Shown: piece by piece, positions 1-50,848 of the stretch
Layout: each line of letters begins with the position of its first letter
How positions within the stretch are numbered: position 1 is the first letter of the stretch
Assembly (NCBI GenBank): GCA_017454815.1
Contig: JAFTCG010000084.1
Location: forward strand, 1 to 50,848
DNA length: 50,848 nt
From: Clostridia bacterium
GTDB lineage: Bacteria > Bacillota > Clostridia > Oscillospirales > Acutalibacteraceae
Direction: 5' to 3'
Position numbers and translations under genes: made by a program
The notes under the pieces: model-generated
Seen by the model: only the letters and a program-made list of their open reading frames with translations
The model's database searches: none
Told to the model about the DNA's origin: nothing

Positions 1-12
1 AACCGGAATTTG

Positions 13-606
13 TCATTTTATAATACACAAAACAGCTAACGGTACATAACAACTCACTAAAACGAGTCTTTGCCAAAGACCGCCGTGTCGCAAAATCGTA
101 TTTGCAAACTTTTCTTTCTCTCCCATAATGAAAAAGCAGAAGAACACGAAAGCCACAATAAAACTCACAAGCGAGATCGGTCCCATAATTATATTTGTCG
201 ATTGAAACTGCAGTATTGCCAAGAGTAACGGTACAACGAGTAATGTCATAAAACCAATAGCAGAAGCTCCACCGTGAATTTTAGTAATAAAGTCTTCGTC
301 CTGCCTGCTTTCGTTTAACGGACATAACCCAGATATGATTTCACATCCAATACCGTATATTGCAAGCAATACCCATATTGCTATCATCAAACCGCTACTA
401 TTTTCTTTGTATAACTCATAAGGAGCAATGCAAAAAACAATTCCGGATATGATACACCACATATTGTATATCCATTTCACAGGGCTTTGCCGTGAGCCCA
501 GTACCGAGAGAGCCATTTCTTTATGTTTATAGTTTGGATAAAAATATGAAAGTAACAAAGGTAGTAGATTATCTGCTACCAAAATAATAATCCACAATGT
601 TTTCAT
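13..606 (-). CDS. DUF998-like integral membrane protein
   Basis: Protein of 197 residues with about six hydrophobic segments and little soluble sequence. The early ALSVLGS motif, a Gly/Pro-rich middle (SGLCPLNES) and a conserved His before a membrane helix (TKIHGGASAIGF) resemble the DUF998 family, whose function is unknown. The frame opens at a GTG at 618, but the GTGAGGA there looks like the ribosome-binding site for the ATG at 606, so I start there. It lies 51 bp downstream of the flavodoxin gene on the same strand and may be the last gene of the TetR operon. The family call is from memory of the pattern and is moderate. Confidence 0.6.
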   Translation of the reverse strand: MKTLWIIILVADNLLPLLLSYFYPNYKHKEMALSVLGSRQSPVKWIYNMWCIISGIVFCIAPYELYKENSSGLMIAIWVLLAIYGIGCEIISGLCPLNESRQDEDFITKIHGGASAIGFMTLLVVPLLLAILQFQSTNIIMGPISLVSFIVAFVFFCFFIMGEKEKFANTILRHGGLWQRLVLVSCYVPLAVLCIIK

Positions 607-657
607 GTATTTCCTCACGCCAAATCCAAGTTTGTATTGTACTTTGATTCATTTCTT

Positions 658-1128
658 TCAAAATTGCTGAGCCCACTTCTTCAGTTCGTCCGAAGATGTG
701 AAGGAGGAAAACCTTTTTCCGTCAATCACTTTTGCGTCGGGAGCAAGGGATTGCATATTCTTCGCCGAATCGCCAAGTCCGCTTCCGCCCGAGGTACAAA
801 ACGGCACGACAATTTTACCGGTAAAGTCGGCGCTTTCCATAAACGTGTCGATGATGGACGGCTCGCGGTACCACCATACCGGGAAACCGGCGAGGATCAC
901 GTCGTAATCGGAAACATCCGGCTTCTTTTCCATAGCGGGGCGGCAGTTTCTGTCATTCATTTCAACAGAGCTGCGGCTTTGTTTATCCCTCCAGTTGAGA
1001 TCTGCTTTTGTATACGGCTGTTCGGGCTTGATCTCAAACAGATCCGCGCCCGCCGCCTTTGCCATTTTATCTGCGACCTTTGCGGTCACGCCGCTTGCGC
1101 TGAAATACGCTACAAGTATTTTTTTCAA
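658..1128 (-). CDS. flavodoxin family protein
   Basis: Small FMN-binding electron carrier or quinone/nitro-reductase-like flavodoxin of 156 residues. The N-terminus (KILVAYFSASGVT) is the beta1/P-loop that binds FMN phosphate. GFPVWWYREPSIIDTFME is the loop after beta3 that stacks on the isoalloxazine ring, and VPFCTSGGSGLGDS is the beta4 loop typical of the flavodoxin_4 group. The start is a TTG, supported by GGGGGAG just upstream. The gene begins 13 bp after the alcohol dehydrogenase, so the two are very likely co-transcribed. Flavodoxins of this type often accompany inducible reductases that deal with aldehydes, quinones or other electrophiles. The specific partner here is inferred. Confidence 0.85.
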   Translation of the reverse strand: MKKILVAYFSASGVTAKVADKMAKAAGADLFEIKPEQPYTKADLNWRDKQSRSSVEMNDRNCRPAMEKKPDVSDYDVILAGFPVWWYREPSIIDTFMESADFTGKIVVPFCTSGGSGLGDSAKNMQSLAPDAKVIDGKRFSSFTSSDELKKWAQQF

Positions 1129-1141
1129 TGTGCTCTCCCCC

Positions 1142-2308
1142 TTACAGGCTTTCTTTCAATATTTCTATAACTTCCGAGCGGTCAAGAACTTTGTAACCGC
1201 CGTCAAGGATGAACGTTGCGTCAGCGATACCTTCGATCATATCCTCCGTTGCCCCGAGTTCTGAAAGCTTCATGGCAACGCCGATTTTTCTCATCCATTT
1301 TTCCATTTCGTCAAGACCTGCGTTTGCGATCTCTTCATCGGTTTTGCCTTTTGCGTTCACGCCCCACACCTCAACTGCAAACCTCTTGAATTTCTGCAAC
1401 CCGTAAGGCATGATATGCCTGTAATACGGAAGTGAAACGGCGGAAAGGGTCATGCCGTGCGTCGCGTCTGTGTATGCGCCCGCCGCCTGGCCGAGCATGT
1501 GTACCATCCAGTCGGTCGTCTTCCCGCGTGAAATCAGCGTGTTGAGCGCCCATGTCGCCGCCCACATGATGTTTGAGCGAGCTTCATAGTCTTCCTGGTT
1601 TTCAATCGCAACAAGCGAATTGCGGATCACAGATTTCATCAGCGCTTCGGCGAGATAGTCGCTGACGTTGTCGTCCTCGCCGGAAAAATACTGTTCGCAG
1701 ATATGATTGAAAATATCATAGATTCCGGCAACCATCTGACGTTTTGGAAGCGACATCGTGAAACGCGGATTGAGGATCGCAAACTTTGGCATAACTTCAT
1801 CGCCGAAAACGTGACCGATTTTCTGTTTCGTGTCGTGATTTGTGATAACAGAGCCTCCGTTCATCTCCGAGCCCGTGCCTGTCATTGTCAGGATACATCC
1901 GACCGGAACGATCTCGCAGTCAGGTTCCTCAAAACGATCAAAGTATTTGTCCCACGGATCTTCGTCGCAATTTACCGAAACGGAGACCGCCTTCGCATAG
2001 TCGCAGCATGAGCCGCCGCCGACAGCCAACAGCAAATCGGCTTTATGTGCCTTCGCGATCTTCACACCCTCTCGAAGTTTATCTGCGGTCGGGTTCGGCA
2101 TAACACCTGCATCCTCAACGACATTTTTGCCGTTCGCTTTCAGAATGGCGATCACGCTGTCGTAAATGCCGTTTTTCTTGATTGAACCGCCGCCGTAGAT
2201 AAGCACGACGTTTTTGCCGTACTTCGGCAGTTCTTCGTTCAGGTAGTTCAGAGAATCTTCTCCGAAATAGAGTTGGGTTGCGTTTTTGTAGCTGAAATTT
2301 CCAAGCAT
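1142..2308 (-). CDS. iron-containing alcohol dehydrogenase, YqhD/butanol-dehydrogenase type
   Basis: NAD(P)H-dependent aldehyde reductase / alcohol dehydrogenase of family III, 388 residues, normal length for the YqhD/BdhA branch. GGGSIKKNG (about 40-47) and GGGSCCDYAKA (97-107) are the dinucleotide-binding loops. The predicted metal ligands are D198, H202, H270 and H284, with nearly the same spacing as in E. coli YqhD. A good AGGAGGA ribosome-binding site precedes the ATG. It is sandwiched in an operon between a TetR regulator (14 bp gap) and a flavodoxin (13 bp gap), which points to an inducible aldehyde-detoxification role rather than housekeeping fermentation. The substrate cannot be read from sequence. 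Confidence 0.9.
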   Translation of the reverse strand: MLGNFSYKNATQLYFGEDSLNYLNEELPKYGKNVVLIYGGGSIKKNGIYDSVIAILKANGKNVVEDAGVMPNPTADKLREGVKIAKAHKADLLLAVGGGSCCDYAKAVSVSVNCDEDPWDKYFDRFEEPDCEIVPVGCILTMTGTGSEMNGGSVITNHDTKQKIGHVFGDEVMPKFAILNPRFTMSLPKRQMVAGIYDIFNHICEQYFSGEDDNVSDYLAEALMKSVIRNSLVAIENQEDYEARSNIMWAATWALNTLISRGKTTDWMVHMLGQAAGAYTDATHGMTLSAVSLPYYRHIMPYGLQKFKRFAVEVWGVNAKGKTDEEIANAGLDEMEKWMRKIGVAMKLSELGATEDMIEGIADATFILDGGYKVLDRSEVIEILKESL

Positions 2309-2322
2309 TGTAGTTTCCTCCG

Positions 2323-2931
2323 TTATTTTAGAATTATTTTTAGTCCATTGAGCGAAAGCTCGTATAAATTGCCGTTGTCGTGCCTGATGCCGACCTTGTC
2401 CATAGCTTCGATCTGTTTCGGCGTTGCGTGAGCGTAAGGATATACGCCGTGCAGAAATTGAAAAGCCGCAATAAGCGTCTGTCGGCGCTCTTTATCCGTT
2501 TTGTGAGGAAAAGATTTTTTCAGGATAGCGTCAAACAGTTCAACGCTTTTTCCGTACGCTTTTTTGAATGAAACGAGACGCTCGATTCGGCTGTTTTCTT
2601 CCATATCGTAAAGGTTTACCGCAAGCAGCTTGAGCATAAGTTCGCGTTTTTCCAGCGACCGGGCGAGCTTTTCTGGCAATTCGTCGGCTTTTGCGCCGTC
2701 CGCACCGATCTTCTCAAGCTCATCGCACCAGAGCAGAAACTCGCGTTCAAACAAGCGAAGGAATATCTCCTCTTTCGTCTGAAAGTAATTGTATATCGTC
2801 GGGCGTGAGCAAGACGTCCGGGCGCTGATCTCCTTGATCGTCACGTCTCTGAAATTCATTTTTTCATACAATTTTTCGCAGGCGTTCAGGATTTCCTCTT
2901 CACGAACCTCCGGCGTTTCTCTTGTCGGCAT
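2323..2931 (-). CDS. TetR/AcrR family transcriptional repressor
   Basis: One-component repressor of 202 residues. Residues about 12-58 form the TetR DNA-binding domain, with the helix-turn-helix at roughly 30-50 (TIKEISARTSCSRPTIYNYF) followed by the usual KEEIFLRLFE. The C-terminal two-thirds is the variable ligand-binding and dimerisation domain and gives no clue to the ligand. GGAGGA lies six bases before the ATG. It is the first gene of the operon with the dehydrogenase and flavodoxin, and two near-identical palindromes sit at its own promoter, so autoregulation that also controls the two enzymes is strongly suggested. Confidence 0.92.
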   Translation of the reverse strand: MPTRETPEVREEEILNACEKLYEKMNFRDVTIKEISARTSCSRPTIYNYFQTKEEIFLRLFEREFLLWCDELEKIGADGAKADELPEKLARSLEKRELMLKLLAVNLYDMEENSRIERLVSFKKAYGKSVELFDAILKKSFPHKTDKERRQTLIAAFQFLHGVYPYAHATPKQIEAMDKVGIRHDNGNLYELSLNGLKIILK

Positions 2932-2961
2932 TTGTTGTCCTCCATATGTTTAAATAATAAA

Positions 2962-3014
2962 ACTGACACCGTGTCAGTAAGTGTATTGTAGCACATTGCT
3001 GACACGGTGTCAAT
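2962..3014 (-). promoter_or_regulatory. TetR operon promoter with twin operators
   Basis: On the minus strand TTGACA (3013-3008), a 17-base spacer and TACAAT (2990-2985) form a near-consensus sigma-A promoter. Two 13-base palindromes, TGACACCGTGTCA (2964-2976) and TGACACGGTGTCA (3000-3012), differ only at the centre base pair and are 36 bp apart centre to centre. One covers the -35 box; the other lies at the expected transcription start. A repressor bound to either would block initiation of the TetR gene read from here. Confidence 0.85.
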
Positions 3015-3136
3015 AGGTTTTTGAAAATAAATTCTTTTGTTTTTTAACGAATCCTTTATAATGGCAAATAACTTAAAGCAAATCACTTGTGGATAGTAAC
3101 CTATAGTAAATATTTACAGATAGTACGGTTTTTATA

Positions 3137-3802
3137 TCAATATAGTATTTCGCGCATTTCAGCAGGAGTATATCCACGGTTGGAGTGAAGTCTGGAATTG
3201 TTATACAAATCGGTGTACAATTCAAAGAATTCTTTCAAAGTGTCTTCGGTAAAGCTAAAGGAAAACATACCTGTGATCATGTTGATAATATGATCCGCTT
3301 CTCCATCCAGAGGATTGATCATTAAACATATTTCGTTTGCAATTTCATCAGCTTGTTCTTTGCTCAGCTCGGGTTGATTTCTGAAAAAGGCTCTTAAACT
3401 TATGAAGGACGGAGTTTTTTCGTGGTAGGATTCTTCTTCATATTTCAGCAGCCGGTCTTTGTCGGGAACATAACACGGTTTGCCGAATTGCTGCTCTTTG
3501 ATCGTGTAGTATCCGTCATAATCAACGTCAAGTATAAGATATTGCGCAACTAAATCTCGGTTTATAGGAGACGTTTCTTCGATATCATCATAGAATTCAT
3601 CTTCCGAAACAATGTAATAATATTTTTGGGACAAGTCTATATTATCCGCAAATTCAAGAAAAGAGTCTTCATCAATCGGCTCATTCTGCTCGTTGTAGAT
3701 TTCAAGAAGTGCCTTCAATGTAATGATTCCATAGAGATTTGCCGCCGCATCAAAATATCGGCTCAATAATTGTTTTGTTTCAACTGATAGTTTCTTCGAC
3801 AT
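3137..3802 (-). CDS. hypothetical protein, 221 residues, next to an AAA ATPase
   Basis: Soluble, acidic protein without signal peptide or membrane helix. The first ~75 residues look like a helical module (LLSRYFDAAANLYGIITLKALLEIYN). The C-terminus ends in NNSRLHSNRGYTPAEM, a tail I associate with Clostridia proteins annotated as SEC-C-type or unknown; no metal-binding Cys/His cluster is visible. It starts 22 bp after the AAA_14 ATPase and has its own AAAGGA site, so the two are probably one transcription unit. Function is unknown. Confidence 0.6.
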   Translation of the reverse strand: MSKKLSVETKQLLSRYFDAAANLYGIITLKALLEIYNEQNEPIDEDSFLEFADNIDLSQKYYYIVSEDEFYDDIEETSPINRDLVAQYLILDVDYDGYYTIKEQQFGKPCYVPDKDRLLKYEEESYHEKTPSFISLRAFFRNQPELSKEQADEIANEICLMINPLDGEADHIINMITGMFSFSFTEDTLKEFFELYTDLYNNSRLHSNRGYTPAEMREILY

Positions 3803-3824
3803 AGTACGTCGATCCTTTCTTATG

Positions 3825-5054
3825 TTAAATCAGCCAGATGGGAACAATGAGATTGTTGCGGTCAAATGCGCTCAACTGATCCGCCATACATAAAACGGCA
3901 GAAGTACCGATTTTGAGCGGCGCTTTATCAATCACGTTGAAGGTTTTGATGATTCGTTTATCCGGCAGAGCTGTCTTTTTGATCTCAAGCGGACAAAGCT
4001 TTCCGTCGCCCTCAATAATGACGTCGATCTCTTTGGCGTCTCGGTCACGGTAATAATAAAGGTAAGGCTCTTTCCCCGCGCTCTGATAACTCTTCATAAT
4101 TTCCGAAACCACGTAGTTTTCAAGCAATGCGCCGTTCATGGCTCCGCTTTCGGCAGTTTCCGGGGACGACCACTTCGTCAGGAAACAGACAAGACCGGTG
4201 TCATAAAAGTAAACCTTTGGCGTTTTGATCGTTCGTTTTAACACATTGTTGGAATAAGGATGCAGCATGAAAATTATGCCCAGCGTTTCAAGAATATTTG
4301 TCCATGCTTTAGCAGTCTGTATATCGACATCTGCGTCCTCGGCAACTGCGCTGAAATTCAGCATCTGCGCAGCCCGTGCTGCCATCGCCGTGACAAAACG
4401 GTTGAATCTGAGTGCGTCGATGTTACCCGAAAGCTCACGAACGTCACGTTCGATATATGTGGAAATATAAGACGAATAGTAGATCTCCCGATCCGGAAAA
4501 AGGCCGCTGACGATACCCGGCATACTGCCTTTCCACAGCCGCTCGTAAATCTCCGGCGTTGAAATCGGAACAGTTTGTTTGCTTTCCGAAACCAACAAAT
4601 CAAAATTCGTTGAGAATGGGAGCGCCGACCTGCCGTCGATCTCACGTTGTGACAAAGGTGACATATGAAGCAGCGCGACACGACCTGCCAAAGACTCCTG
4701 CACGCCTTGCATAAGGCGGAAGATCTGCGAGCCGGTCATCCAGAAATCACCGGGATTATGATATTTATCAATATGGATCTTTATATAGGTAAAAAGCTCC
4801 GGCGCATATTGTACTTCGTCGATCAAAACGGGCGGTTTATGCAACTGCAAAAACATCGCCGGATCGTTTTTTGCCATCTCGCGTGCAGACAAATCATCTA
4901 ACGTCACGTATTCACGCCCGATTTTTTCTTTTTCGGCAAGCCTTTTGAGCATGGTGGTCTTACCTGACTGACGTGGCCCGGTAATCAAAACAGCCGAATA
5001 GAATTTTGACAAAGACAAAACTTTTTCTTCTAAATGGCGATGGATATATTCCAT
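3825..5054 (-). CDS. AAA_14 / DUF4143 family ATPase
   Basis: ATP-binding protein of 409 residues. GPRQSGKTT (about 26-34) is the Walker A motif and PPVLIDEVQYAPELF carries the Walker B aspartate and glutamate. SPLSQREI is the loop typical of the AAA_14 family, and the C-terminal half is a DUF4143 domain with a restriction-endonuclease-like core (KEIDVIIEG...PLEIKK). The family is common in anaerobes and its role is unsettled; the C-terminal fold suggests nucleic-acid contact. The frame extends 10 codons upstream to a TTG, but GGGGG lies seven bases before the ATG at 5054, which I take as the start. Confidence 0.85.
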   Translation of the reverse strand: MEYIHRHLEEKVLSLSKFYSAVLITGPRQSGKTTMLKRLAEKEKIGREYVTLDDLSAREMAKNDPAMFLQLHKPPVLIDEVQYAPELFTYIKIHIDKYHNPGDFWMTGSQIFRLMQGVQESLAGRVALLHMSPLSQREIDGRSALPFSTNFDLLVSESKQTVPISTPEIYERLWKGSMPGIVSGLFPDREIYYSSYISTYIERDVRELSGNIDALRFNRFVTAMAARAAQMLNFSAVAEDADVDIQTAKAWTNILETLGIIFMLHPYSNNVLKRTIKTPKVYFYDTGLVCFLTKWSSPETAESGAMNGALLENYVVSEIMKSYQSAGKEPYLYYYRDRDAKEIDVIIEGDGKLCPLEIKKTALPDKRIIKTFNVIDKAPLKIGTSAVLCMADQLSAFDRNNLIVPIWLI

Positions 5055-5130
5055 ATAAGTACCCCCATGACGTAAACGCTTCAATATATGTTATTATTAT
5101 AAATGAAAGCAAAAGAAAAGTCAATAAAAA

Positions 5131-5168
5131 TTCGGCAGATCTTTATCAATTTCTAAAATCTGCCGGAA
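5131..5168 (-). terminator. distal hairpin after the HIRAN cluster
   Basis: TTCGGCAGAT (5131-5140) pairs with ATCTGCCGGAA (5158-5168), with one bulged base. In the minus-strand RNA the stem is followed by a short U-rich run. It probably ends read-through of the leftward HIRAN cluster before the AAA_14 gene. Confidence 0.45.
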
Positions 5169-5242
5169 TTTAAGAAGCGTATGCGGCTGTCCGCGGCGAC
5201 GTAAACGCCGACGGATTTGTCGGCATGCCCGTCATACTAAGC

Positions 5243-5273
5243 AAAAAAGGGCGGAAATCTCTCTGTCCTTTTT
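5243..5273 (-). terminator. candidate terminator downstream of the 53-residue gene
   Basis: AAAAAAGGGC pairs imperfectly with the CCTTTTT at 5267-5273. In minus-strand RNA the 3' side ends in a run of six U. It lies about 20 bp past the stop of the small gene at 5292. The stem is weak, so this is tentative. Confidence 0.35.
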
Positions 5274-5291
5274 CGTTTGCATTGCATACTT

Positions 5292-5453
5292 TTATTCAAT
5301 TATTTCAATATGCCTTATATCGCATTCATCAAACCAATATCCTGTGTCGATGCCGATACCCTCTTGCCCATCGTTATCCTGGGGTGGCAAATATGTATCT
5401 ACATATCCACTGTAAGTTTTCCCGTGTATACCGACAATTCTGACGTGTTTCAT
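5292..5453 (-). CDS. 53-residue LSM-like small protein
   Basis: Short open frame of 53 residues beginning MKHVRIVGIHGKTYSGYVD and ending DECDIRHIEIIE. The pattern (basic strand, GKTYSGYV, an acidic loop with PPQDNDGQE, IGID, then an IxxIEII tail) is a small beta-barrel of the kind seen in Firmicutes LSM-like proteins; that resemblance is by eye. It has no strong ribosome-binding site of its own: its ATG overlaps by four bases (ATGA) the stop of an 11-codon ORF that has a good AGAGGAA site, so translation is probably coupled. It starts 67 bp after the HIRAN gene and probably belongs to that operon. Confidence 0.6.
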   Translation of the reverse strand: MKHVRIVGIHGKTYSGYVDTYLPPQDNDGQEGIGIDTGYWFDECDIRHIEIIE

Positions 5454-5485
5454 AAAACAGCTTTCGAGTAAAGATGTTTGTTCAT
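5450..5485 (-). CDS. 11-codon upstream ORF coupled to the small protein
   Basis: ATG at 5485 preceded by AGAGGAA at a suitable distance, encoding MNKHLYSKAVL and a TGA that overlaps the next ATG by four bases. It may only deliver ribosomes to the 53-residue gene, or be the relic of a frameshifted longer N-terminus. No attenuator-like codon run is seen. Confidence 0.4.
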   Translation of the reverse strand: MNKHLYSKAVL

Positions 5486-5520
5486 TTTTTGCGTTCCTCT
5501 TTAATTAAAGTGTTAAATCA

Positions 5521-5964
5521 TCAATCATCCATATATATCGAGAACGGGAGTTTATAGTCCTCTGTCGGGGTGCGCGTTCTTCGCTCTTCCGTAAAATCTT
5601 TCGGCGATTCCGGCAGTTCGTCAACGTATGCGTGAAACACCTTGCCGTAATCCATCAGGCGTGAGATCGTTTCGTTCTTGAAACGTGTAACGTAACCAAG
5701 CTCCCGATTGTCCGTAGTATAGACAGAAATTGCCCATTGATCGTGCTCGTTGTCTGTGTCACGAAACAGATGAAGCTCTGTCCCCGGAGTGAGGTTTTCG
5801 AGCAGCTCACGTCCCTCATCGCTGTTGCTGTCAACGTGATAATACAAACCGGCAACAGCTGTTTTCAAAACAAGCACAGACCTGCCTTTTTGTTTGAATG
5901 CATCGCGGTCAAAAAAGCCGGAGCGCAGCGCCTGACCGGTTTCCTGAATTTGATGTTCAGCCAT
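5521..5964 (-). CDS. HIRAN domain protein
   Basis: Protein of 147 residues. Residues about 27-115 fit the HIRAN domain: VLKTAVAGLYYHVD at the start, LTPGTELHLFRDTDNEHDQWAISVYT in the middle and ELGYVTRFKNETISRLM at the end. HIRAN is a small OB-like DNA-binding domain known from HLTF/Rad5 helicases, where it recognises 3' DNA ends; stand-alone bacterial forms are less studied. The ATG overlaps the end of the J-like gene by eight bases, so it is translationally coupled to the J-like and AAA+ genes. A role in a DNA-linked or protein-remodelling complex with them is inferred. Confidence 0.8.
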   Translation of the reverse strand: MAEHQIQETGQALRSGFFDRDAFKQKGRSVLVLKTAVAGLYYHVDSNSDEGRELLENLTPGTELHLFRDTDNEHDQWAISVYTTDNRELGYVTRFKNETISRLMDYGKVFHAYVDELPESPKDFTEERRTRTPTEDYKLPFSIYMDD

Positions 5965-6865
5965 TTGTTACACCTTCAATCAGTTCATTTATACGTTGTT
6001 CTATCTGTGCTTTTTCCGTTTCACACTGCTTTGCGCGAAGACGCAGTTCCGCAAGATACTCTTCGGTTTTGGATTTGTCATTGAGCGTTTCGACCGCATT
6101 GAAAGGAAAACCCGATTTTATGCTTACTATCTCATCCTCAACGGCTTTTCTCTGAGCGTTATACGTTTCAAGGGAATCGAGAACGACAGCGTCCTCTTCC
6201 AACGGCATAAAACACGAATAAAGCGTCTTTGCCAGCTTATAGTCCGTGGAGAGCGCCGACACAAATTTTTTGAATTCTGCCTTGAGTTTCTGAGCAGACG
6301 GATAACTGTCCTGCGTCGCCAATTCAAGCCCGGACAATTCCGCCGGAGCGAAAAGCATATCATAAATGAGTTTCATCGCTTCAACGTCCTGCAGGCGATA
6401 TGCCTGCTGAGCTTTTTCATACAATTCTTTCTGCGTTTCGGTGATGTCGGGATTCATTGCAGGGTGAAACGCTGAAGTGATCTCACGGTACAGCCGTTGA
6501 AGCGTATGTTCTTCCTGCTCGCTGAGCTGCGGCAGTTCGTTGAGCGTAGCGTCACCCGCTTCAAGCTCGGAGACTTTCCGGGATTTCTCCGCTTCCAGAG
6601 CCGCCTCGATCGCCTGCATATCTATCGGCTCACGGCGGTTGATCGAAATCTGTATCAGTTCGATTTTTCTGCGTAGCAATGAAACCTCCAGCTCCGCTTC
6701 AAGTACGCTTTCCTCAAAGTTTCCTATTGCCTCCATATACCGTCTGCGTATCGGCGGAGCTTCCATATAAAGGAGCTTATCCTTCTGCTCATATAGTCCC
6801 ACCAGCGCCATTTTGCACGTGGCGACTTCTCGCAAAAGCCAATCGTAAAAGCTCTGAACTCTCAT
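5957..6865 (-). CDS. degenerate J-domain / coiled-coil protein
   Basis: Protein of 302 residues with long charged helices at about 15-75 and 255-295. Residues about 118-172 resemble a DnaJ-type J domain: LQRLYREITSAFHPAMNPD, then KAQQAYRLQDVEAMKLIYDML. In a true J domain the loop reads HPD; here it is HPA (134-136), with an NPD a few residues later, so Hsp70 stimulation may be lost or altered. It overlaps the AAA+ stop by one base (TGATG) and the HIRAN start by eight, so the three are tightly coupled. The J-like reading comes from length and motif order and is moderately supported. Confidence 0.65.
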   Translation of the reverse strand: MRVQSFYDWLLREVATCKMALVGLYEQKDKLLYMEAPPIRRRYMEAIGNFEESVLEAELEVSLLRRKIELIQISINRREPIDMQAIEAALEAEKSRKVSELEAGDATLNELPQLSEQEEHTLQRLYREITSAFHPAMNPDITETQKELYEKAQQAYRLQDVEAMKLIYDMLFAPAELSGLELATQDSYPSAQKLKAEFKKFVSALSTDYKLAKTLYSCFMPLEEDAVVLDSLETYNAQRKAVEDEIVSIKSGFPFNAVETLNDKSKTEEYLAELRLRAKQCETEKAQIEQRINELIEGVTNG

Positions 6866-8394
6866 CAGGCGATACCTCCCGTTGCAGACACGATGTCATC
6901 TGCGGTTATCATCTCTAAATCCGAGTCGGAAATATTGTCAAGCGAAGCTATGCGGTCTGCCTGCGCATTGATAGCTTTTTCAAATATGTTTCTCGCAGTC
7001 CTTGCGTTTCCGAAATGCTCGTTTCTTTCCTCAAATAAATAATCAAACTGTTCTTTGAGCAGGGCAGTTGCTTCGTCATCGAGAGAATATCCGTTCTTTT
7101 GGCAGAACCGGTTGAATATGGAAAGAAGCTCGTCGCCCGAATAGTCGGGAAATTCAAAATACTTGCTGAAGCGTGAAGAAAGACCGGGGTTTGATTCGAT
7201 GAACTTGTGCATCAGTCCCGTGTATCCGGCGACGATAACAACAAGCTCGTCTCTGTGATCTTCCATCGCCTTGAGGATAGTTTCGATAGCTTCTTTTCCG
7301 TAGCTGTCATCCGTCTCTCCTGCAAGAGAATATGCTTCGTCAATAAAGAGGACTCCTCCCATTGCCTCCTGGATCACCTTTTGAGTTTTGATCGCAGTCT
7401 GTCCGAGATAACCTGCAACAAGTGCGCTTCTGTCGGTTTCAACAAGCTGCCCCTGAGGAAGAATTCCCATTTGATAATACAATTTTGCAACAAGACGTGC
7501 AACGGTCGTTTTGCCCGTGCCGGGGTTGCCGGTAAACACAAGATGGTATGAGATCGTCGGAACGTGCATACCACGTTTTTGGCGTATCTGAGAAACTTTT
7601 ATGAAATTCATAAGACTGTGAACGTCCTGCTTTACGCCTTCAAGACCGACAAGCCCGTCAAGTTCAGCAAGCAGATTTTCGAGCGTTTCGCTTTCGTTTT
7701 CACTTGGACGTGACACGCTCGGAGCTTCTGCCGATGGCTCTGCCTGAACGTCAGATACAGAAGAGACATTGCTCGTGTCAGCCGTCAGATGGACGGTTAT
7801 TGTTATCGGCTCGGGAGCCGGTTTATTCTCAGTTTTTTGGGTAACGCTATCTCTTGCCGCCTGCGTAAGAGCGTCGTTTTGAAGATAGCTGTCTTCCTTC
7901 TTCTCGGTAATCTTCAAGCTGTAGTCGGGCGAGCTGCCAACGTTCACACCTCCGCTCAACGCACGCCTTTGCAGAGCGCCGATGATCTGCGAAAGGCAGT
8001 TTGCCTCCTCAACGGTGAAGTCGCCGTTTATCGTCGCAGAAGCAAAAAGGATATCGTTGAGTTTTTCTATGAACGAGGAAGCCAGATCGCTTGAGTTTTC
8101 AGCGTCTTTTTTGACAAGTTTATCAAAGAAATCAGGAACTGCAAGCAGACGTTCTTCATCGCCGCAACAGCCCATTGCCGTCACGACCTGCTCGATCGTA
8201 TAATCTTTTCCCGAAATGCAGGAAAGAAGCGTTTTGTAATCCGGAGAGTAAAGATAATTGCTTCCCCAGATCTTGAGCGTTGCCGCAAGGTAATACAGCA
8301 TCAACGCCTCACCATGCTGCTCATCGGGCAGTGAAGCGTTCAGGAAGTCAACCATACCTTCGTATTCTGTTTTTATTTCCGTAAATTTATCCAC
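6865..8394 (-). CDS. CbxX/SpoVK-type AAA+ ATPase with N-terminal TerB-like domain
   Basis: ATPase of 509 residues. Residues 1-150 are helical and end in a TerB-like signature (ILFASATINGDFTVEEANCLSQI); residues about 155-240 are a Ser/Glu/Pro-rich linker. The AAA+ module starts at LDGLVGLEGVKQDV, with Walker A TGNPGTGKT (about 288-296), Walker B GVLFIDEAYSL and an arginine-finger region SRFSKYFEF, which is the CbxX/CfqX/SpoVK/EccA subfamily. Such proteins act as hexameric remodellers of partner proteins. The frame opens at GTG 8403, but GAGGTGA there fits as ribosome-binding site for the GTG at 8394. It is first of three coupled genes with the J-like and HIRAN proteins. Confidence 0.85.
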   Translation of the reverse strand: MDKFTEIKTEYEGMVDFLNASLPDEQHGEALMLYYLAATLKIWGSNYLYSPDYKTLLSCISGKDYTIEQVVTAMGCCGDEERLLAVPDFFDKLVKKDAENSSDLASSFIEKLNDILFASATINGDFTVEEANCLSQIIGALQRRALSGGVNVGSSPDYSLKITEKKEDSYLQNDALTQAARDSVTQKTENKPAPEPITITVHLTADTSNVSSVSDVQAEPSAEAPSVSRPSENESETLENLLAELDGLVGLEGVKQDVHSLMNFIKVSQIRQKRGMHVPTISYHLVFTGNPGTGKTTVARLVAKLYYQMGILPQGQLVETDRSALVAGYLGQTAIKTQKVIQEAMGGVLFIDEAYSLAGETDDSYGKEAIETILKAMEDHRDELVVIVAGYTGLMHKFIESNPGLSSRFSKYFEFPDYSGDELLSIFNRFCQKNGYSLDDEATALLKEQFDYLFEERNEHFGNARTARNIFEKAINAQADRIASLDNISDSDLEMITADDIVSATGGIA

Positions 8395-8420
8395 AAAAAT
8401 CACCTCACGGTATTTTGTAT

Positions 8421-8563
8421 TTATTTCTTTCTGACACTGTTGAGGTAATCACGCAATGCTTCTATGTCGTCACGATACAAAGTGACAGCCAGGAAGTTAT
8501 CTGTCAACCCATCGTCCCGGAAATACACACGCCATTCAACACTAACGTCAAGGTACTTTTGTG
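8421..8563 (-). pseudogene. possible coding remnant between YhgE and AAA+ genes
   Basis: The frame that reads through the end of the YhgE gene carries about 40 codons (VEWRVYFRDDGLTDNFLAVT ... ALRDYLNSVRKK, stop at 8421) with protein-like composition, yet no ATG or ribosome-binding site lies in this gap. It looks like the 3' end of a gene whose front was deleted when the YhgE gene came to lie next to the AAA+ gene. Alternatively it is a short gene starting from an internal GTG. I do not recognise the family. Confidence 0.35.
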
Positions 8564-10696
8564 TTAAAGAATTTCTGTTTCTTTCAGCTTTTTGCCGAAA
8601 AAGCTTATGGGTTTTCTGACCGCTTTTGAAATCACAAGTCCGAAAATAAGACCTATCGGGATATATGTGCTGAGTTTCAGCAAATCGATCATGTAATCGT
8701 TGCCCCACGTTCCGCAAACACATTCACGGAAGGCATTGACAAGGAATGTAAACGGAAGATACGGATGTATTGTCTGGAAAAATTTCGGGGTGACGTCTAT
8801 CGGGAAAGTTCCTCCCGAACCGCCTATCTGAAGCACGAGCAATATGACGGCGATGGCTTTTCCGATATCCTCAAATGCGTAGACGAGCGAATAGATGAAA
8901 ACTGTGAATATCATCGAAGCGCATATGCCTGCAAGCACGAACATTAAAGGATGATAGCATTGCATTTTTAGAACGAAAAGATCGCCAAGACAGATTATCA
9001 GCCCCTGAACGACGGAAAACGTCAAAAACGTCATTCCTCTGCCGAAGTATTCCTGAGTTTGAGTGTAACCGAGTGTCTTCCTGTGTCTGACTTTTGTCTT
9101 CATTATCGCAACAAGAATGACTGCGCCGACCCAAACGGCAAGCGTGGAATAAAACGGAGCCATTGCAGAGCCGTAGTTGTCGATAGCATATATTTTTTTA
9201 GTATTGATGATAACGGGACAGGCAGCAAATTCACCGAGTTTATCGGAGTTGTTGAAAGTGAGGTTATAGATCATATTCACAAGCTCACTGTCCGAAAGCT
9301 TGTTTATTTTTTTGTACAGGTCGTCAAGCTGTTTTTCACATCCGTCAAGCAGACTCATAAATGAGTTTATCATGTCTGCTCCCGAATCAACGGAATCGTC
9401 TATCGTTTTTATCAGCGTAGGTACGTCTTCATTTGTTCCTATCGCATCAATGATAGATGAGATATCGCTGAGTACGCCGACGAGGTAAGTCATATTGTTG
9501 TCGAGCGCAGGTTTGACGGTATCTTTGTATTGCTGTTTGACCTTTGTTACCGATCCGTCGATGTTCTTGAGCTCAGACGAAATCTGCCGCAAAGCATTTT
9601 TGCCTGCTTTTGAGTTTGTCGCCGAATCCAGTGTTGAAGAAATACTCTTCAGCGAATCATTGATACCGCTCAGGTCGTCCGCCAAAGACGACAAGGACGA
9701 AAGCTTTACCGGCAATGCACCGTTGATCTGATTCAGCGAAGAAAGAAGAACGTCATATTTACCGGTCTGCTGATCGATAACCTTTTTGAAGTTTTGAAGG
9801 GCAGCAGCCGCATCTCCGGAGGACAAGGAGTCGATCTTATCAATAGTCGCGATCAACTCGGTTGCTTCGGAATGGCTTTCGTCAAGCGCGCTGTCAAGCG
9901 ATGAAGTGATGGACGAAACCATATTTTTCGTTAGTGAAATCAGTTCGTTGGTGCTTTTTATTGTCCCATTGGTGTCGTCAAGCAGTTTTTTAACTCTTTC
10001 GTTGGAAAAAGTGCTCTCAATGTTTTTCGTAATCTTAATAATACTTGAAAACGCTTCGACAGTACTTCTGATAGACTTGACGCTTTCTTTGGCGGCATCG
10101 ATCTGATTGAGTATAGTGTTAACTGCACCGCCGTCCGGAGAATCATTTGCCTCTTCGATCACCGTTTTAAGAAGACTGTTGATAATGTCAATGATAGTAG
10201 TGATGAATGATTCGTTGACCTGAGTCTGAATTGTCTGCACGACTTTGTCAGTTATTTTTGTGGCGATAGCATTCTTCTTTTCGTTCGCGTAGTAGGTGAT
10301 TTCAGGACGCTTGAAATCGGAAGTAGTAATACTCGTAAGCGATTCGCTGAAAGTTGCAGGTATTTCGATGGCGGCGTAGTATTTGCCCGATTTTACGCCT
10401 TCAATGCCTTCATCTTTTGAAAGAAACTGCCAATCTATCAGGTCGTTTGCTTCAAGACTTTTCCTTACTTCTTCTCCAACATTGATTTCAATATTCTTGA
10501 AAGTATATCCCTCGTCTTCAATGATAACGGCGATCTGCATTTGCCCGGTGCTGCCGTAAGGATCATGGTTTGCGTAAATGTTAAACCAGGCGTAAAGCGA
10601 CGGCAAAACAAGTATTCCGACCGCAAGAATGATCGCCATTGAGTTTGTGAAGATTTTTTTGAGATCGTTTATGTAAATTTTCAGAACGTTTTTCAT
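8564..10696 (-). CDS. YhgE/Pip domain membrane protein
   Basis: Membrane protein of 710 residues. The N-terminus carries the family hallmark: a short basic cytoplasmic start, one helix (about 18-38, MAIILAVGILVLPSLYAWFN) and then YANHDPYGSTGQMQIAVI. Residues about 40-505 are extracytoplasmic and rich in helical, coiled-coil-like repeats; five or six membrane helices follow. The family includes Lactococcus Pip and Bacillus YueB, host receptors for some phages, and EsaA of type VII secretion. No EssC, Esx or other secretion genes are present, so the physiological role is open. Its start overlaps the upstream gene by four bases. Confidence 0.88.
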   Translation of the reverse strand: MKNVLKIYINDLKKIFTNSMAIILAVGILVLPSLYAWFNIYANHDPYGSTGQMQIAVIIEDEGYTFKNIEINVGEEVRKSLEANDLIDWQFLSKDEGIEGVKSGKYYAAIEIPATFSESLTSITTSDFKRPEITYYANEKKNAIATKITDKVVQTIQTQVNESFITTIIDIINSLLKTVIEEANDSPDGGAVNTILNQIDAAKESVKSIRSTVEAFSSIIKITKNIESTFSNERVKKLLDDTNGTIKSTNELISLTKNMVSSITSSLDSALDESHSEATELIATIDKIDSLSSGDAAAALQNFKKVIDQQTGKYDVLLSSLNQINGALPVKLSSLSSLADDLSGINDSLKSISSTLDSATNSKAGKNALRQISSELKNIDGSVTKVKQQYKDTVKPALDNNMTYLVGVLSDISSIIDAIGTNEDVPTLIKTIDDSVDSGADMINSFMSLLDGCEKQLDDLYKKINKLSDSELVNMIYNLTFNNSDKLGEFAACPVIINTKKIYAIDNYGSAMAPFYSTLAVWVGAVILVAIMKTKVRHRKTLGYTQTQEYFGRGMTFLTFSVVQGLIICLGDLFVLKMQCYHPLMFVLAGICASMIFTVFIYSLVYAFEDIGKAIAVILLVLQIGGSGGTFPIDVTPKFFQTIHPYLPFTFLVNAFRECVCGTWGNDYMIDLLKLSTYIPIGLIFGLVISKAVRKPISFFGKKLKETEIL

Positions 10697-11064
10697 TCCT
10701 CTTCATCCTCCTCGTCGTCATCATCTTCTTCAAATTCTTCATCGAAATCCAACTGTTCGTCATTGTTGAGATAAACGATCCATTTGTTTTTTAAGATATG
10801 AAGTTTATAGTCTATGATAATAAAGGTGAACACAAGTACAAAAATCAGAACTATCCATAACGTCAGCCAGAACGTGACTGCTCCCGTAGCTCTTGATAAA
10901 CAGGCAGCCAAAACTGTAAACAGTAAAAACACTATCGCCGTAACGATTTTTGCTTTTTTAACATTTTTCCCTAACGATTCACATTTCAAAGCTGCCGAAT
11001 CTCTTATTTTTAAAAATTTTTTTGCATAAATCTCATTGAGCGTATCTTTTTGCCCGTTACTCAT
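10693..11064 (-). CDS. small membrane protein with acidic C-terminal tail
   Basis: Protein of 123 residues with a charged N-terminal helix, two membrane helices (about 39-58 and 65-88) and a C-terminus of almost only Asp and Glu (from about 106). It does not match a family I know. It overlaps the YhgE/Pip gene by four bases (ATGA), so the two are translated together and likely act together at the membrane. The tail could bind cations or a basic partner; that is speculation. Confidence 0.7.
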   Translation of the reverse strand: MSNGQKDTLNEIYAKKFLKIRDSAALKCESLGKNVKKAKIVTAIVFLLFTVLAACLSRATGAVTFWLTLWIVLIFVLVFTFIIIDYKLHILKNKWIVYLNNDEQLDFDEEFEEDDDDEEDEEE

Positions 11065-11406
11065 AGAATCCCGCCTATTGTTAAATATTTCACTAACTAT
11101 TATTTACTCTCTGTTTTTTACTGAATTATTGCATAAATGTGAACATAGTGTTACAAATGTGTTTTTTCATAAAGCACACATGAGCTATTTCGCTATGGTT
11201 TCCGGTTGCTGTTTTATTTAATAGGGAATCGATTATTTCCTGTTAAATATAAAAGTATAACGCCCGCCGGCTTTGCTCTTCAGGTATCGGCGATGGCGGA
11301 ATCGAAAGCGTCATCCTGCATTGCAGGTGCTTTCTTGGTTCAAAGATGATGAACAACCCGCACGGATCTTTCCATGCGGGCATGTGTTGCTATGTTCTGA
11401 TGTTCA
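11065..11406. other. intergenic region with a dispersed repeat
   Basis: 342 bp without a gene. The A+T-rich first part (11065-11210) should hold the promoter of the leftward YhgE cluster, but I could not settle on -35 and -10 boxes. The rest is one copy of a dispersed repeat (11213-11336) and an imperfect hairpin near 11357-11385 (CCCGCACGG ... CCATGCGGG). Confidence 0.6.
11213..11336 (+). repeat. dispersed intergenic repeat, copy 1
   Basis: Two-part element. A hairpin (TTTATTTAATAGGGAAT ... ATTTCCTGTTAAATA) is followed by a G+C-richer block containing CGCCCGCCGGCT, CGGCGATGGCGG, ATCGAAAGCGT and ATCCTGC. The same modules in the same order, on the other strand, make up 12931-13069. No ORF is involved. 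It could be a MITE-like or BOX-like element. Confidence 0.7.
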
Positions 11407-11766
11407 TTATATGATGATTATGCTTTCTATCACTTCATCTGTGACGTCCTGCAACTTTTCGGAATCATTCCATAAATCATTAAACAGATCAAGATAATGC
11501 CTTGAAAATTGGATCTCCTCCGTCTTCTGAATATAGTTATACACATTGTTACCACGTTCACAGCCCAAGTCAACCGTAGTAAATCCATTAAGCGGCATAT
11601 AACTAATCACATCAAAAGTAATAAACCCGACCATGTTTTCATTTGTGACATTAGATTTGAATTTAACTTTTTCTTTGATCCATGCAGCACATTCACGAGC
11701 AATCGCCTTTTGAGTTAACTCATTGCGAAGTTTCATTGAATTTGGGATATTTGTTGTCAACAGCAT
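11407..11766 (-). pseudogene. fragment of a PLD-type DEAD/DEAH helicase
   Basis: From about 11715 downward the frame encodes IARECAAWIKEKVKF, then MPLNGFTTVDLGCERGNNV and DLFNDLWNDSEKLQDVTDEV. This block occurs in large bacterial helicases that pair a phospholipase-D-like domain with a SNF2-type motor, just ahead of the motor. Here it stops after roughly 100 residues with neither Walker A nor PLD motif, so it is a remnant. The first ~15 codons of the frame overlap the Cas12a remnant in another register and are probably not native to it. It could not work as a helicase. Confidence 0.6.
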
Positions 11767-12115
11767 AGTTCATTGTGATGGGGACGTGGAAAGAAAATGA
11801 CGGTTTGGAATAACGCCTGTCCTTTACAATATCATGCTTTGCGCATTTGAAAGTCAACATCGGATATTTATTTTTCAAATCTTCGACGCTCATACCGTTG
11901 TCTGTCGAATATTTGTCCAAGCATTCCGAGATAAACATTTTATGGCATTTATCAAATACTTCTTTGACAACTTTATATTTTTCTGCTTTCTTCTGATCTT
12001 CGGTAATAATATTGAATTTTTCAAGATTATCTGCTGTTTCAAATTCAGGAATCAAGCTGAACTGTATTGTCTTGGATTGCGAAAAGCAATGTTTGTAACT
12101 TTCAAAAATACTCAT
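11720..12115 (-). pseudogene. cas12a: Cas12a (Cpf1) remnant with large internal deletion
   Basis: The 131-residue frame is two separated parts of a Cas12a effector. Residues 1-~68 match its N-terminus: MSIFESYKHCFSQSKTIQFS, LIPEFETADNLEKFNI, then EKYKVVKEVFDKCHKMFI. Residues ~96-125 match the segment just before the RuvC-I aspartate: HDIVKDRRYSKPSFSFHVPI, then TMNYAVDNKYPKF, close to HEIIKDRRFTSDKFFFHVPI in Acidaminococcus Cas12a. More than 700 residues (REC, PI and most of WED) are missing between, and the frame stops before the GIDRGERN active site. Cas1, Cas2, Cas4 and an array are absent. Non-functional as a nuclease; A+T-rich relative to neighbours. Confidence 0.8.
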
Positions 12116-12231
12116 ACTTTTTCTCCCTTTTGATTTTGATAATAAAATGATAACACATAAATAGAGGCATTACAACATAAAAAGAGATATTTCTTGCGCT
12201 CAGTACGATTATTGGTACATTAAATAAAAAA

Positions 12232-12260
12232 GTATAAATCTCCTTGTTTTACAGATACTA
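12232..12260 (+). promoter_or_regulatory. candidate sigma-G-type promoter of spoVT
   Basis: GTATA (12232-12236) and GATACTA (12254-12260), 17 bases apart, fit the forespore sigma-G pattern GHATR / CATWMTA at all but one or two positions, and are at a sensible distance from the ATG at 12294. SpoVT of Bacillus subtilis is under sigma-G. A sigma-A alternative (TATAAA at 12233) has no good -35. Confidence 0.45.
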
Positions 12261-12289
12261 ACAGTGCAAATATGTAAAGCAAGGAGATT
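12237..12289 (+). other. inverted repeat that includes the spoVT ribosome-binding site
   Basis: AATCTCCTTG (12237-12246) is perfectly complementary to CAAGGAGATT (12280-12289), which is the spoVT ribosome-binding site; the loop is 33 bases. If transcription starts upstream of 12237 the site would be masked in the mRNA; if it starts near 12267 the pairing cannot form. Confidence 0.5.
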
Positions 12290-12293
12290 ATTT

Positions 12294-12833
12294 ATGAAAG
12301 CAACAGGAATTGTCAGGAGGATCGACGATCTCGGCAGAGTCGTCATCCCTAAAGAAATCAGAAGAACAATGCGCATCCGCGAGGGTGACCCGCTGGAGAT
12401 ATATACTGCGAGCGACGGGGAGGTTATTTTTAAAAAATATTCGCCGATCGGCGAGGTTTTTGACATCGCGAAGCAATATGCCGAAGTCCTCAACAGGAGC
12501 ACTAACCTGCCCGTTCTCATCTTCGACCGCGACCACGTTATCTCATGCTCGGGGCTTCCGAAAAAGGAGGTCGTTGACAGGCGCGTCAGCCCGGAGCTTG
12601 AGGACATCATGGAGGACAGGACGAATTTCATCGCCCAATCTTCAAAAGATGCTTTGTACCCCGCTGAGGGCGTCGACCGACTTGCATCTGTCGCCTGCCC
12701 GATCATAGGCAGCGGAGACGTTTCCGGGGCCGTAGTGCTGCTCGCGCCCGAGGACGGGACTTTGCCGACGCAGACGGAAATAAAGCTCACCCAAGTCGCC
12801 GCATCATTCCTCGGAAAGCAGATGGAAAACTGA
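12294..12833 (+). CDS. spoVT: stage V sporulation protein T (AbrB-type regulator)
   Basis: Forespore transcription regulator of 179 residues. The first ~50 residues are the SpoVT-AbrB swapped-hairpin DNA-binding domain (MKATGIVRRIDDLGRVVIPK). Residues about 58-178 form the GAF-like domain that distinguishes SpoVT from AbrB (FDIAKQYAEVLNRSTNLPVL ... CPIIGSGDVSGAVVLL). The frame extends 10 codons further up, but AAGGAG seven bases before 12294 and the conserved MKATGIVRR start decide the ATG. SpoVT tunes sigma-G genes late in spore formation, so its presence argues for a spore-former. It stands alone between two dispersed repeats. Confidence 0.93.
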   Translation: MKATGIVRRIDDLGRVVIPKEIRRTMRIREGDPLEIYTASDGEVIFKKYSPIGEVFDIAKQYAEVLNRSTNLPVLIFDRDHVISCSGLPKKEVVDRRVSPELEDIMEDRTNFIAQSSKDALYPAEGVDRLASVACPIIGSGDVSGAVVLLAPEDGTLPTQTEIKLTQVAASFLGKQMEN

Positions 12834-12837
12834 CTCA

Positions 12838-12875
12838 ATGCCGCAGGTTTCACGGAAAACTTGCGGTATTTTTTT
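12838..12875 (+). terminator. spoVT terminator
   Basis: TGCCGCAGGTTT (12839-12850) pairs with AAACTTGCGGTA (12857-12868) through one G-U pair, followed by a run of seven T. It starts six bases after the spoVT stop. Confidence 0.85.
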
Positions 12876-12896
12876 CAGCCTTCATCACATATTCTG

Positions 12897-12926
12897 TTGA
12901 CAACTGCAATGCCGCAATAGTATAAT
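12897..12926 (+). promoter_or_regulatory. promoter of the PAP2 gene
   Basis: TTGACA (12897-12902), an 18-base spacer and TATAAT (12921-12926): both boxes are perfect sigma-A consensus. Transcription from here runs through the second dispersed repeat, giving the PAP2 mRNA a structured leader of about 160 bases. Confidence 0.8.
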
Positions 12927-12930
12927 TGTA

Positions 12931-13069
12931 AAAAAGCGCCTGCGCGCAGCGTCTGCGACGCAGGATCACGCTTTCGATCCCGCCATCGCCGTTGCCCGAA
13001 GGGCATAGTCGGCGGGTGTTAAAAATCTTTTTATTTAATCAGGAAACGAGAAGTTTCCTGTTAAATAAA
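12931..13069 (-). repeat. dispersed intergenic repeat, copy 2
   Basis: Reverse complement of the element at 11213-11336 by module order. The hairpin TTTATTTAATCAGGAAAC (13030-13047) / GTTTCCTGTTAAATAAA (13053-13069) is at one end. The block with ACCCGCCGACTATGCCC, CGGCGATGGCGGGATCG, AAAGCGT and ATCCTGC lies toward 12950. The G+C-rich block can fold into nested stems. The copies are inverted and about 1.6 kb apart. Confidence 0.7.
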
Positions 13070-13093
13070 AAAAGAAAGGTCGTGTATACATAT

Positions 13094-13717
13094 ATGTTCC
13101 TTCTCGGCATTGACTGGTCGATATTTGAAAACTTTGACCGTGCGATTTTTGAATTTGCGGAAAAAATGAAATGCGGTTTTCTCGACGTTATTCTCGGCAC
13201 TTTTTCATGGCTCGGAGATTTCGCGATCCCATGGTTTGTTCTTGCGATCATCCTGATGTTTTTCAAGAAAACAAGAAAAATCGGTTTTCTTGTTGCGCTC
13301 GCGGTCGGGATCTCCTCTCTGCTCAACGAGGTCATTCTCAAGCATATCTTCCTTCGGGTAAGGCCGTTCAACTACGAATGGACAAACGGTTTTGTTTTCA
13401 ACGACGAGCTCTACAGGCCGTCATTTTTAAAAACCCCCGGAACTCTGTCGTTCCCGTCCGGCCATACGGGCGCGTGCGTTGCTCCGACGTTTGTGCTGTG
13501 GTATTTCAAAAAATACAAGCTGGCGATCCCTGCAACCATTGTCGCTTTGCTGACCGGTTTCAGCAGGATCTACGTCCACGACCACTACCCGACGGACGTC
13601 CTTTGCGGGATCGTCACGGGACTTATTGCGGGAATAATCTGCGTTCTGCTCGGAAACCTGATTTTCGACAGGATCGTACCGTACTTCAAAAACAAAAAGC
13701 AGGATAAATCTTCCTGA
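13094..13717 (+). CDS. PAP2 superfamily membrane phosphatase
   Basis: Integral membrane phosphatase of 207 residues with five to six helices. All three PAP2 signatures are present: K-x6-RP (K83, R90, P91), PSGH (121-124) and SR-x5-H-x3-D (S157, R158, H164, D168). This family dephosphorylates lipid phosphates such as undecaprenyl diphosphate or phosphatidate on the outer face of the membrane; the exact substrate is not readable. The frame opens at 12992 inside the repeat, but conserved sequence begins at MFLLGIDWSIFENFD, so ATG 13094 is the likely start, with AAAGG somewhat far upstream. A GTG at 13082 is the alternative. Confidence 0.87.
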   Translation: MFLLGIDWSIFENFDRAIFEFAEKMKCGFLDVILGTFSWLGDFAIPWFVLAIILMFFKKTRKIGFLVALAVGISSLLNEVILKHIFLRVRPFNYEWTNGFVFNDELYRPSFLKTPGTLSFPSGHTGACVAPTFVLWYFKKYKLAIPATIVALLTGFSRIYVHDHYPTDVLCGIVTGLIAGIICVLLGNLIFDRIVPYFKNKKQDKSS

Positions 13718-13724
13718 CAAAAGC

Positions 13725-13755
13725 AAAAGCAGGGTCTGATCAGCCCTGCTTTTTT
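13725..13755. terminator. bidirectional terminator between PAP2 and asparaginase genes
   Basis: AAAAGCAGGG pairs with CCCTGCTTTTTT around a palindromic CTGATCAG loop. T-runs exist on both strands, serving the convergent genes; the left side overlaps the last bases of the asparaginase gene. Confidence 0.85.
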
Positions 13756-14720
13756 CCGACCTCACGAGGTGTCGTTGTGTTGACTTCGAGCAGAGCGTAA
13801 GCGTACGCTCTTTCGATCGAACAATCGTACAAAACCTCGACGTGATCCTTGCTCAGTATTCTTTCAAGAGAAGAATAGATCTTTCCGCTGCATTTTTTCA
13901 GCGGGGCTATGAAAACCCTGACGCCGCTTTTTTCGCATTTGTCGATGAAATCCAGAATCGAAGCGTCCTCTCCCTCAACGCAGGCGGTAGAAGAATGGTA
14001 AAGATAATGCATAACTGCGGCGTATTTTGACAGATCAAAAGCGGAGTAATCAAGCCCGGGGTACGGCTTTATGAGCAATACTTTATTTTTCAGCATCAGG
14101 TCGACGTTCTCCGGATCAAAGCCGAAGACCTCTCCCCTGCTTTCGGCTGTAAAGCTTTCGCCTTCGATTTTCCCGAAGGCTTTGCCGTTATACGGCGAAA
14201 ACCGGTCGAAGTAATTATCCGCTTCGCAGATATTCGTCGCAGAAAAAACCGTGTTATCTTCTTTTTCGTTCGACCACGAAACAAACACGCCCGTTTCACC
14301 CGAAAAGCTGATGAAGTCAACGGCATTTTTGAAATTGACTGATCCGTTTCCGCTTTCGTCCGAAAGCTCCTTGTTGCCGGCGACGAAAACTATCGGAAGC
14401 TCAGCCTTTGAAAACAGCATCCCCGCAATGTTGGAAGTGTAGGACAATGTGTCGGATCCGTGCGTAACGATGATTCCCGAAATGTCTTTCCTGTCCTTAT
14501 TTTCTTCAATAGCTTTCAGGATAACGCCGAGTTTGTCAAGGCTCATGTTTTCGCTGAGCGTCATCAGCGGCATAACGGTCTCAAAAGATACTTCTTCGCC
14601 GAAAAATCTGTTGTAGAATTCGAGCGGCCTCAAGGCGTGATTTTCTCCGGTGTCGAGAACTCCGCCTGTGCTTTTGCTTCCGATCGTGCCGCCGGTCAGG
14701 ATTGCAAGTATTTTTTTCAT
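13740..14720 (-). CDS. ansA: L-asparaginase, type I-like
   Basis: Amidohydrolase of 326 residues that converts L-asparagine to aspartate and ammonia. TGGTIGS (9-15) carries the first catalytic threonine, and VTHGSDTLSYT (85-95) carries the second threonine with the Asp of the catalytic set. No signal peptide is visible, so it is cytoplasmic. VFVAGNKELSDESGNG is the usual loop after the second strand. It is transcribed alone, convergent with the PAP2 gene. A few asparaginase-like proteins act on other amides (for example Glu-tRNA amidotransferase GatD), but GatD's extra domain is missing. Confidence 0.9.
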   Translation of the reverse strand: MKKILAILTGGTIGSKSTGGVLDTGENHALRPLEFYNRFFGEEVSFETVMPLMTLSENMSLDKLGVILKAIEENKDRKDISGIIVTHGSDTLSYTSNIAGMLFSKAELPIVFVAGNKELSDESGNGSVNFKNAVDFISFSGETGVFVSWSNEKEDNTVFSATNICEADNYFDRFSPYNGKAFGKIEGESFTAESRGEVFGFDPENVDLMLKNKVLLIKPYPGLDYSAFDLSKYAAVMHYLYHSSTACVEGEDASILDFIDKCEKSGVRVFIAPLKKCSGKIYSSLERILSKDHVEVLYDCSIERAYAYALLEVNTTTPREVGKKQG

Positions 14721-14813
14721 GTTCCCCCTCCGTTCCTTAACTCATCTGTTCCGACAAAATTATAATCAAAAACAAAAATATATTCAAGTGGCAATTTTCC
14801 GCATTGCAAAAGG

Positions 14814-14842
14814 TTGATTTCTGCACAAAAATATGATAAAAT
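14814..14842 (+). promoter_or_regulatory. promoter of the sugar-acid / lar operon
   Basis: TTGATT (14814-14819), 17 bases, TAAAAT (14837-14842), about 75 bp before the first gene. No clear nickel- or sugar-regulator palindrome is seen. Confidence 0.6.
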
Positions 14843-14916
14843 TAGCAAGTTATATCAGACCTTATAGATCAAAGGCGATCTTCCCGCAAAAAGCGGCGTG
14901 TAAAGGAGTGTAAGTT

Positions 14917-15975
14917 ATGAAAAAATATGCAATCGCCACTGTAACCAGCATGGGGCTGAGGATCACCCCGCAGGATCGGATGGCTGTACAAAACAGCAAC
15001 CTGTTTTACCTGCAGGCGACCTCGGCGGAGAGCAACGTCCTCAACGTATCGTCCAGCCTCGGAAAAGAATGCCTTGTCATGACGAGATTCGTCGAAGGCT
15101 CGCCGATGGCGGACTTCATCAAGCGTCAGCTTCGGGCGCGCAACATCCGCTTTGAAGGCAAAGACGTTGAACAGGGCGGCCCCTGGGGTTACCGCCATCA
15201 GTTCAATATCGCCGATTCCGGATTCGGCCTCAGAGCTCCGAGAGTGTGGAACGACCGTGCAGGCGAAGTCGGCAGAACTCTGTCGGCGGACGATTTCGAC
15301 CTTGACCGAATTTTCGGTCAGGAGGGCGTCAGCATTCTTCACCTTTCCGGGCTTATCGCATCCATGAGCGAGGACACGACAAAGTGCTGCCTCGAGGTTG
15401 CGAAAGCCGCAAAAAAATACGGCACGCTCGTCAGCTTCGACCTGAACTACCGCGCCACTTTCTGGAAAGGCCGCGAGGAAGAGCTTAGCAAAGCTTTCCA
15501 CGAGATCGCCTCTGTCGCAGATATCCTCGTCGGCAACGAGGAAGATTTCCAGCTCTGTCTCGGATTCAAGGGCCCCGAATCGGGCGGTAAAGATCTTACG
15601 TCCAAGATCGAACGTTTCAAGACTATGATCGATCAGGTCAGGGAAAAATATCCTCAGGCAAAAGCGTATGCCACCACGCTCAGGCAGGTCATCTCCGCCA
15701 ATGAGCATCTCTGGGGCGCGATCCTCTGGGCGGACGGTAACTGGTACGTTGAAGAGCCCAGACCGATACAGGTCATGGACAGAATCGGCGGCGGCGACGG
15801 ATTTTCCGGAGGCCTGCTTTACGGCATCCTCAACGACTGGACTGCGGACAAATGGCTTCAGTTCGGCTGGGCGTCCGGCGTGCTGGCGGCGAGCAGTCTC
15901 AACGACTACGCCGAACCGGCGGACGAAAAACAGGTATGGGACATCTACAAGGGCAACGCCCGCGTACAAAGATAA
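14917..15975 (+). CDS. kdgK: PfkB-family sugar kinase, 2-keto-3-deoxygluconate kinase-like
   Basis: Ribokinase-fold kinase of 352 residues. The N-terminal half matches the KDG-kinase pattern (GLRITPQDRMAVQNSNLFYL, then an Ala/Ser-rich SAESNVLNVSSSLGK), LVSFDLNYRATFW is the middle signature, and RIGGGDGFSGGLLYGIL is the PfkB motif with the catalytic aspartate (GGGD instead of the common GAGD). KDG kinase makes KDPG in hexuronate and aldonate breakdown. AAGGAG precedes the ATG. It is first in an operon with gnd, a HAD phosphatase and the LarA system, 17 bp before gnd, so a sugar-acid substrate fits the context. No KDPG aldolase is in the window. Confidence 0.82.
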   Translation: MKKYAIATVTSMGLRITPQDRMAVQNSNLFYLQATSAESNVLNVSSSLGKECLVMTRFVEGSPMADFIKRQLRARNIRFEGKDVEQGGPWGYRHQFNIADSGFGLRAPRVWNDRAGEVGRTLSADDFDLDRIFGQEGVSILHLSGLIASMSEDTTKCCLEVAKAAKKYGTLVSFDLNYRATFWKGREEELSKAFHEIASVADILVGNEEDFQLCLGFKGPESGGKDLTSKIERFKTMIDQVREKYPQAKAYATTLRQVISANEHLWGAILWADGNWYVEEPRPIQVMDRIGGGDGFSGGLLYGILNDWTADKWLQFGWASGVLAASSLNDYAEPADEKQVWDIYKGNARVQR

Positions 15976-15992
15976 AAGGAGTTTTGAAAATT

Positions 15993-17444
15993 ATGAAAAA
16001 AGCTGATATTGGTTTGATCGGACTTGCGGTAATGGGCGAAAACCTTGTCATGAACATGGAGTCCAAAGGTTTCACTGTTGCGGTTTTCAACCGCACCACT
16101 TCAAAAGTTGACAACTTTATTAACGGCCGCGCGAGCGGCAAGAACATAATCGGCTGTCACAGCCTTGAGGAGCTTGTTGCGAATCTTGAAAAACCCCGCA
16201 AGGTTTTCATGATGATCAAGGCAGGAGCTTCTGTCGACGGCATGATCGACACTTTGCTGCCGCTTCTGGACGACGGCGACATCATCATCGACGGCGGCAA
16301 CTCCCACTTCCCCGACACGATCCGCAGAACTCAGTACGTTGAATCAAAAGGCAAGCTCTACATCGGCACGGGCGTTTCCGGCGGCGAAGAAGGCGCTCTG
16401 AATGGCCCGAGCATGATGCCGGGCGGATCTCCCGCGGCTTGGCCTTATGTGAAGCCCATTTTCCAGGGCATCTGCGCAAAAGTCGAGAACGGAGAATCCT
16501 GCTGCGACTGGGTCGGCGAAAACGGCGCAGGTCATTTTGTTAAGATGGTACACAACGGCATCGAATATGGCGATATGCAGCTTATCTGCGAAGCATATCA
16601 GCTCATGCGCGATCTGCTGGGCATGAGCTACGAGGAGATGCACGAGACGTTCAAAAAATGGAACGAAACGGAGCTCGACAGCTACCTTATCGAGATCACC
16701 CGCGACATCCTCGGCTTCAAGGATACGGACGGCGCACCTTTGGCTGAAAAGATCCTTGACACCGCCGGCCAGAAGGGTACGGGCAAATGGACGGGCATTG
16801 CCGCTCTCGACGAGGGCGTGCCGCTGACGCTCATCGGCGAATCCGTCTTTGCAAGATGCCTTTCGGCGATGAAGGACGAGCGAGTTGAAGCAAGCAAGGT
16901 GTTCGAGCGCAGAATACCCGAATTTGAGGGCGACAAGGCGGCGATGGTGGAAGCTATCCGACAGGCATTGTTTGCCTCAAAAATCATTTCCTATGCGCAG
17001 GGTTACGCTCTCATGCGCACTGCGGCGCAGCATTACGGCTGGAACCTCAACTACGGCGGTATTGCGCTGATGTGGCGCGGCGGATGCATCATCCGTTCTG
17101 TATTCCTCGGCAAGATCAAGGAAGCATATGACAACGATCCCGATCTGAAGAACCTTATCCTCGCTCCTTATTTCAAGGAAACGATCGAGAAGCTTGTTCC
17201 CGCATGGCGCGAGGTTGCCGCCGCCGCAGTAAAATACGGCGTTCCGGCACCGGCGATGACTTCTGCGCTGAGCTACTTCGACGGTTACACAACGGCACGC
17301 TTACCCGCAAACCTTCTTCAGGCACAGCGCGACTATTTCGGAGCGCACACCTATGAGAGAACCGACGCTCCCAGGGGAGAATTCTTCCACACCAACTGGA
17401 CAGGACACGGCGGAGACACCTCTGCGACCAACTACAATGCATAA
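15993..17444 (+). CDS. gnd: 6-phosphogluconate dehydrogenase, decarboxylating
   Basis: Enzyme of 483 residues that oxidises 6-phosphogluconate to ribulose 5-phosphate, CO2 and NAD(P)H. IGLIGLAVMGENLVMNM (7-23) is the Rossmann loop, NRT sits at the end of beta2 as in NADP-dependent forms, GVSGGEEGALNGPSMMPGG is the substrate-binding signature and GTGKWT the second. Length equals the long, NADP-type enzyme. The open frame extends 47 codons upstream into the kinase gene, but AAAGGAG and the conserved MKKADIGLIG set the start at 15993. It feeds gluconate-derived carbon into the pentose phosphates, and its C-terminus overlaps the next gene by eight bases. Confidence 0.96.
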   Translation: MKKADIGLIGLAVMGENLVMNMESKGFTVAVFNRTTSKVDNFINGRASGKNIIGCHSLEELVANLEKPRKVFMMIKAGASVDGMIDTLLPLLDDGDIIIDGGNSHFPDTIRRTQYVESKGKLYIGTGVSGGEEGALNGPSMMPGGSPAAWPYVKPIFQGICAKVENGESCCDWVGENGAGHFVKMVHNGIEYGDMQLICEAYQLMRDLLGMSYEEMHETFKKWNETELDSYLIEITRDILGFKDTDGAPLAEKILDTAGQKGTGKWTGIAALDEGVPLTLIGESVFARCLSAMKDERVEASKVFERRIPEFEGDKAAMVEAIRQALFASKIISYAQGYALMRTAAQHYGWNLNYGGIALMWRGGCIIRSVFLGKIKEAYDNDPDLKNLILAPYFKETIEKLVPAWREVAAAAVKYGVPAPAMTSALSYFDGYTTARLPANLLQAQRDYFGAHTYERTDAPRGEFFHTNWTGHGGDTSATNYNA

Positions 17445-18270
17445 CGTAAGGCTTATCGCTTTAGACCTCGACGGCACTCTGCTGGGCTCCGACAAACAAC
17501 TGTCGGCGGAAAACAGGTCTGCGCTTGAGCGTGCGGCGGGATCGGGAATTGAAATAGTTCCCGCCACCGGACGGTTTTACCGCGGTATGCCGCAGGTGAT
17601 CCGCGAGCTTCCTTTTGTCAACTACGTTATTTCGATCAACGGCGCACAGGTTTTTGACGTCGCAAACCAAAAGACCGTATGCAGCTGCGATATACCGCTG
17701 GAGCTCGCGCTTTCGGTCATGGAGCGGCTGGACGAGCTGCCGGTGATCTACGACTGTTTCCAGGGCGGCTGGGGCTGGATGACTAAGGAGCTTTATGATC
17801 AGGCAGAGTTGTTTGCCGCAAACGTCCACAGCCTTGAAATGATACGAAATCTGCGAACGCCCGTTCCCGATTTGAAGGAATGTTTGAAAGAACGGTCGTC
17901 GGACGTGCAAAAGATTCAGGCGTTCTTTCGGGACATGGAGCTTCGCGATAAGATGCTCAAAGAGTTTCCCAAAGAGTTCCCGGACCTCATCGTGACGAGC
18001 GCGATCGTCAACAACGTTGAGTTCAACAGCCGTGGAGCCGAAAAAGGCACTGCTCTCAAAAATCTTGCCGTCTATCTCGGCATCCCGATCGGGCAGACTA
18101 TGTCGTTCGGGGACGACCTCAACGATATTTCCATGCTGAAGACTTCCGGGATCGGCGTTGCCATGGGAAACGCGGACGACGAGGTCAAAAAAGCGGCGGA
18201 CTATGTCACCGACAGCTGTGACAATAACGGCGTCGCAAAAGCGATAAAACGTTTCATATTGGAGAATTGA
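17437..18270 (+). CDS. Cof-type HAD-IIB phosphatase
   Basis: Haloacid-dehalogenase superfamily phosphatase of 277 residues. LIALDLDGTLL (motif I, nucleophile Asp in DLDGT), a motif II Thr/Ser region near VPATGR, a C2-type cap, and MSFGDDLNDISML (motif IV, GDDxND) place it in the Cof/YbiV group, which hydrolyses sugar phosphates or related compounds. The start ATG overlaps the end of gnd by eight bases; the frame's earlier Met lies inside gnd. Its position between gnd and the LarA homologue suggests it dephosphorylates a sugar-acid phosphate in the same pathway. That is inference. Confidence 0.9.
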   Translation: MHNVRLIALDLDGTLLGSDKQLSAENRSALERAAGSGIEIVPATGRFYRGMPQVIRELPFVNYVISINGAQVFDVANQKTVCSCDIPLELALSVMERLDELPVIYDCFQGGWGWMTKELYDQAELFAANVHSLEMIRNLRTPVPDLKECLKERSSDVQKIQAFFRDMELRDKMLKEFPKEFPDLIVTSAIVNNVEFNSRGAEKGTALKNLAVYLGIPIGQTMSFGDDLNDISMLKTSGIGVAMGNADDEVKKAADYVTDSCDNNGVAKAIKRFILEN

Positions 18271-18272
18271 TT

Positions 18273-19553
18273 ATGAAAGATATATATTTGACCGCATCAT
18301 CCGAAACGGGGCTGACGCAGGAAGAAATCAGGTCGGCTCTCATTGCCTCGCTGGAAGGCAGGGAGCTGAAAAAAGCCCTCATCCTACCGCCCGATTTCAC
18401 CCGTTTCCATTCCGGCGCAGGATACATCACAAACGTGTATTACCACGCGCTGGCGGACAGAGGCGTACAGGTCGACATACTCCCCGCCCTTGGCACGCAC
18501 GTTCCGATGACCGGGGCCCAGTGGGAAGCGATGTTCGGCGACGTTCCGTTCGATAGGATGCTCGTCCACAACTGGCGCACGGACGTGGTAAAACTCGGCG
18601 AGATCCCTGCAAGCTTTATCAGAGACATCACTGAAGGCCTTTGGAACGAATCGGTTTCCGCCGAAGTCAACAGGCTCGTCATGGACGAAAGCTATGACCT
18701 CATCATCTCCCCCGGCCAGGTCGTGCCGCACGAAGTGATCGGTATGGCAAACCACGCCAAAAACCTCTTTGTCGGCGTGGGCGGCAGCGAGATGATCAAC
18801 AGATCGCACATGATCGGCGCAGTCTACGGAATGGAGCGCATGATGGGCAAGGATCACACTCCCGTTCGCAGGATGTTCGATTACGGCATGGAACACTTTT
18901 TGAACGAACGTCCGATAATGTTCGTGCTGACGGTCACGACCGCTCCCGGCGGAAGAATACAGACTCACGGCCTTTTCATCGGAGAGGGCAGAGAATGCCT
19001 TTCGCAGGCGGTAAAGCTTGCCCAGCAGAAGAACATCGACTTTGTCGAACACGGGCTTAAAAAATGCGTGGTCTACCTTGACCCCGAGGAATTCCAGAGC
19101 ACGTGGCTTGGCAACAAGGCGGTTTACCGCACAAGGATGGCTATGGCGGACGGCGGCGAGCTGATAATTCTCGCTCCCGGCGTGGAACGCTTCGGCGAGG
19201 ACGACAAGGTTGACCGGCTCATCCGGAAATACGGCTACAAAGGCCGTCTTAACACGCTTGAAGAATTTAAAAAGCCCGAAAACGAGGACCTGCGCGAAAA
19301 CATGGGCGCGGCGGCGCACCTTATCCACGGCTCATCCGACGGCAGGTTTTCGATCACATACGCAGTAAAGAAAATCACGAAAGAAGAGATCGCATCGGTC
19401 GGTTTCCTTGCGGCGGACTACGACGAAACGGTGAAAAAATACGACCCGGAAAAACTTCAATACGGATACAATGAAGTTGACGGCGAGGAGATCTACTTTA
19501 TCCCTAACCCCGCGCTGGGGCTTTGGATAAACCGCGAGAAATTTGAAGAATAA
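18273..19553 (+). CDS. larA: LarA-family nickel-pincer racemase/epimerase
   Basis: Protein of 426 residues with the LarA catalytic frame. DFTR (41-44), GTH (H76), PH (H153), K163 and H179 keep the spacing of Lactiplantibacillus LarA R75-H108-H174-K184-H200 almost exactly: H153-K163 is 10 apart and K163-H179 is 16, as in LarA. K282 in LGNKA matches the second conserved lysine. K163 would carry the pincer nucleotide; the usual SGGRK around it is ANHAK here, marking a divergent branch. The family isomerises 2-hydroxy acids and includes lactate and malate racemases and gluconate 2-epimerase. With gnd and kdgK upstream, a sugar acid is my preferred substrate. Start set by GGAG at 18261. Confidence 0.85.
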   Translation: MKDIYLTASSETGLTQEEIRSALIASLEGRELKKALILPPDFTRFHSGAGYITNVYYHALADRGVQVDILPALGTHVPMTGAQWEAMFGDVPFDRMLVHNWRTDVVKLGEIPASFIRDITEGLWNESVSAEVNRLVMDESYDLIISPGQVVPHEVIGMANHAKNLFVGVGGSEMINRSHMIGAVYGMERMMGKDHTPVRRMFDYGMEHFLNERPIMFVLTVTTAPGGRIQTHGLFIGEGRECLSQAVKLAQQKNIDFVEHGLKKCVVYLDPEEFQSTWLGNKAVYRTRMAMADGGELIILAPGVERFGEDDKVDRLIRKYGYKGRLNTLEEFKKPENEDLRENMGAAAHLIHGSSDGRFSITYAVKKITKEEIASVGFLAADYDETVKKYDPEKLQYGYNEVDGEEIYFIPNPALGLWINREKFEE

Positions 19554-19603
19554 AATAATATTGTTTTGGACAGAAACGGCGTTTGGTTACAACGGTGAAT
19601 GTA

Positions 19604-20356
19604 ATGGATCATATCGCTTTTTTTCAACAACATGACGAAGTTGCAGTGGCGTTCTCCGGCGGAGTGGATTCCTCCGTTTTGCTGGCGCTTGCAAAAAGAT
19701 ATGCAAAGCGAGTCAAGGCATACTACGTCAAAACACAATTTCAGCCGCAGTTCGAGCTTGACGACGCGCTCGAGGTTGCAAAGCTTCTGGACGTCGAGAT
19801 CCGGATAATACAGCTTGACGTTACGGCGGATCCGGTGATTGCGGGCAATCCCGAAAACAGATGCTATTTTTGCAAGAAAAAGATTTTTTCAGCCATCATC
19901 CGATGTGCGAAAGCCGACGGATTTGAAGCCGTGCTTGACGGGACAAACGCCTCCGACGACATCGCCGACAGACCCGGCTTTGCCGCACTTTCGGAGCTCG
20001 GAGTCCTGTCTCCGCTGAGGATGTGCAATTTGTCAAAGCATAGAATCAGACAAATTGCGAAGGAAAACGACCTCCCCGTCGCAAGCAAGCCTTCTTACGC
20101 CTGCCTTGCGACAAGGATCCCCTATGGCGTGAGGATCACGGATGAGATTTTGAAGAAAACGGAAGTTGCCGAAGACCTGCTTCGTAAGGCAGGATACAGT
20201 AACTTCAGAGTCCGTTACCTCAACGGCTCTGCGAAGCTTGAACTCGGGAAAGTCGAGCTTGAGTTGTTTCGCCGCCGTGAAGAAGAAACGATCGAACTTT
20301 TGTCGCCGTTTTACGAAGCAGTTTTTCTTGATCCAAAGGAGAGAGCTGATGAATAA
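19604..20356 (+). CDS. larE: LarE, sulfur transferase for nickel-pincer cofactor
   Basis: ATP-dependent sulfur-insertion enzyme of 250 residues. SGGVDSS near the N-terminus is the PP-loop that adenylates the pyridinium dicarboxylate precursor. In the form starting at TTG 19583 the cysteines are C94 and C97 (NRCYFCKK) and C174 (KPSYACLATRIPYG). The last corresponds to the sacrificial Cys of Lactiplantibacillus LarE; the added CxxC is the arrangement of LarE proteins that use an iron-sulfur cluster and recycle. I choose the ATG at 19604 over the TTG because family N-termini begin just before the PP-loop. It overlaps larB by eight bases. Confidence 0.92.
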   Translation: MDHIAFFQQHDEVAVAFSGGVDSSVLLALAKRYAKRVKAYYVKTQFQPQFELDDALEVAKLLDVEIRIIQLDVTADPVIAGNPENRCYFCKKKIFSAIIRCAKADGFEAVLDGTNASDDIADRPGFAALSELGVLSPLRMCNLSKHRIRQIAKENDLPVASKPSYACLATRIPYGVRITDEILKKTEVAEDLLRKAGYSNFRVRYLNGSAKLELGKVELELFRRREEETIELLSPFYEAVFLDPKERADE

Positions 20357-21095
20357 AACCGAACTGACAGCGCTTTTGAAGAAAGTGGAAAGCGGAGATA
20401 TTTCCGCAAAAGAAGCCGCAGAAAGGATCAGACTTGATTCATACGACGACCTGGGCTATGCAAAGATCGACGTTCAGCGCGGTATTCGTCAGGGGGCGAA
20501 CGAAGTTGTCCTGGGCGAGAGCAAAACGAAAGAGCAGATCTGCGGTATAGTGAAGCATATCCTCTCCTCCTCAAGCGACAGCGTCCTGATAACTCGCTTG
20601 TCCGACGAAGCGGCGGAGTTTTTAAAAAACGAAATTGAGCTGTTTTACGACAGCGTTTCAAAGATCGGCATTGCCGGAAAAAGAAACACAGCCTGCGGCA
20701 AGGGCTGTATCGTCGTTGCAACGGGAGGCACAAGCGACATCCCCGTCGCAGAGGAGGCGGCGCTGACCGCCGAATACTACGGCAACAGAGTCGAAAGACT
20801 TTATGACGTCGGCGTTGCAGGGCTCCAAAGGCTGCTCGACAACGTGGATGTGCTCGCCGGTGCAAAAGCGGTCGTCGCCGTTGCGGGCATGGAGGGCGCG
20901 CTCGCGAGCGTGATAGGCGGACTCGTTGATTGCCCCGTTGTTGCCGTTCCGACGAGCGTCGGCTACGGCTCGAGCTTCGAGGGAATTGCGGCACTGCTTT
21001 CGATGCTCAACTCCTGCGCCGCCGGAGTCAGCGTTGTAAATATCGACAACGGCTTCGGGGCGGGATATATTGCCAACATGATCAACAACAGATAG
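20349..21095 (+). CDS. larB: LarB, carboxylase/hydrolase of the nickel-pincer pathway
   Basis: Protein of 248 residues that carboxylates nicotinic acid adenine dinucleotide and releases AMP, giving the dicarboxylated mononucleotide used by LarE. The C-terminal half is PurE-like: VVATGGTSDIPVAEEAALTA, YDVGVAGLQRLL and VVAVAGMEGALASVIGGLVD are characteristic. The N-terminus (LLKKVESGDISAKEAAERIR) is the usual helical lead. AAAGGAGAG eight bases before ATG 20349 sets the start, inside the end of larE; larC follows seven bases after its stop. Confidence 0.95.
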   Translation: MNKTELTALLKKVESGDISAKEAAERIRLDSYDDLGYAKIDVQRGIRQGANEVVLGESKTKEQICGIVKHILSSSSDSVLITRLSDEAAEFLKNEIELFYDSVSKIGIAGKRNTACGKGCIVVATGGTSDIPVAEEAALTAEYYGNRVERLYDVGVAGLQRLLDNVDVLAGAKAVVAVAGMEGALASVIGGLVDCPVVAVPTSVGYGSSFEGIAALLSMLNSCAAGVSVVNIDNGFGAGYIANMINNR

Positions 21096-21102
21096 GTGAA
21101 CT

Positions 21103-22278
21103 ATGAATATCTATTTTGAATGCAATATGGGTGCGGCGGGCGATATGATAGCTTCGGCGCTTGTCGATCTTTTTGAAGACAGGGAATCAATCGTCGCCGA
21201 GCTCAATTCGCTCAACCTTCCCAAAACCGAAATCGTCCTGAACGAGAAGATGCAAAACGGCATCAGCGCAGTTCATCTTGACGTTCTGGCGAACGACATG
21301 CAGGAGACTCCCGACAACGTTGACGAACACGCTCACCATCATCACCATCATCACGGCAGAGGTCTCAGCGATATATTCGGGATAATCGACTCCCTGAACG
21401 CTGATGAAAAAGTAAAAACAGACGTTAAAAACATTTACAAAATCGTCGCAGACGCGGAAGCAAAAGCGCATTCGGCGGCTGTCGGCGAGATACATTTTCA
21501 CGAGCTCGGGATGCTCGACGCAATAGCGGACATCACTGCAAGCGCGTTTCTGCTCAAAAAGCTCGGCGTGGAAAAGGTCACGGCTTCCCCGATAAACGTC
21601 GGCAACGGCAGCGTCAGATGCGCTCACGGCTTGCTGCCCGTCCCGGCTCCGGCAACGGCGAACATTCTCCTTGATGTTCCCTACTACAAAAGCGACGTCG
21701 ACACGGAGCTATGTACCCCGACGGGTGCGGCGATATTGAAATATTACGCGAACAAATTTTTGCCCGAGCCGCTCCTGACTTCCGTAAAAAAAGTGGGCGT
21801 TGGAGCAGGCACCAAGGAGCTCGACAGAGCCAATATCATCAGAGCTTTTTTGTATGAGGACAGCAGCATCACGGAGCTTTCCTGCAACGTCGACGACATC
21901 ACGGGCGAGGAGATCGCCTTTGCGGTTGAAAAAATGATGAGCGAAGGGGCTCTCGACTGTTTCGTCACGCCCGTCGTCATGAAAAAGGGCAGACCCGCGT
22001 TCATGCTCACTGTTCTTTGCAAAAACAGCGAAGCCGATAAATTTGCCTCGTTGATTTTTAAACATACGACCACGATCGGTTTAAGAAAATACACTCCGAG
22101 CCGTTACACCCTGAAACGTGAGTTTGTCGAAGAAAACGGTGTGGCAGTAAAAAGATCCGAGGGCTTTTGCACTTCAAGGGAAAAAATCGAATTTGAAGAT
22201 ATAAAAGCTCTTGCCGTTGAAAAAGACATCTCCGTCTTCGAAGCGCGCAAAGAGCTTGAGGACAAATCCCAAATCTGA
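21103..22278 (+). CDS. larC: LarC, nickel insertase
   Basis: CTP-dependent cyclometallase of 391 residues that inserts nickel into the pincer nucleotide. FECNMGAAGDMIASALVDL is the N-terminal signature and KAHSAAVGEIHFHELGMLDAIADI the central one; the C-terminal LarC2 part includes VDDITGEEIAFAVEKMM and MKKGRPAFMLTVL. Residues about 76-83 are His-rich (HAHHHHHHH), a probable nickel-binding or storage loop. In some lactobacilli larC is split and needs ribosomal frameshifting; here it is one uninterrupted frame. Last biosynthetic gene of the lar set. Confidence 0.95.
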   Translation: MNIYFECNMGAAGDMIASALVDLFEDRESIVAELNSLNLPKTEIVLNEKMQNGISAVHLDVLANDMQETPDNVDEHAHHHHHHHGRGLSDIFGIIDSLNADEKVKTDVKNIYKIVADAEAKAHSAAVGEIHFHELGMLDAIADITASAFLLKKLGVEKVTASPINVGNGSVRCAHGLLPVPAPATANILLDVPYYKSDVDTELCTPTGAAILKYYANKFLPEPLLTSVKKVGVGAGTKELDRANIIRAFLYEDSSITELSCNVDDITGEEIAFAVEKMMSEGALDCFVTPVVMKKGRPAFMLTVLCKNSEADKFASLIFKHTTTIGLRKYTPSRYTLKREFVEENGVAVKRSEGFCTSREKIEFEDIKALAVEKDISVFEARKELEDKSQI

Positions 22279-22345
22279 TTTTTGCCTTGAAAAAACCGTG
22301 TTGCTGTGATAAAATAATGACGAAAAAGAAACAGGAGGAATAGTT

Positions 22346-22750
22346 ATGGCATGTTTTGTTGTTCCCACCGCAGAAGCGGTCGTAGTCACCGTAGCTTACT
22401 TTGCGGCAAAAAAAGCGGAGAAGAAAATCACTGCGCCGGAGCATTCGGGAGAAACCCGACTTGAGCTCAATGAAGCCGGCATCACCTGGTCGAAGAGGCT
22501 GTCCTGGCTTATGGGGCTTCTTTGGGGCGGAGTGATACTGCTTGCGTTTGAACATTTCTGGCATGGAGAGATAGTGCCTTTCCCGCCGTTCCTGAGCGCG
22601 ATGTCATCCCCGGAGGACACGGCGGAGATGCTTCATGAAATGGCGACCGTCGGCGTTTCAATGGCATTGACGGTTACCGCCGTCTGGGGCTTGATCTGCG
22701 CTTTTGCACAGCTGAAGATCAAAAAGATCAAAGCCGCCGACAAAGCCTGA
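22346..22750 (+). CDS. conserved small membrane protein
   Basis: Protein of 134 residues beginning MACFVVPTAEAVVVTVAYFA, a start I recall from unassigned Clostridia proteins, with two further hydrophobic segments (about 52-72 and 103-122). AGGAGGA sits before the ATG. It is 67 bp after larC and 14 bp before another membrane protein. The pair could belong to the lar operon (nickel or substrate transport would be attractive), but no transporter motif is visible. Unknown function. Confidence 0.7.
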   Translation: MACFVVPTAEAVVVTVAYFAAKKAEKKITAPEHSGETRLELNEAGITWSKRLSWLMGLLWGGVILLAFEHFWHGEIVPFPPFLSAMSSPEDTAEMLHEMATVGVSMALTVTAVWGLICAFAQLKIKKIKAADKA

Positions 22751-22764
22751 CGGGAGGCAAAGAT

Positions 22765-23076
22765 ATGACTTTACTCATCACTGTCATCTCCGCAGTCGCT
22801 TCGACGATAATCTGGTACTTTAACGAAAACAGAGACAAATACAAACTCGGCACGCTCTCGCTGATCTATTGGGGCGCGTCGCTGATGTGGCTGATGGATT
22901 TCGTCTTTGAATATGCAGAACTTAAAGCGGAATATTTTGTCCAGGAATTCGCAGACATCCTCAACGACTCGCTTCTGGGCGTTGCCGTTGTAACGCTTGG
23001 GCTTGTAGTCTGGGTCGTCATCCTTCTATTCAAAGACCCGAAGGACGTTTTCAAGAAGAAGTTTTCAAACAAATAA
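22765..23076 (+). CDS. small membrane protein, partner of the preceding gene
   Basis: Protein of 103 residues with three predicted helices (about 2-18, 29-49, 68-90) and a basic C-terminus (DPKDVFKKKFSNK). A GGGAGG site lies before the ATG and only 14 bp separate it from the previous gene. It ends 22 bp before a strong terminator that closes the operon. No family recognised. Confidence 0.7.
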   Translation: MTLLITVISAVASTIIWYFNENRDKYKLGTLSLIYWGASLMWLMDFVFEYAELKAEYFVQEFADILNDSLLGVAVVTLGLVVWVVILLFKDPKDVFKKKFSNK

Positions 23077-23098
23077 ATTCATAGAACAAGTAAAGCAA

Positions 23099-23134
23099 AA
23101 GGGTGATCGTATTTTTTCAACTACGATCACCCTT
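23099..23134. terminator. strong bidirectional terminator
   Basis: Perfect 13-bp stem AAGGGTGATCGTA / TACGATCACCCTT with a ten-base loop, between the rightward lar-operon end and the leftward feo-operon end. A and T runs flank it on both sides. Confidence 0.88.
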
Positions 23135-23189
23135 ATTTAATTATTTTAACAGAAAATACTTAAAACGCTTTTTAAACCACTTTCTTTTT

Positions 23190-23366
23190 TCAGTCAGTCT
23201 TTTTTTCATCAAGGCATCCCATATGGCACGATGCGCAGTTGCCTGTGCAGCAGCTTTTCTTGTTCTTTTTTTCCTTTACCAGAGAAAACACGGCAACTGC
23301 GACCAAAGCGAGCACAACTGCAACAACAATCAGCGTCCCCGCGTTGCCTGCGATCCATGCAAACAT
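23190..23366 (-). CDS. FeoB-associated Cys-rich membrane protein
   Basis: 58-residue protein. One N-terminal membrane helix (about 9-30, GTLIVVAVVLALVAVAVFSL) is followed by a Lys-rich stretch and a short Cys/His cluster (SCCTGNCASCHMGC). This is the layout of the small proteins found next to feoB in many Clostridia, thought to help deliver ferrous iron or keep it reduced. It begins 15 bp after the feoB stop and is the last gene of the feo operon. Confidence 0.88.
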   Translation of the reverse strand: MFAWIAGNAGTLIVVAVVLALVAVAVFSLVKEKKNKKSCCTGNCASCHMGCLDEKKTD

Positions 23367-23381
23367 GAGTTTCGCCCCTTT

Positions 23382-25808
23382 CTATATTTTCATTTTCTGC
23401 GTAAGTTTAGTTGCTTCCTTATATTTCTTAAAGAACAACATGTAGACCATCAGCCCAAGCAGCGCGAATGCGGCGATAAGCCCGATGATGTTCACAACAA
23501 GTCCCGCGCCTGTCGCAAGATTGCCTGTAAACAGGTTGCCGAACTGATTGATCATAAGGGCGATCACATACGCGAAGCCGCACTGATAACCGACGGCGAA
23601 CCACGTCCAACGCGCGTTGTTCATCTCGCGCTTGATAGCGCCGATCGCCGCGAAGCAGGGCGCACACAGCAGATTGAACACAAGGAAGGAGAAGCCGGTG
23701 ATCCCTGTGAACGTTGCGTGCAGCGCCTGCCACGCCGTCAGCTCCCCACCACCGTACAGGATACCCATGGTGCCGACGATATTTTCCTTTGCCACAAGGC
23801 CGGTAATGGAGGCGACCGCCGCTTGCCAGTTGCCCCAGCCGAGCGGTGTGAAGATCCAGGCGATAGCGCCGCCGATCTTTGCGAGGATCGAGCTGTCGAG
23901 CTCATCCTCCGCCAGCATCCGGAAGCCGTCTGCGGTAAAACCGAAGTAGGAGGTGAACCAAACCACGATGGTGGAAAGCAGGATGATGGTACCGGCCTTT
24001 TTGATGAAGCTCCAGCCGCGTTCCCACATGCTGCGCAGCACGTTTCCGACTGTCGGAAGATGGTAGGCGGGCAGTTCCATCACGAAGGGTGCAGGGTCGC
24101 CTGCAAACATCTTCGTCTTTTTCAGCATGATACCGGAGACTACGATTGCCGCCATGCCGATAAAATAGGCAGAAGTCGAGATCCACGGGCTGCCGCCGAA
24201 GATCGCACCCGCCATCATGGCGATAAAGGGCACCTTCGCGCCGCAGGGAATGAATGTAGTGGTCATGATCGTCATACGGCGATCACGCTCGTTTTCAATG
24301 GTACGGCTTGCCATTATGCCGGGTACTCCGCAGCCAACACCGACAAGCATAGGAATAAAGGATTTACCGGAAAGCCCGAACTTACGGAAAACACGATCCA
24401 GCACGAAAGCGATTCGCGCCATGTAGCCACAGGCCTCAAGGAACGCAAGCATCAGGAAGAGCACCAGCATCTGCGGCACAAATCCAAGCACCGCACCCAC
24501 GCCGGCCACGATACCGTCAAGGATCAGGCCCTGCAGCCAGTCGGCGGCGTTGATTTTTTCGAGCAGATTGCCCACCAGCGCCGGGATGCCGGGCACCCAC
24601 ACACCGTAATCGGCGGGATCGGGTTCCTCGCCGATCTGCTCCAAGGTGTTTTTTGCCTCTTCATAGTCTGCGAGGCTTGCCGTTTCTTCCGTAACTTCCA
24701 ACGTTTCATCGTCCTGTACGGAATAGGTAAACTCTCCCGTCGGCGCACTTCCGTTCTTTTCCGTCCAGACCTCGTAACCATCTACGATCGCTGAAGCATC
24801 CCCATATTGCTCGGCAAGCTCTGTATAACCTCCATCCATACCGAACAAATGGAATCCGTCGCCGAAGATCTTATCGTTTGTAAAATCCGTGGCAGGCGCG
24901 CCAACGCCTACCATGGCGATCCAGTAGACGAGGAACATCACGGCGGCAAAAATCGGAAGTCCCAGCCAGCGGTTGGTGACGACCTTGTCGATCTTGTCGC
25001 TCTTTGTGAGATTGCGTTCTTTTTTCTTTTTATAACACGCTTTGATGACTTCGGCTATGTAAATGTATCTTTCATTTGTGATAATGCTTTCCGCGTCGTC
25101 GTCGAGCTCTTTTTCTGCTGCTTTGATGTCTTCCTCTATATGGGCGAGAGTATCAGCCGGGACGTTCAAATTTTCGAGCACCTTTTCGTCACGCTCGAAA
25201 ATCTTGACGGCGTACCATCTCTGCTGCTCCTCGGGCAGATCGTGGACAACGGCTTCTTCGATATGCGCGAGAGCGTGTTCAACAGGGCCCGAAAAACTGT
25301 GCTGAGGGATAGTCTTTGCGTTCTTTGCTGCATTGATCGCCGCCTGCGCCGCCTCGTTGACGCCCGTTCCTTTCAAAGCGGAAATTTCAACAACAGGGCA
25401 TCCGATCCGGCGGGATAGCTCGGCGGCATTGATCTTGTCGCCCTCCTTTCTCACAACATCGATCATGTTGATCGCTACGACCACGGGGATTCCGAGCTCT
25501 GTGAGCTGGGTGGTGAGGTAGAGGTTTCTTTCAAGGTTCGTACCGTCGATAATGTTCAGGATCGCGTCAGGTCTCTCGCCTATGAGGTAATTTCTCGCCA
25601 CAACCTCTTCAAGAGTGTAGGGAGAAAGAGAATAAATTCCGGGAAGGTCGGTGACGATGATCCCGTCGTACTTTTTGAGCCTGCCCTCTTTTTTCTCCAC
25701 TGTTACGCCCGGCCAGTTTCCGACGAACTGATTTGAGCCTGTCAAGGCGTTAAACAGCGTTGTTTTACCGCTGTTGGGGTTGCCCGCAAGGGCAATTCTT
25801 ATATCCAT
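23382..25808 (-). CDS. feoB: ferrous iron transporter FeoB
   Basis: Fe(II) transporter of 808 residues in the inner membrane. The N-terminal G domain shows GNPNSGKTT (G1, from residue 9), a GVTVEKKEG switch region, DLPG (G3) and NMID (G4); helical spacers follow to about 270. The membrane part has two Gate motifs (MLVGVGCGVPGIMASR and APCFAAIGAIKREMN). Between the first and second membrane helices (about residues 325-420) there is a long, acidic, extracytoplasmic insertion of roughly 90 residues, larger than in most FeoB. Ribosome-binding site AAAGGAAG. Preceded by two feoA genes and an operator, followed by the Cys-rich partner. Confidence 0.96.
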   Translation of the reverse strand: MDIRIALAGNPNSGKTTLFNALTGSNQFVGNWPGVTVEKKEGRLKKYDGIIVTDLPGIYSLSPYTLEEVVARNYLIGERPDAILNIIDGTNLERNLYLTTQLTELGIPVVVAINMIDVVRKEGDKINAAELSRRIGCPVVEISALKGTGVNEAAQAAINAAKNAKTIPQHSFSGPVEHALAHIEEAVVHDLPEEQQRWYAVKIFERDEKVLENLNVPADTLAHIEEDIKAAEKELDDDAESIITNERYIYIAEVIKACYKKKKERNLTKSDKIDKVVTNRWLGLPIFAAVMFLVYWIAMVGVGAPATDFTNDKIFGDGFHLFGMDGGYTELAEQYGDASAIVDGYEVWTEKNGSAPTGEFTYSVQDDETLEVTEETASLADYEEAKNTLEQIGEEPDPADYGVWVPGIPALVGNLLEKINAADWLQGLILDGIVAGVGAVLGFVPQMLVLFLMLAFLEACGYMARIAFVLDRVFRKFGLSGKSFIPMLVGVGCGVPGIMASRTIENERDRRMTIMTTTFIPCGAKVPFIAMMAGAIFGGSPWISTSAYFIGMAAIVVSGIMLKKTKMFAGDPAPFVMELPAYHLPTVGNVLRSMWERGWSFIKKAGTIILLSTIVVWFTSYFGFTADGFRMLAEDELDSSILAKIGGAIAWIFTPLGWGNWQAAVASITGLVAKENIVGTMGILYGGGELTAWQALHATFTGITGFSFLVFNLLCAPCFAAIGAIKREMNNARWTWFAVGYQCGFAYVIALMINQFGNLFTGNLATGAGLVVNIIGLIAAFALLGLMVYMLFFKKYKEATKLTQKMKI

Positions 25809-25847
25809 AATCTATGCTTCCTTTCTGCCCGGATGGGCTTTGAATGA

Positions 25848-25861
25848 TTAGCCGCCGCTAA
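25848..25861. promoter_or_regulatory. iron-regulator-type operator before feoB
   Basis: TTAGC-CGCC-GCTAA, same 5-4-5 layout as the three sites upstream of feoA. Lies 40 bp before the feoB ATG, in the gap after the second feoA. Confidence 0.55.
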
Positions 25862-25889
25862 CCTCAGACTGAAAAAATATGCAGATGTT

Positions 25890-26111
25890 TTACTCGACTT
25901 CGATCAATTCCGCATCGGCTTTGCGGATGGACAGCTCGTAATTTCTGACATTCACCTCGATCGGATCACCGAGAGGCGCGACCTTGCGCACATAAACCGG
26001 GGTGTTTCTTGTGATCCCCATGTCCATAATGCGGCGTTTAACTGCGCCCTCACCGTGAAGCTTCACGACGGTTGCGGTCTCGCCGATCTTAATGTCCCTG
26101 AGCGTTTTCAT
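25890..26111 (-). CDS. feoA: FeoA domain protein (second copy)
   Basis: Cytoplasmic SH3-like partner of FeoB, 73 residues. Pattern: TLRDIKIGETATVVKLHGEG, RRIMDMGITRNTPVYVRKVAPLGDPIEV and LSIRKADAELIEVE, the typical FeoA order. A clear AGGAGGAGT site precedes the ATG. It is 25 bp after the first FeoA and 81 bp before feoB. Tandem feoA genes are common in Clostridia; they may form a regulatory heterodimer on FeoB. Confidence 0.93.
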   Translation of the reverse strand: MKTLRDIKIGETATVVKLHGEGAVKRRIMDMGITRNTPVYVRKVAPLGDPIEVNVRNYELSIRKADAELIEVE

Positions 26112-26135
26112 TTTATACTCCTCCTTTTGAAATAA

Positions 26136-26348
26136 TTATACCATGATCTTTCTTGCAAGCTCGTCGCTGATGGCAACGCGCGACTCTTTGACCTTGACGA
26201 TGATGTTTTCTCCCAAGGCGTTCACGACCGTCACTTCACCTCCGACATTGAATCCGAGGTTTTCAAGGTGCTGCCTGACTTCGGGCGTGCCGCCGATCTT
26301 TTTGATGATCTGTGGCTCCCCGTGGTCCGCTAAACAAATCGGTATCAT
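26136..26348 (-). CDS. feoA: FeoA domain protein (first copy)
   Basis: FeoA-type SH3-like protein of 70 residues: MIPICLADHGEPQIIKKIGG, VRQHLENLGFNVGGEVTVVN, then IIVKVKESRVAISDELARKI. The frame extends 35 codons upstream to a GTG at 26453 without a ribosome-binding site, while GGAGGGAAAAT precedes the ATG at 26348, which I choose. First structural gene of the feo operon, with a leader of about 215 bases from the promoter near 26575. Confidence 0.9.
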   Translation of the reverse strand: MIPICLADHGEPQIIKKIGGTPEVRQHLENLGFNVGGEVTVVNALGENIIVKVKESRVAISDELARKIMV

Positions 26349-26368
26349 ATTTTCCCTCCGTTCTCTCA

Positions 26369-26386
26369 GGTTAGCGTTCGCTAACC
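26369..26386. promoter_or_regulatory. iron-regulator-type operator close to feoA
   Basis: GGTTAGC-GTTC-GCTAACC, the most symmetric of the four sites, about 20 bp upstream of the feoA ATG and inside the transcribed leader. A roadblock or a second promoter here are both possible. Confidence 0.6.
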
Positions 26387-26546
26387 CAATGGTGACAATA
26401 TAAACCGCCTTTGGCACCACGCTTGCGGCGAAGAAAACAGCTTTCGATTGCACCGTTGCAGTTTTACCTTGCGATAAAAATGCGGGCGTTACGGTTTTTT
26501 GCTTTTAACAAAAAGCAAAACCATTCTACCGTTAGGCCAAAGACAG

Positions 26547-26598
26547 TTAGCATAAACTAACCATTTATCATTATAGTTAGCGTTGGCTAATTTGTCAA
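26547..26598 (-). promoter_or_regulatory. feo promoter with two operators
   Basis: On the minus strand TTGACA (26598-26593), 17 bases, TATAAT (26575-26570): perfect consensus. TTAGC-GTTG-GCTAA (26577-26590) fills the spacer, and TTAGC-ATAA-ACTAA (26547-26560) covers the first transcribed bases, 30 bp away. The half-site resembles that of DtxR/IdeR-type iron repressors. Strong promoter, tight repression expected with iron. Confidence 0.85.
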
Positions 26599-26657
26599 GA
26601 GGTATTTTTGGATTTTTTAAAAATTCGTTCTTTTAATATTGTTTATTGTCAAAAAAG

Positions 26658-26700
26658 AAAAAGCTCGGCCTGACAGACCTTTCTGCCAAGCCGAGTTTTT
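26658..26700 (-). terminator. terminator of the GH32 / glycosidase operon
   Basis: In minus-strand RNA, AAAAACTCGGC pairs with GCCGAGCTTTTT (with inner CAG/CTG pairing) and is followed by CTTTTTT. It lies ten bases after the stop of the glycosidase at 26710. Confidence 0.85.
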
Positions 26701-26709
26701 AGCGAATAC

Positions 26710-27939
26710 TTATTTCATCTCAAAAATCATTTCCATTGTGAAAACGCACGTCCACGAAAAATCTACCGCACCCTTGCCGATTTGAGTTTCGGAATTATAG
26801 CTTTCACAGAAGAAATTGTACTTTTGATAGGTTTTATCTATCAAATCAAGAAGCGCATTTTTAATACCCATTGAAGTTTTCCTGAAACCGTAGTCATAAA
26901 GACCTTTGATTGCGAAATATGCAACGTTCATCCATACCGCGCCGGCGACATAATTCAATGGATCATATTTCGGATGATCAAACGACAAACTCGGCATATA
27001 CGGATAGAGCTTTTTAGGATCGCTTGCAATTTTTTCCAAAGATGCCGCCTGCTTCGGAGTTGCAACTTTAGCCCACAATGGCATAAAAATCGCCGGAGTG
27101 ATAATACGGTTAAAGTCTTTTTCTTTGAAGTTCCAGTCAAAGAAGCATTCGTCTTCCTCGCTCCAAAGCGTTTCTCGAATTCTCTCGCAGAGTTCTTTTT
27201 CTTTTTCATACCATTTTTGGGCGTCGTCCGAAAGATTTAATCTCAAAGCAAGATACTGCATTGATTTATAAAACGATACCATAAAACAGTTAAGGTCGAT
27301 AGGATAGAGAAATTCCAAAACTCCATCGTCAAATCGAACGGCGTCGTCAAGACCCGATTCATAACAAATCGCCATATAGCGATCTATTCCCGTTTCGGGA
27401 TCTACGTCCTTTATAGATGTTGAATAGAAGAACAGTCCGTCTTTTTCGTTATATCTTTGCGCCCGCCAAAAGCTCTCATTTTTCACAAGCTTCGGGTACA
27501 TCTCTTTGAGAAAATCGTCGTCGGGCTGACGTCTGTCCGTGTTTTCAAGCGCCCACGCCCAGACAGGCGGTTTAGAATATTTATCAAGTATTTTTACAGA
27601 GCCGTCCAGCGGATGAGTTATTACGTCCGGAAGCATTCCGTCTTCTTTTTGGAAAAGGAAAAAAGCTCTCATCTGATCATGCGCAAGTTCCTTATCGAAC
27701 CTCGAAACACCCATCATGTGGAATGCGCTGTCCCAATTCCATATTCCCGCAAAACAGGGTTTTGTTGATCCCTCCCAGACGTGAAGCGACGGTGTGATAG
27801 CTCTATAGGGATTCCACAAAACGCCGTCACCGTTTGGCGCAATGTTTTTAAGTAAAACTTGCGTTGCGCCTTCGACTAATTTGTAATCCCTTTCATTAAG
27901 GACGTTTTTGTTTTGTTCTAAAAAAGTTTCTCTTGACAT
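26710..27939 (-). CDS. (alpha/alpha)6-barrel glycoside hydrolase, MGH1/GH63-like
   Basis: Cytoplasmic protein of 409 residues without signal peptide. Motifs such as FAGIWNWDSAFHMMGVSRFD near the N-terminus, DGMLPDVITHP and PPVWAWAL belong to the trehalase / GH63 / mannosylglycerate-hydrolase (MGH1-like) superfamily of inverting six-hairpin enzymes. GAVWMNVAYFAIKGLYDYGF and the terminal GKGAVDFSWTCVF complete the barrel. The substrate is not determined by these motifs. It follows the GH32 enzyme by 22 bp, so it probably acts on an oligosaccharide linked to fructose use. A second, longer member of the superfamily lies at 37294-38820. Confidence 0.75.
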   Translation of the reverse strand: MSRETFLEQNKNVLNERDYKLVEGATQVLLKNIAPNGDGVLWNPYRAITPSLHVWEGSTKPCFAGIWNWDSAFHMMGVSRFDKELAHDQMRAFFLFQKEDGMLPDVITHPLDGSVKILDKYSKPPVWAWALENTDRRQPDDDFLKEMYPKLVKNESFWRAQRYNEKDGLFFYSTSIKDVDPETGIDRYMAICYESGLDDAVRFDDGVLEFLYPIDLNCFMVSFYKSMQYLALRLNLSDDAQKWYEKEKELCERIRETLWSEEDECFFDWNFKEKDFNRIITPAIFMPLWAKVATPKQAASLEKIASDPKKLYPYMPSLSFDHPKYDPLNYVAGAVWMNVAYFAIKGLYDYGFRKTSMGIKNALLDLIDKTYQKYNFFCESYNSETQIGKGAVDFSWTCVFTMEMIFEMK

Positions 27940-27961
27940 ATTTGCTACCTCTTGATTTTTG

Positions 27962-29632
27962 TTATTCCGTTTCCCAAATGCTGTTGAGCTTATGAATCTT
28001 CATATCAGTAATGCTGTCTTTACACTCGATCGTCAGCTTTTTACCGCCATCATCGTAGTCGGAAAACGTTGCGGATATTTCATCGCAAATAAACATTTCC
28101 GTTGTTTTGACGTCTTCGATCATTCTGATTTTTAAGCCTTTCCCCTCTTGGAGTTTGTACTCTTTATTATGCTGTTTTCTGTTCGTGAATTTAAGTAACC
28201 TTTCTTTGGGGTCATAGCTTAATCCGTGACCGTTCACTTTAAGCTCCAGCGGCTCGTTTGCTTTGATTTCAAGCAAAACTTCAGACGGGACGGGCAATAT
28301 TTTTTCGGTGCTGTTTCTTATGTTTTCGATAACTTCCGGCTCGCCCGTTCGGAGCGTTTCGATTTTTCCGGCGGGAGTCCTGAAAAGCTTGTATTCGCCG
28401 TTTATTTTATGAAGCGTCAGCTTGCACATCAAAGACATGGACTGATTGAACGGGTTGGGATGCGGTTTATCCGTCTCGAGGAAAATGTTGCTCTTGCCGT
28501 CCTTGCCGTAATCGACCGTCCATGAGATATGGAACCTTACGTCCTCGTCGGGATATGAGTTCCACGTCTGTCCTGCATAAGCCGAATCGCCGTAATCTAC
28601 CGAAAGATTTTCAACAACGGGAGTGAAAGTGTAATTTTCAAAGCTGCCTACTCTGAAAAAGCCGTCTCCGGCATACAACACCCACATCTTTTCGCCCGTT
28701 TCGCACACGGTCATGCGGAAGAGGTCGGGGCATTCAAACAGATCCATCGCGCGGGATTCAAGCTTCCAGTTGACGCAATCTTTTGAAGAGTAGAAGCTGA
28801 TGCAATCCCTGTCCTCAAAGCGTTCATACACGGCGGCGCAAAGATTGCCGTCATCCGCGAAAAGAAGCTTTGGATCTCTCCAATGTTCGCCTTTCGGAAC
28901 GGTTATAAAGGGTTTATCAAAGAAATGCTTGAAAGAATATCCGCCGTCAAGGCTGTAAACCAAATATTGACCTTTTGTGATACCGAGCGGCTTACGTCCG
29001 TTATACTGATTTGCACTGAGCGCAGTATATGCACCTATTACCGTGTCTTTGCCCTTGCCCGAGATATTGTATTCATCTACAATGGCAGTTCCGGAAGCTA
29101 TCGACGTTTCGGTGTCATACGGGCGTACTGCGTCGGGGTATTCCTTGAAATGAATGCAGTCTTTCGTCGTAGCATGACCCCAGCTTACGTTGACGTCATT
29201 ATGGAACGGGCTGAAGGGATTATGCTGATAATACAAATGGAAAACTCCGTCTTTGTAAAAAAGTCCGTTGGGATCGTTAAGCCAGCCGCGTCTTGATGAA
29301 AAATGAAGCTGCTGACGGTCTTTTTCCTTATAGATATCCGGATATAACTCGGGGTGTTCTTCAATTTTTCCGCCCTGAATTATCCCGTCAAAAATATTGC
29401 CCGGCACGTTTTCGTCTTCGCAGGAAAGTTTCACCTGTTTTCCGATCAGCTCATACAAGTAAAGCGGATAGTAAAACTTCGGCTCGCCCTCTGTCAGTCC
29501 GATATAATACTCAGTGAACTGTTTGTCTGTCTGTGCGTCGGTGATTTTGACATACCACTTGTTGAGCTTATGAACGACAGGCATATGAAGAACGGGTTTT
29601 TCTTTTGTAATATCAAAAAATCTTTCAGCCAT
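27962..29632 (-). CDS. GH32 beta-fructosidase
   Basis: Hydrolase of 556 residues for sucrose, fructo-oligosaccharides or sucrose phosphate. GWLNDPNG contains the nucleophile D120, HWRDPKLL the transition-state Asp (D253) and LFECPDLF the acid/base E300: the full GH32 triad in a five-bladed propeller, then a C-terminal beta-sandwich. About 105 residues precede the catalytic domain, an N-terminal extension seen in a subset of Clostridia GH32 proteins. No signal peptide, so intracellular. First gene after a good promoter and followed by an (alpha/alpha)6 glycosidase. No transporter is in the window. Confidence 0.93.
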   Translation of the reverse strand: MAERFFDITKEKPVLHMPVVHKLNKWYVKITDAQTDKQFTEYYIGLTEGEPKFYYPLYLYELIGKQVKLSCEDENVPGNIFDGIIQGGKIEEHPELYPDIYKEKDRQQLHFSSRRGWLNDPNGLFYKDGVFHLYYQHNPFSPFHNDVNVSWGHATTKDCIHFKEYPDAVRPYDTETSIASGTAIVDEYNISGKGKDTVIGAYTALSANQYNGRKPLGITKGQYLVYSLDGGYSFKHFFDKPFITVPKGEHWRDPKLLFADDGNLCAAVYERFEDRDCISFYSSKDCVNWKLESRAMDLFECPDLFRMTVCETGEKMWVLYAGDGFFRVGSFENYTFTPVVENLSVDYGDSAYAGQTWNSYPDEDVRFHISWTVDYGKDGKSNIFLETDKPHPNPFNQSMSLMCKLTLHKINGEYKLFRTPAGKIETLRTGEPEVIENIRNSTEKILPVPSEVLLEIKANEPLELKVNGHGLSYDPKERLLKFTNRKQHNKEYKLQEGKGLKIRMIEDVKTTEMFICDEISATFSDYDDGGKKLTIECKDSITDMKIHKLNSIWETE

Positions 29633-29931
29633 TTAATTACCTCCGAAATCCTTATGAAAATAATTTGATTTCTCAGCCTTTATTTGCTTTGATTATACAT
29701 AGTTTTTTACATATTTTCAATAGTTTTTGATTAACTTTTTTCGAAAATAGAGTCGGATTTTTTCATTGTCTTTGGGTGATTTGAATGTTGCAAAAATTAT
29801 ATTACACAAAGAACATTGGAATGTTTCGGCAGAATTTTACGTTTATTTTTGTTGCTTATTTGTTGAATAACATTACTGAATACGGTAGGATTAATTTGAA
29901 AAACTCGAATTCAAACAAAGGAGATGAAAAA
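29633..29931. other. A+T-rich intergenic region
   Basis: 299 bp holding the leftward GH32 promoter (29692-29720) and, on the plus strand, the AAAGGAG ribosome-binding site of the decayed gene that starts at 29932. I see no other structure. Confidence 0.6.
29692..29720 (-). promoter_or_regulatory. promoter of the GH32 operon
   Basis: Minus strand TTGAAA (29720-29715), 17 bases, TATAAT (29697-29692), about 60 bp before the GH32 ATG. No obvious LacI-type palindrome overlaps it. Confidence 0.7.
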
Positions 29932-30325
29932 ATGTTTGAGCTTTCAAAAAAGGTCTTTAACTTTAAAAGAACGTTTGCATTGATTTTCAGCGCAATTCTG
30001 TTTTTTGTAAACATCGGCGGCGCTGATTTGGGAAATGATACCGTAAGTTTTATATCTTCCTCCGGCTCTAAAAACCACCTTTTGTCCGTGTATTCCCACT
30101 GCTTTTACGATTCCACGGTGAAGCTCTCTTCGACTTGAAAGCGTTATGAACGGCGTTGAAGATTACGACTATCTCAAACTTGCCGAAGGACTTATCGGAA
30201 AAGACAAAACCGATAAAATCCTCCATAAGGTAACAACGAGCCTGACAGAATATACCTTCTCGGATTCGACGTTTGCAAAAGCAAGGATCGAACTTGGCAA
30301 CGCCATCGAAAAAGCAAGCAAATGA
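29932..30325 (+). pseudogene. decayed secreted DUF4091-type glycosidase
   Basis: Two ends of one gene in different frames. 29932-30138, after AAAGGAG, encodes a basic start and a membrane-like signal segment (FKRTFALIFSAILFFVNIGG) followed by VYSHCFYDSTVKLSS. From about 30120 another frame reads SLRLESVMNGVEDYDYLKLA, then EGLIGKDKTDKILHKVTTSL, to a stop at 30325, which is the C-terminus of DUF4091-containing glycosidases. Everything between (several hundred residues) is missing and the junction shifts frame, so the gene is dead. Family assignment rests on the C-terminal pattern. Confidence 0.6.
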
Positions 30326-30359
30326 TGACCTGTCAATAAGCTTTTTGAAAATATCCGGA

Positions 30360-30599
30360 TCTTCGCCCGAAGAAACAAGCACTCCGTGGCTGTCGATCTC
30401 CGCTCCCGTAAGACCTTTTTCTTCGCAAAACATCATTAGCGTCAGCGTCATCGGCATAGAGAATAGCCTCGGCGAGATCAACGGACAAATCGCATTTGAT
30501 AGCTTTCGCCAGTATTTCAGGTGTGCCGTAAGTCTCATCGCCTGATGCATTTTCGGTTATTGACGCATAATACAGCGAATCTAAACCTATTGTGCTCAT
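30360..30599 (-). pseudogene. remnant of a phage major tail protein (phi13 type)
   Basis: The frame from ATG 30599 reads MSTIGLDSLYYASITENASG, then ETYGTPEILAKAIKCDLSVD and LAEAILYADDADANDV, the N-terminus of the major tail proteins of many Firmicutes siphophages. A frameshift or deletion follows, and the neighbouring frame continues with GLTGAEIDSHGVLVSSGED, a later part of the same family, before running into sequence antisense to the DUF4091 remnant. About 20-25 residues are missing between and the C-terminal half is gone. A prophage fossil. Confidence 0.65.
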
Positions 30600-30623
30600 G
30601 GAAAAAACTCCTTTCAAAAAAAC

Positions 30624-30652
30624 TTGACATCATTGTATTATTTAGATATAAT
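30624..30652 (+). promoter_or_regulatory. promoter of the toxin-antitoxin pair
   Basis: TTGACA (30624-30629), 17 bases, TATAAT (30647-30652): full consensus, 33 bp before the antitoxin ATG. The palindrome TAATACTATTA at 30663-30673, just past the start site, could be the autoregulatory operator. Confidence 0.8.
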
Positions 30653-30685
30653 ATGGTTAGAATAATACTATTAGGTGGTGCTTTT

Positions 30686-30949
30686 ATGAATATTCGTCCT
30701 TCTGCAAACATCCGACAAAACTATAACGAGATAGCCGAACTTTGCCGTTCAACCATGCAGCCCGTGTTCCTGACAAAAAACGGTGAAGGTGATCTTGTTG
30801 TAATGGATATTGAAGCATTTGAAAAACGAGAAAAAATGCTCCGGTTAAGAGAATCTTTGATCGCCGTAGAAGAAGAACGCCTTGCCGGAAGGTCAGGTGT
30901 ATCTCTTGATGAACTTGATAGCTTTCTTGACGCAGTTATAGGAGAATAG
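30686..30949 (+). CDS. Phd/YefM-family antitoxin
   Basis: Antitoxin of 87 residues. MNIRPSANIRQNYNEIAELC and VFLTKNGEGDLVVMDIEAFE are the Phd/YefM DNA-binding fold; the C-terminal half (LRESLIAVEEERLAGRSGVS) is the flexible part that wraps the toxin. AGGTGG precedes ATG 30686; the longer open frame has no support. Three bases separate it from the toxin gene. Confidence 0.92.
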   Translation: MNIRPSANIRQNYNEIAELCRSTMQPVFLTKNGEGDLVVMDIEAFEKREKMLRLRESLIAVEEERLAGRSGVSLDELDSFLDAVIGE

Positions 30950-30952
30950 GCG

Positions 30953-31258
30953 ATGAAATATACCGTTATTGTTTCCGACACTGCAAAACGGCAGATTGCT
31001 TCGCACGTTGCTTTTCTTGCAAACGTCAGTAAAGAAGCTGCAAAGAACACAAAAAACACAATCATTGAAGCATTAAGATCTCTTGAAACAATGCCGGGAC
31101 GGTATCCGTTTCTTGACGAAGATCTTTTACCAAAAAACAAATATCATAAGATGTTTGTTGAAAGCAGGTATCTTATTCTTTATCAAGTCAGGGACAACGT
31201 TGTTTTGGTTGATTACATTGTTGACTGCCGTCAGGAATACGAATGGCTGAAAGACTGA
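30953..31258 (+). CDS. RelE/ParE-family toxin
   Basis: Toxin of 101 residues of the RelE/ParE fold: MKYTVIVSDTAKRQIASHVA, a long helix ending in LRSLETMPGRYPFLDED, then YHKMFVESRYLILYQVRDNVVLVDYIVD. RelE members cleave mRNA at the ribosome and ParE members poison gyrase; the motifs seen do not separate the two. Together with the Phd-type antitoxin it forms a complete, apparently intact type II module between prophage remnants and a tRNA gene. Confidence 0.92.
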   Translation: MKYTVIVSDTAKRQIASHVAFLANVSKEAAKNTKNTIIEALRSLETMPGRYPFLDEDLLPKNKYHKMFVESRYLILYQVRDNVVLVDYIVDCRQEYEWLKD

Positions 31259-31469
31259 TAATTCTCGCTCGTGAAAAACGGGCGAGAAAAAATTGCAAGC
31301 ATTTATTCCGACTACAACGAACTGAATAAACTCCTAATCTCAATCGTCAAAAGCTCAAAATAATTGTCCATTGTCAATTGTCCATTGGCAAATCTGTTAC
31401 AGTGAATCCTGCATTTAACAGTTAGGTATGGAAAGCTTCAACATTTGCCTAAAAGGGCAAACACCATTG

Positions 31470-31504
31470 AAAAAACCTCACTTGCTTTGCAAGTGAGGTT
31501 TTTT
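31470..31504. terminator. strong hairpin terminator
   Basis: AAAAAACCTCACTTGC / GCAAGTGAGGTTTTTT with a TTT loop, perfect 16-bp pairing including the A/T runs; works on either strand. Immediately before the tRNA 3'-end copy. Confidence 0.85.
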
Positions 31505-31506
31505 CA

Positions 31507-31524
31507 TGGTGGACCTGGAGGGAT
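31507..31524. repeat. copy of the tRNA-Ala 3' end (candidate att scar)
   Basis: TGGTGGACCTGGAGGGAT repeats exactly the 3' end of the tRNA-Ala gene (31734-31751) in the same orientation, 227 bp away. Tyrosine-recombinase elements leave such duplications when they integrate at a tRNA 3' end. Confidence 0.6.
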
Positions 31525-31582
31525 AGCATATTGCTGCGCAATCTGCCATCCTTGCGGCATAGCCGCTTCGGACTTCGGAGCT

Positions 31583-31609
31583 AAAAACAGTCCACCGGAC
31601 TGTTTTTTT
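31583..31609. terminator. terminator-like hairpin
   Basis: AAAAACAGTCC / GGACTGTTTTTTT around ACC. T-run on both strands. No obvious gene is served; part of the scarred region. Confidence 0.6.
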
Positions 31610-31698
31610 AACGCTCCTCACCCTCTCAGGGTTCGAATCCCTTGTTGATTAATTACCTTTATTCATTCTTAAGTCTTCGGTTTTTATTATCTATTCAG

Positions 31699-31728
31699 AA
31701 AACCCCGTCACGACAGTGGCGGGGTTTT
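31699..31728. terminator. terminator downstream of tRNA-Ala
   Basis: AAAACCCCGTCA pairs with TGGCGGGGTTTT. Lies six bases past the tRNA 3' end on the minus strand and would end its transcript. Confidence 0.8.
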
Positions 31729-31733
31729 CGCTT

Positions 31734-31809
31734 TGGTGGACCTGGAGGGATTCGAACCCTTGACCTCCGCGTTGCGAACGCGGCGCTCTCCCAACTGAGC
31801 TACAAGCCC
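31734..31809 (-). tRNA. tRNA-Ala (anticodon CGC)
   Basis: 76 bases with encoded CCA. Minus-strand reading gives acceptor GGGCTTG / CAGGTCC with the G3-U70 pair that identifies alanine tRNAs, D arm GCTC-AGTTGGGA-GAGC, anticodon stem CCGCG/CGCGG with loop TTCGCAA (anticodon CGC, codon GCG), and T arm AGGG-TTCGAAT-CCCT. All stems pair. Confidence 0.95.
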
Positions 31810-31898
31810 ATGCAACGATATGTATTATAATACTTCATCCCGAAAATGTCAATAACTATCTTGAATATTTTTGTTTTGATCGCCTGACGCAATTTTAC

Positions 31899-31927
31899 TT
31901 GAATAAACTCTACCGTTATGATATACT
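31899..31927 (+). promoter_or_regulatory. promoter of the lipoprotein gene
   Basis: TTGAAT (31899-31904), 17 bases, TATACT (31922-31927), 25 bp before the lipoprotein ATG. Confidence 0.7.
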
Positions 31928-31952
31928 TTGAATCAAGGGGGGTAATGCTGAA

Positions 31953-32606
31953 ATGAAAAAGATTCGACATTTTTCGAGGATCGTTTGTGTTCTGTTGCTC
32001 GGCGGCGTTTTCCTGACGGGCGCATCCGGCTGCCATTTTGCGAAATACTGCGTCGACTACGGCGACAAAAAAGATTTTTTCAAAAACGCTAAAAGCTCTT
32101 ACCGAGCAGGTTCCACTGTCAAACTCTTTTACGGCGAAAGCCCTACCGACACCGTTTTCACGTTTTACCTCAACGGCTCGGAGATCTCGCCGCAATATGA
32201 CGAAAAAAACGGCTTCTACCTTCAATTCGTCATGCCCGCCCACGACGTTGAACTTGAAATCGGAAAAGCCAACCTGACCGAGGTCGTCAAAAAAGCGGGC
32301 TTCAAAGATGAGCAGGTTTTGTCCTTCAACTCCTTTGACGGCGGCGGACCGGAGTTTTCTGTTGAAATCGAAGACCCCTCGATCATAACTTACACGAGCG
32401 AACATATTTACGCGAAAGAAGACCATGAAGAACTTTGCGGCGCAGGATATGACGTGATTTTCACATTCAAAGGATCGAAACCCGGCAGCACTGTGATCAC
32501 TGTTTTTTCAAGCTCACCCATCATCGAGCCCGAAGCTTATACATACGTCGCAACTGTCGACGAAAATCTGAAGATAAACCTTGAAAGCCGCGAAACGCAA
32601 GAATGA
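31953..32606 (+). CDS. lipoprotein with possible chagasin-like domain
   Basis: Exported protein of 217 residues. Basic start, hydrophobic core and a lipobox-like GASGC give a lipid-anchored cysteine at about 27. Residues ~48-95 contain YRAGSTVKLFYGESPTDTVF ... FVMPAHDVELEI, a small beta-repeat common in Firmicutes surface proteins. Residues ~130-210 (PSIITYTSEHI ... GAGYDVIFTFKGSKPGSTVI) resemble the chagasin/I42 cysteine-protease-inhibitor fold in strand order and in the G-x-G...F-x-F...KPG-x-T-x-I pattern. That second call is by eye and tentative. Stands alone under its own promoter. Confidence 0.7.
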   Translation: MKKIRHFSRIVCVLLLGGVFLTGASGCHFAKYCVDYGDKKDFFKNAKSSYRAGSTVKLFYGESPTDTVFTFYLNGSEISPQYDEKNGFYLQFVMPAHDVELEIGKANLTEVVKKAGFKDEQVLSFNSFDGGGPEFSVEIEDPSIITYTSEHIYAKEDHEELCGAGYDVIFTFKGSKPGSTVITVFSSSPIIEPEAYTYVATVDENLKINLESRETQE

Positions 32607-32889
32607 TCTGCAAGTTTTATATTTTTTGAAAGCGTAATTTTTCTCGTTTTACTTTTTTGCAGATGGTTTCAAAACGCTTCGATTTGATGCTTTACCCATG
32701 AATGAAACTTTGTGCGGCTTTGGAGAGAAAAATTCGTTGCTTTCTTCCCGCTACGACAGCTCGTTTTTTCTTTTTAACTCTTGAAAAACAATATGTTTTG
32801 ATGTAGAATATAATTTGAGTAAATCGCAATAAAGAAGGATCGGCAAAACCGATTCTCCCACAGTTTTCATCTGTACCGAGGTTAACGCA
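32607..32889. other. intergenic region before galT
   Basis: 283 bp. Holds the galT promoter and a short leader hairpin (GGATCGG / CCGATTC near 32838-32856). No further gene or known riboswitch fold is seen. Confidence 0.6.
32781..32809 (+). promoter_or_regulatory. promoter of galT - fructokinase - amylosucrase
   Basis: TTGAAA (32781-32786), 17 bases, TAGAAT (32804-32809). An alternative -10, TATAAT, sits at 32809-32814 with less suitable spacing. Confidence 0.6.
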
Positions 32890-34380
32890 ATGATTCAAAC
32901 AGATATTCAAAGACTTATCGACTATTCCGTAGAAAACGAGCTGATCGACAGATCCGACGAAACAGTCATAAGAAACATCTTGATGGATATGCTTCACGTC
33001 TACGCTTGGGAAGACGTGAGCGACTCATACAAAGGAGAGCCTATTGACGAGATACTGAAGCCCCTGATCGATCACGCCTGCGCAGAAGGCATTATCGAAG
33101 ACACTGCCGCGAGCAGGGATCTGTTCGACACAAGGCTCATGGGCGTCGTCACTCCCCTTCCGCACGAGATCATTCGTAAATTCTCGGCTCACTACGCCGA
33201 ATCCCCGAAAGATGCAACCGATTGGTATTTTGATTTCAGCCAAAAGACCGACTATGTACGCGCAGGAAGGATTAAAAAAGACCTGAAATGGAAATACTCA
33301 TGCGAATTCGGAAACCTTGACGTTACAATAAATCGCTCGAAGCCGGAAAAAGATCCACGCGACATTGCAAAAGCAAGGCAGAGTTTATCGACCGAATACC
33401 CCAAATGTCAGCTCTGCGTCGAAAACATGGGCTTTGCCGGGAATTCTCACCATCCTGCGCGCCAAAACCTTCGCCCTGTTCCGCTCACCGTCAAAGGCGA
33501 GAAATGGTTTTTGCAATACTCTCCCTACGGTTACTACAACGAACACTGTATCGTCTTCAACGAAAAGCATATCCCGATGAAGATCGACGAAAACGTTTTT
33601 TATAAGCTTTTTGATTTCACAGCGCTGTTTCCCCATTATTTTGTCGGCTCCAACGCCGATCTGCCGATCGTCGGCGGATCCATCCTCAGCCATGAGCATT
33701 TTCAGGGCGGTCGCTACACTTTCGCCATGGAAGAGGCAAAAGATGAATACAGCTTTGAAATGAAGTCTTCCCCCGACGTCAAAGCAACGGTCGTGAAATG
33801 GCCGATGTCGGTCATCCGGCTTAAAAGCAACAACAAAAAACAGCTCGTTTCAGCGTGCGATCATGTGCTCAATTCCTGGCGCTCATACAGCGATGTGTCT
33901 GTCGGCGTTTTCGCTTTCACCGACTCGGTGCCGCACAACACTATCACGCCTATTGCCAGGATGAACGGCGAAGAATACGAATGCGATCTCGTGCTGAGAA
34001 ACAACATCACAACGCACGACAGACCGCTCGGAGTTTTTCATCCTAATCCGTCGATCCATCACATCAAAAAGGAAAATATCGGGCTGATCGAGGTCATGGG
34101 GCTTGCGGTACTTCCGGCAAGGCTCGCCGACGAGCTTGAGGCGGTTGCAAAATCCCTGCTTGCAGGCGAAGATATGACGCAAAATCCTTTGACCGCCTCC
34201 CACGCCGAATGGGCGCTCGAAGTCCTCTCGCGTCATCCCGAATTCAATGAACAAAATGCGAAGGAAATTATCCGCAACGAGGTCGGCTTGGTTTTTGAGC
34301 AGGTGCTTCGCGATGCGGGTGTTTTCAAGCGCGACGAAAAAGGAACCGAAGCTTTCAGAAAATTTGTCAACACACTTTAA
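32890..34380 (+). CDS. galT: galactose-1-phosphate uridylyltransferase, class II
   Basis: Leloir-pathway enzyme of 496 residues, exchanging UDP-glucose and galactose 1-phosphate. Length and sequence fit the Firmicutes class II (GalT2) form: IQTDIQRLIDYSVENELID start, PKCQLCVENMGFAG, and the active-site SILSHEHFQGGRY with the nucleophilic His region. GAGGTTAACGC precedes the ATG. No galK or galE is nearby; instead fructokinase and amylosucrase follow 20 bp and on. It may supply glucose 1-phosphate / UDP-sugars to alpha-glucan metabolism, which is inference. Confidence 0.95.
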   Translation: MIQTDIQRLIDYSVENELIDRSDETVIRNILMDMLHVYAWEDVSDSYKGEPIDEILKPLIDHACAEGIIEDTAASRDLFDTRLMGVVTPLPHEIIRKFSAHYAESPKDATDWYFDFSQKTDYVRAGRIKKDLKWKYSCEFGNLDVTINRSKPEKDPRDIAKARQSLSTEYPKCQLCVENMGFAGNSHHPARQNLRPVPLTVKGEKWFLQYSPYGYYNEHCIVFNEKHIPMKIDENVFYKLFDFTALFPHYFVGSNADLPIVGGSILSHEHFQGGRYTFAMEEAKDEYSFEMKSSPDVKATVVKWPMSVIRLKSNNKKQLVSACDHVLNSWRSYSDVSVGVFAFTDSVPHNTITPIARMNGEEYECDLVLRNNITTHDRPLGVFHPNPSIHHIKKENIGLIEVMGLAVLPARLADELEAVAKSLLAGEDMTQNPLTASHAEWALEVLSRHPEFNEQNAKEIIRNEVGLVFEQVLRDAGVFKRDEKGTEAFRKFVNTL

Positions 34381-34399
34381 TTCTTACAGGAGGTCAACT

Positions 34400-35356
34400 A
34401 TGATCGACATAACCGCCATAGGCGAAATACTGATAGACCTGACTCAAACGGGGATCTCCGACGCAGGAATCCCCGAATATACAGCCTTCCCCGGAGGCGC
34501 TCCCGCAAATGTAGCCGTTGCCGCCGCACGTCTTGGCGCAAAGACTTCCTTCATCGGAAAAGTCGGCAACGATGCGTTCGGAAAGCTCCTTGTCGACACC
34601 GTGAAACAAAACGGCGTCAACGCCGACGGCATGGTTGTCTCCGACGACGCGAACACGACTCTCGCCGTTGTCTCCGTTGCCAAAGGCGGAGAGCGCAGCT
34701 TTGCTTTCTACCGCAGAGGTTTTGCCGACACGCTCCTGAGCAAAGACGAGATCTCCGAAAGCCGACTGTCGGACACGCATTTTCTTCATTTCGGCTCCGT
34801 CAGCCTTACGGATGAGCCTTCGCGCTCCGCAACGCTTTATGCCGTAAAAAAGGCAAAGGAATCCGGTGCGACTGTCACATATGACCCCAACTACAGGGCA
34901 AGCCTTTGGAACGGCGAAGAGGAAGCCGTCGAAATGATGAAAAAGCCGATGAGCTCGGTCGACATCCTGAAAATCTCCGACGAGGAGCTCCCCCTGCTCA
35001 CGGGGACGACCGATTCTTCCGAAGGCACGAAGATGCTTTCCGATGAATACGGCATCAAGCTGATCCTTCTGACGCTCGGGCCGAGAGGCGCGTTTTACCG
35101 CTTTGGGGACGTCACGGGCGAGCTTCCGACCTTCGACGTCAAGGTCGCTGACACGAACGGCGCGGGAGACACTTTCTTCGGCGCGTTCCTCAGCGGAATG
35201 GTTGACATGAAAAAATACGACCCGTCGCAGTTGAATAAAGACGAAATAGAACAGTTGATAACTTTCGCAAATAAAGCCGCGTCCATCACAACCAGCCGCA
35301 GCGGCGCAATTCCGGCAATGCCGACTTTGGATGAGGTGATGCGTTTTGGCGTCTGA
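34400..35356 (+). CDS. scrK: fructokinase (PfkB family)
   Basis: Sugar kinase of 318 residues. GEILIDLTQTG and FPGGAPANVAVAAARLGAKT are the N-terminal PfkB signature of fructokinases; DTNGAGDTFFGAFLSG contains the catalytic Asp and anion hole. AGGAGGTC before ATG 34400 sets the start; the earlier frame overlaps galT without support. It lies between galT and an amylosucrase, whose by-product is fructose, so phosphorylation of that fructose is the natural role. Its end overlaps the amylosucrase start by 11 bases. Confidence 0.93.
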   Translation: MIDITAIGEILIDLTQTGISDAGIPEYTAFPGGAPANVAVAAARLGAKTSFIGKVGNDAFGKLLVDTVKQNGVNADGMVVSDDANTTLAVVSVAKGGERSFAFYRRGFADTLLSKDEISESRLSDTHFLHFGSVSLTDEPSRSATLYAVKKAKESGATVTYDPNYRASLWNGEEEAVEMMKKPMSSVDILKISDEELPLLTGTTDSSEGTKMLSDEYGIKLILLTLGPRGAFYRFGDVTGELPTFDVKVADTNGAGDTFFGAFLSGMVDMKKYDPSQLNKDEIEQLITFANKAASITTSRSGAIPAMPTLDEVMRFGV

Positions 35357-37193
35357 AAAAAACCGCAGTACGGAGTTTCTTACCCGACTTGAAAGCCGTT
35401 ACGATGAGTTGAAATGGCTTTATTGCGAAGTCTATAACAACGATATGCAGTCGTTTGACGCTCTCATCGAAAGCATCGGCTCGTTTTACGAAAGCCGTCG
35501 CGCCGGGCTGAAAAAGCTCGACAGAAAAGCCGAAGACGATCCTTTCCGCAACGGGACGAACAAGCTCGTCGGGATGATGATGTACGTCGACAATTTTGCC
35601 GGCAATCTGAAAAATCTGAAGGGCAAGCTCGACTATATTAAAGAAAGCGGAGTCAACTATCTCCACCTGATGCCCCTGCTCAAGTGTCCGAAAGAACGCT
35701 CCGACGGAGGATACGCCGTCTCGGACTTCCGGTGCGTTCAGACGGAGCTCGGAACGATGAAAGATCTGGAGGAGCTGAGCAAAGAATGCCACAAAAACGG
35801 TATAAGCCTATGCCTTGATTTCGTGATGAACCACACGAGCGAGGAGCACGAATGGGCGAAAGCCGCCCGTGCAGGCGATCCCGAAGCTCAGAGACGCTAT
35901 TTCTTCTTCGACGATTGGGGCATTCCCTCGGAATACGACAAAACAGTTCCTCAGGTTTTCCCGGCAACTGCGCCGGGCAACTTTACATATCTTCACGATT
36001 GCGGCAAAATCGTCATGACGACCTTCCACCCGTATCAATGGGATCTGAACTACTCAAACAGCGCCGTTTTCAACGACATGGTCGGCAATATGCTTTATAT
36101 CGCCAACATGGGTATTGACGTGATACGCCTTGACGCCGTGCCGTACATCTGGAAACAGCTCGGCACAACTTGCCGCAATCTTCCGCGAGTTCATACGCTC
36201 GTGCGCATGATGCGGCTCATCTCGGAAATAGTTTGCCCGTCCGTACTTTTGCTCGGCGAAGTCGTGATGGAGCCGTCGAAAGTTGTTCCGTATTTCGGAA
36301 CTCCCGAAAAGCCGGAATGCCATATGCTCTACAACGTCACCACCATGGCGACCATTTGGCACACTGTCGCCACTAAAGACGTCAGGCTGTTGAAAAAGCA
36401 GATGGAGCAGATCTCATGGCTCCCGAAGAACTACGTTTTCCTGAACTATCTGCGCTGTCATGACGACATAGGCTGGGGGCTTGACTACGCCTATCTGGGC
36501 AACTTCTTCATGAGCGAAGTGCCGCACAAAAGGTTCCTGAACGATTATTTTACGGGGAATTTTGACGGCAGCAAGTCGCACGGAGAGCTGTACAACAACG
36601 ACGAACGCATCGGTGACGCCCGCCTTTGCGGGACGACCGCAAGCCTTTGCGGGATCGAGGACGCCATCAACAAAAACGATCAATATCAGCTCGACATTTC
36701 CGTCGACTGCGACGTTTTGCTCCATGCATTTATGTTCACTCTCAGCGGCATTCCCGTGATCTACAGCGGAGATGAAGTGGCTCAGCTCAACGACTATTCC
36801 TACCACGACGACCCCGACAAAGCCGCCGACAGCCGTTATCTCCACCGCGGGAAATTCGATTGGGATCTCGCGGCAAAGCGAAACGACGAATCTTCCGTCC
36901 AAGGCAGAGTCTATCTTTCCCTCTCGAAGCTTGAAAAAATTCGCTCCGATCATCCTGTTTTTACTGCCGGCGCCTCTTTCTGCACTCTGGACACATGGTC
37001 CGACAACGTCCTCGGAATCAAAAGAGAGTATTCCGATCAGACGCTTTACTGCTACTTCAATTTTGCCGACTCATACCGGCAGTTCTCCTTTGGGGCGGAA
37101 ATCTCCGGGAAAGATCTGATCAGCGGCAACGATATTTCCGGCAATTCGTTCGAGTTAAAGCCCTATGGATTCATGTGGATCCTGAGCGAATAA
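35346..37193 (+). CDS. amylosucrase-type GH13 enzyme
   Basis: Transglucosidase of 615 residues that would make alpha-1,4-glucan and fructose from sucrose. The helical N-terminus (FLTRLESRYDELKWLYCEVY) is special to amylosucrases (GH13_4). Catalytic residues are nucleophile D263 (DVIRLDAVPY), acid/base E305 (LLLGEVVMEP) and D373 (LRCHDDIGW). The D-to-E spacing of 42 equals that of the Neisseria enzyme (D286, E328). The start is a TTG at 35346 with GAGGTGAT upstream inside the fructokinase end, so expression is coupled. No signal peptide. Sucrose phosphorylase is excluded by the N-terminal domain and length. Confidence 0.88.
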   Translation: MASEKNRSTEFLTRLESRYDELKWLYCEVYNNDMQSFDALIESIGSFYESRRAGLKKLDRKAEDDPFRNGTNKLVGMMMYVDNFAGNLKNLKGKLDYIKESGVNYLHLMPLLKCPKERSDGGYAVSDFRCVQTELGTMKDLEELSKECHKNGISLCLDFVMNHTSEEHEWAKAARAGDPEAQRRYFFFDDWGIPSEYDKTVPQVFPATAPGNFTYLHDCGKIVMTTFHPYQWDLNYSNSAVFNDMVGNMLYIANMGIDVIRLDAVPYIWKQLGTTCRNLPRVHTLVRMMRLISEIVCPSVLLLGEVVMEPSKVVPYFGTPEKPECHMLYNVTTMATIWHTVATKDVRLLKKQMEQISWLPKNYVFLNYLRCHDDIGWGLDYAYLGNFFMSEVPHKRFLNDYFTGNFDGSKSHGELYNNDERIGDARLCGTTASLCGIEDAINKNDQYQLDISVDCDVLLHAFMFTLSGIPVIYSGDEVAQLNDYSYHDDPDKAADSRYLHRGKFDWDLAAKRNDESSVQGRVYLSLSKLEKIRSDHPVFTAGASFCTLDTWSDNVLGIKREYSDQTLYCYFNFADSYRQFSFGAEISGKDLISGNDISGNSFELKPYGFMWILSE

Positions 37194-37220
37194 ACATTTT
37201 CCCTTTTTATAGCAAAACGC

Positions 37221-37258
37221 AAAAACCTCCGTGAACATAAAACGTCGCGGAGGTTTTA
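37221..37258. terminator. bidirectional terminator
   Basis: AAAAACCTCCG pairs with CGGAGGTTTT between the convergent amylosucrase and glycosidase genes, 28 and 36 bp from their stops. Confidence 0.85.
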
Positions 37259-37293
37259 ACTGTTCTATCCTGTTTTCTTCGTCGAAGAATTAT

Positions 37294-38820
37294 TTAAGCT
37301 TCAACGATTTTTGATTTGCTGTCGTTGTCCCAGAAGATCTCGACTTTTACAGGTCTGTTTGAAGAAATATGGACGACGGGCTCGTCGCTTTCGCTGTTGC
37401 GTTGCTCACAGACGAGGGAAAGCGTGGCGTCTTTTCCGAACGGGTACTTTTCAACGCCGTGCTTTTCGGTGAGGTTAATGTGCCAGCAGATCACGTTGTT
37501 TTCCGCGTCGGGTTTTATGCCGAAAACAAACTCAAACAAAACCGAAATCGGCACAATACCCGTCCAGCCTACAAAATCAGCTCTCGACGGATCGCCTCTC
37601 CTCGGCCTGCCGTTTTCACCGAACATCGGAGCATAGTTTTCAAAAAGCGTTCCCGTGTCGTTGAAGACGGTGACAACATTTTTAAGATAATTCATAGCGA
37701 TCTTGTGCGACAAATCAAACTTCTTGTACCTGTCAAGTCCAAGCAGCACCATGTAGTTCGTCGGCGCCCAGATCCCGCCGTTCCAGTAAGCGCCCGTCTC
37801 GCTGAACATCGGGTGATCCTGCGACAGAGCAGGGATCATAAACGGAGCGGCAAACTCTTTTTCGTTCGTCAGGTGAGAAATGAATCTTTCGAGTTTCTCC
37901 TGCGGCACTATCTCGGCGAGTAGCGCCCAATATGCGCCGATGTGTTTGACCATGTTCAGCTCGCCGTTTTTCCACAGGTCGTAGTAGAATGCGGTATCCT
38001 CATCCCAGAGTTTTTCATTGACGACCTTGATGAGGCGCTCGCGTTCCTGCGAAAGTCCCGCCGCGTCATCCTGCCTTCCGAGGACGTTCGCCATATCGGT
38101 CAGGATCTTGCAGCTCATCAGCTCCTGCATACAAACGTCGTTCCAGACCATGTGGCCATGGGAAAAGTGGACGTCATAGCCGGGCTGCATTCTCGGCAGA
38201 TTGTCCATTCCGCATCCCCAGCCGCTTGAAAAATACGTTCCGTCGCGCCAGGTGTGGAATTCCCTCATCCATTCGTGGTATGCCATCAGGCACGGAAAAA
38301 CTCTCGCAAGGCGCTCTTTGTCGCCGAAGTTTTTGAAATATTCCCACTCGCACCACGGCATGACCTCCGGGCCGGTCGCCGAGGGATCGAATCTTGTAAA
38401 ATGCTCGTTGCCGGTGTCTTCCTCGATCTCGCGGCAGATGTAGCCGTCATGATACTGGTGGGAATAGAAATTATTCAGCGTTCCCTGGAAATCAAATGAC
38501 CTCGCGCCGTACTTGCCGAACATCAACATAAAAACAGAGTCCCACATGAAGATGCATCCGTTAAACGCTGTGTCGATAAAATTCGAGACAAAGCCTGCTT
38601 GGGCGTTGGGTTTGCAGAGGTTGCGAAACGCCAGCTGCCACGCCTTGTCGTAGCATTTTAATGTATCGTCGTGGCCGTCCCAGACCGGCTTGGGCAGGGC
38701 GTCTTTTTCCTGCTCATAGGTCGGGATCGGCTTGTCCTCCGCCTCCATTTTTATGAATTCGTTCTCCCTGACAAATCTGTTGGGGTGGATCGTGTATTCC
38801 TCGTTTCTGTTAAATCCCAT
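37294..38820 (-). CDS. (alpha/alpha)6-barrel glycoside hydrolase, trehalase/MGH1-like
   Basis: Protein of 508 residues, no signal peptide. The central part has the six-hairpin landmarks FNGCIFMWDSVFMLMFGKYG, HQYHDGYICREI, FDPSATGPEVMPWCEWEYF, YFSSGWGCGMDNLPRMQ and GAYWNGGIWAPTNYMVLLGL, the last close to the catalytic loop of GH37/GH63/MGH1-like enzymes. The C-terminal ~100 residues are a beta-sandwich. It is related in fold to the shorter enzyme at 26710-27939. AGGAGGATTCT gives a strong start. Substrate unknown; convergence on the amylosucrase operon hints at alpha-glucoside metabolism. Confidence 0.8.
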   Translation of the reverse strand: MGFNRNEEYTIHPNRFVRENEFIKMEAEDKPIPTYEQEKDALPKPVWDGHDDTLKCYDKAWQLAFRNLCKPNAQAGFVSNFIDTAFNGCIFMWDSVFMLMFGKYGARSFDFQGTLNNFYSHQYHDGYICREIEEDTGNEHFTRFDPSATGPEVMPWCEWEYFKNFGDKERLARVFPCLMAYHEWMREFHTWRDGTYFSSGWGCGMDNLPRMQPGYDVHFSHGHMVWNDVCMQELMSCKILTDMANVLGRQDDAAGLSQERERLIKVVNEKLWDEDTAFYYDLWKNGELNMVKHIGAYWALLAEIVPQEKLERFISHLTNEKEFAAPFMIPALSQDHPMFSETGAYWNGGIWAPTNYMVLLGLDRYKKFDLSHKIAMNYLKNVVTVFNDTGTLFENYAPMFGENGRPRRGDPSRADFVGWTGIVPISVLFEFVFGIKPDAENNVICWHINLTEKHGVEKYPFGKDATLSLVCEQRNSESDEPVVHISSNRPVKVEIFWDNDSKSKIVEA

Positions 38821-38896
38821 AGAATCCTCCTGAGAAGTCAGTTGATCTGTGAATCAAAAAGTATTTCATAAATGATTACCCTTTTCTACGATACAA

Positions 38897-38928
38897 GCGG
38901 CAACTTTTCGGCAACGAAAAGATGCCGC
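38897..38928 (-). terminator. hairpin after the PASTA gene
   Basis: GCGGCAACTTTTCG pairs with CGAAAAGATGCCGC with one mismatch and a GCAA tetraloop. It follows the PASTA stop by 16 bp; no U-run follows, so termination may be weak or the stem may protect the mRNA end. Confidence 0.5.
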
Positions 38929-38943
38929 ATGATATGAAAAATA

Positions 38944-40626
38944 TTACTGAATTCTGATCTTAACGTCGGCTCTGTCAACTTTGATAGTCTGGTCTTTATC
39001 CACAAAGTTCAGGTCGACCGTTTCGTTTTTACATCTTCCGACGGCGAGGATTCCTTTGACGCAATCGGAGGTTTTCTGGAAATCGGGGCTGATGAAGATC
39101 CTGCCTTCAGTTGAAGAAACGTCGCTCTTGACTTTGAGCGTGAAGGATACGATCACTTCTTGGTCCGAAAGTATGACCGGAGTCTTGCTTTCGGAAGCGT
39201 CAACAGCCCATGAAGCATAAGCGATCTTCCAACGTTTCATAACGTCGCTCTGAGTCCAATAGCCCTCGTTGTTGTTCCTCGAATACATGGCGGCGACTGA
39301 TTTCCAGTTTCCGTTCGTCTTGTAAGTCTTGGCGAGCGAGCCTTCAAAAGTGAGGAACGACTTGGTGTCGCTGTCGCTTGTGTTCATCATCTCAAAAACG
39401 TCTCCGTCATAGATGATCGGAAGCATGACGGTGAAGATCCTGTAATTCGTTTTGAGCGCAACGCTGACCTTGATCTCGTCGCCGGCTTTTGCGGAAGTTT
39501 TGTCGGGCGTGATCCTGAAATCGGCAACGTACTGCTTCTCCGCGACTTTATCGTAGGACGTTGTGGTTTCGCGCGCGGTAGTGGTCTTCTTGTCTGTGGT
39601 TTCCTCCGGCTGTTTTGCGGTGGAAAAGGTAGTATCGCTCTTTTTGGTGGTCGAAGCCACTGCCGCAGCGGTCGTGGTCGTTTTGCCGGTCTTTTCCTCG
39701 GCTTTGCCGGAGCTGACAACTATCGTAACGTTCGAGCCGGGGGTAACTTTTGTGCCCGCTTTAACGGACTGGCTGATGACGGCGCCCTTGCTGACGGTGT
39801 TGCTGGGCTGTTGCTCAACGGTGACTTTCAAGTCGTTCGCCCGGAGAAGCCTCTTGGCGTCGCTCTGCGTTCTGTAAATCACGTCGGGTACGATGACGCG
39901 GTCGTCCTTTTCGCTGCCTTTGCTGACAACGACCTCAACAACACCTTCGTCACCGTTAGTTTTCTGGCTGATGATCTCGCCTTTTTCAACTGTATCGCTG
40001 TATTCTTCGGAAACGACTTTCATTCCGATGCCCTGCTCGTTGAGAGCTTTTTTGGCCTCATTCTTGTCCTGAGACACAACATCGGGTGCTTTCGAAAGAT
40101 CGGCTTTTTGTGAATCGCTCTGCGAGCCCTTGCTCACGATAATCTTAACTTTGTCAGAGCTCTTTGCGTTGCCCGTAACAGACTGGCTGATCACCGTTCC
40201 GGCGGGCACGGTGTCGCTGTATTCTTCAACAACTTCGGCAGTGGCTCCCGCCGCCTCGATTTTTTCAACGGCAAGTTCTTTCGAGAAATCGGTCAGGTCC
40301 GGTATCTGCGTCTGATATGATTTTTTGCTGATGACAACGCCCACGGAAGTGCCCTTTGCGGCTTTTTCCCCTGCCGCGGGGCTCTGAGACATGACCGTGT
40401 TTTCGTCAACGTCGTCCGCCGCGATGACTTCTACGACAAATACGGTGAGACCTTTTTCTTCAAGCATCTGCTGAGCTTTGTCCAGATTCATCTTGACAAT
40501 ACCGGGGACTTCGGTCTTGGCGGAGAAAACTCCGCAGAAGAAAAGCACTGCCAAAACAGCCGCAACCACGGCGATGGGAACAATGATCTTTATCGCTTTC
40601 GGGAATTTTTTTGTTTTTTCGTCCAT
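38944..40626 (-). CDS. PASTA-repeat membrane protein with cohesin-like C-terminus, no kinase
   Basis: Surface protein of 560 residues: short basic cytoplasmic tail, one membrane helix (~11-34), four PASTA domains (~36-101, 102-167, 178-238, 243-309; each with a VPD/IPDL-like start and a VxxG...ISQ core), a Thr/Lys-rich linker (~310-370) and a C-terminal beta-sandwich (~371-560) beginning VADFRITPDKTSAKAGDEIK, which resembles a cohesin. PASTA domains bind peptidoglycan muropeptides and normally sit on Ser/Thr kinases or PBPs; here neither is attached. Two ATGs (40632, 40626) share one AAAGGA site; I take the second for its better spacing. Confidence 0.8.
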   Translation of the reverse strand: MDEKTKKFPKAIKIIVPIAVVAAVLAVLFFCGVFSAKTEVPGIVKMNLDKAQQMLEEKGLTVFVVEVIAADDVDENTVMSQSPAAGEKAAKGTSVGVVISKKSYQTQIPDLTDFSKELAVEKIEAAGATAEVVEEYSDTVPAGTVISQSVTGNAKSSDKVKIIVSKGSQSDSQKADLSKAPDVVSQDKNEAKKALNEQGIGMKVVSEEYSDTVEKGEIISQKTNGDEGVVEVVVSKGSEKDDRVIVPDVIYRTQSDAKRLLRANDLKVTVEQQPSNTVSKGAVISQSVKAGTKVTPGSNVTIVVSSGKAEEKTGKTTTTAAAVASTTKKSDTTFSTAKQPEETTDKKTTTARETTTSYDKVAEKQYVADFRITPDKTSAKAGDEIKVSVALKTNYRIFTVMLPIIYDGDVFEMMNTSDSDTKSFLTFEGSLAKTYKTNGNWKSVAAMYSRNNNEGYWTQSDVMKRWKIAYASWAVDASESKTPVILSDQEVIVSFTLKVKSDVSSTEGRIFISPDFQKTSDCVKGILAVGRCKNETVDLNFVDKDQTIKVDRADVKIRIQ

Positions 40627-40689
40627 GTTCATTCTTCCTTTCTGCACAAACACATACGAGCTCGCCTTAAAAGGCTTAATGTTGAAACA

Positions 40690-40718
40690 ATTATACCACA
40701 CCGGGGATGAATAATCAA
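40690..40718 (-). promoter_or_regulatory. promoter of the PASTA gene
   Basis: Minus strand TTGATT (40718-40713), 17 bases, TATAAT (40695-40690), some 60 bp before the start codon. On the other strand a TATAAT at 40774-40779 probably serves the DnaD-like gene but lacks a clear -35. Confidence 0.7.
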
Positions 40719-40815
40719 TCGCAAAAAAATTAACTTTTTTTAAAAATATATTCCATTTTTGAGTGTATTGTTGTATAATATATATCCACTAATTTTTTCA
40801 AGAAGGAGGAAGACG

Positions 40816-41826
40816 ATGAGCTATACCGTAAATCCCCGCGCATGGGGCGCCGTTTTCCCTGTGCCGTCGGACGTTGTCGACAAGCACATCAGGATCGCAG
40901 GATCCACTCAGCTCAAGGTTCTGCTTTGGCTACTTCGTAACGTTTCTCAGGCGCCTGACTCCGACACGATAGCCAAAGGGCTGAAGCTCGACCGCGGCGA
41001 AACCGAGGACGCTTTGCAGTACTGGATCGACGCAGGGATATTAGTCCGCGACGGCGCAGTTGACGCAGTCAGCGAGCAAGCTGCCCAAAAGGTCGAATCA
41101 AAGCCGTCCGAGCCACTTCGCTCCCCCGCGAAGAAGGAAATGGCTTACATTAAGCCTAACGTCAAGCAGATCATCGACAGGATGAACGAGGACGACGAGA
41201 TCAGATTCATGTTCTCCGAAGCTCAGTCCCTGCTTTCAAAAACCATCGGCCATGACGGGCAAAGCACGCTGCTGATGCTCCACGACAGCTTTGGGCTGCC
41301 GGTCGAGGTCATACTGATGCTCGTCGGATACTGCGTTTCGATCGGGAAATCTTCCTTCGTTTATATCTCAAAAGTCGGCAGAGATTGGGGCGAAAAGGAG
41401 ATCGACTCCATCGAGAAGGCTGACGAGCAGATCACAAAGCTTCGCTCGGGCAACAAGCTCTGGAACGAACTTCGTCAGCTGGCTGGGATCGCAACCCCCA
41501 ACCCCACTAAAGTACAGCTGAATTATCTTGATTGCTGGAAGAACGAGCTCAACTACGACATCGAGATGATATTCCTGGCTTACGAGGAGATGGCTAACAA
41601 CTGCTCCAAAATCAGCTTCCCCTACATCGACAAGGTTCTCAAGAACTGGCACAAGGACGGTTTCAAAACCCCCGACGACGTTGAAAACGCGAAAATTCAA
41701 AGGAAAGCAACCGGCAACAATGCCGCTCCAAAGTCCGGAAAACGTGAAGTTTCCTACGATAAAGACGAATTTATGAGACGGGCTCTCAACGACCCGCTGA
41801 TTTACAAGAAAAGGGAGGATAGCTGA
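40816..41826 (+). CDS. DnaD-domain replication protein
   Basis: Primosome protein of 336 residues. The N-terminal ~75 residues (HIRIAGSTQLKVLLWLLRNV ... LKLDRGETEDALQYWIDAGI) are a winged-helix like that of DnaD/DnaB. Residues ~225-300 (LNYLDCWKNELNYDIEMIFL ... FPYIDKVLKNWHKDGF) are the DnaD/DnaB_2 C-terminal domain. In low-G+C Gram-positives such proteins help load the replicative helicase at origins and stalled forks. AGGAGGAAGACG sets ATG 40816. It overlaps the DnaI-like gene by one base (TGATG), a pairing widely kept in Clostridia. Confidence 0.88.
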   Translation: MSYTVNPRAWGAVFPVPSDVVDKHIRIAGSTQLKVLLWLLRNVSQAPDSDTIAKGLKLDRGETEDALQYWIDAGILVRDGAVDAVSEQAAQKVESKPSEPLRSPAKKEMAYIKPNVKQIIDRMNEDDEIRFMFSEAQSLLSKTIGHDGQSTLLMLHDSFGLPVEVILMLVGYCVSIGKSSFVYISKVGRDWGEKEIDSIEKADEQITKLRSGNKLWNELRQLAGIATPNPTKVQLNYLDCWKNELNYDIEMIFLAYEEMANNCSKISFPYIDKVLKNWHKDGFKTPDDVENAKIQRKATGNNAAPKSGKREVSYDKDEFMRRALNDPLIYKKREDS

Positions 41827-42809
41827 TGGCGTACAACAAACAGATTTTCAAAAAAGCTTCCGACATCGTTGCCCAACGCCGCCGCGACGCTCTGGCGCAA
41901 TGCGAGATCAGGCGAAACGACTGTGTCCTCCGCTTTCCCGAGATCGCCGAGCTTGAAAAAGATATGGCTTCAAGCGCGCTCGCTGTAACCAAAGCCCTTG
42001 ACATGGCTGACGGCGCGAAGGAATATGTCGAATCTCTGAAGAACAAGAATCTCTCCTCTCAGCGAAAGATCGCAGAGATCCTCGAAAGCAACGGCTACGG
42101 CGCAGACTACCTGAAGCCTCGGTTCTTCTGCAAAAAATGCGAGGACAAGGGTGTTGTTGACGGCGTTATCTGCGATTGCCTTAAAGATTGCATGAGAGCT
42201 GTCGCCCTCAACGAGATCTCCGACAAGATCCCCGTCAAAGAATACACGTTCGACAATTTCAGCCTTTCATACTACCCCGGCGAAAAGGACGCGGCCATGT
42301 CCTTTGCTCCGAGGGATAAGATGCAGGGAGTTCTCAACTACTGCAAAAACTATGCCGCCGACTTCGGCAAGCATTCCGAAAGCCTCATCTTCAGCGGAGA
42401 AACGGGGCTTGGGAAAACCCATCTCTCGCTTGCGATCGCGGGCGAAGTTACCAAAAAGGGCTTCAACGTGATCTACGGCTCCGCGCAAAACCTCCTGAAT
42501 ATGCTTGAGGACGAAAAATTCGGCAGAAGCCGTCTGGACTATTCCGTCGAGGAGTCGCTGCTGGGGTGCGATCTGCTGATAATAGACGACCTCGGCTCGG
42601 AATTCTCCACCCAGTTCACGCTGTCGGCGGTTTACAACGTCATAAACTCCCGACTGCTTGAAAGAAAGCCCGTCATAATCAGCACAAACTATTCCATTGA
42701 CGAGATGGAAAGCAAATACTCCCCGCGGATCACTTCCAGGATCTTCGGAAACTACCGCCATCTTCTTTTCTTCGGCAAGGATATCAGGCAGCTTAAAAGC
42801 CAATACTGA
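41826..42809 (+). CDS. dnaI: helicase loader, DnaI/DnaC-like AAA+ ATPase
   Basis: Loader ATPase of 327 residues. A helical N-terminus is followed by a Cys cluster (FFCKKCEDKGVVDGVICDC, about 102-120) that fits the zinc-binding site of DnaI-type loaders. Then come Walker A SGETGLGKTH (about 191-200), Walker B LLIIDDLGSEF, sensor-1 VIISTNYS and an arginine-finger ITSRIFG. It would place the replicative helicase on DNA together with the DnaD-like protein encoded just upstream. Ordinary length and no oddities. Confidence 0.93.
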   Translation: MAYNKQIFKKASDIVAQRRRDALAQCEIRRNDCVLRFPEIAELEKDMASSALAVTKALDMADGAKEYVESLKNKNLSSQRKIAEILESNGYGADYLKPRFFCKKCEDKGVVDGVICDCLKDCMRAVALNEISDKIPVKEYTFDNFSLSYYPGEKDAAMSFAPRDKMQGVLNYCKNYAADFGKHSESLIFSGETGLGKTHLSLAIAGEVTKKGFNVIYGSAQNLLNMLEDEKFGRSRLDYSVEESLLGCDLLIIDDLGSEFSTQFTLSAVYNVINSRLLERKPVIISTNYSIDEMESKYSPRITSRIFGNYRHLLFFGKDIRQLKSQY

Positions 42810-42824
42810 TCACAGGTGATATGA

Positions 42825-43472
42825 ATGTCATTGACTCATCCCAATAAAATACCGAAAAAACCTCTTATCCATTCTGTGATCTGGTATGTTTGCAGATCGC
42901 TGTTGTTGATTTGGGGGATCGTTTATCTTTTTCTGGGAAGCGCGACACAGTTTTTGCAGTCGCTTTTTGCGATCGCCTTCACCCATCTTTGGGATATGTT
43001 CCAGCTTTGGGGCGGAAAAACTTTTATCACAAAAGTCAGCTACCGTTTTCAGACTCAGCTGAATATCTTCATCTGCCTGGGATGTGTTGTCGGGACGACG
43101 CTCAACAAGCAGACCGACCTCGAATTTGTCGACGATATCCTCCACTTTTTTGCCGGATATATCGCCGCTTCGGCGATGTACGAGTTTTCCGAACTCATCA
43201 ACGGGCAAAACAGGCAGACCGGTCCCGCGATGAAAGCGATGTTCTCGCTCATGGGAGCCGTGACCTTGCTCGTCGGGTGGGAAATATATGAATTCTCAAT
43301 GGATCGCATATACGGCATGAACCTCCAGTGTTCCTCTGCGTTCTCCGAAGCAGGCCTGATCGACACGATGTGGGATCTCATCTTTGGCACCGCCGGAGCA
43401 CTGTGCTCGATGTTTGTCAACATCGGGAAGTGTGTCAAAGACAGGGATCGCGAAAGGAAAGGGCGACGATGA
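42825..43472 (+). CDS. YjdF/DUF2238-like membrane protein
   Basis: Membrane protein of 215 residues with five to six helices. The conserved pieces LHFFAGYIAASAMYEF, VGWEIYEFSMDRIYG and GLIDTMWDLIFGTAGAL contain spaced H, E, E and D residues inside helices, a layout of the DUF2238 (YjdF) family, whose function is unknown. It follows the DnaI-like gene by 15 bp and overlaps the XRE regulator by four bases (ATGA), so the three may share a transcript although no functional link is evident. Confidence 0.7.
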   Translation: MSLTHPNKIPKKPLIHSVIWYVCRSLLLIWGIVYLFLGSATQFLQSLFAIAFTHLWDMFQLWGGKTFITKVSYRFQTQLNIFICLGCVVGTTLNKQTDLEFVDDILHFFAGYIAASAMYEFSELINGQNRQTGPAMKAMFSLMGAVTLLVGWEIYEFSMDRIYGMNLQCSSAFSEAGLIDTMWDLIFGTAGALCSMFVNIGKCVKDRDRERKGRR

Positions 43473-43993
43473 TAATCTATTCAAAAACCCTCAAATCCCT
43501 GAGGGATTACAGCAATTTGACTCAGGATGAAGTTGCAAGGGCCCTCGGGATCAGCCGCTCGGCATACGCCTACTACGAAAGGGGCACGACAAGCCCCGAT
43601 TTTGAGTGTCTTCTGAAACTTTGCAAGCTCTACAACATCAACATAAATGATATGACAACCTTGATCTTGAAAGACAACATTTCCATCACAGGCTTCAAGA
43701 GCGATGACATCCATCCCCTGCTGATATCCTTTTTGTCCGACGTTGACAACCTGAATATCGAGGAAGATGAAAAAATGGTTTTACTGCTGTACAGACGTCT
43801 CCCCGATTCGCTGAAAGACCGGTTTTTTATTGAAATCAAGAAGTCCTTCGATGATCTGATCGGCACATTCGACGGCGATTGGACTTCGGAAACCAAAATC
43901 CGGAATTTGATGTCTGAGGGATACCCGCAAAAACATCCTCTCGGGGATGCGGACGATTTCCTGAATGGGCTTAGGTGGGAAGACGTCGAATAA
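43469..43993 (+). CDS. XRE-family regulator
   Basis: Regulator of 174 residues. Residues ~7-60 are a Cro/CI helix-turn-helix (LRDYSNLTQDEVARALGISR, then SAYAYYERGTTSPDFECLLK). The C-terminal ~110 residues are acidic and helical, without a peptidase or ligand motif I recognise. The start ATG overlaps the stop of the membrane protein; the longer open frame upstream is a shadow of that gene. A terminator lies 45 bp downstream. Confidence 0.85.
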   Translation: MIIYSKTLKSLRDYSNLTQDEVARALGISRSAYAYYERGTTSPDFECLLKLCKLYNININDMTTLILKDNISITGFKSDDIHPLLISFLSDVDNLNIEEDEKMVLLLYRRLPDSLKDRFFIEIKKSFDDLIGTFDGDWTSETKIRNLMSEGYPQKHPLGDADDFLNGLRWEDVE

Positions 43994-44038
43994 AACCATT
44001 TGACAAAACAATTTGCTTTTCAGGCAGAACAAAGAAGA

Positions 44039-44077
44039 GATGGTCGTAATTGGTATTGAAGTGCGGCCATCCTTTTT
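44039..44077 (+). terminator. terminator after the XRE gene
   Basis: GATGGTCG (44039-44046) pairs with CGGCCATC (44064-44071), then CCTTTTT. Separates the replication-gene cluster from the two-component system. Confidence 0.75.
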
Positions 44078-44120
44078 GCTCTTGTTGCGCTGTATTGCTT
44101 TTTTGATACGGCTGTTTTTT

Positions 44121-44176
44121 CTTAATCTTTTCTTAACCTTTATGGTAACTTTTTCTTAAAAAAGCGGATGTATAAT
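44121..44176 (+). promoter_or_regulatory. response-regulator promoter with CTTAA repeats
   Basis: TATAAT (44171-44176) has a poor -35 (ACTTTT). Upstream lie CTTAA at 44121 and 44132 (11 bp period) and a third at 44155 (23 bp further). Direct repeats of one helical turn are typical of OmpR/PhoB-family binding, so autoactivation is likely. Confidence 0.5.
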
Positions 44177-44204
44177 TTTTTCAGGATCTGAAGGAGGGCA
44201 AAAA

Positions 44205-44906
44205 ATGTTCAACGTTCTTGTCTGCGACGACGACATCGCGATTCTCGATTCCGTAGAGATTTATCTTAAAAACGAAGGCTACCGCACTTTCAGAGCCGTC
44301 AACGGAAAACAGGCTCTCGAAGCAGTTGAAAAAAACGAGATCCACTGCATCATCCTCGACGTCATGATGCCCGAAATGGACGGCATCGCGACGGTGCTCA
44401 ATCTGCGGAAAAGCTCAAACATCCCCGTGATACTCCTCTCCGCGAAGAGCGAAGACACGGACAAAATCGCAGGGCTCAGCTTCGGTGCTGACGACTACGT
44501 CACAAAGCCTTTCAATCCGCTCGAGCTGATGGCGAGGGTGAAATCGCAGATCCGCCGCTTTGTCAACCTCGGCGGCATTGTGGAAGCCGAGAGCGACAAA
44601 GACAATGTGCTTGTCACCGGCGGACTTTTGCTCGACGCCGACGCAAACACCTGCACGGTTGACGGCGAAAACGTCAACCTCACTGCGACGGAGTTCGGTA
44701 TCCTGAAATACCTGATGGAGAACATGGGCAAAGTCATCCCGGCGGACAAAATCTACGAAAACGTGTGGAACGAGCCTTCTTTCGCCTCGGACAAGACCGT
44801 TACCGTACATATCAGGCGCATACGCGAAAAAATCGAAATCAATCCTAAAGATCCGAAATACTTAAAGGTGGTGTGGGGACTTGGATACAAAGTCGAAAAA
44901 ATTTAG
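44205..44906 (+). CDS. OmpR/PhoB-family response regulator
   Basis: Two-component regulator of 233 residues. The receiver domain has the acidic pocket DDD (8-10), phospho-acceptor D52 (IILDVMMPEMDG), S79 and K101 (TKPF). The C-terminal winged helix (LTATEFGILKYLMENMGKVI ... TVTVHIRRIREKIE ... KVVWGLGYKV) is OmpR/PhoB type. GGAGGG precedes the ATG. Its 3' end overlaps the kinase gene by 26 bases, so the two are one unit. The signal and target genes are not evident; no transporter or resistance gene is adjacent. Confidence 0.95.
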   Translation: MFNVLVCDDDIAILDSVEIYLKNEGYRTFRAVNGKQALEAVEKNEIHCIILDVMMPEMDGIATVLNLRKSSNIPVILLSAKSEDTDKIAGLSFGADDYVTKPFNPLELMARVKSQIRRFVNLGGIVEAESDKDNVLVTGGLLLDADANTCTVDGENVNLTATEFGILKYLMENMGKVIPADKIYENVWNEPSFASDKTVTVHIRRIREKIEINPKDPKYLKVVWGLGYKVEKI

Positions 44907-47280
44907 CTACTCTATTACACTCAAAACAATTTGTTTTCTGCTCTCATGTCTGTTCACCTTCATCGGCACGGTAAGCATCCTGTCGCTGGGGATAGACGTC
45001 TATGAAAAAGAAGCCGTTTACAACGACGCCATGAGAAGTACGGACAGCAAAAACCTCACTTCAAGCTATTCGTTCTCGGAGATATGCAAAAACCATCTGT
45101 CCGCCATCATGCTCAAATCGCTCTATTTCAAGGACGGATCGCTCAACACGTTCAAAAAGGTTGCCAAAAGCGTGATCGACAAAGAGTATAACGGAACCTT
45201 GAACTACTGTATGTCGACCGACGTGGACAGCCTTGAGGACAAATCTTATGCAACGCTGACCTACCTTTGCGACGGATATTTTGAATACGCGAGCGAAAAT
45301 CCGTACAAGAATTCAAACGACGAGGTAGTCAAGGTGCCCAAGGGCGCGGACAGAATTTATTTTTCAAACGGCTCGATCTACAGCGTGAAGCTTGACAAAA
45401 AGCTCATGTATGAGCAGGTGGTCGAAAACCTCTCCCGCAATTTCTACCGTCAGGCGTCCGAAAACTCCAAAACTCTCTCGAAGATAAAGAATCTCAAATA
45501 CGTTATCATCAACAACACCGACAAAACATTTTACACCAACGTCGAAACGCTCAACAACAAATCAACCTCCGAGCAGATCGCCGAATACTTCTCATCTTAC
45601 GGCTGGAACTTTCACGACAACTCGAGCGGCAAATCTTCGTTCGGGCCGGATGTGTTCGCTCAAAGCAGTGACCGCTATGAGTCCGACTACTCGGCAGGAA
45701 TATTCGGATATTACAACATCCTCTCCACCAAAGTCCTCGTCGACACCGTTGAAGGCGCAGTGCAGCGATACACCGCCGATCAGTACGGCTATGAGATCAG
45801 CTCCGCCGACAACTACGAGATCTACGCCGCGTTTGACGAGAATCTTTCGGCGGAAGATGAATACTTCTATATTCAGATGAATATTTTCTCGGCTTCGCGG
45901 AATATCCTTCAATTCGTGGTGCTGTTTTCGATCTGCGCCGTTTTGGTCGCCGCATCGCTCATCTTCCTGACGGTAAAGGCGGGCAGAAAAGAAAAGGGCG
46001 GCGAGATCACTCTCCTGCCGACGGACAAAGTTTTCAGTTTCCTTCACCTCGGTTTCAATTTCTTCGTTCTGCTCATTTCTTACATAATCATCCTGATACT
46101 GATGAAGAATTACTGCTCCGAAAGCGTACATATCATCTCAAAGAACATCTCCCTTGCTTTCAGCGGACTTCTTGCGGTAGTCGGCTACAGCGCTGTCGTT
46201 GAATGGCTGATGAGCTTTTCGAGAAACGTCAAGAACAAGTCGTTCTTCAGGCATACGCTCATCGGATACATTTTCTTCAAGAAGGAACCCGGCACATACG
46301 AACACAAGAAAAACAGACGCAACCTCAACATCTTCATACTGCTGTGCGTCGGCTACTCAGGCGCGCTGGTATTCTTTGCGCTGCTGACCGCATGGCGGGA
46401 GATGTTCTTCCTTCCGCTCATATTCCTGACGCTCGTCGGAGCTGCGTTCCTGCTCGTTTCGGCGTATTATATCTCCAAGCTCATCGACCACATCGGTCAG
46501 CCCGGTGAAAAGCCGCTCGATGCAAGGCTTTATCCCGTCTGGCTTCGCGGATTTGCGGACTACATCAGCAAAATGCAAAAAAACACCAACGAGGCGATCG
46601 AGTCCGCCGTAAAAGACCAGAAGATGAAAACCCAGCTCATCACCAACGTGTCGCACGACCTGAAAACCCCGCTGACGGCTGTGATTAATTACGCCGACCT
46701 GCTCTCCAAATGCGATATAGACAACGAGCAGGCGCGCGACTACATTGCGGTTATCAGCGAAAAATGTGACAGGCTCAAAAAGCTCATCGAAGACCTCACC
46801 GAAGCGGCGAAAGCCTCGTCGGGCAACATCCGGGCGAACATTGTATCGCTCAACCTCAACGAGATCGCAGTGCAGGTCGCCGGCGAAACGGAGGACGCTC
46901 TCAAAGCCAAAAGCCTTGAGCTTGTTCTGAACGTACCGGATGATCCCGTTTTCGTATCGGCTGACGGCAAATTGACTTACAGGATACTTGAAAACCTGAT
47001 GAGCAACGTCCAAAAATACGCCATGCCCAATTCACGGGTATACCTCGTCGTGGGCAACGACAAGAGCGTTTATGTCAGCAACGTATCCGCAAAGGCTCTC
47101 AACATCTCGCCTGAGGAACTCAAGGCAAGGTTTGTCAGGGGCGACGAATCGAGGACGACCGAGGGCAGCGGGCTCGGGCTTGCGATCGCAGACGACCTGT
47201 GCAAGATACAGAACGCTGCTCTTGAGCTCTCCATCGACGGCGATCTGTTCAAAGCAACGGTGAGATTTGAAACAAACTGA
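44881..47280 (+). CDS. multi-spanning sensor histidine kinase
   Basis: Sensor kinase of 799 residues, starting at a TTG inside the regulator gene (AAGGTGGTG upstream). One helix near 12-35, an extracytoplasmic domain of ~300 residues (about 38-340), then a further four or five helices between ~347 and 535, an unusual layout compared with two-helix sensors. The phospho-acceptor is H592 in NVSHDLKTPLTAVINYADLL. The ATPase domain shows an N box (LENLMSNVQKYA) and GSGLGLAIADDL. No HAMP domain is obvious. It would phosphorylate the OmpR-type partner. The sensor domain gives no ligand clue. Confidence 0.93.
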   Translation: MDTKSKKFSYSITLKTICFLLSCLFTFIGTVSILSLGIDVYEKEAVYNDAMRSTDSKNLTSSYSFSEICKNHLSAIMLKSLYFKDGSLNTFKKVAKSVIDKEYNGTLNYCMSTDVDSLEDKSYATLTYLCDGYFEYASENPYKNSNDEVVKVPKGADRIYFSNGSIYSVKLDKKLMYEQVVENLSRNFYRQASENSKTLSKIKNLKYVIINNTDKTFYTNVETLNNKSTSEQIAEYFSSYGWNFHDNSSGKSSFGPDVFAQSSDRYESDYSAGIFGYYNILSTKVLVDTVEGAVQRYTADQYGYEISSADNYEIYAAFDENLSAEDEYFYIQMNIFSASRNILQFVVLFSICAVLVAASLIFLTVKAGRKEKGGEITLLPTDKVFSFLHLGFNFFVLLISYIIILILMKNYCSESVHIISKNISLAFSGLLAVVGYSAVVEWLMSFSRNVKNKSFFRHTLIGYIFFKKEPGTYEHKKNRRNLNIFILLCVGYSGALVFFALLTAWREMFFLPLIFLTLVGAAFLLVSAYYISKLIDHIGQPGEKPLDARLYPVWLRGFADYISKMQKNTNEAIESAVKDQKMKTQLITNVSHDLKTPLTAVINYADLLSKCDIDNEQARDYIAVISEKCDRLKKLIEDLTEAAKASSGNIRANIVSLNLNEIAVQVAGETEDALKAKSLELVLNVPDDPVFVSADGKLTYRILENLMSNVQKYAMPNSRVYLVVGNDKSVYVSNVSAKALNISPEELKARFVRGDESRTTEGSGLGLAIADDLCKIQNAALELSIDGDLFKATVRFETN

Positions 47281-47299
47281 ACAAAATCAAATCGCAACA

Positions 47300-47337
47300 G
47301 GGGCTGCCGTAGAAATACGACAGCCCCATTGTTTTTT
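47300..47337 (+). terminator. terminator of the two-component operon
   Basis: GGGGCTGCCGT pairs with ACGACAGCCCC (one mismatch), followed by ATTGTTTTTT, 20 bp after the kinase stop. Confidence 0.88.
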
Positions 47338-47368
47338 GGTGCTTTTCTTTTAGTTTTTCTATTGTTGT

Positions 47369-48361
47369 TCATTGGAGCGTTGTTCCCGTGGCAACCCACG
47401 AGTCTTCACTTGGCTGATGGTCTTCTTCAATTTCTTCTTGCGAGAGAAGGAAATAGTCATTGATATAACCCTCTTCAAGCCTAGGAAAGTCACACCATGT
47501 AGGGTCAACATGATATGTCAACCCATTGTCGAGTTTTACCAAATTCCATCGGTGGTCATAACCATAAACATTTGATGAACACCAAAGTCCTGCTCTTTGA
47601 CAGAGAAGTTGGTATGCGTATGCATATGACTGGCAAATTCCTATACCCTGTGCCAGTGGACCATTCACATAACAATAAGAATTATCAATGTATTTAAATC
47701 CTTTTTCATCAATGTATATGTCTTCATCTTCACAGTATTCTGTCATAAGGCATAAACTTTGAAGTAAATACTCATATTTTTCAACAGTATCTAATCCTTC
47801 AGGCATTTGTGATATTACTTCATCACATTTTTCCTCAATTAGATTAATTTCATTTATAAGAATTTCAGGAGAAAAAGAGTAATCAATTGAAGGATCTGAA
47901 TAACTTATCCAATTATTACAATAATAATAACTTATCCAATTATTACAATAATAGACTTTAAGAACATCTTGAGTATCATTTGCATATGTTGCACTTGCAT
48001 AGAGGCGAATTTCCGGATAATCACTGTCTATCGCATTTAATATATCACAAAAATGATCTACTTCCTCTGTTGAATTTGCATGAATATAAAATACTTCCAA
48101 TCGAAGAGTTTTTTCAAGCCATTTATCATAAAGCTTTTGGTCTTCTTCGCTTAATCTTGACCGTTCACCTTCAAGAGAATGGTCTAATTTCAGATACGAC
48201 AGGTCTATGGAATAGTTCGGTGTCGTTGTGGTTTCTGTCGTTGACTCGATTTCTTCAACTGTTGTCGGCGCATTGTCCTCTATTGCTTTTTTGGAGCAGG
48301 AAACTGTAACAGCAAGAACAAGTAATAAAGCAAATACAGTAAAAATTTTTCCCTTTTTCAT
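47369..48361 (-). CDS. lipoprotein with transglutaminase-like domain
   Basis: Exported protein of 330 residues. A signal segment ends in a lipobox-like TVSC (Cys near 22), then a Thr/Glu-rich linker. The C-terminal part carries a papain-like/transglutaminase triad: C in GIGICQSYAYAYQLLCQRAG, H in YGYDHRWNLVKL and D in YHVDPTWCD. Such domains in bacteria act as peptidases or cross-link processing enzymes at the cell surface. Around residues 137-155 there is an exact nine-residue tandem duplication. A+T-rich compared with the two-component genes beside it, which suggests later acquisition. Confidence 0.8.
   Translation of the reverse strand: MKKGKIFTVFALLLVLAVTVSCSKKAIEDNAPTTVEEIESTTETTTTPNYSIDLSYLKLDHSLEGERSRLSEEDQKLYDKWLEKTLRLEVFYIHANSTEEVDHFCDILNAIDSDYPEIRLYASATYANDTQDVLKVYYCNNWISYYYCNNWISYSDPSIDYSFSPEILINEINLIEEKCDEVISQMPEGLDTVEKYEYLLQSLCLMTEYCEDEDIYIDEKGFKYIDNSYCYVNGPLAQGIGICQSYAYAYQLLCQRAGLWCSSNVYGYDHRWNLVKLDNGLTYHVDPTWCDFPRLEEGYINDYFLLSQEEIEEDHQPSEDSWVATGTTLQ
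47902..47955. repeat. in-frame 27-bp tandem duplication
   Basis: AACTTATCCAATTATTACAA occurs at 47902 and again at 47929, period 27 bp, inside the transglutaminase-like lipoprotein gene. It duplicates nine codons (CNNWISY repeats in the protein) without breaking the frame. The identity of the copies implies a recent slippage event or an assembly artefact. Confidence 0.85.
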
Positions 48362-48488
48362 AAATTAAATCCCTTTATATTTGTTTTTATAGAACTGCTT
48401 TTATTGTTTATTTTTTTTTGATTATATCACAAAAAAGGGGACATGGCAATAATGCCCTTGCCCCCAAAGTATATAAATCTTTTCTCTT

Positions 48489-50300
48489 TTATAAAACAAA
48501 CCAAATCCAGAATGGGAATGTAACAATAGCAAACAACGACAAAATAGAGTCAAGCACTACCCCATACAGCCATTCAAAAAAGTTCGTATCGTTGTTGGTC
48601 GGTGTAGGAGTGGGATTTGGATCGTCATTACCGGAGTTATCTTTTCCCCAAACAGCATAAAGCTTCAGATCACCTGTTAGTGAGACGGAAGCACCGGCAG
48701 AATAAGAAACATCCGATCCTGTGCTTTTTGTCGACCATCCGAGGAACTTGTATCCCTTTCTTGTTGGAGTGACCGTGGACAGCTTTGCAGAAGCGGAGCT
48801 GTTCCAAACTGCATAGAGAGTTGTGCTTGAAGAAGGCTTATATGAAGAACCGCAGCTATACGAAGCCGAAGTTGCGCTGCTGCTCGTTGACCAGCCCTTG
48901 CAACCGACAGAAACGCTCTGATTATCCGGTTCGCCATCGCCAAAGAATGTTTTGTAGCTGATCGTATAATTCTTTGTCGGCGTGGGCAGTGTTACGCTTT
49001 CCCCGGGCTGAACAGACTTACTTTTCGGCGAAACCGATCCGCCGTTTGCGTTGTAGGTAACTGTGTAGTTTGTAACCGGCGTTGTTCCACCGATTGAAAT
49101 TGAATATTCCCTGCCTTCAGCATTTCCGTTGTTTGAGACTTTAATGTAGTATATTCCGGAGGAATTTGCCTCGATCGCAGGTAAATCCACACTTTCTGAA
49201 TCTCTTATATAGACATATTTGTAGAACAATTGTGAGTATTTCGTATCTTTATATGTAAGCACTTCAATATACCAGCCATAAGAAACATCTGCATAAGTAT
49301 GGTTAAATTTCAGATTGATTTTTCCATTTGATGTCGATGTTATTTTGTAATAGTCTACATCACTGCCTAAATTCATGTTGCCGCCATAGGTGCTTCCCAG
49401 GGAAACTGCTGTTGCGGTACCATAATCATTATTCAGTTCCTTCTCGTAGTAATTAGTTGATGTAAAGGAAGTTGTAATACTGTACTCTCTTCCTTCTGCA
49501 TTGCCATTATTGCTTACCTTTATGTAATAAGTCCCGGAGGGAACTGCGCCGATCGTCGGCAATGGAATACTTTTTTCAACATCCCTGATATATATATTTT
49601 GATATGTTAATTCTTTATACTCACTGTTTTTGTAGATATATATTTCTATTGTCCAGCCATAAGAAACATCGGCGTAAGTATGGTTAAATTTCAAATTGAC
49701 TTTTCCATTCGACGATGATGTTATCTTGTAATAGTCAGCATCACTGCTTGAATTGATGTTGCCGCCGTATGTGTTACCCAAAGAAATTGCAGTTGCTGTA
49801 CCATAGTCGTTATTAAATTCCTTTTCGTAATACGCAGTTGATGTAAAAGTGCTGACTATCTGATATTCTCTGCCGACAGCATTTCCATAGTTTGAAACCT
49901 TGATATAATATGCTTTTGAAGAATTAGCGCCAATTGTCGGCAAGTTAAATCCCTCAACATCTCTGATACGGACAATTGAACATGACAATTCTTTATATTC
50001 ACCATCACTATATGTGTATATCTCAACATACCATCCGTATGAAACATCAGCGTATGCGTGATTAAATTTAATGTTTATTTTTCCGTTTGAAGATGCTACC
50101 ATTTTATAATAGTCAACATCCGAGTTGTCTAATTTTCCTTTCATCGTGTTTCCAAGCGTCAATGTATCCGCCGAACCAAAGTCATTATTTGACTCGCTCT
50201 CGCTGACAGTTGCCGCGCTTGCATTGATGGCGAACATTGATACAAACACGCTGAGAACAAGCAGTATGCTCAATATTCTAATTACGGAAAAATTTTTCAT
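48489..50300 (-). CDS. secreted surface protein with three PPC-like repeats
   Basis: Surface protein of 603 residues. Signal peptide to about residue 30 (ASAA cleavage). Three ~125-residue repeats follow (~33-158, 159-285, 286-410), each starting NND(F/Y)G(S/T)A and holding DxDYYK, INIKFNHTYADVSYGW and YYIKVSNNGNAEGREY, the pattern of bacterial pre-peptidase C-terminal (PPC) domains. Then come two Listeria-Bacteroides-type repeats (YNANGGSVSP ... LYAVW), a Pro/Asn-rich linker and a C-terminal hydrophobic anchor (~575-603) without an LPXTG motif. AAAGGAGAG sets ATG 50300. No catalytic domain; probably adhesion or scaffold. Confidence 0.82.
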   Translation of the reverse strand: MKNFSVIRILSILLVLSVFVSMFAINASAATVSESESNNDFGSADTLTLGNTMKGKLDNSDVDYYKMVASSNGKINIKFNHAYADVSYGWYVEIYTYSDGEYKELSCSIVRIRDVEGFNLPTIGANSSKAYYIKVSNYGNAVGREYQIVSTFTSTAYYEKEFNNDYGTATAISLGNTYGGNINSSSDADYYKITSSSNGKVNLKFNHTYADVSYGWTIEIYIYKNSEYKELTYQNIYIRDVEKSIPLPTIGAVPSGTYYIKVSNNGNAEGREYSITTSFTSTNYYEKELNNDYGTATAVSLGSTYGGNMNLGSDVDYYKITSTSNGKINLKFNHTYADVSYGWYIEVLTYKDTKYSQLFYKYVYIRDSESVDLPAIEANSSGIYYIKVSNNGNAEGREYSISIGGTTPVTNYTVTYNANGGSVSPKSKSVQPGESVTLPTPTKNYTISYKTFFGDGEPDNQSVSVGCKGWSTSSSATSASYSCGSSYKPSSSTTLYAVWNSSASAKLSTVTPTRKGYKFLGWSTKSTGSDVSYSAGASVSLTGDLKLYAVWGKDNSGNDDPNPTPTPTNNDTNFFEWLYGVVLDSILSLFAIVTFPFWIWFVL

Positions 50301-50459
50301 ATTTTTCTCTCCTTTTACCAATATTTTTCTGTTTGATGATATTTTATACTATAATTATTGGTATGTCAAGGGGTTAAAGTAAAAAAACTTGGTAAAATAA
50401 ATTTAAGGCGATCCACACACCTGAATTGTCCGGTATTGCCTCAAAAGGGAGTGAACACA

Positions 50460-50732
50460 ATGTACCGTATCAGAGACTTGCGCGAAGACAGAGATTTACG
50501 CCAAAAAGATGTTGCCGAAGCTATCGGCGTTGACCAGCGTTCCCTGTCCAACTACGAAACAGGCAAAACGATTCCCGACGCTGAAACGATAATCGCCCTT
50601 GCCGATTTTTTTCACGTTTCCACCGACTACCTTCTCGGTCACGACAGCGGTAACATTTCTTCCGCTCTGCTGAGAATAGAGACAATCGAAAAAGAGCTTT
50701 CCGAGCTTAAAAATAAAATTGCACGACTTTAA
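50460..50732 (+). CDS. small XRE-family regulator
   Basis: Protein of 90 residues: a Cro/CI helix-turn-helix at ~5-60 (LREDRDLRQKDVAEAIGVDQ, RSLSNYETGKTIPDAETII), the common FHVSTDYLLGH end, and a short coiled coil (~70-88) for dimerisation. AAAGGGAGTG precedes the ATG at 50460; the upstream extension is unsupported. Divergent from the surface-protein gene, which could be its target, but no operator is evident. Confidence 0.88.
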   Translation: MYRIRDLREDRDLRQKDVAEAIGVDQRSLSNYETGKTIPDAETIIALADFFHVSTDYLLGHDSGNISSALLRIETIEKELSELKNKIARL

Positions 50733-50809
50733 TATATATTTTCATCATGAAAATTCCCCGACAGCACAACGTGAACATGTCCAGTAAAAACGGACAATAG
50801 AAAAAACAC

Positions 50810-50848
50810 CCCTCCTATGATACAACGAAATAAAGTATCATAGGAGGG
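50810..50848. terminator. inverted repeat at the window end
   Basis: CCCTCCTATGATAC (50810-50823) and GTATCATAGGAGGG (50835-50848), perfect 14-bp stem with an 11-base loop and an A-run on the left. Probably a terminator for the XRE gene and, on the minus strand, for a gene beyond the window; the right flank is cut off. Confidence 0.6.

Follow-up and report, generated by a model that had tools for sequence, protein, structure and literature searches.

Next to spoVT, the window (the whole stretch of 50,848 nucleotides that was analysed) carries what is very probably a pseudogene relic of fairly recent age, which serial deletions of two defence genes have left behind. Based on sequence comparison, the site comprises three shards of these genes in a single orientation: two pieces of the CRISPR effector Cas12a, which abut in frame, and a piece of an HKD/SNF2 helicase in another reading frame. 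Despite its unusual look it is most likely an ordinary kind of thing, the relic of a lost CRISPR effector. The features are, by position in the window:

11903..12115, minus strand: N-terminal shard of Cas12a, residues 1-71, including a start codon of its own; TIGR04330 positions 2-70
11732..11905, minus strand: Cas12a pre-RuvC shard, residues 71-128; TIGR04330 positions 845-887
11720..12115, minus strand: 131-codon frame, composed of the two Cas12a shards and of last codons and a stop supplied by the second join
11413..11736, minus strand: shard of an HKD/SNF2 helicase of 1080 aa (about residues 89-200), whose reading frame differs from that of the Cas12a shards
12116..12175, minus strand: start signals possibly retained from cas12a, namely a promoter (TTGTAA-17-TATCAT with TG) and a ribosome-binding site (AGGGAG, ahead of the ATG)
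12222..12310, plus strand: native spoVT leader, 89% identical over 92 nt to genome G006, with hairpin arms at 12237-12256 and 12270-12289 (inverted repeat I3)

A short frame built from two segments of Cas12a

According to the list of open reading frames, 11720-12115 on the minus strand is an open frame of 131 aa with an ATG start. Its product is matched in two stretches by TIGR04330, the NCBIfam model of Cas12a/Cpf1 (E 2.1e-19), by the PADLOC Cas12a models (from E 2e-27), and by solved Cas12a structures (PDB chains, from E 5.6e-17). Pfam gave three matches to the product, the best with an E of 0.022 and none close to its cut-off. The TIGR04330 score of 68.8 bits is far below the cut-off of 300, which is expected because most of the Cas12a protein is absent. 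When aligned to AsCas12a, residues 1-71 of the product correspond to residues 1-71, and residues 83-128 to residues 845-890. The N-terminal shard presumably comprises the first strand of WED and the beginning of REC1, and the strands of the pre-RuvC shard, which includes HDIVKDRRYS and FHVPITMNY, presumably also belong to WED. By homology in TIGR04330, PDB, and PADLOC the product is a Cas12a, and both halves can be assigned to this family well above chance. It is not near-full-length, which would mean about 1200-1300 aa with RuvC and Nuc, since it has only 131 aa and its likeness stops before the first RuvC motif.

Among the intact Cas12a proteins found, the nearest is a 1234-aa frame of G152, a genome of the same family. 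There, cas12a is followed by frames whose sequences read as cas4, cas1, and cas2, and then by seven V-A repeat matches. The G152 protein aligns to residues 2-72 of the fragment at 49% identity (71 aa) and to residues 71-129 at 56% identity (59 aa), in the same order and on the same strand. In this pairwise alignment the two pieces abut with zero linker residues. MAFFT with full-length Cas12a proteins misplaced residues 71-90 of the fragment, and the pairwise alignment was used instead. Computed from the alignment coordinates, the internal loss is a single gap of 2085 bases or 695 codons in frame compared to G152, and about 760 codons compared to AsCas12a. With this internal loss and the subsequent truncation at the helicase shard, the frame is a truncated and internally deleted copy of a gene that is intact elsewhere, as expected of a pseudogene. 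The sequence-only reading had already described a Cas12a fossil whose N-terminus is joined in frame to the segment preceding RuvC, and had named a homology search with the 131-residue product as its check. The three libraries and the intact relative agree with this description, including the in-frame loss between the halves. What it overlooked is the extent of the relic, because the helicase shard directly downstream belongs to it as well.

A third shard from an HKD/SNF2 helicase

The neighbouring frame at 11407-11766 on the minus strand overlaps the 131-codon frame in another reading frame, and the starts of the two are 349 bases apart. From its residue 11 onward it shares 63% identity, over 113 aa, with a 1080-aa helicase of genome G031. 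The shard is cut at both ends. By itself it has no PADLOC, Pfam, or NCBIfam family match, and the own genome contains no further match to the helicase stretch. The intact G031 protein is matched by PADLOC HKD+Snf2 (C3a139) at 1.3e-124 and by Pfam helicase domains. It is encoded in a run (L028, 568-7219) of the HKD/SNF2 helicase, a DUF4391 protein, a frame of 259 aa that PADLOC does not match, and a type III methyltransferase, and judging from these genes the run could plausibly be a type III-like restriction system. A tblastn search with the frames of at least 80 aa from loci L028-L032, which include the G152 frames read as cas4, cas1, and cas2, against 10600-12400 as the only target recovered the Cas12a and the helicase pieces, the latter also via antisense frames. 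Three further matches with E 0.011-0.021, all from L030 frames, were taken as chance.

The likeness to Cas12a stops at about 11732 and that to the helicase begins at about 11736. At this second join the window reads AATGAAACTTCGCAATGAG, and G031 has AGTGAAACTCCGCAATGAA at the equivalent place; a few bases may be common to both parents. Such joins could also result from a metagenome assembly that misjoined pieces from a strain mixture. The genome is in 96 contigs and 79.7% complete, and its origin from a metagenome is probable, but an error would have to affect two or more precise joins together, at a distance of 170 bases. In addition, the shards are merely about 175-325 bases long and all have one orientation within a contig of 50.8 kb, and we regard an assembly chimera as improbable.

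CRISPR components in the assembly

In the own assembly of 1.706 Mb, whose 79.7% completeness limits each of the following absences, the TIGR04330 search revealed no other Cas12a match and PF01867 no Cas1. The latter model was positive in nine of 14 named genomes that served as control. There are also no exact matches of the V-A repeat pattern AATTTCTACTN{2,6}GTAGAT, which is present in the fetched loci of four of the five Cas12a-bearing genomes of the family (G187, G408, G152, and G304, but not G366). The earlier statement that array and cas1 are lacking therefore holds for the assembly, and parts absent from it could sit in the unassembled fifth.

Surroundings and start signals

To the left of the relic, an ABC-2-type membrane protein and a small frame are located at 8564-11064, and to the right spoVT starts at 12294 on the plus strand. 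The spoVT leader is the nearest conserved host sequence on that flank. Its hairpin (12237-12289) is partly kept in G001 (85% over 33 nt), and G006 contains a partial second copy of the first arm 1.6 kb upstream. GC content is 30-36% around the Cas12a pieces, equally low in the stretch to the left, and below most of 8000-15000. Further away, at 18267-22278, a lactate racemase N-terminal domain, a PP-loop protein, and nickel insertion proteins are encoded close together, which we take to resemble a lar cluster.

The stretch 12116..12175 and the region upstream of the G152 cas12a have TGTGTTATC-TT in common. Promoter-like sites are frequent in this region, 10 compared to 5.3 (sd 2.5) in shuffled sequences, so that the signals are only a weak indication that the relic may retain the promoter and ribosome-binding site of cas12a.

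Two types of repeats were considered as boundaries of an inserted element. A dispersed repeat of about 140 bases, which has a palindromic end, occurs in inverted copies at 11212-11331 and 12948-13070, and this pair flanks the relic together with spoVT. The repeat has 15 matches on nine contigs of the own genome, some of which are the two strands of one place. Because it is dispersed and its arms enclose spoVT too, it was not taken as boundary, and an element delimited by the inverted copies was rejected. The direct repeat D6 (11243-11260 and 12220-12237) was rejected as a target duplication since it is A/T-rich and has one side in the dispersed repeat and the other at the edge of the native spoVT leader.

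Cas12a in relatives

Cas12a is rare in the family, with scores above the TIGR04330 cut-off in only five of 398 genomes. This search gave two extra rows, the relic itself and G182, which scored weakly with 18.4 bits. The relic illustrates that a family match alone can make a genome appear Cas12a-bearing, and caution is needed. The Cas12a of G304 is cut by a contig end. That of G366 (L030, frame from 6592) has an internal TAG stop, and its fetched stretch, which extends to the contig end, does not contain a V-A repeat match. It is possibly another decaying copy.

The fragment has no match in any of the genus's six other genomes; in the 398-genome Cas12a search five of them are listed without match, and the sixth is absent from the matches. 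The gene spoVT is nearly whole in G001 and G006 and found as two pieces on two contigs in G002, and G003, G004, and G005 have only short AbrB-type matches. The spot upstream of spoVT can thus be compared in three of the six genomes. In G001 and G006 it is occupied by a PHO4 phosphate transporter, a DUF47 gene, and other frames, and the stretches fetched from G001, G002, and G006 do not contain Cas12a and match the fragment no better than chance. It had been supposed that relatives carry an intact V-A locus at the same spot, for which a comparison of the spoVT-upstream regions was proposed. This is not supported, because the three comparable regions hold no Cas12a.

A second copy of the join was not seen in 60 relatives, 394 genomes of the order, and 391 genomes of the class, which are overlapping samples. 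In all other matched genomes (five of the 394 and one of the 391) the matches lie within one frame of 1225-1279 aa. A two-row alignment scan of genome contigs gave at least nine Cas12a loci, none of which is joined among the matches listed. In the nine loci listed the two segments are invariably 2.1-2.5 kb apart, with a weak second match in L053 (E 0.007). The same scan of viral contigs found no Cas12a locus, and pattern scans with the fragment's own peptides found no relative in genome or viral contigs, so that two scans of the viral contigs were negative for the fragment. Among 118 relatives of G152 only G152 itself and G429 matched, a plasmid collection gave no match, and a literature search contained no work on natural Cas12a fragments among the matches listed. 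The ancestral gene order is thus unobserved, since none of the searches revealed an intact parent locus.

Constraint and age of the relic

Positions common to at least 90% of the other Cas12a proteins were regarded as nearly invariant, based on 16 comparison proteins. The N-terminal shard breaks five of 19 such positions (Y11F, L17I, R18Q, G25F, and Y57C), compared to zero to three of 19-22 in the 16 comparison proteins. Y11F and L17I each also occur in one of these. Position 18, presumably a crRNA contact of Cas12a, is an arginine in all 16 and a glutamine in the fragment. The pre-RuvC shard breaks only two of 11 positions, both in the same way as G152, which itself breaks seven of 16 in this segment. 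Because its departures coincide with those of G152, we see no relaxed constraint in the pre-RuvC shard, and the substitutions in the N-terminal segment may be read as a modest sign of it there only.

The shards have neither stops nor frameshifts. In a neutral simulation that allowed nothing but substitutions, the two parts both stayed open in 34% of the runs at 5% divergence, in 12% at 10%, and in 3.5% at 15%. Therefore, either the loss happened fairly recently or the frame has been kept. The latter would be expected for a domesticated small protein, whose joined Cas12a pieces bind Cas12a-type crRNA or partners and are retained by selection, for example in the role of an inhibitor that mimics Cas12a. 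Such a protein would be in agreement with the open frame and with start signals that may be intact. At the positions of AsCas12a K860 and F864, counted on the alignment, the fragment has K and Y, and we assume these residues to serve crRNA processing. However, there is no second copy in the relatives, the order and class samples, or the genome and viral contig scans, and the assembly does not provide Cas12a, Cas1, or a V-A repeat as a target. In addition, a helicase scrap adjoins the frame, the invariant R18 with its presumed crRNA contact is replaced by Q, and the surroundings are not phage. Cas-derived inhibitors as such are known: AcrIB3 is described to mimic Cas5 and AcrIB4 to resemble the C-terminal domain of Cas8b (PMC13131331). 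Altogether we consider a domesticated protein unlikely. If it were functional, this natural two-segment Cas12a derivative would point the way to Cas12a regulators of a new kind.

An even more specific idea, to which we give very little credence, is that the 131 residues are made as a mini-WED peptide, which would bind V-A crRNA handles and block incoming or neighbouring Cas12a systems, or act as a decoy for AcrVA2. The latter is reported to recognise Leu-Ser-Lys-Thr (LSKT) of nascent Cas12a (PMC13131331). The fragment has Gln-Ser-Lys-Thr (QSKT) at this position.

A model for the origin of the relic

The preferred reading remains a relic left by serial deletions. In the ancestor, a type V-A cas12a and the HKD/SNF2 helicase of a type III-like restriction system would have been neighbours, located beside spoVT and on the opposite strand. 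At least three deletions would then have taken most of both genes. One inside cas12a would have removed about 695 codons and retained the frame by chance (one in three). A further, out-of-frame deletion would have begun in the pre-RuvC segment of cas12a and ended near helicase codon 89, and another one would have removed the remainder of the helicase. The outcome would be a 131-codon frame unable to act as Cas12a or as nuclease. The product lacks most of REC and the whole of PI, RuvC, and Nuc and therefore cannot work as Cas12a, and it presumably has no function at all.

This reading is favoured because the halves abut without a linker, while the segments are 2.1-2.5 kb apart in the listed Cas12a loci. 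We presume that deletion, and not the capture of fragments, made the composite. The reading is also favoured because the helicase shard lacks both ends of the protein and is in another frame, because the assembly contains no other Cas12a, Cas1, or V-A repeat and no second copy of the join was found, and because five of the 19 nearly invariant N-terminal positions are broken, which hints at relaxed constraint. It is weakened by shards that are still open, by start signals that may be intact, by Y11F and L17I, which each recur in one comparison protein, by the pre-RuvC shard with its lack of relaxed constraint, and by the failure to find an intact parent locus. The relic would be an example of a CRISPR effector and a restriction helicase that were eroded by blocks and not by point changes, with a readable frame left behind.

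Comparison with known systems

AcrIB3 and AcrIB4 (PMC13131331) share with the fragment that they are proteins resembling a Cas protein or part of one. They differ in targeting type I-B and in resembling one Cas protein or domain, whereas the frame in the window joins two distant segments. The HKD/SNF2 helicase system of G031 is similar in that the downstream frame of the window is 63% identical to its helicase over 113 aa, but the window keeps only about residues 89-200 of 1080. Compared to the type V-A locus of G152, the own assembly has neither cas1 nor a V-A repeat, and compared to its Cas12a the relic has lost about 695 codons internally and the entire part beyond the pre-RuvC segment. The two remaining segments are nevertheless 49% and 56% identical to G152, with equal order and strand. 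The isolated cas loci of Zhang and Ye 2017 (PMC5294841), which according to the authors may be remnants, comprise at least three cas genes, and the window has two shards of one gene. Common to both is cas material without an array.
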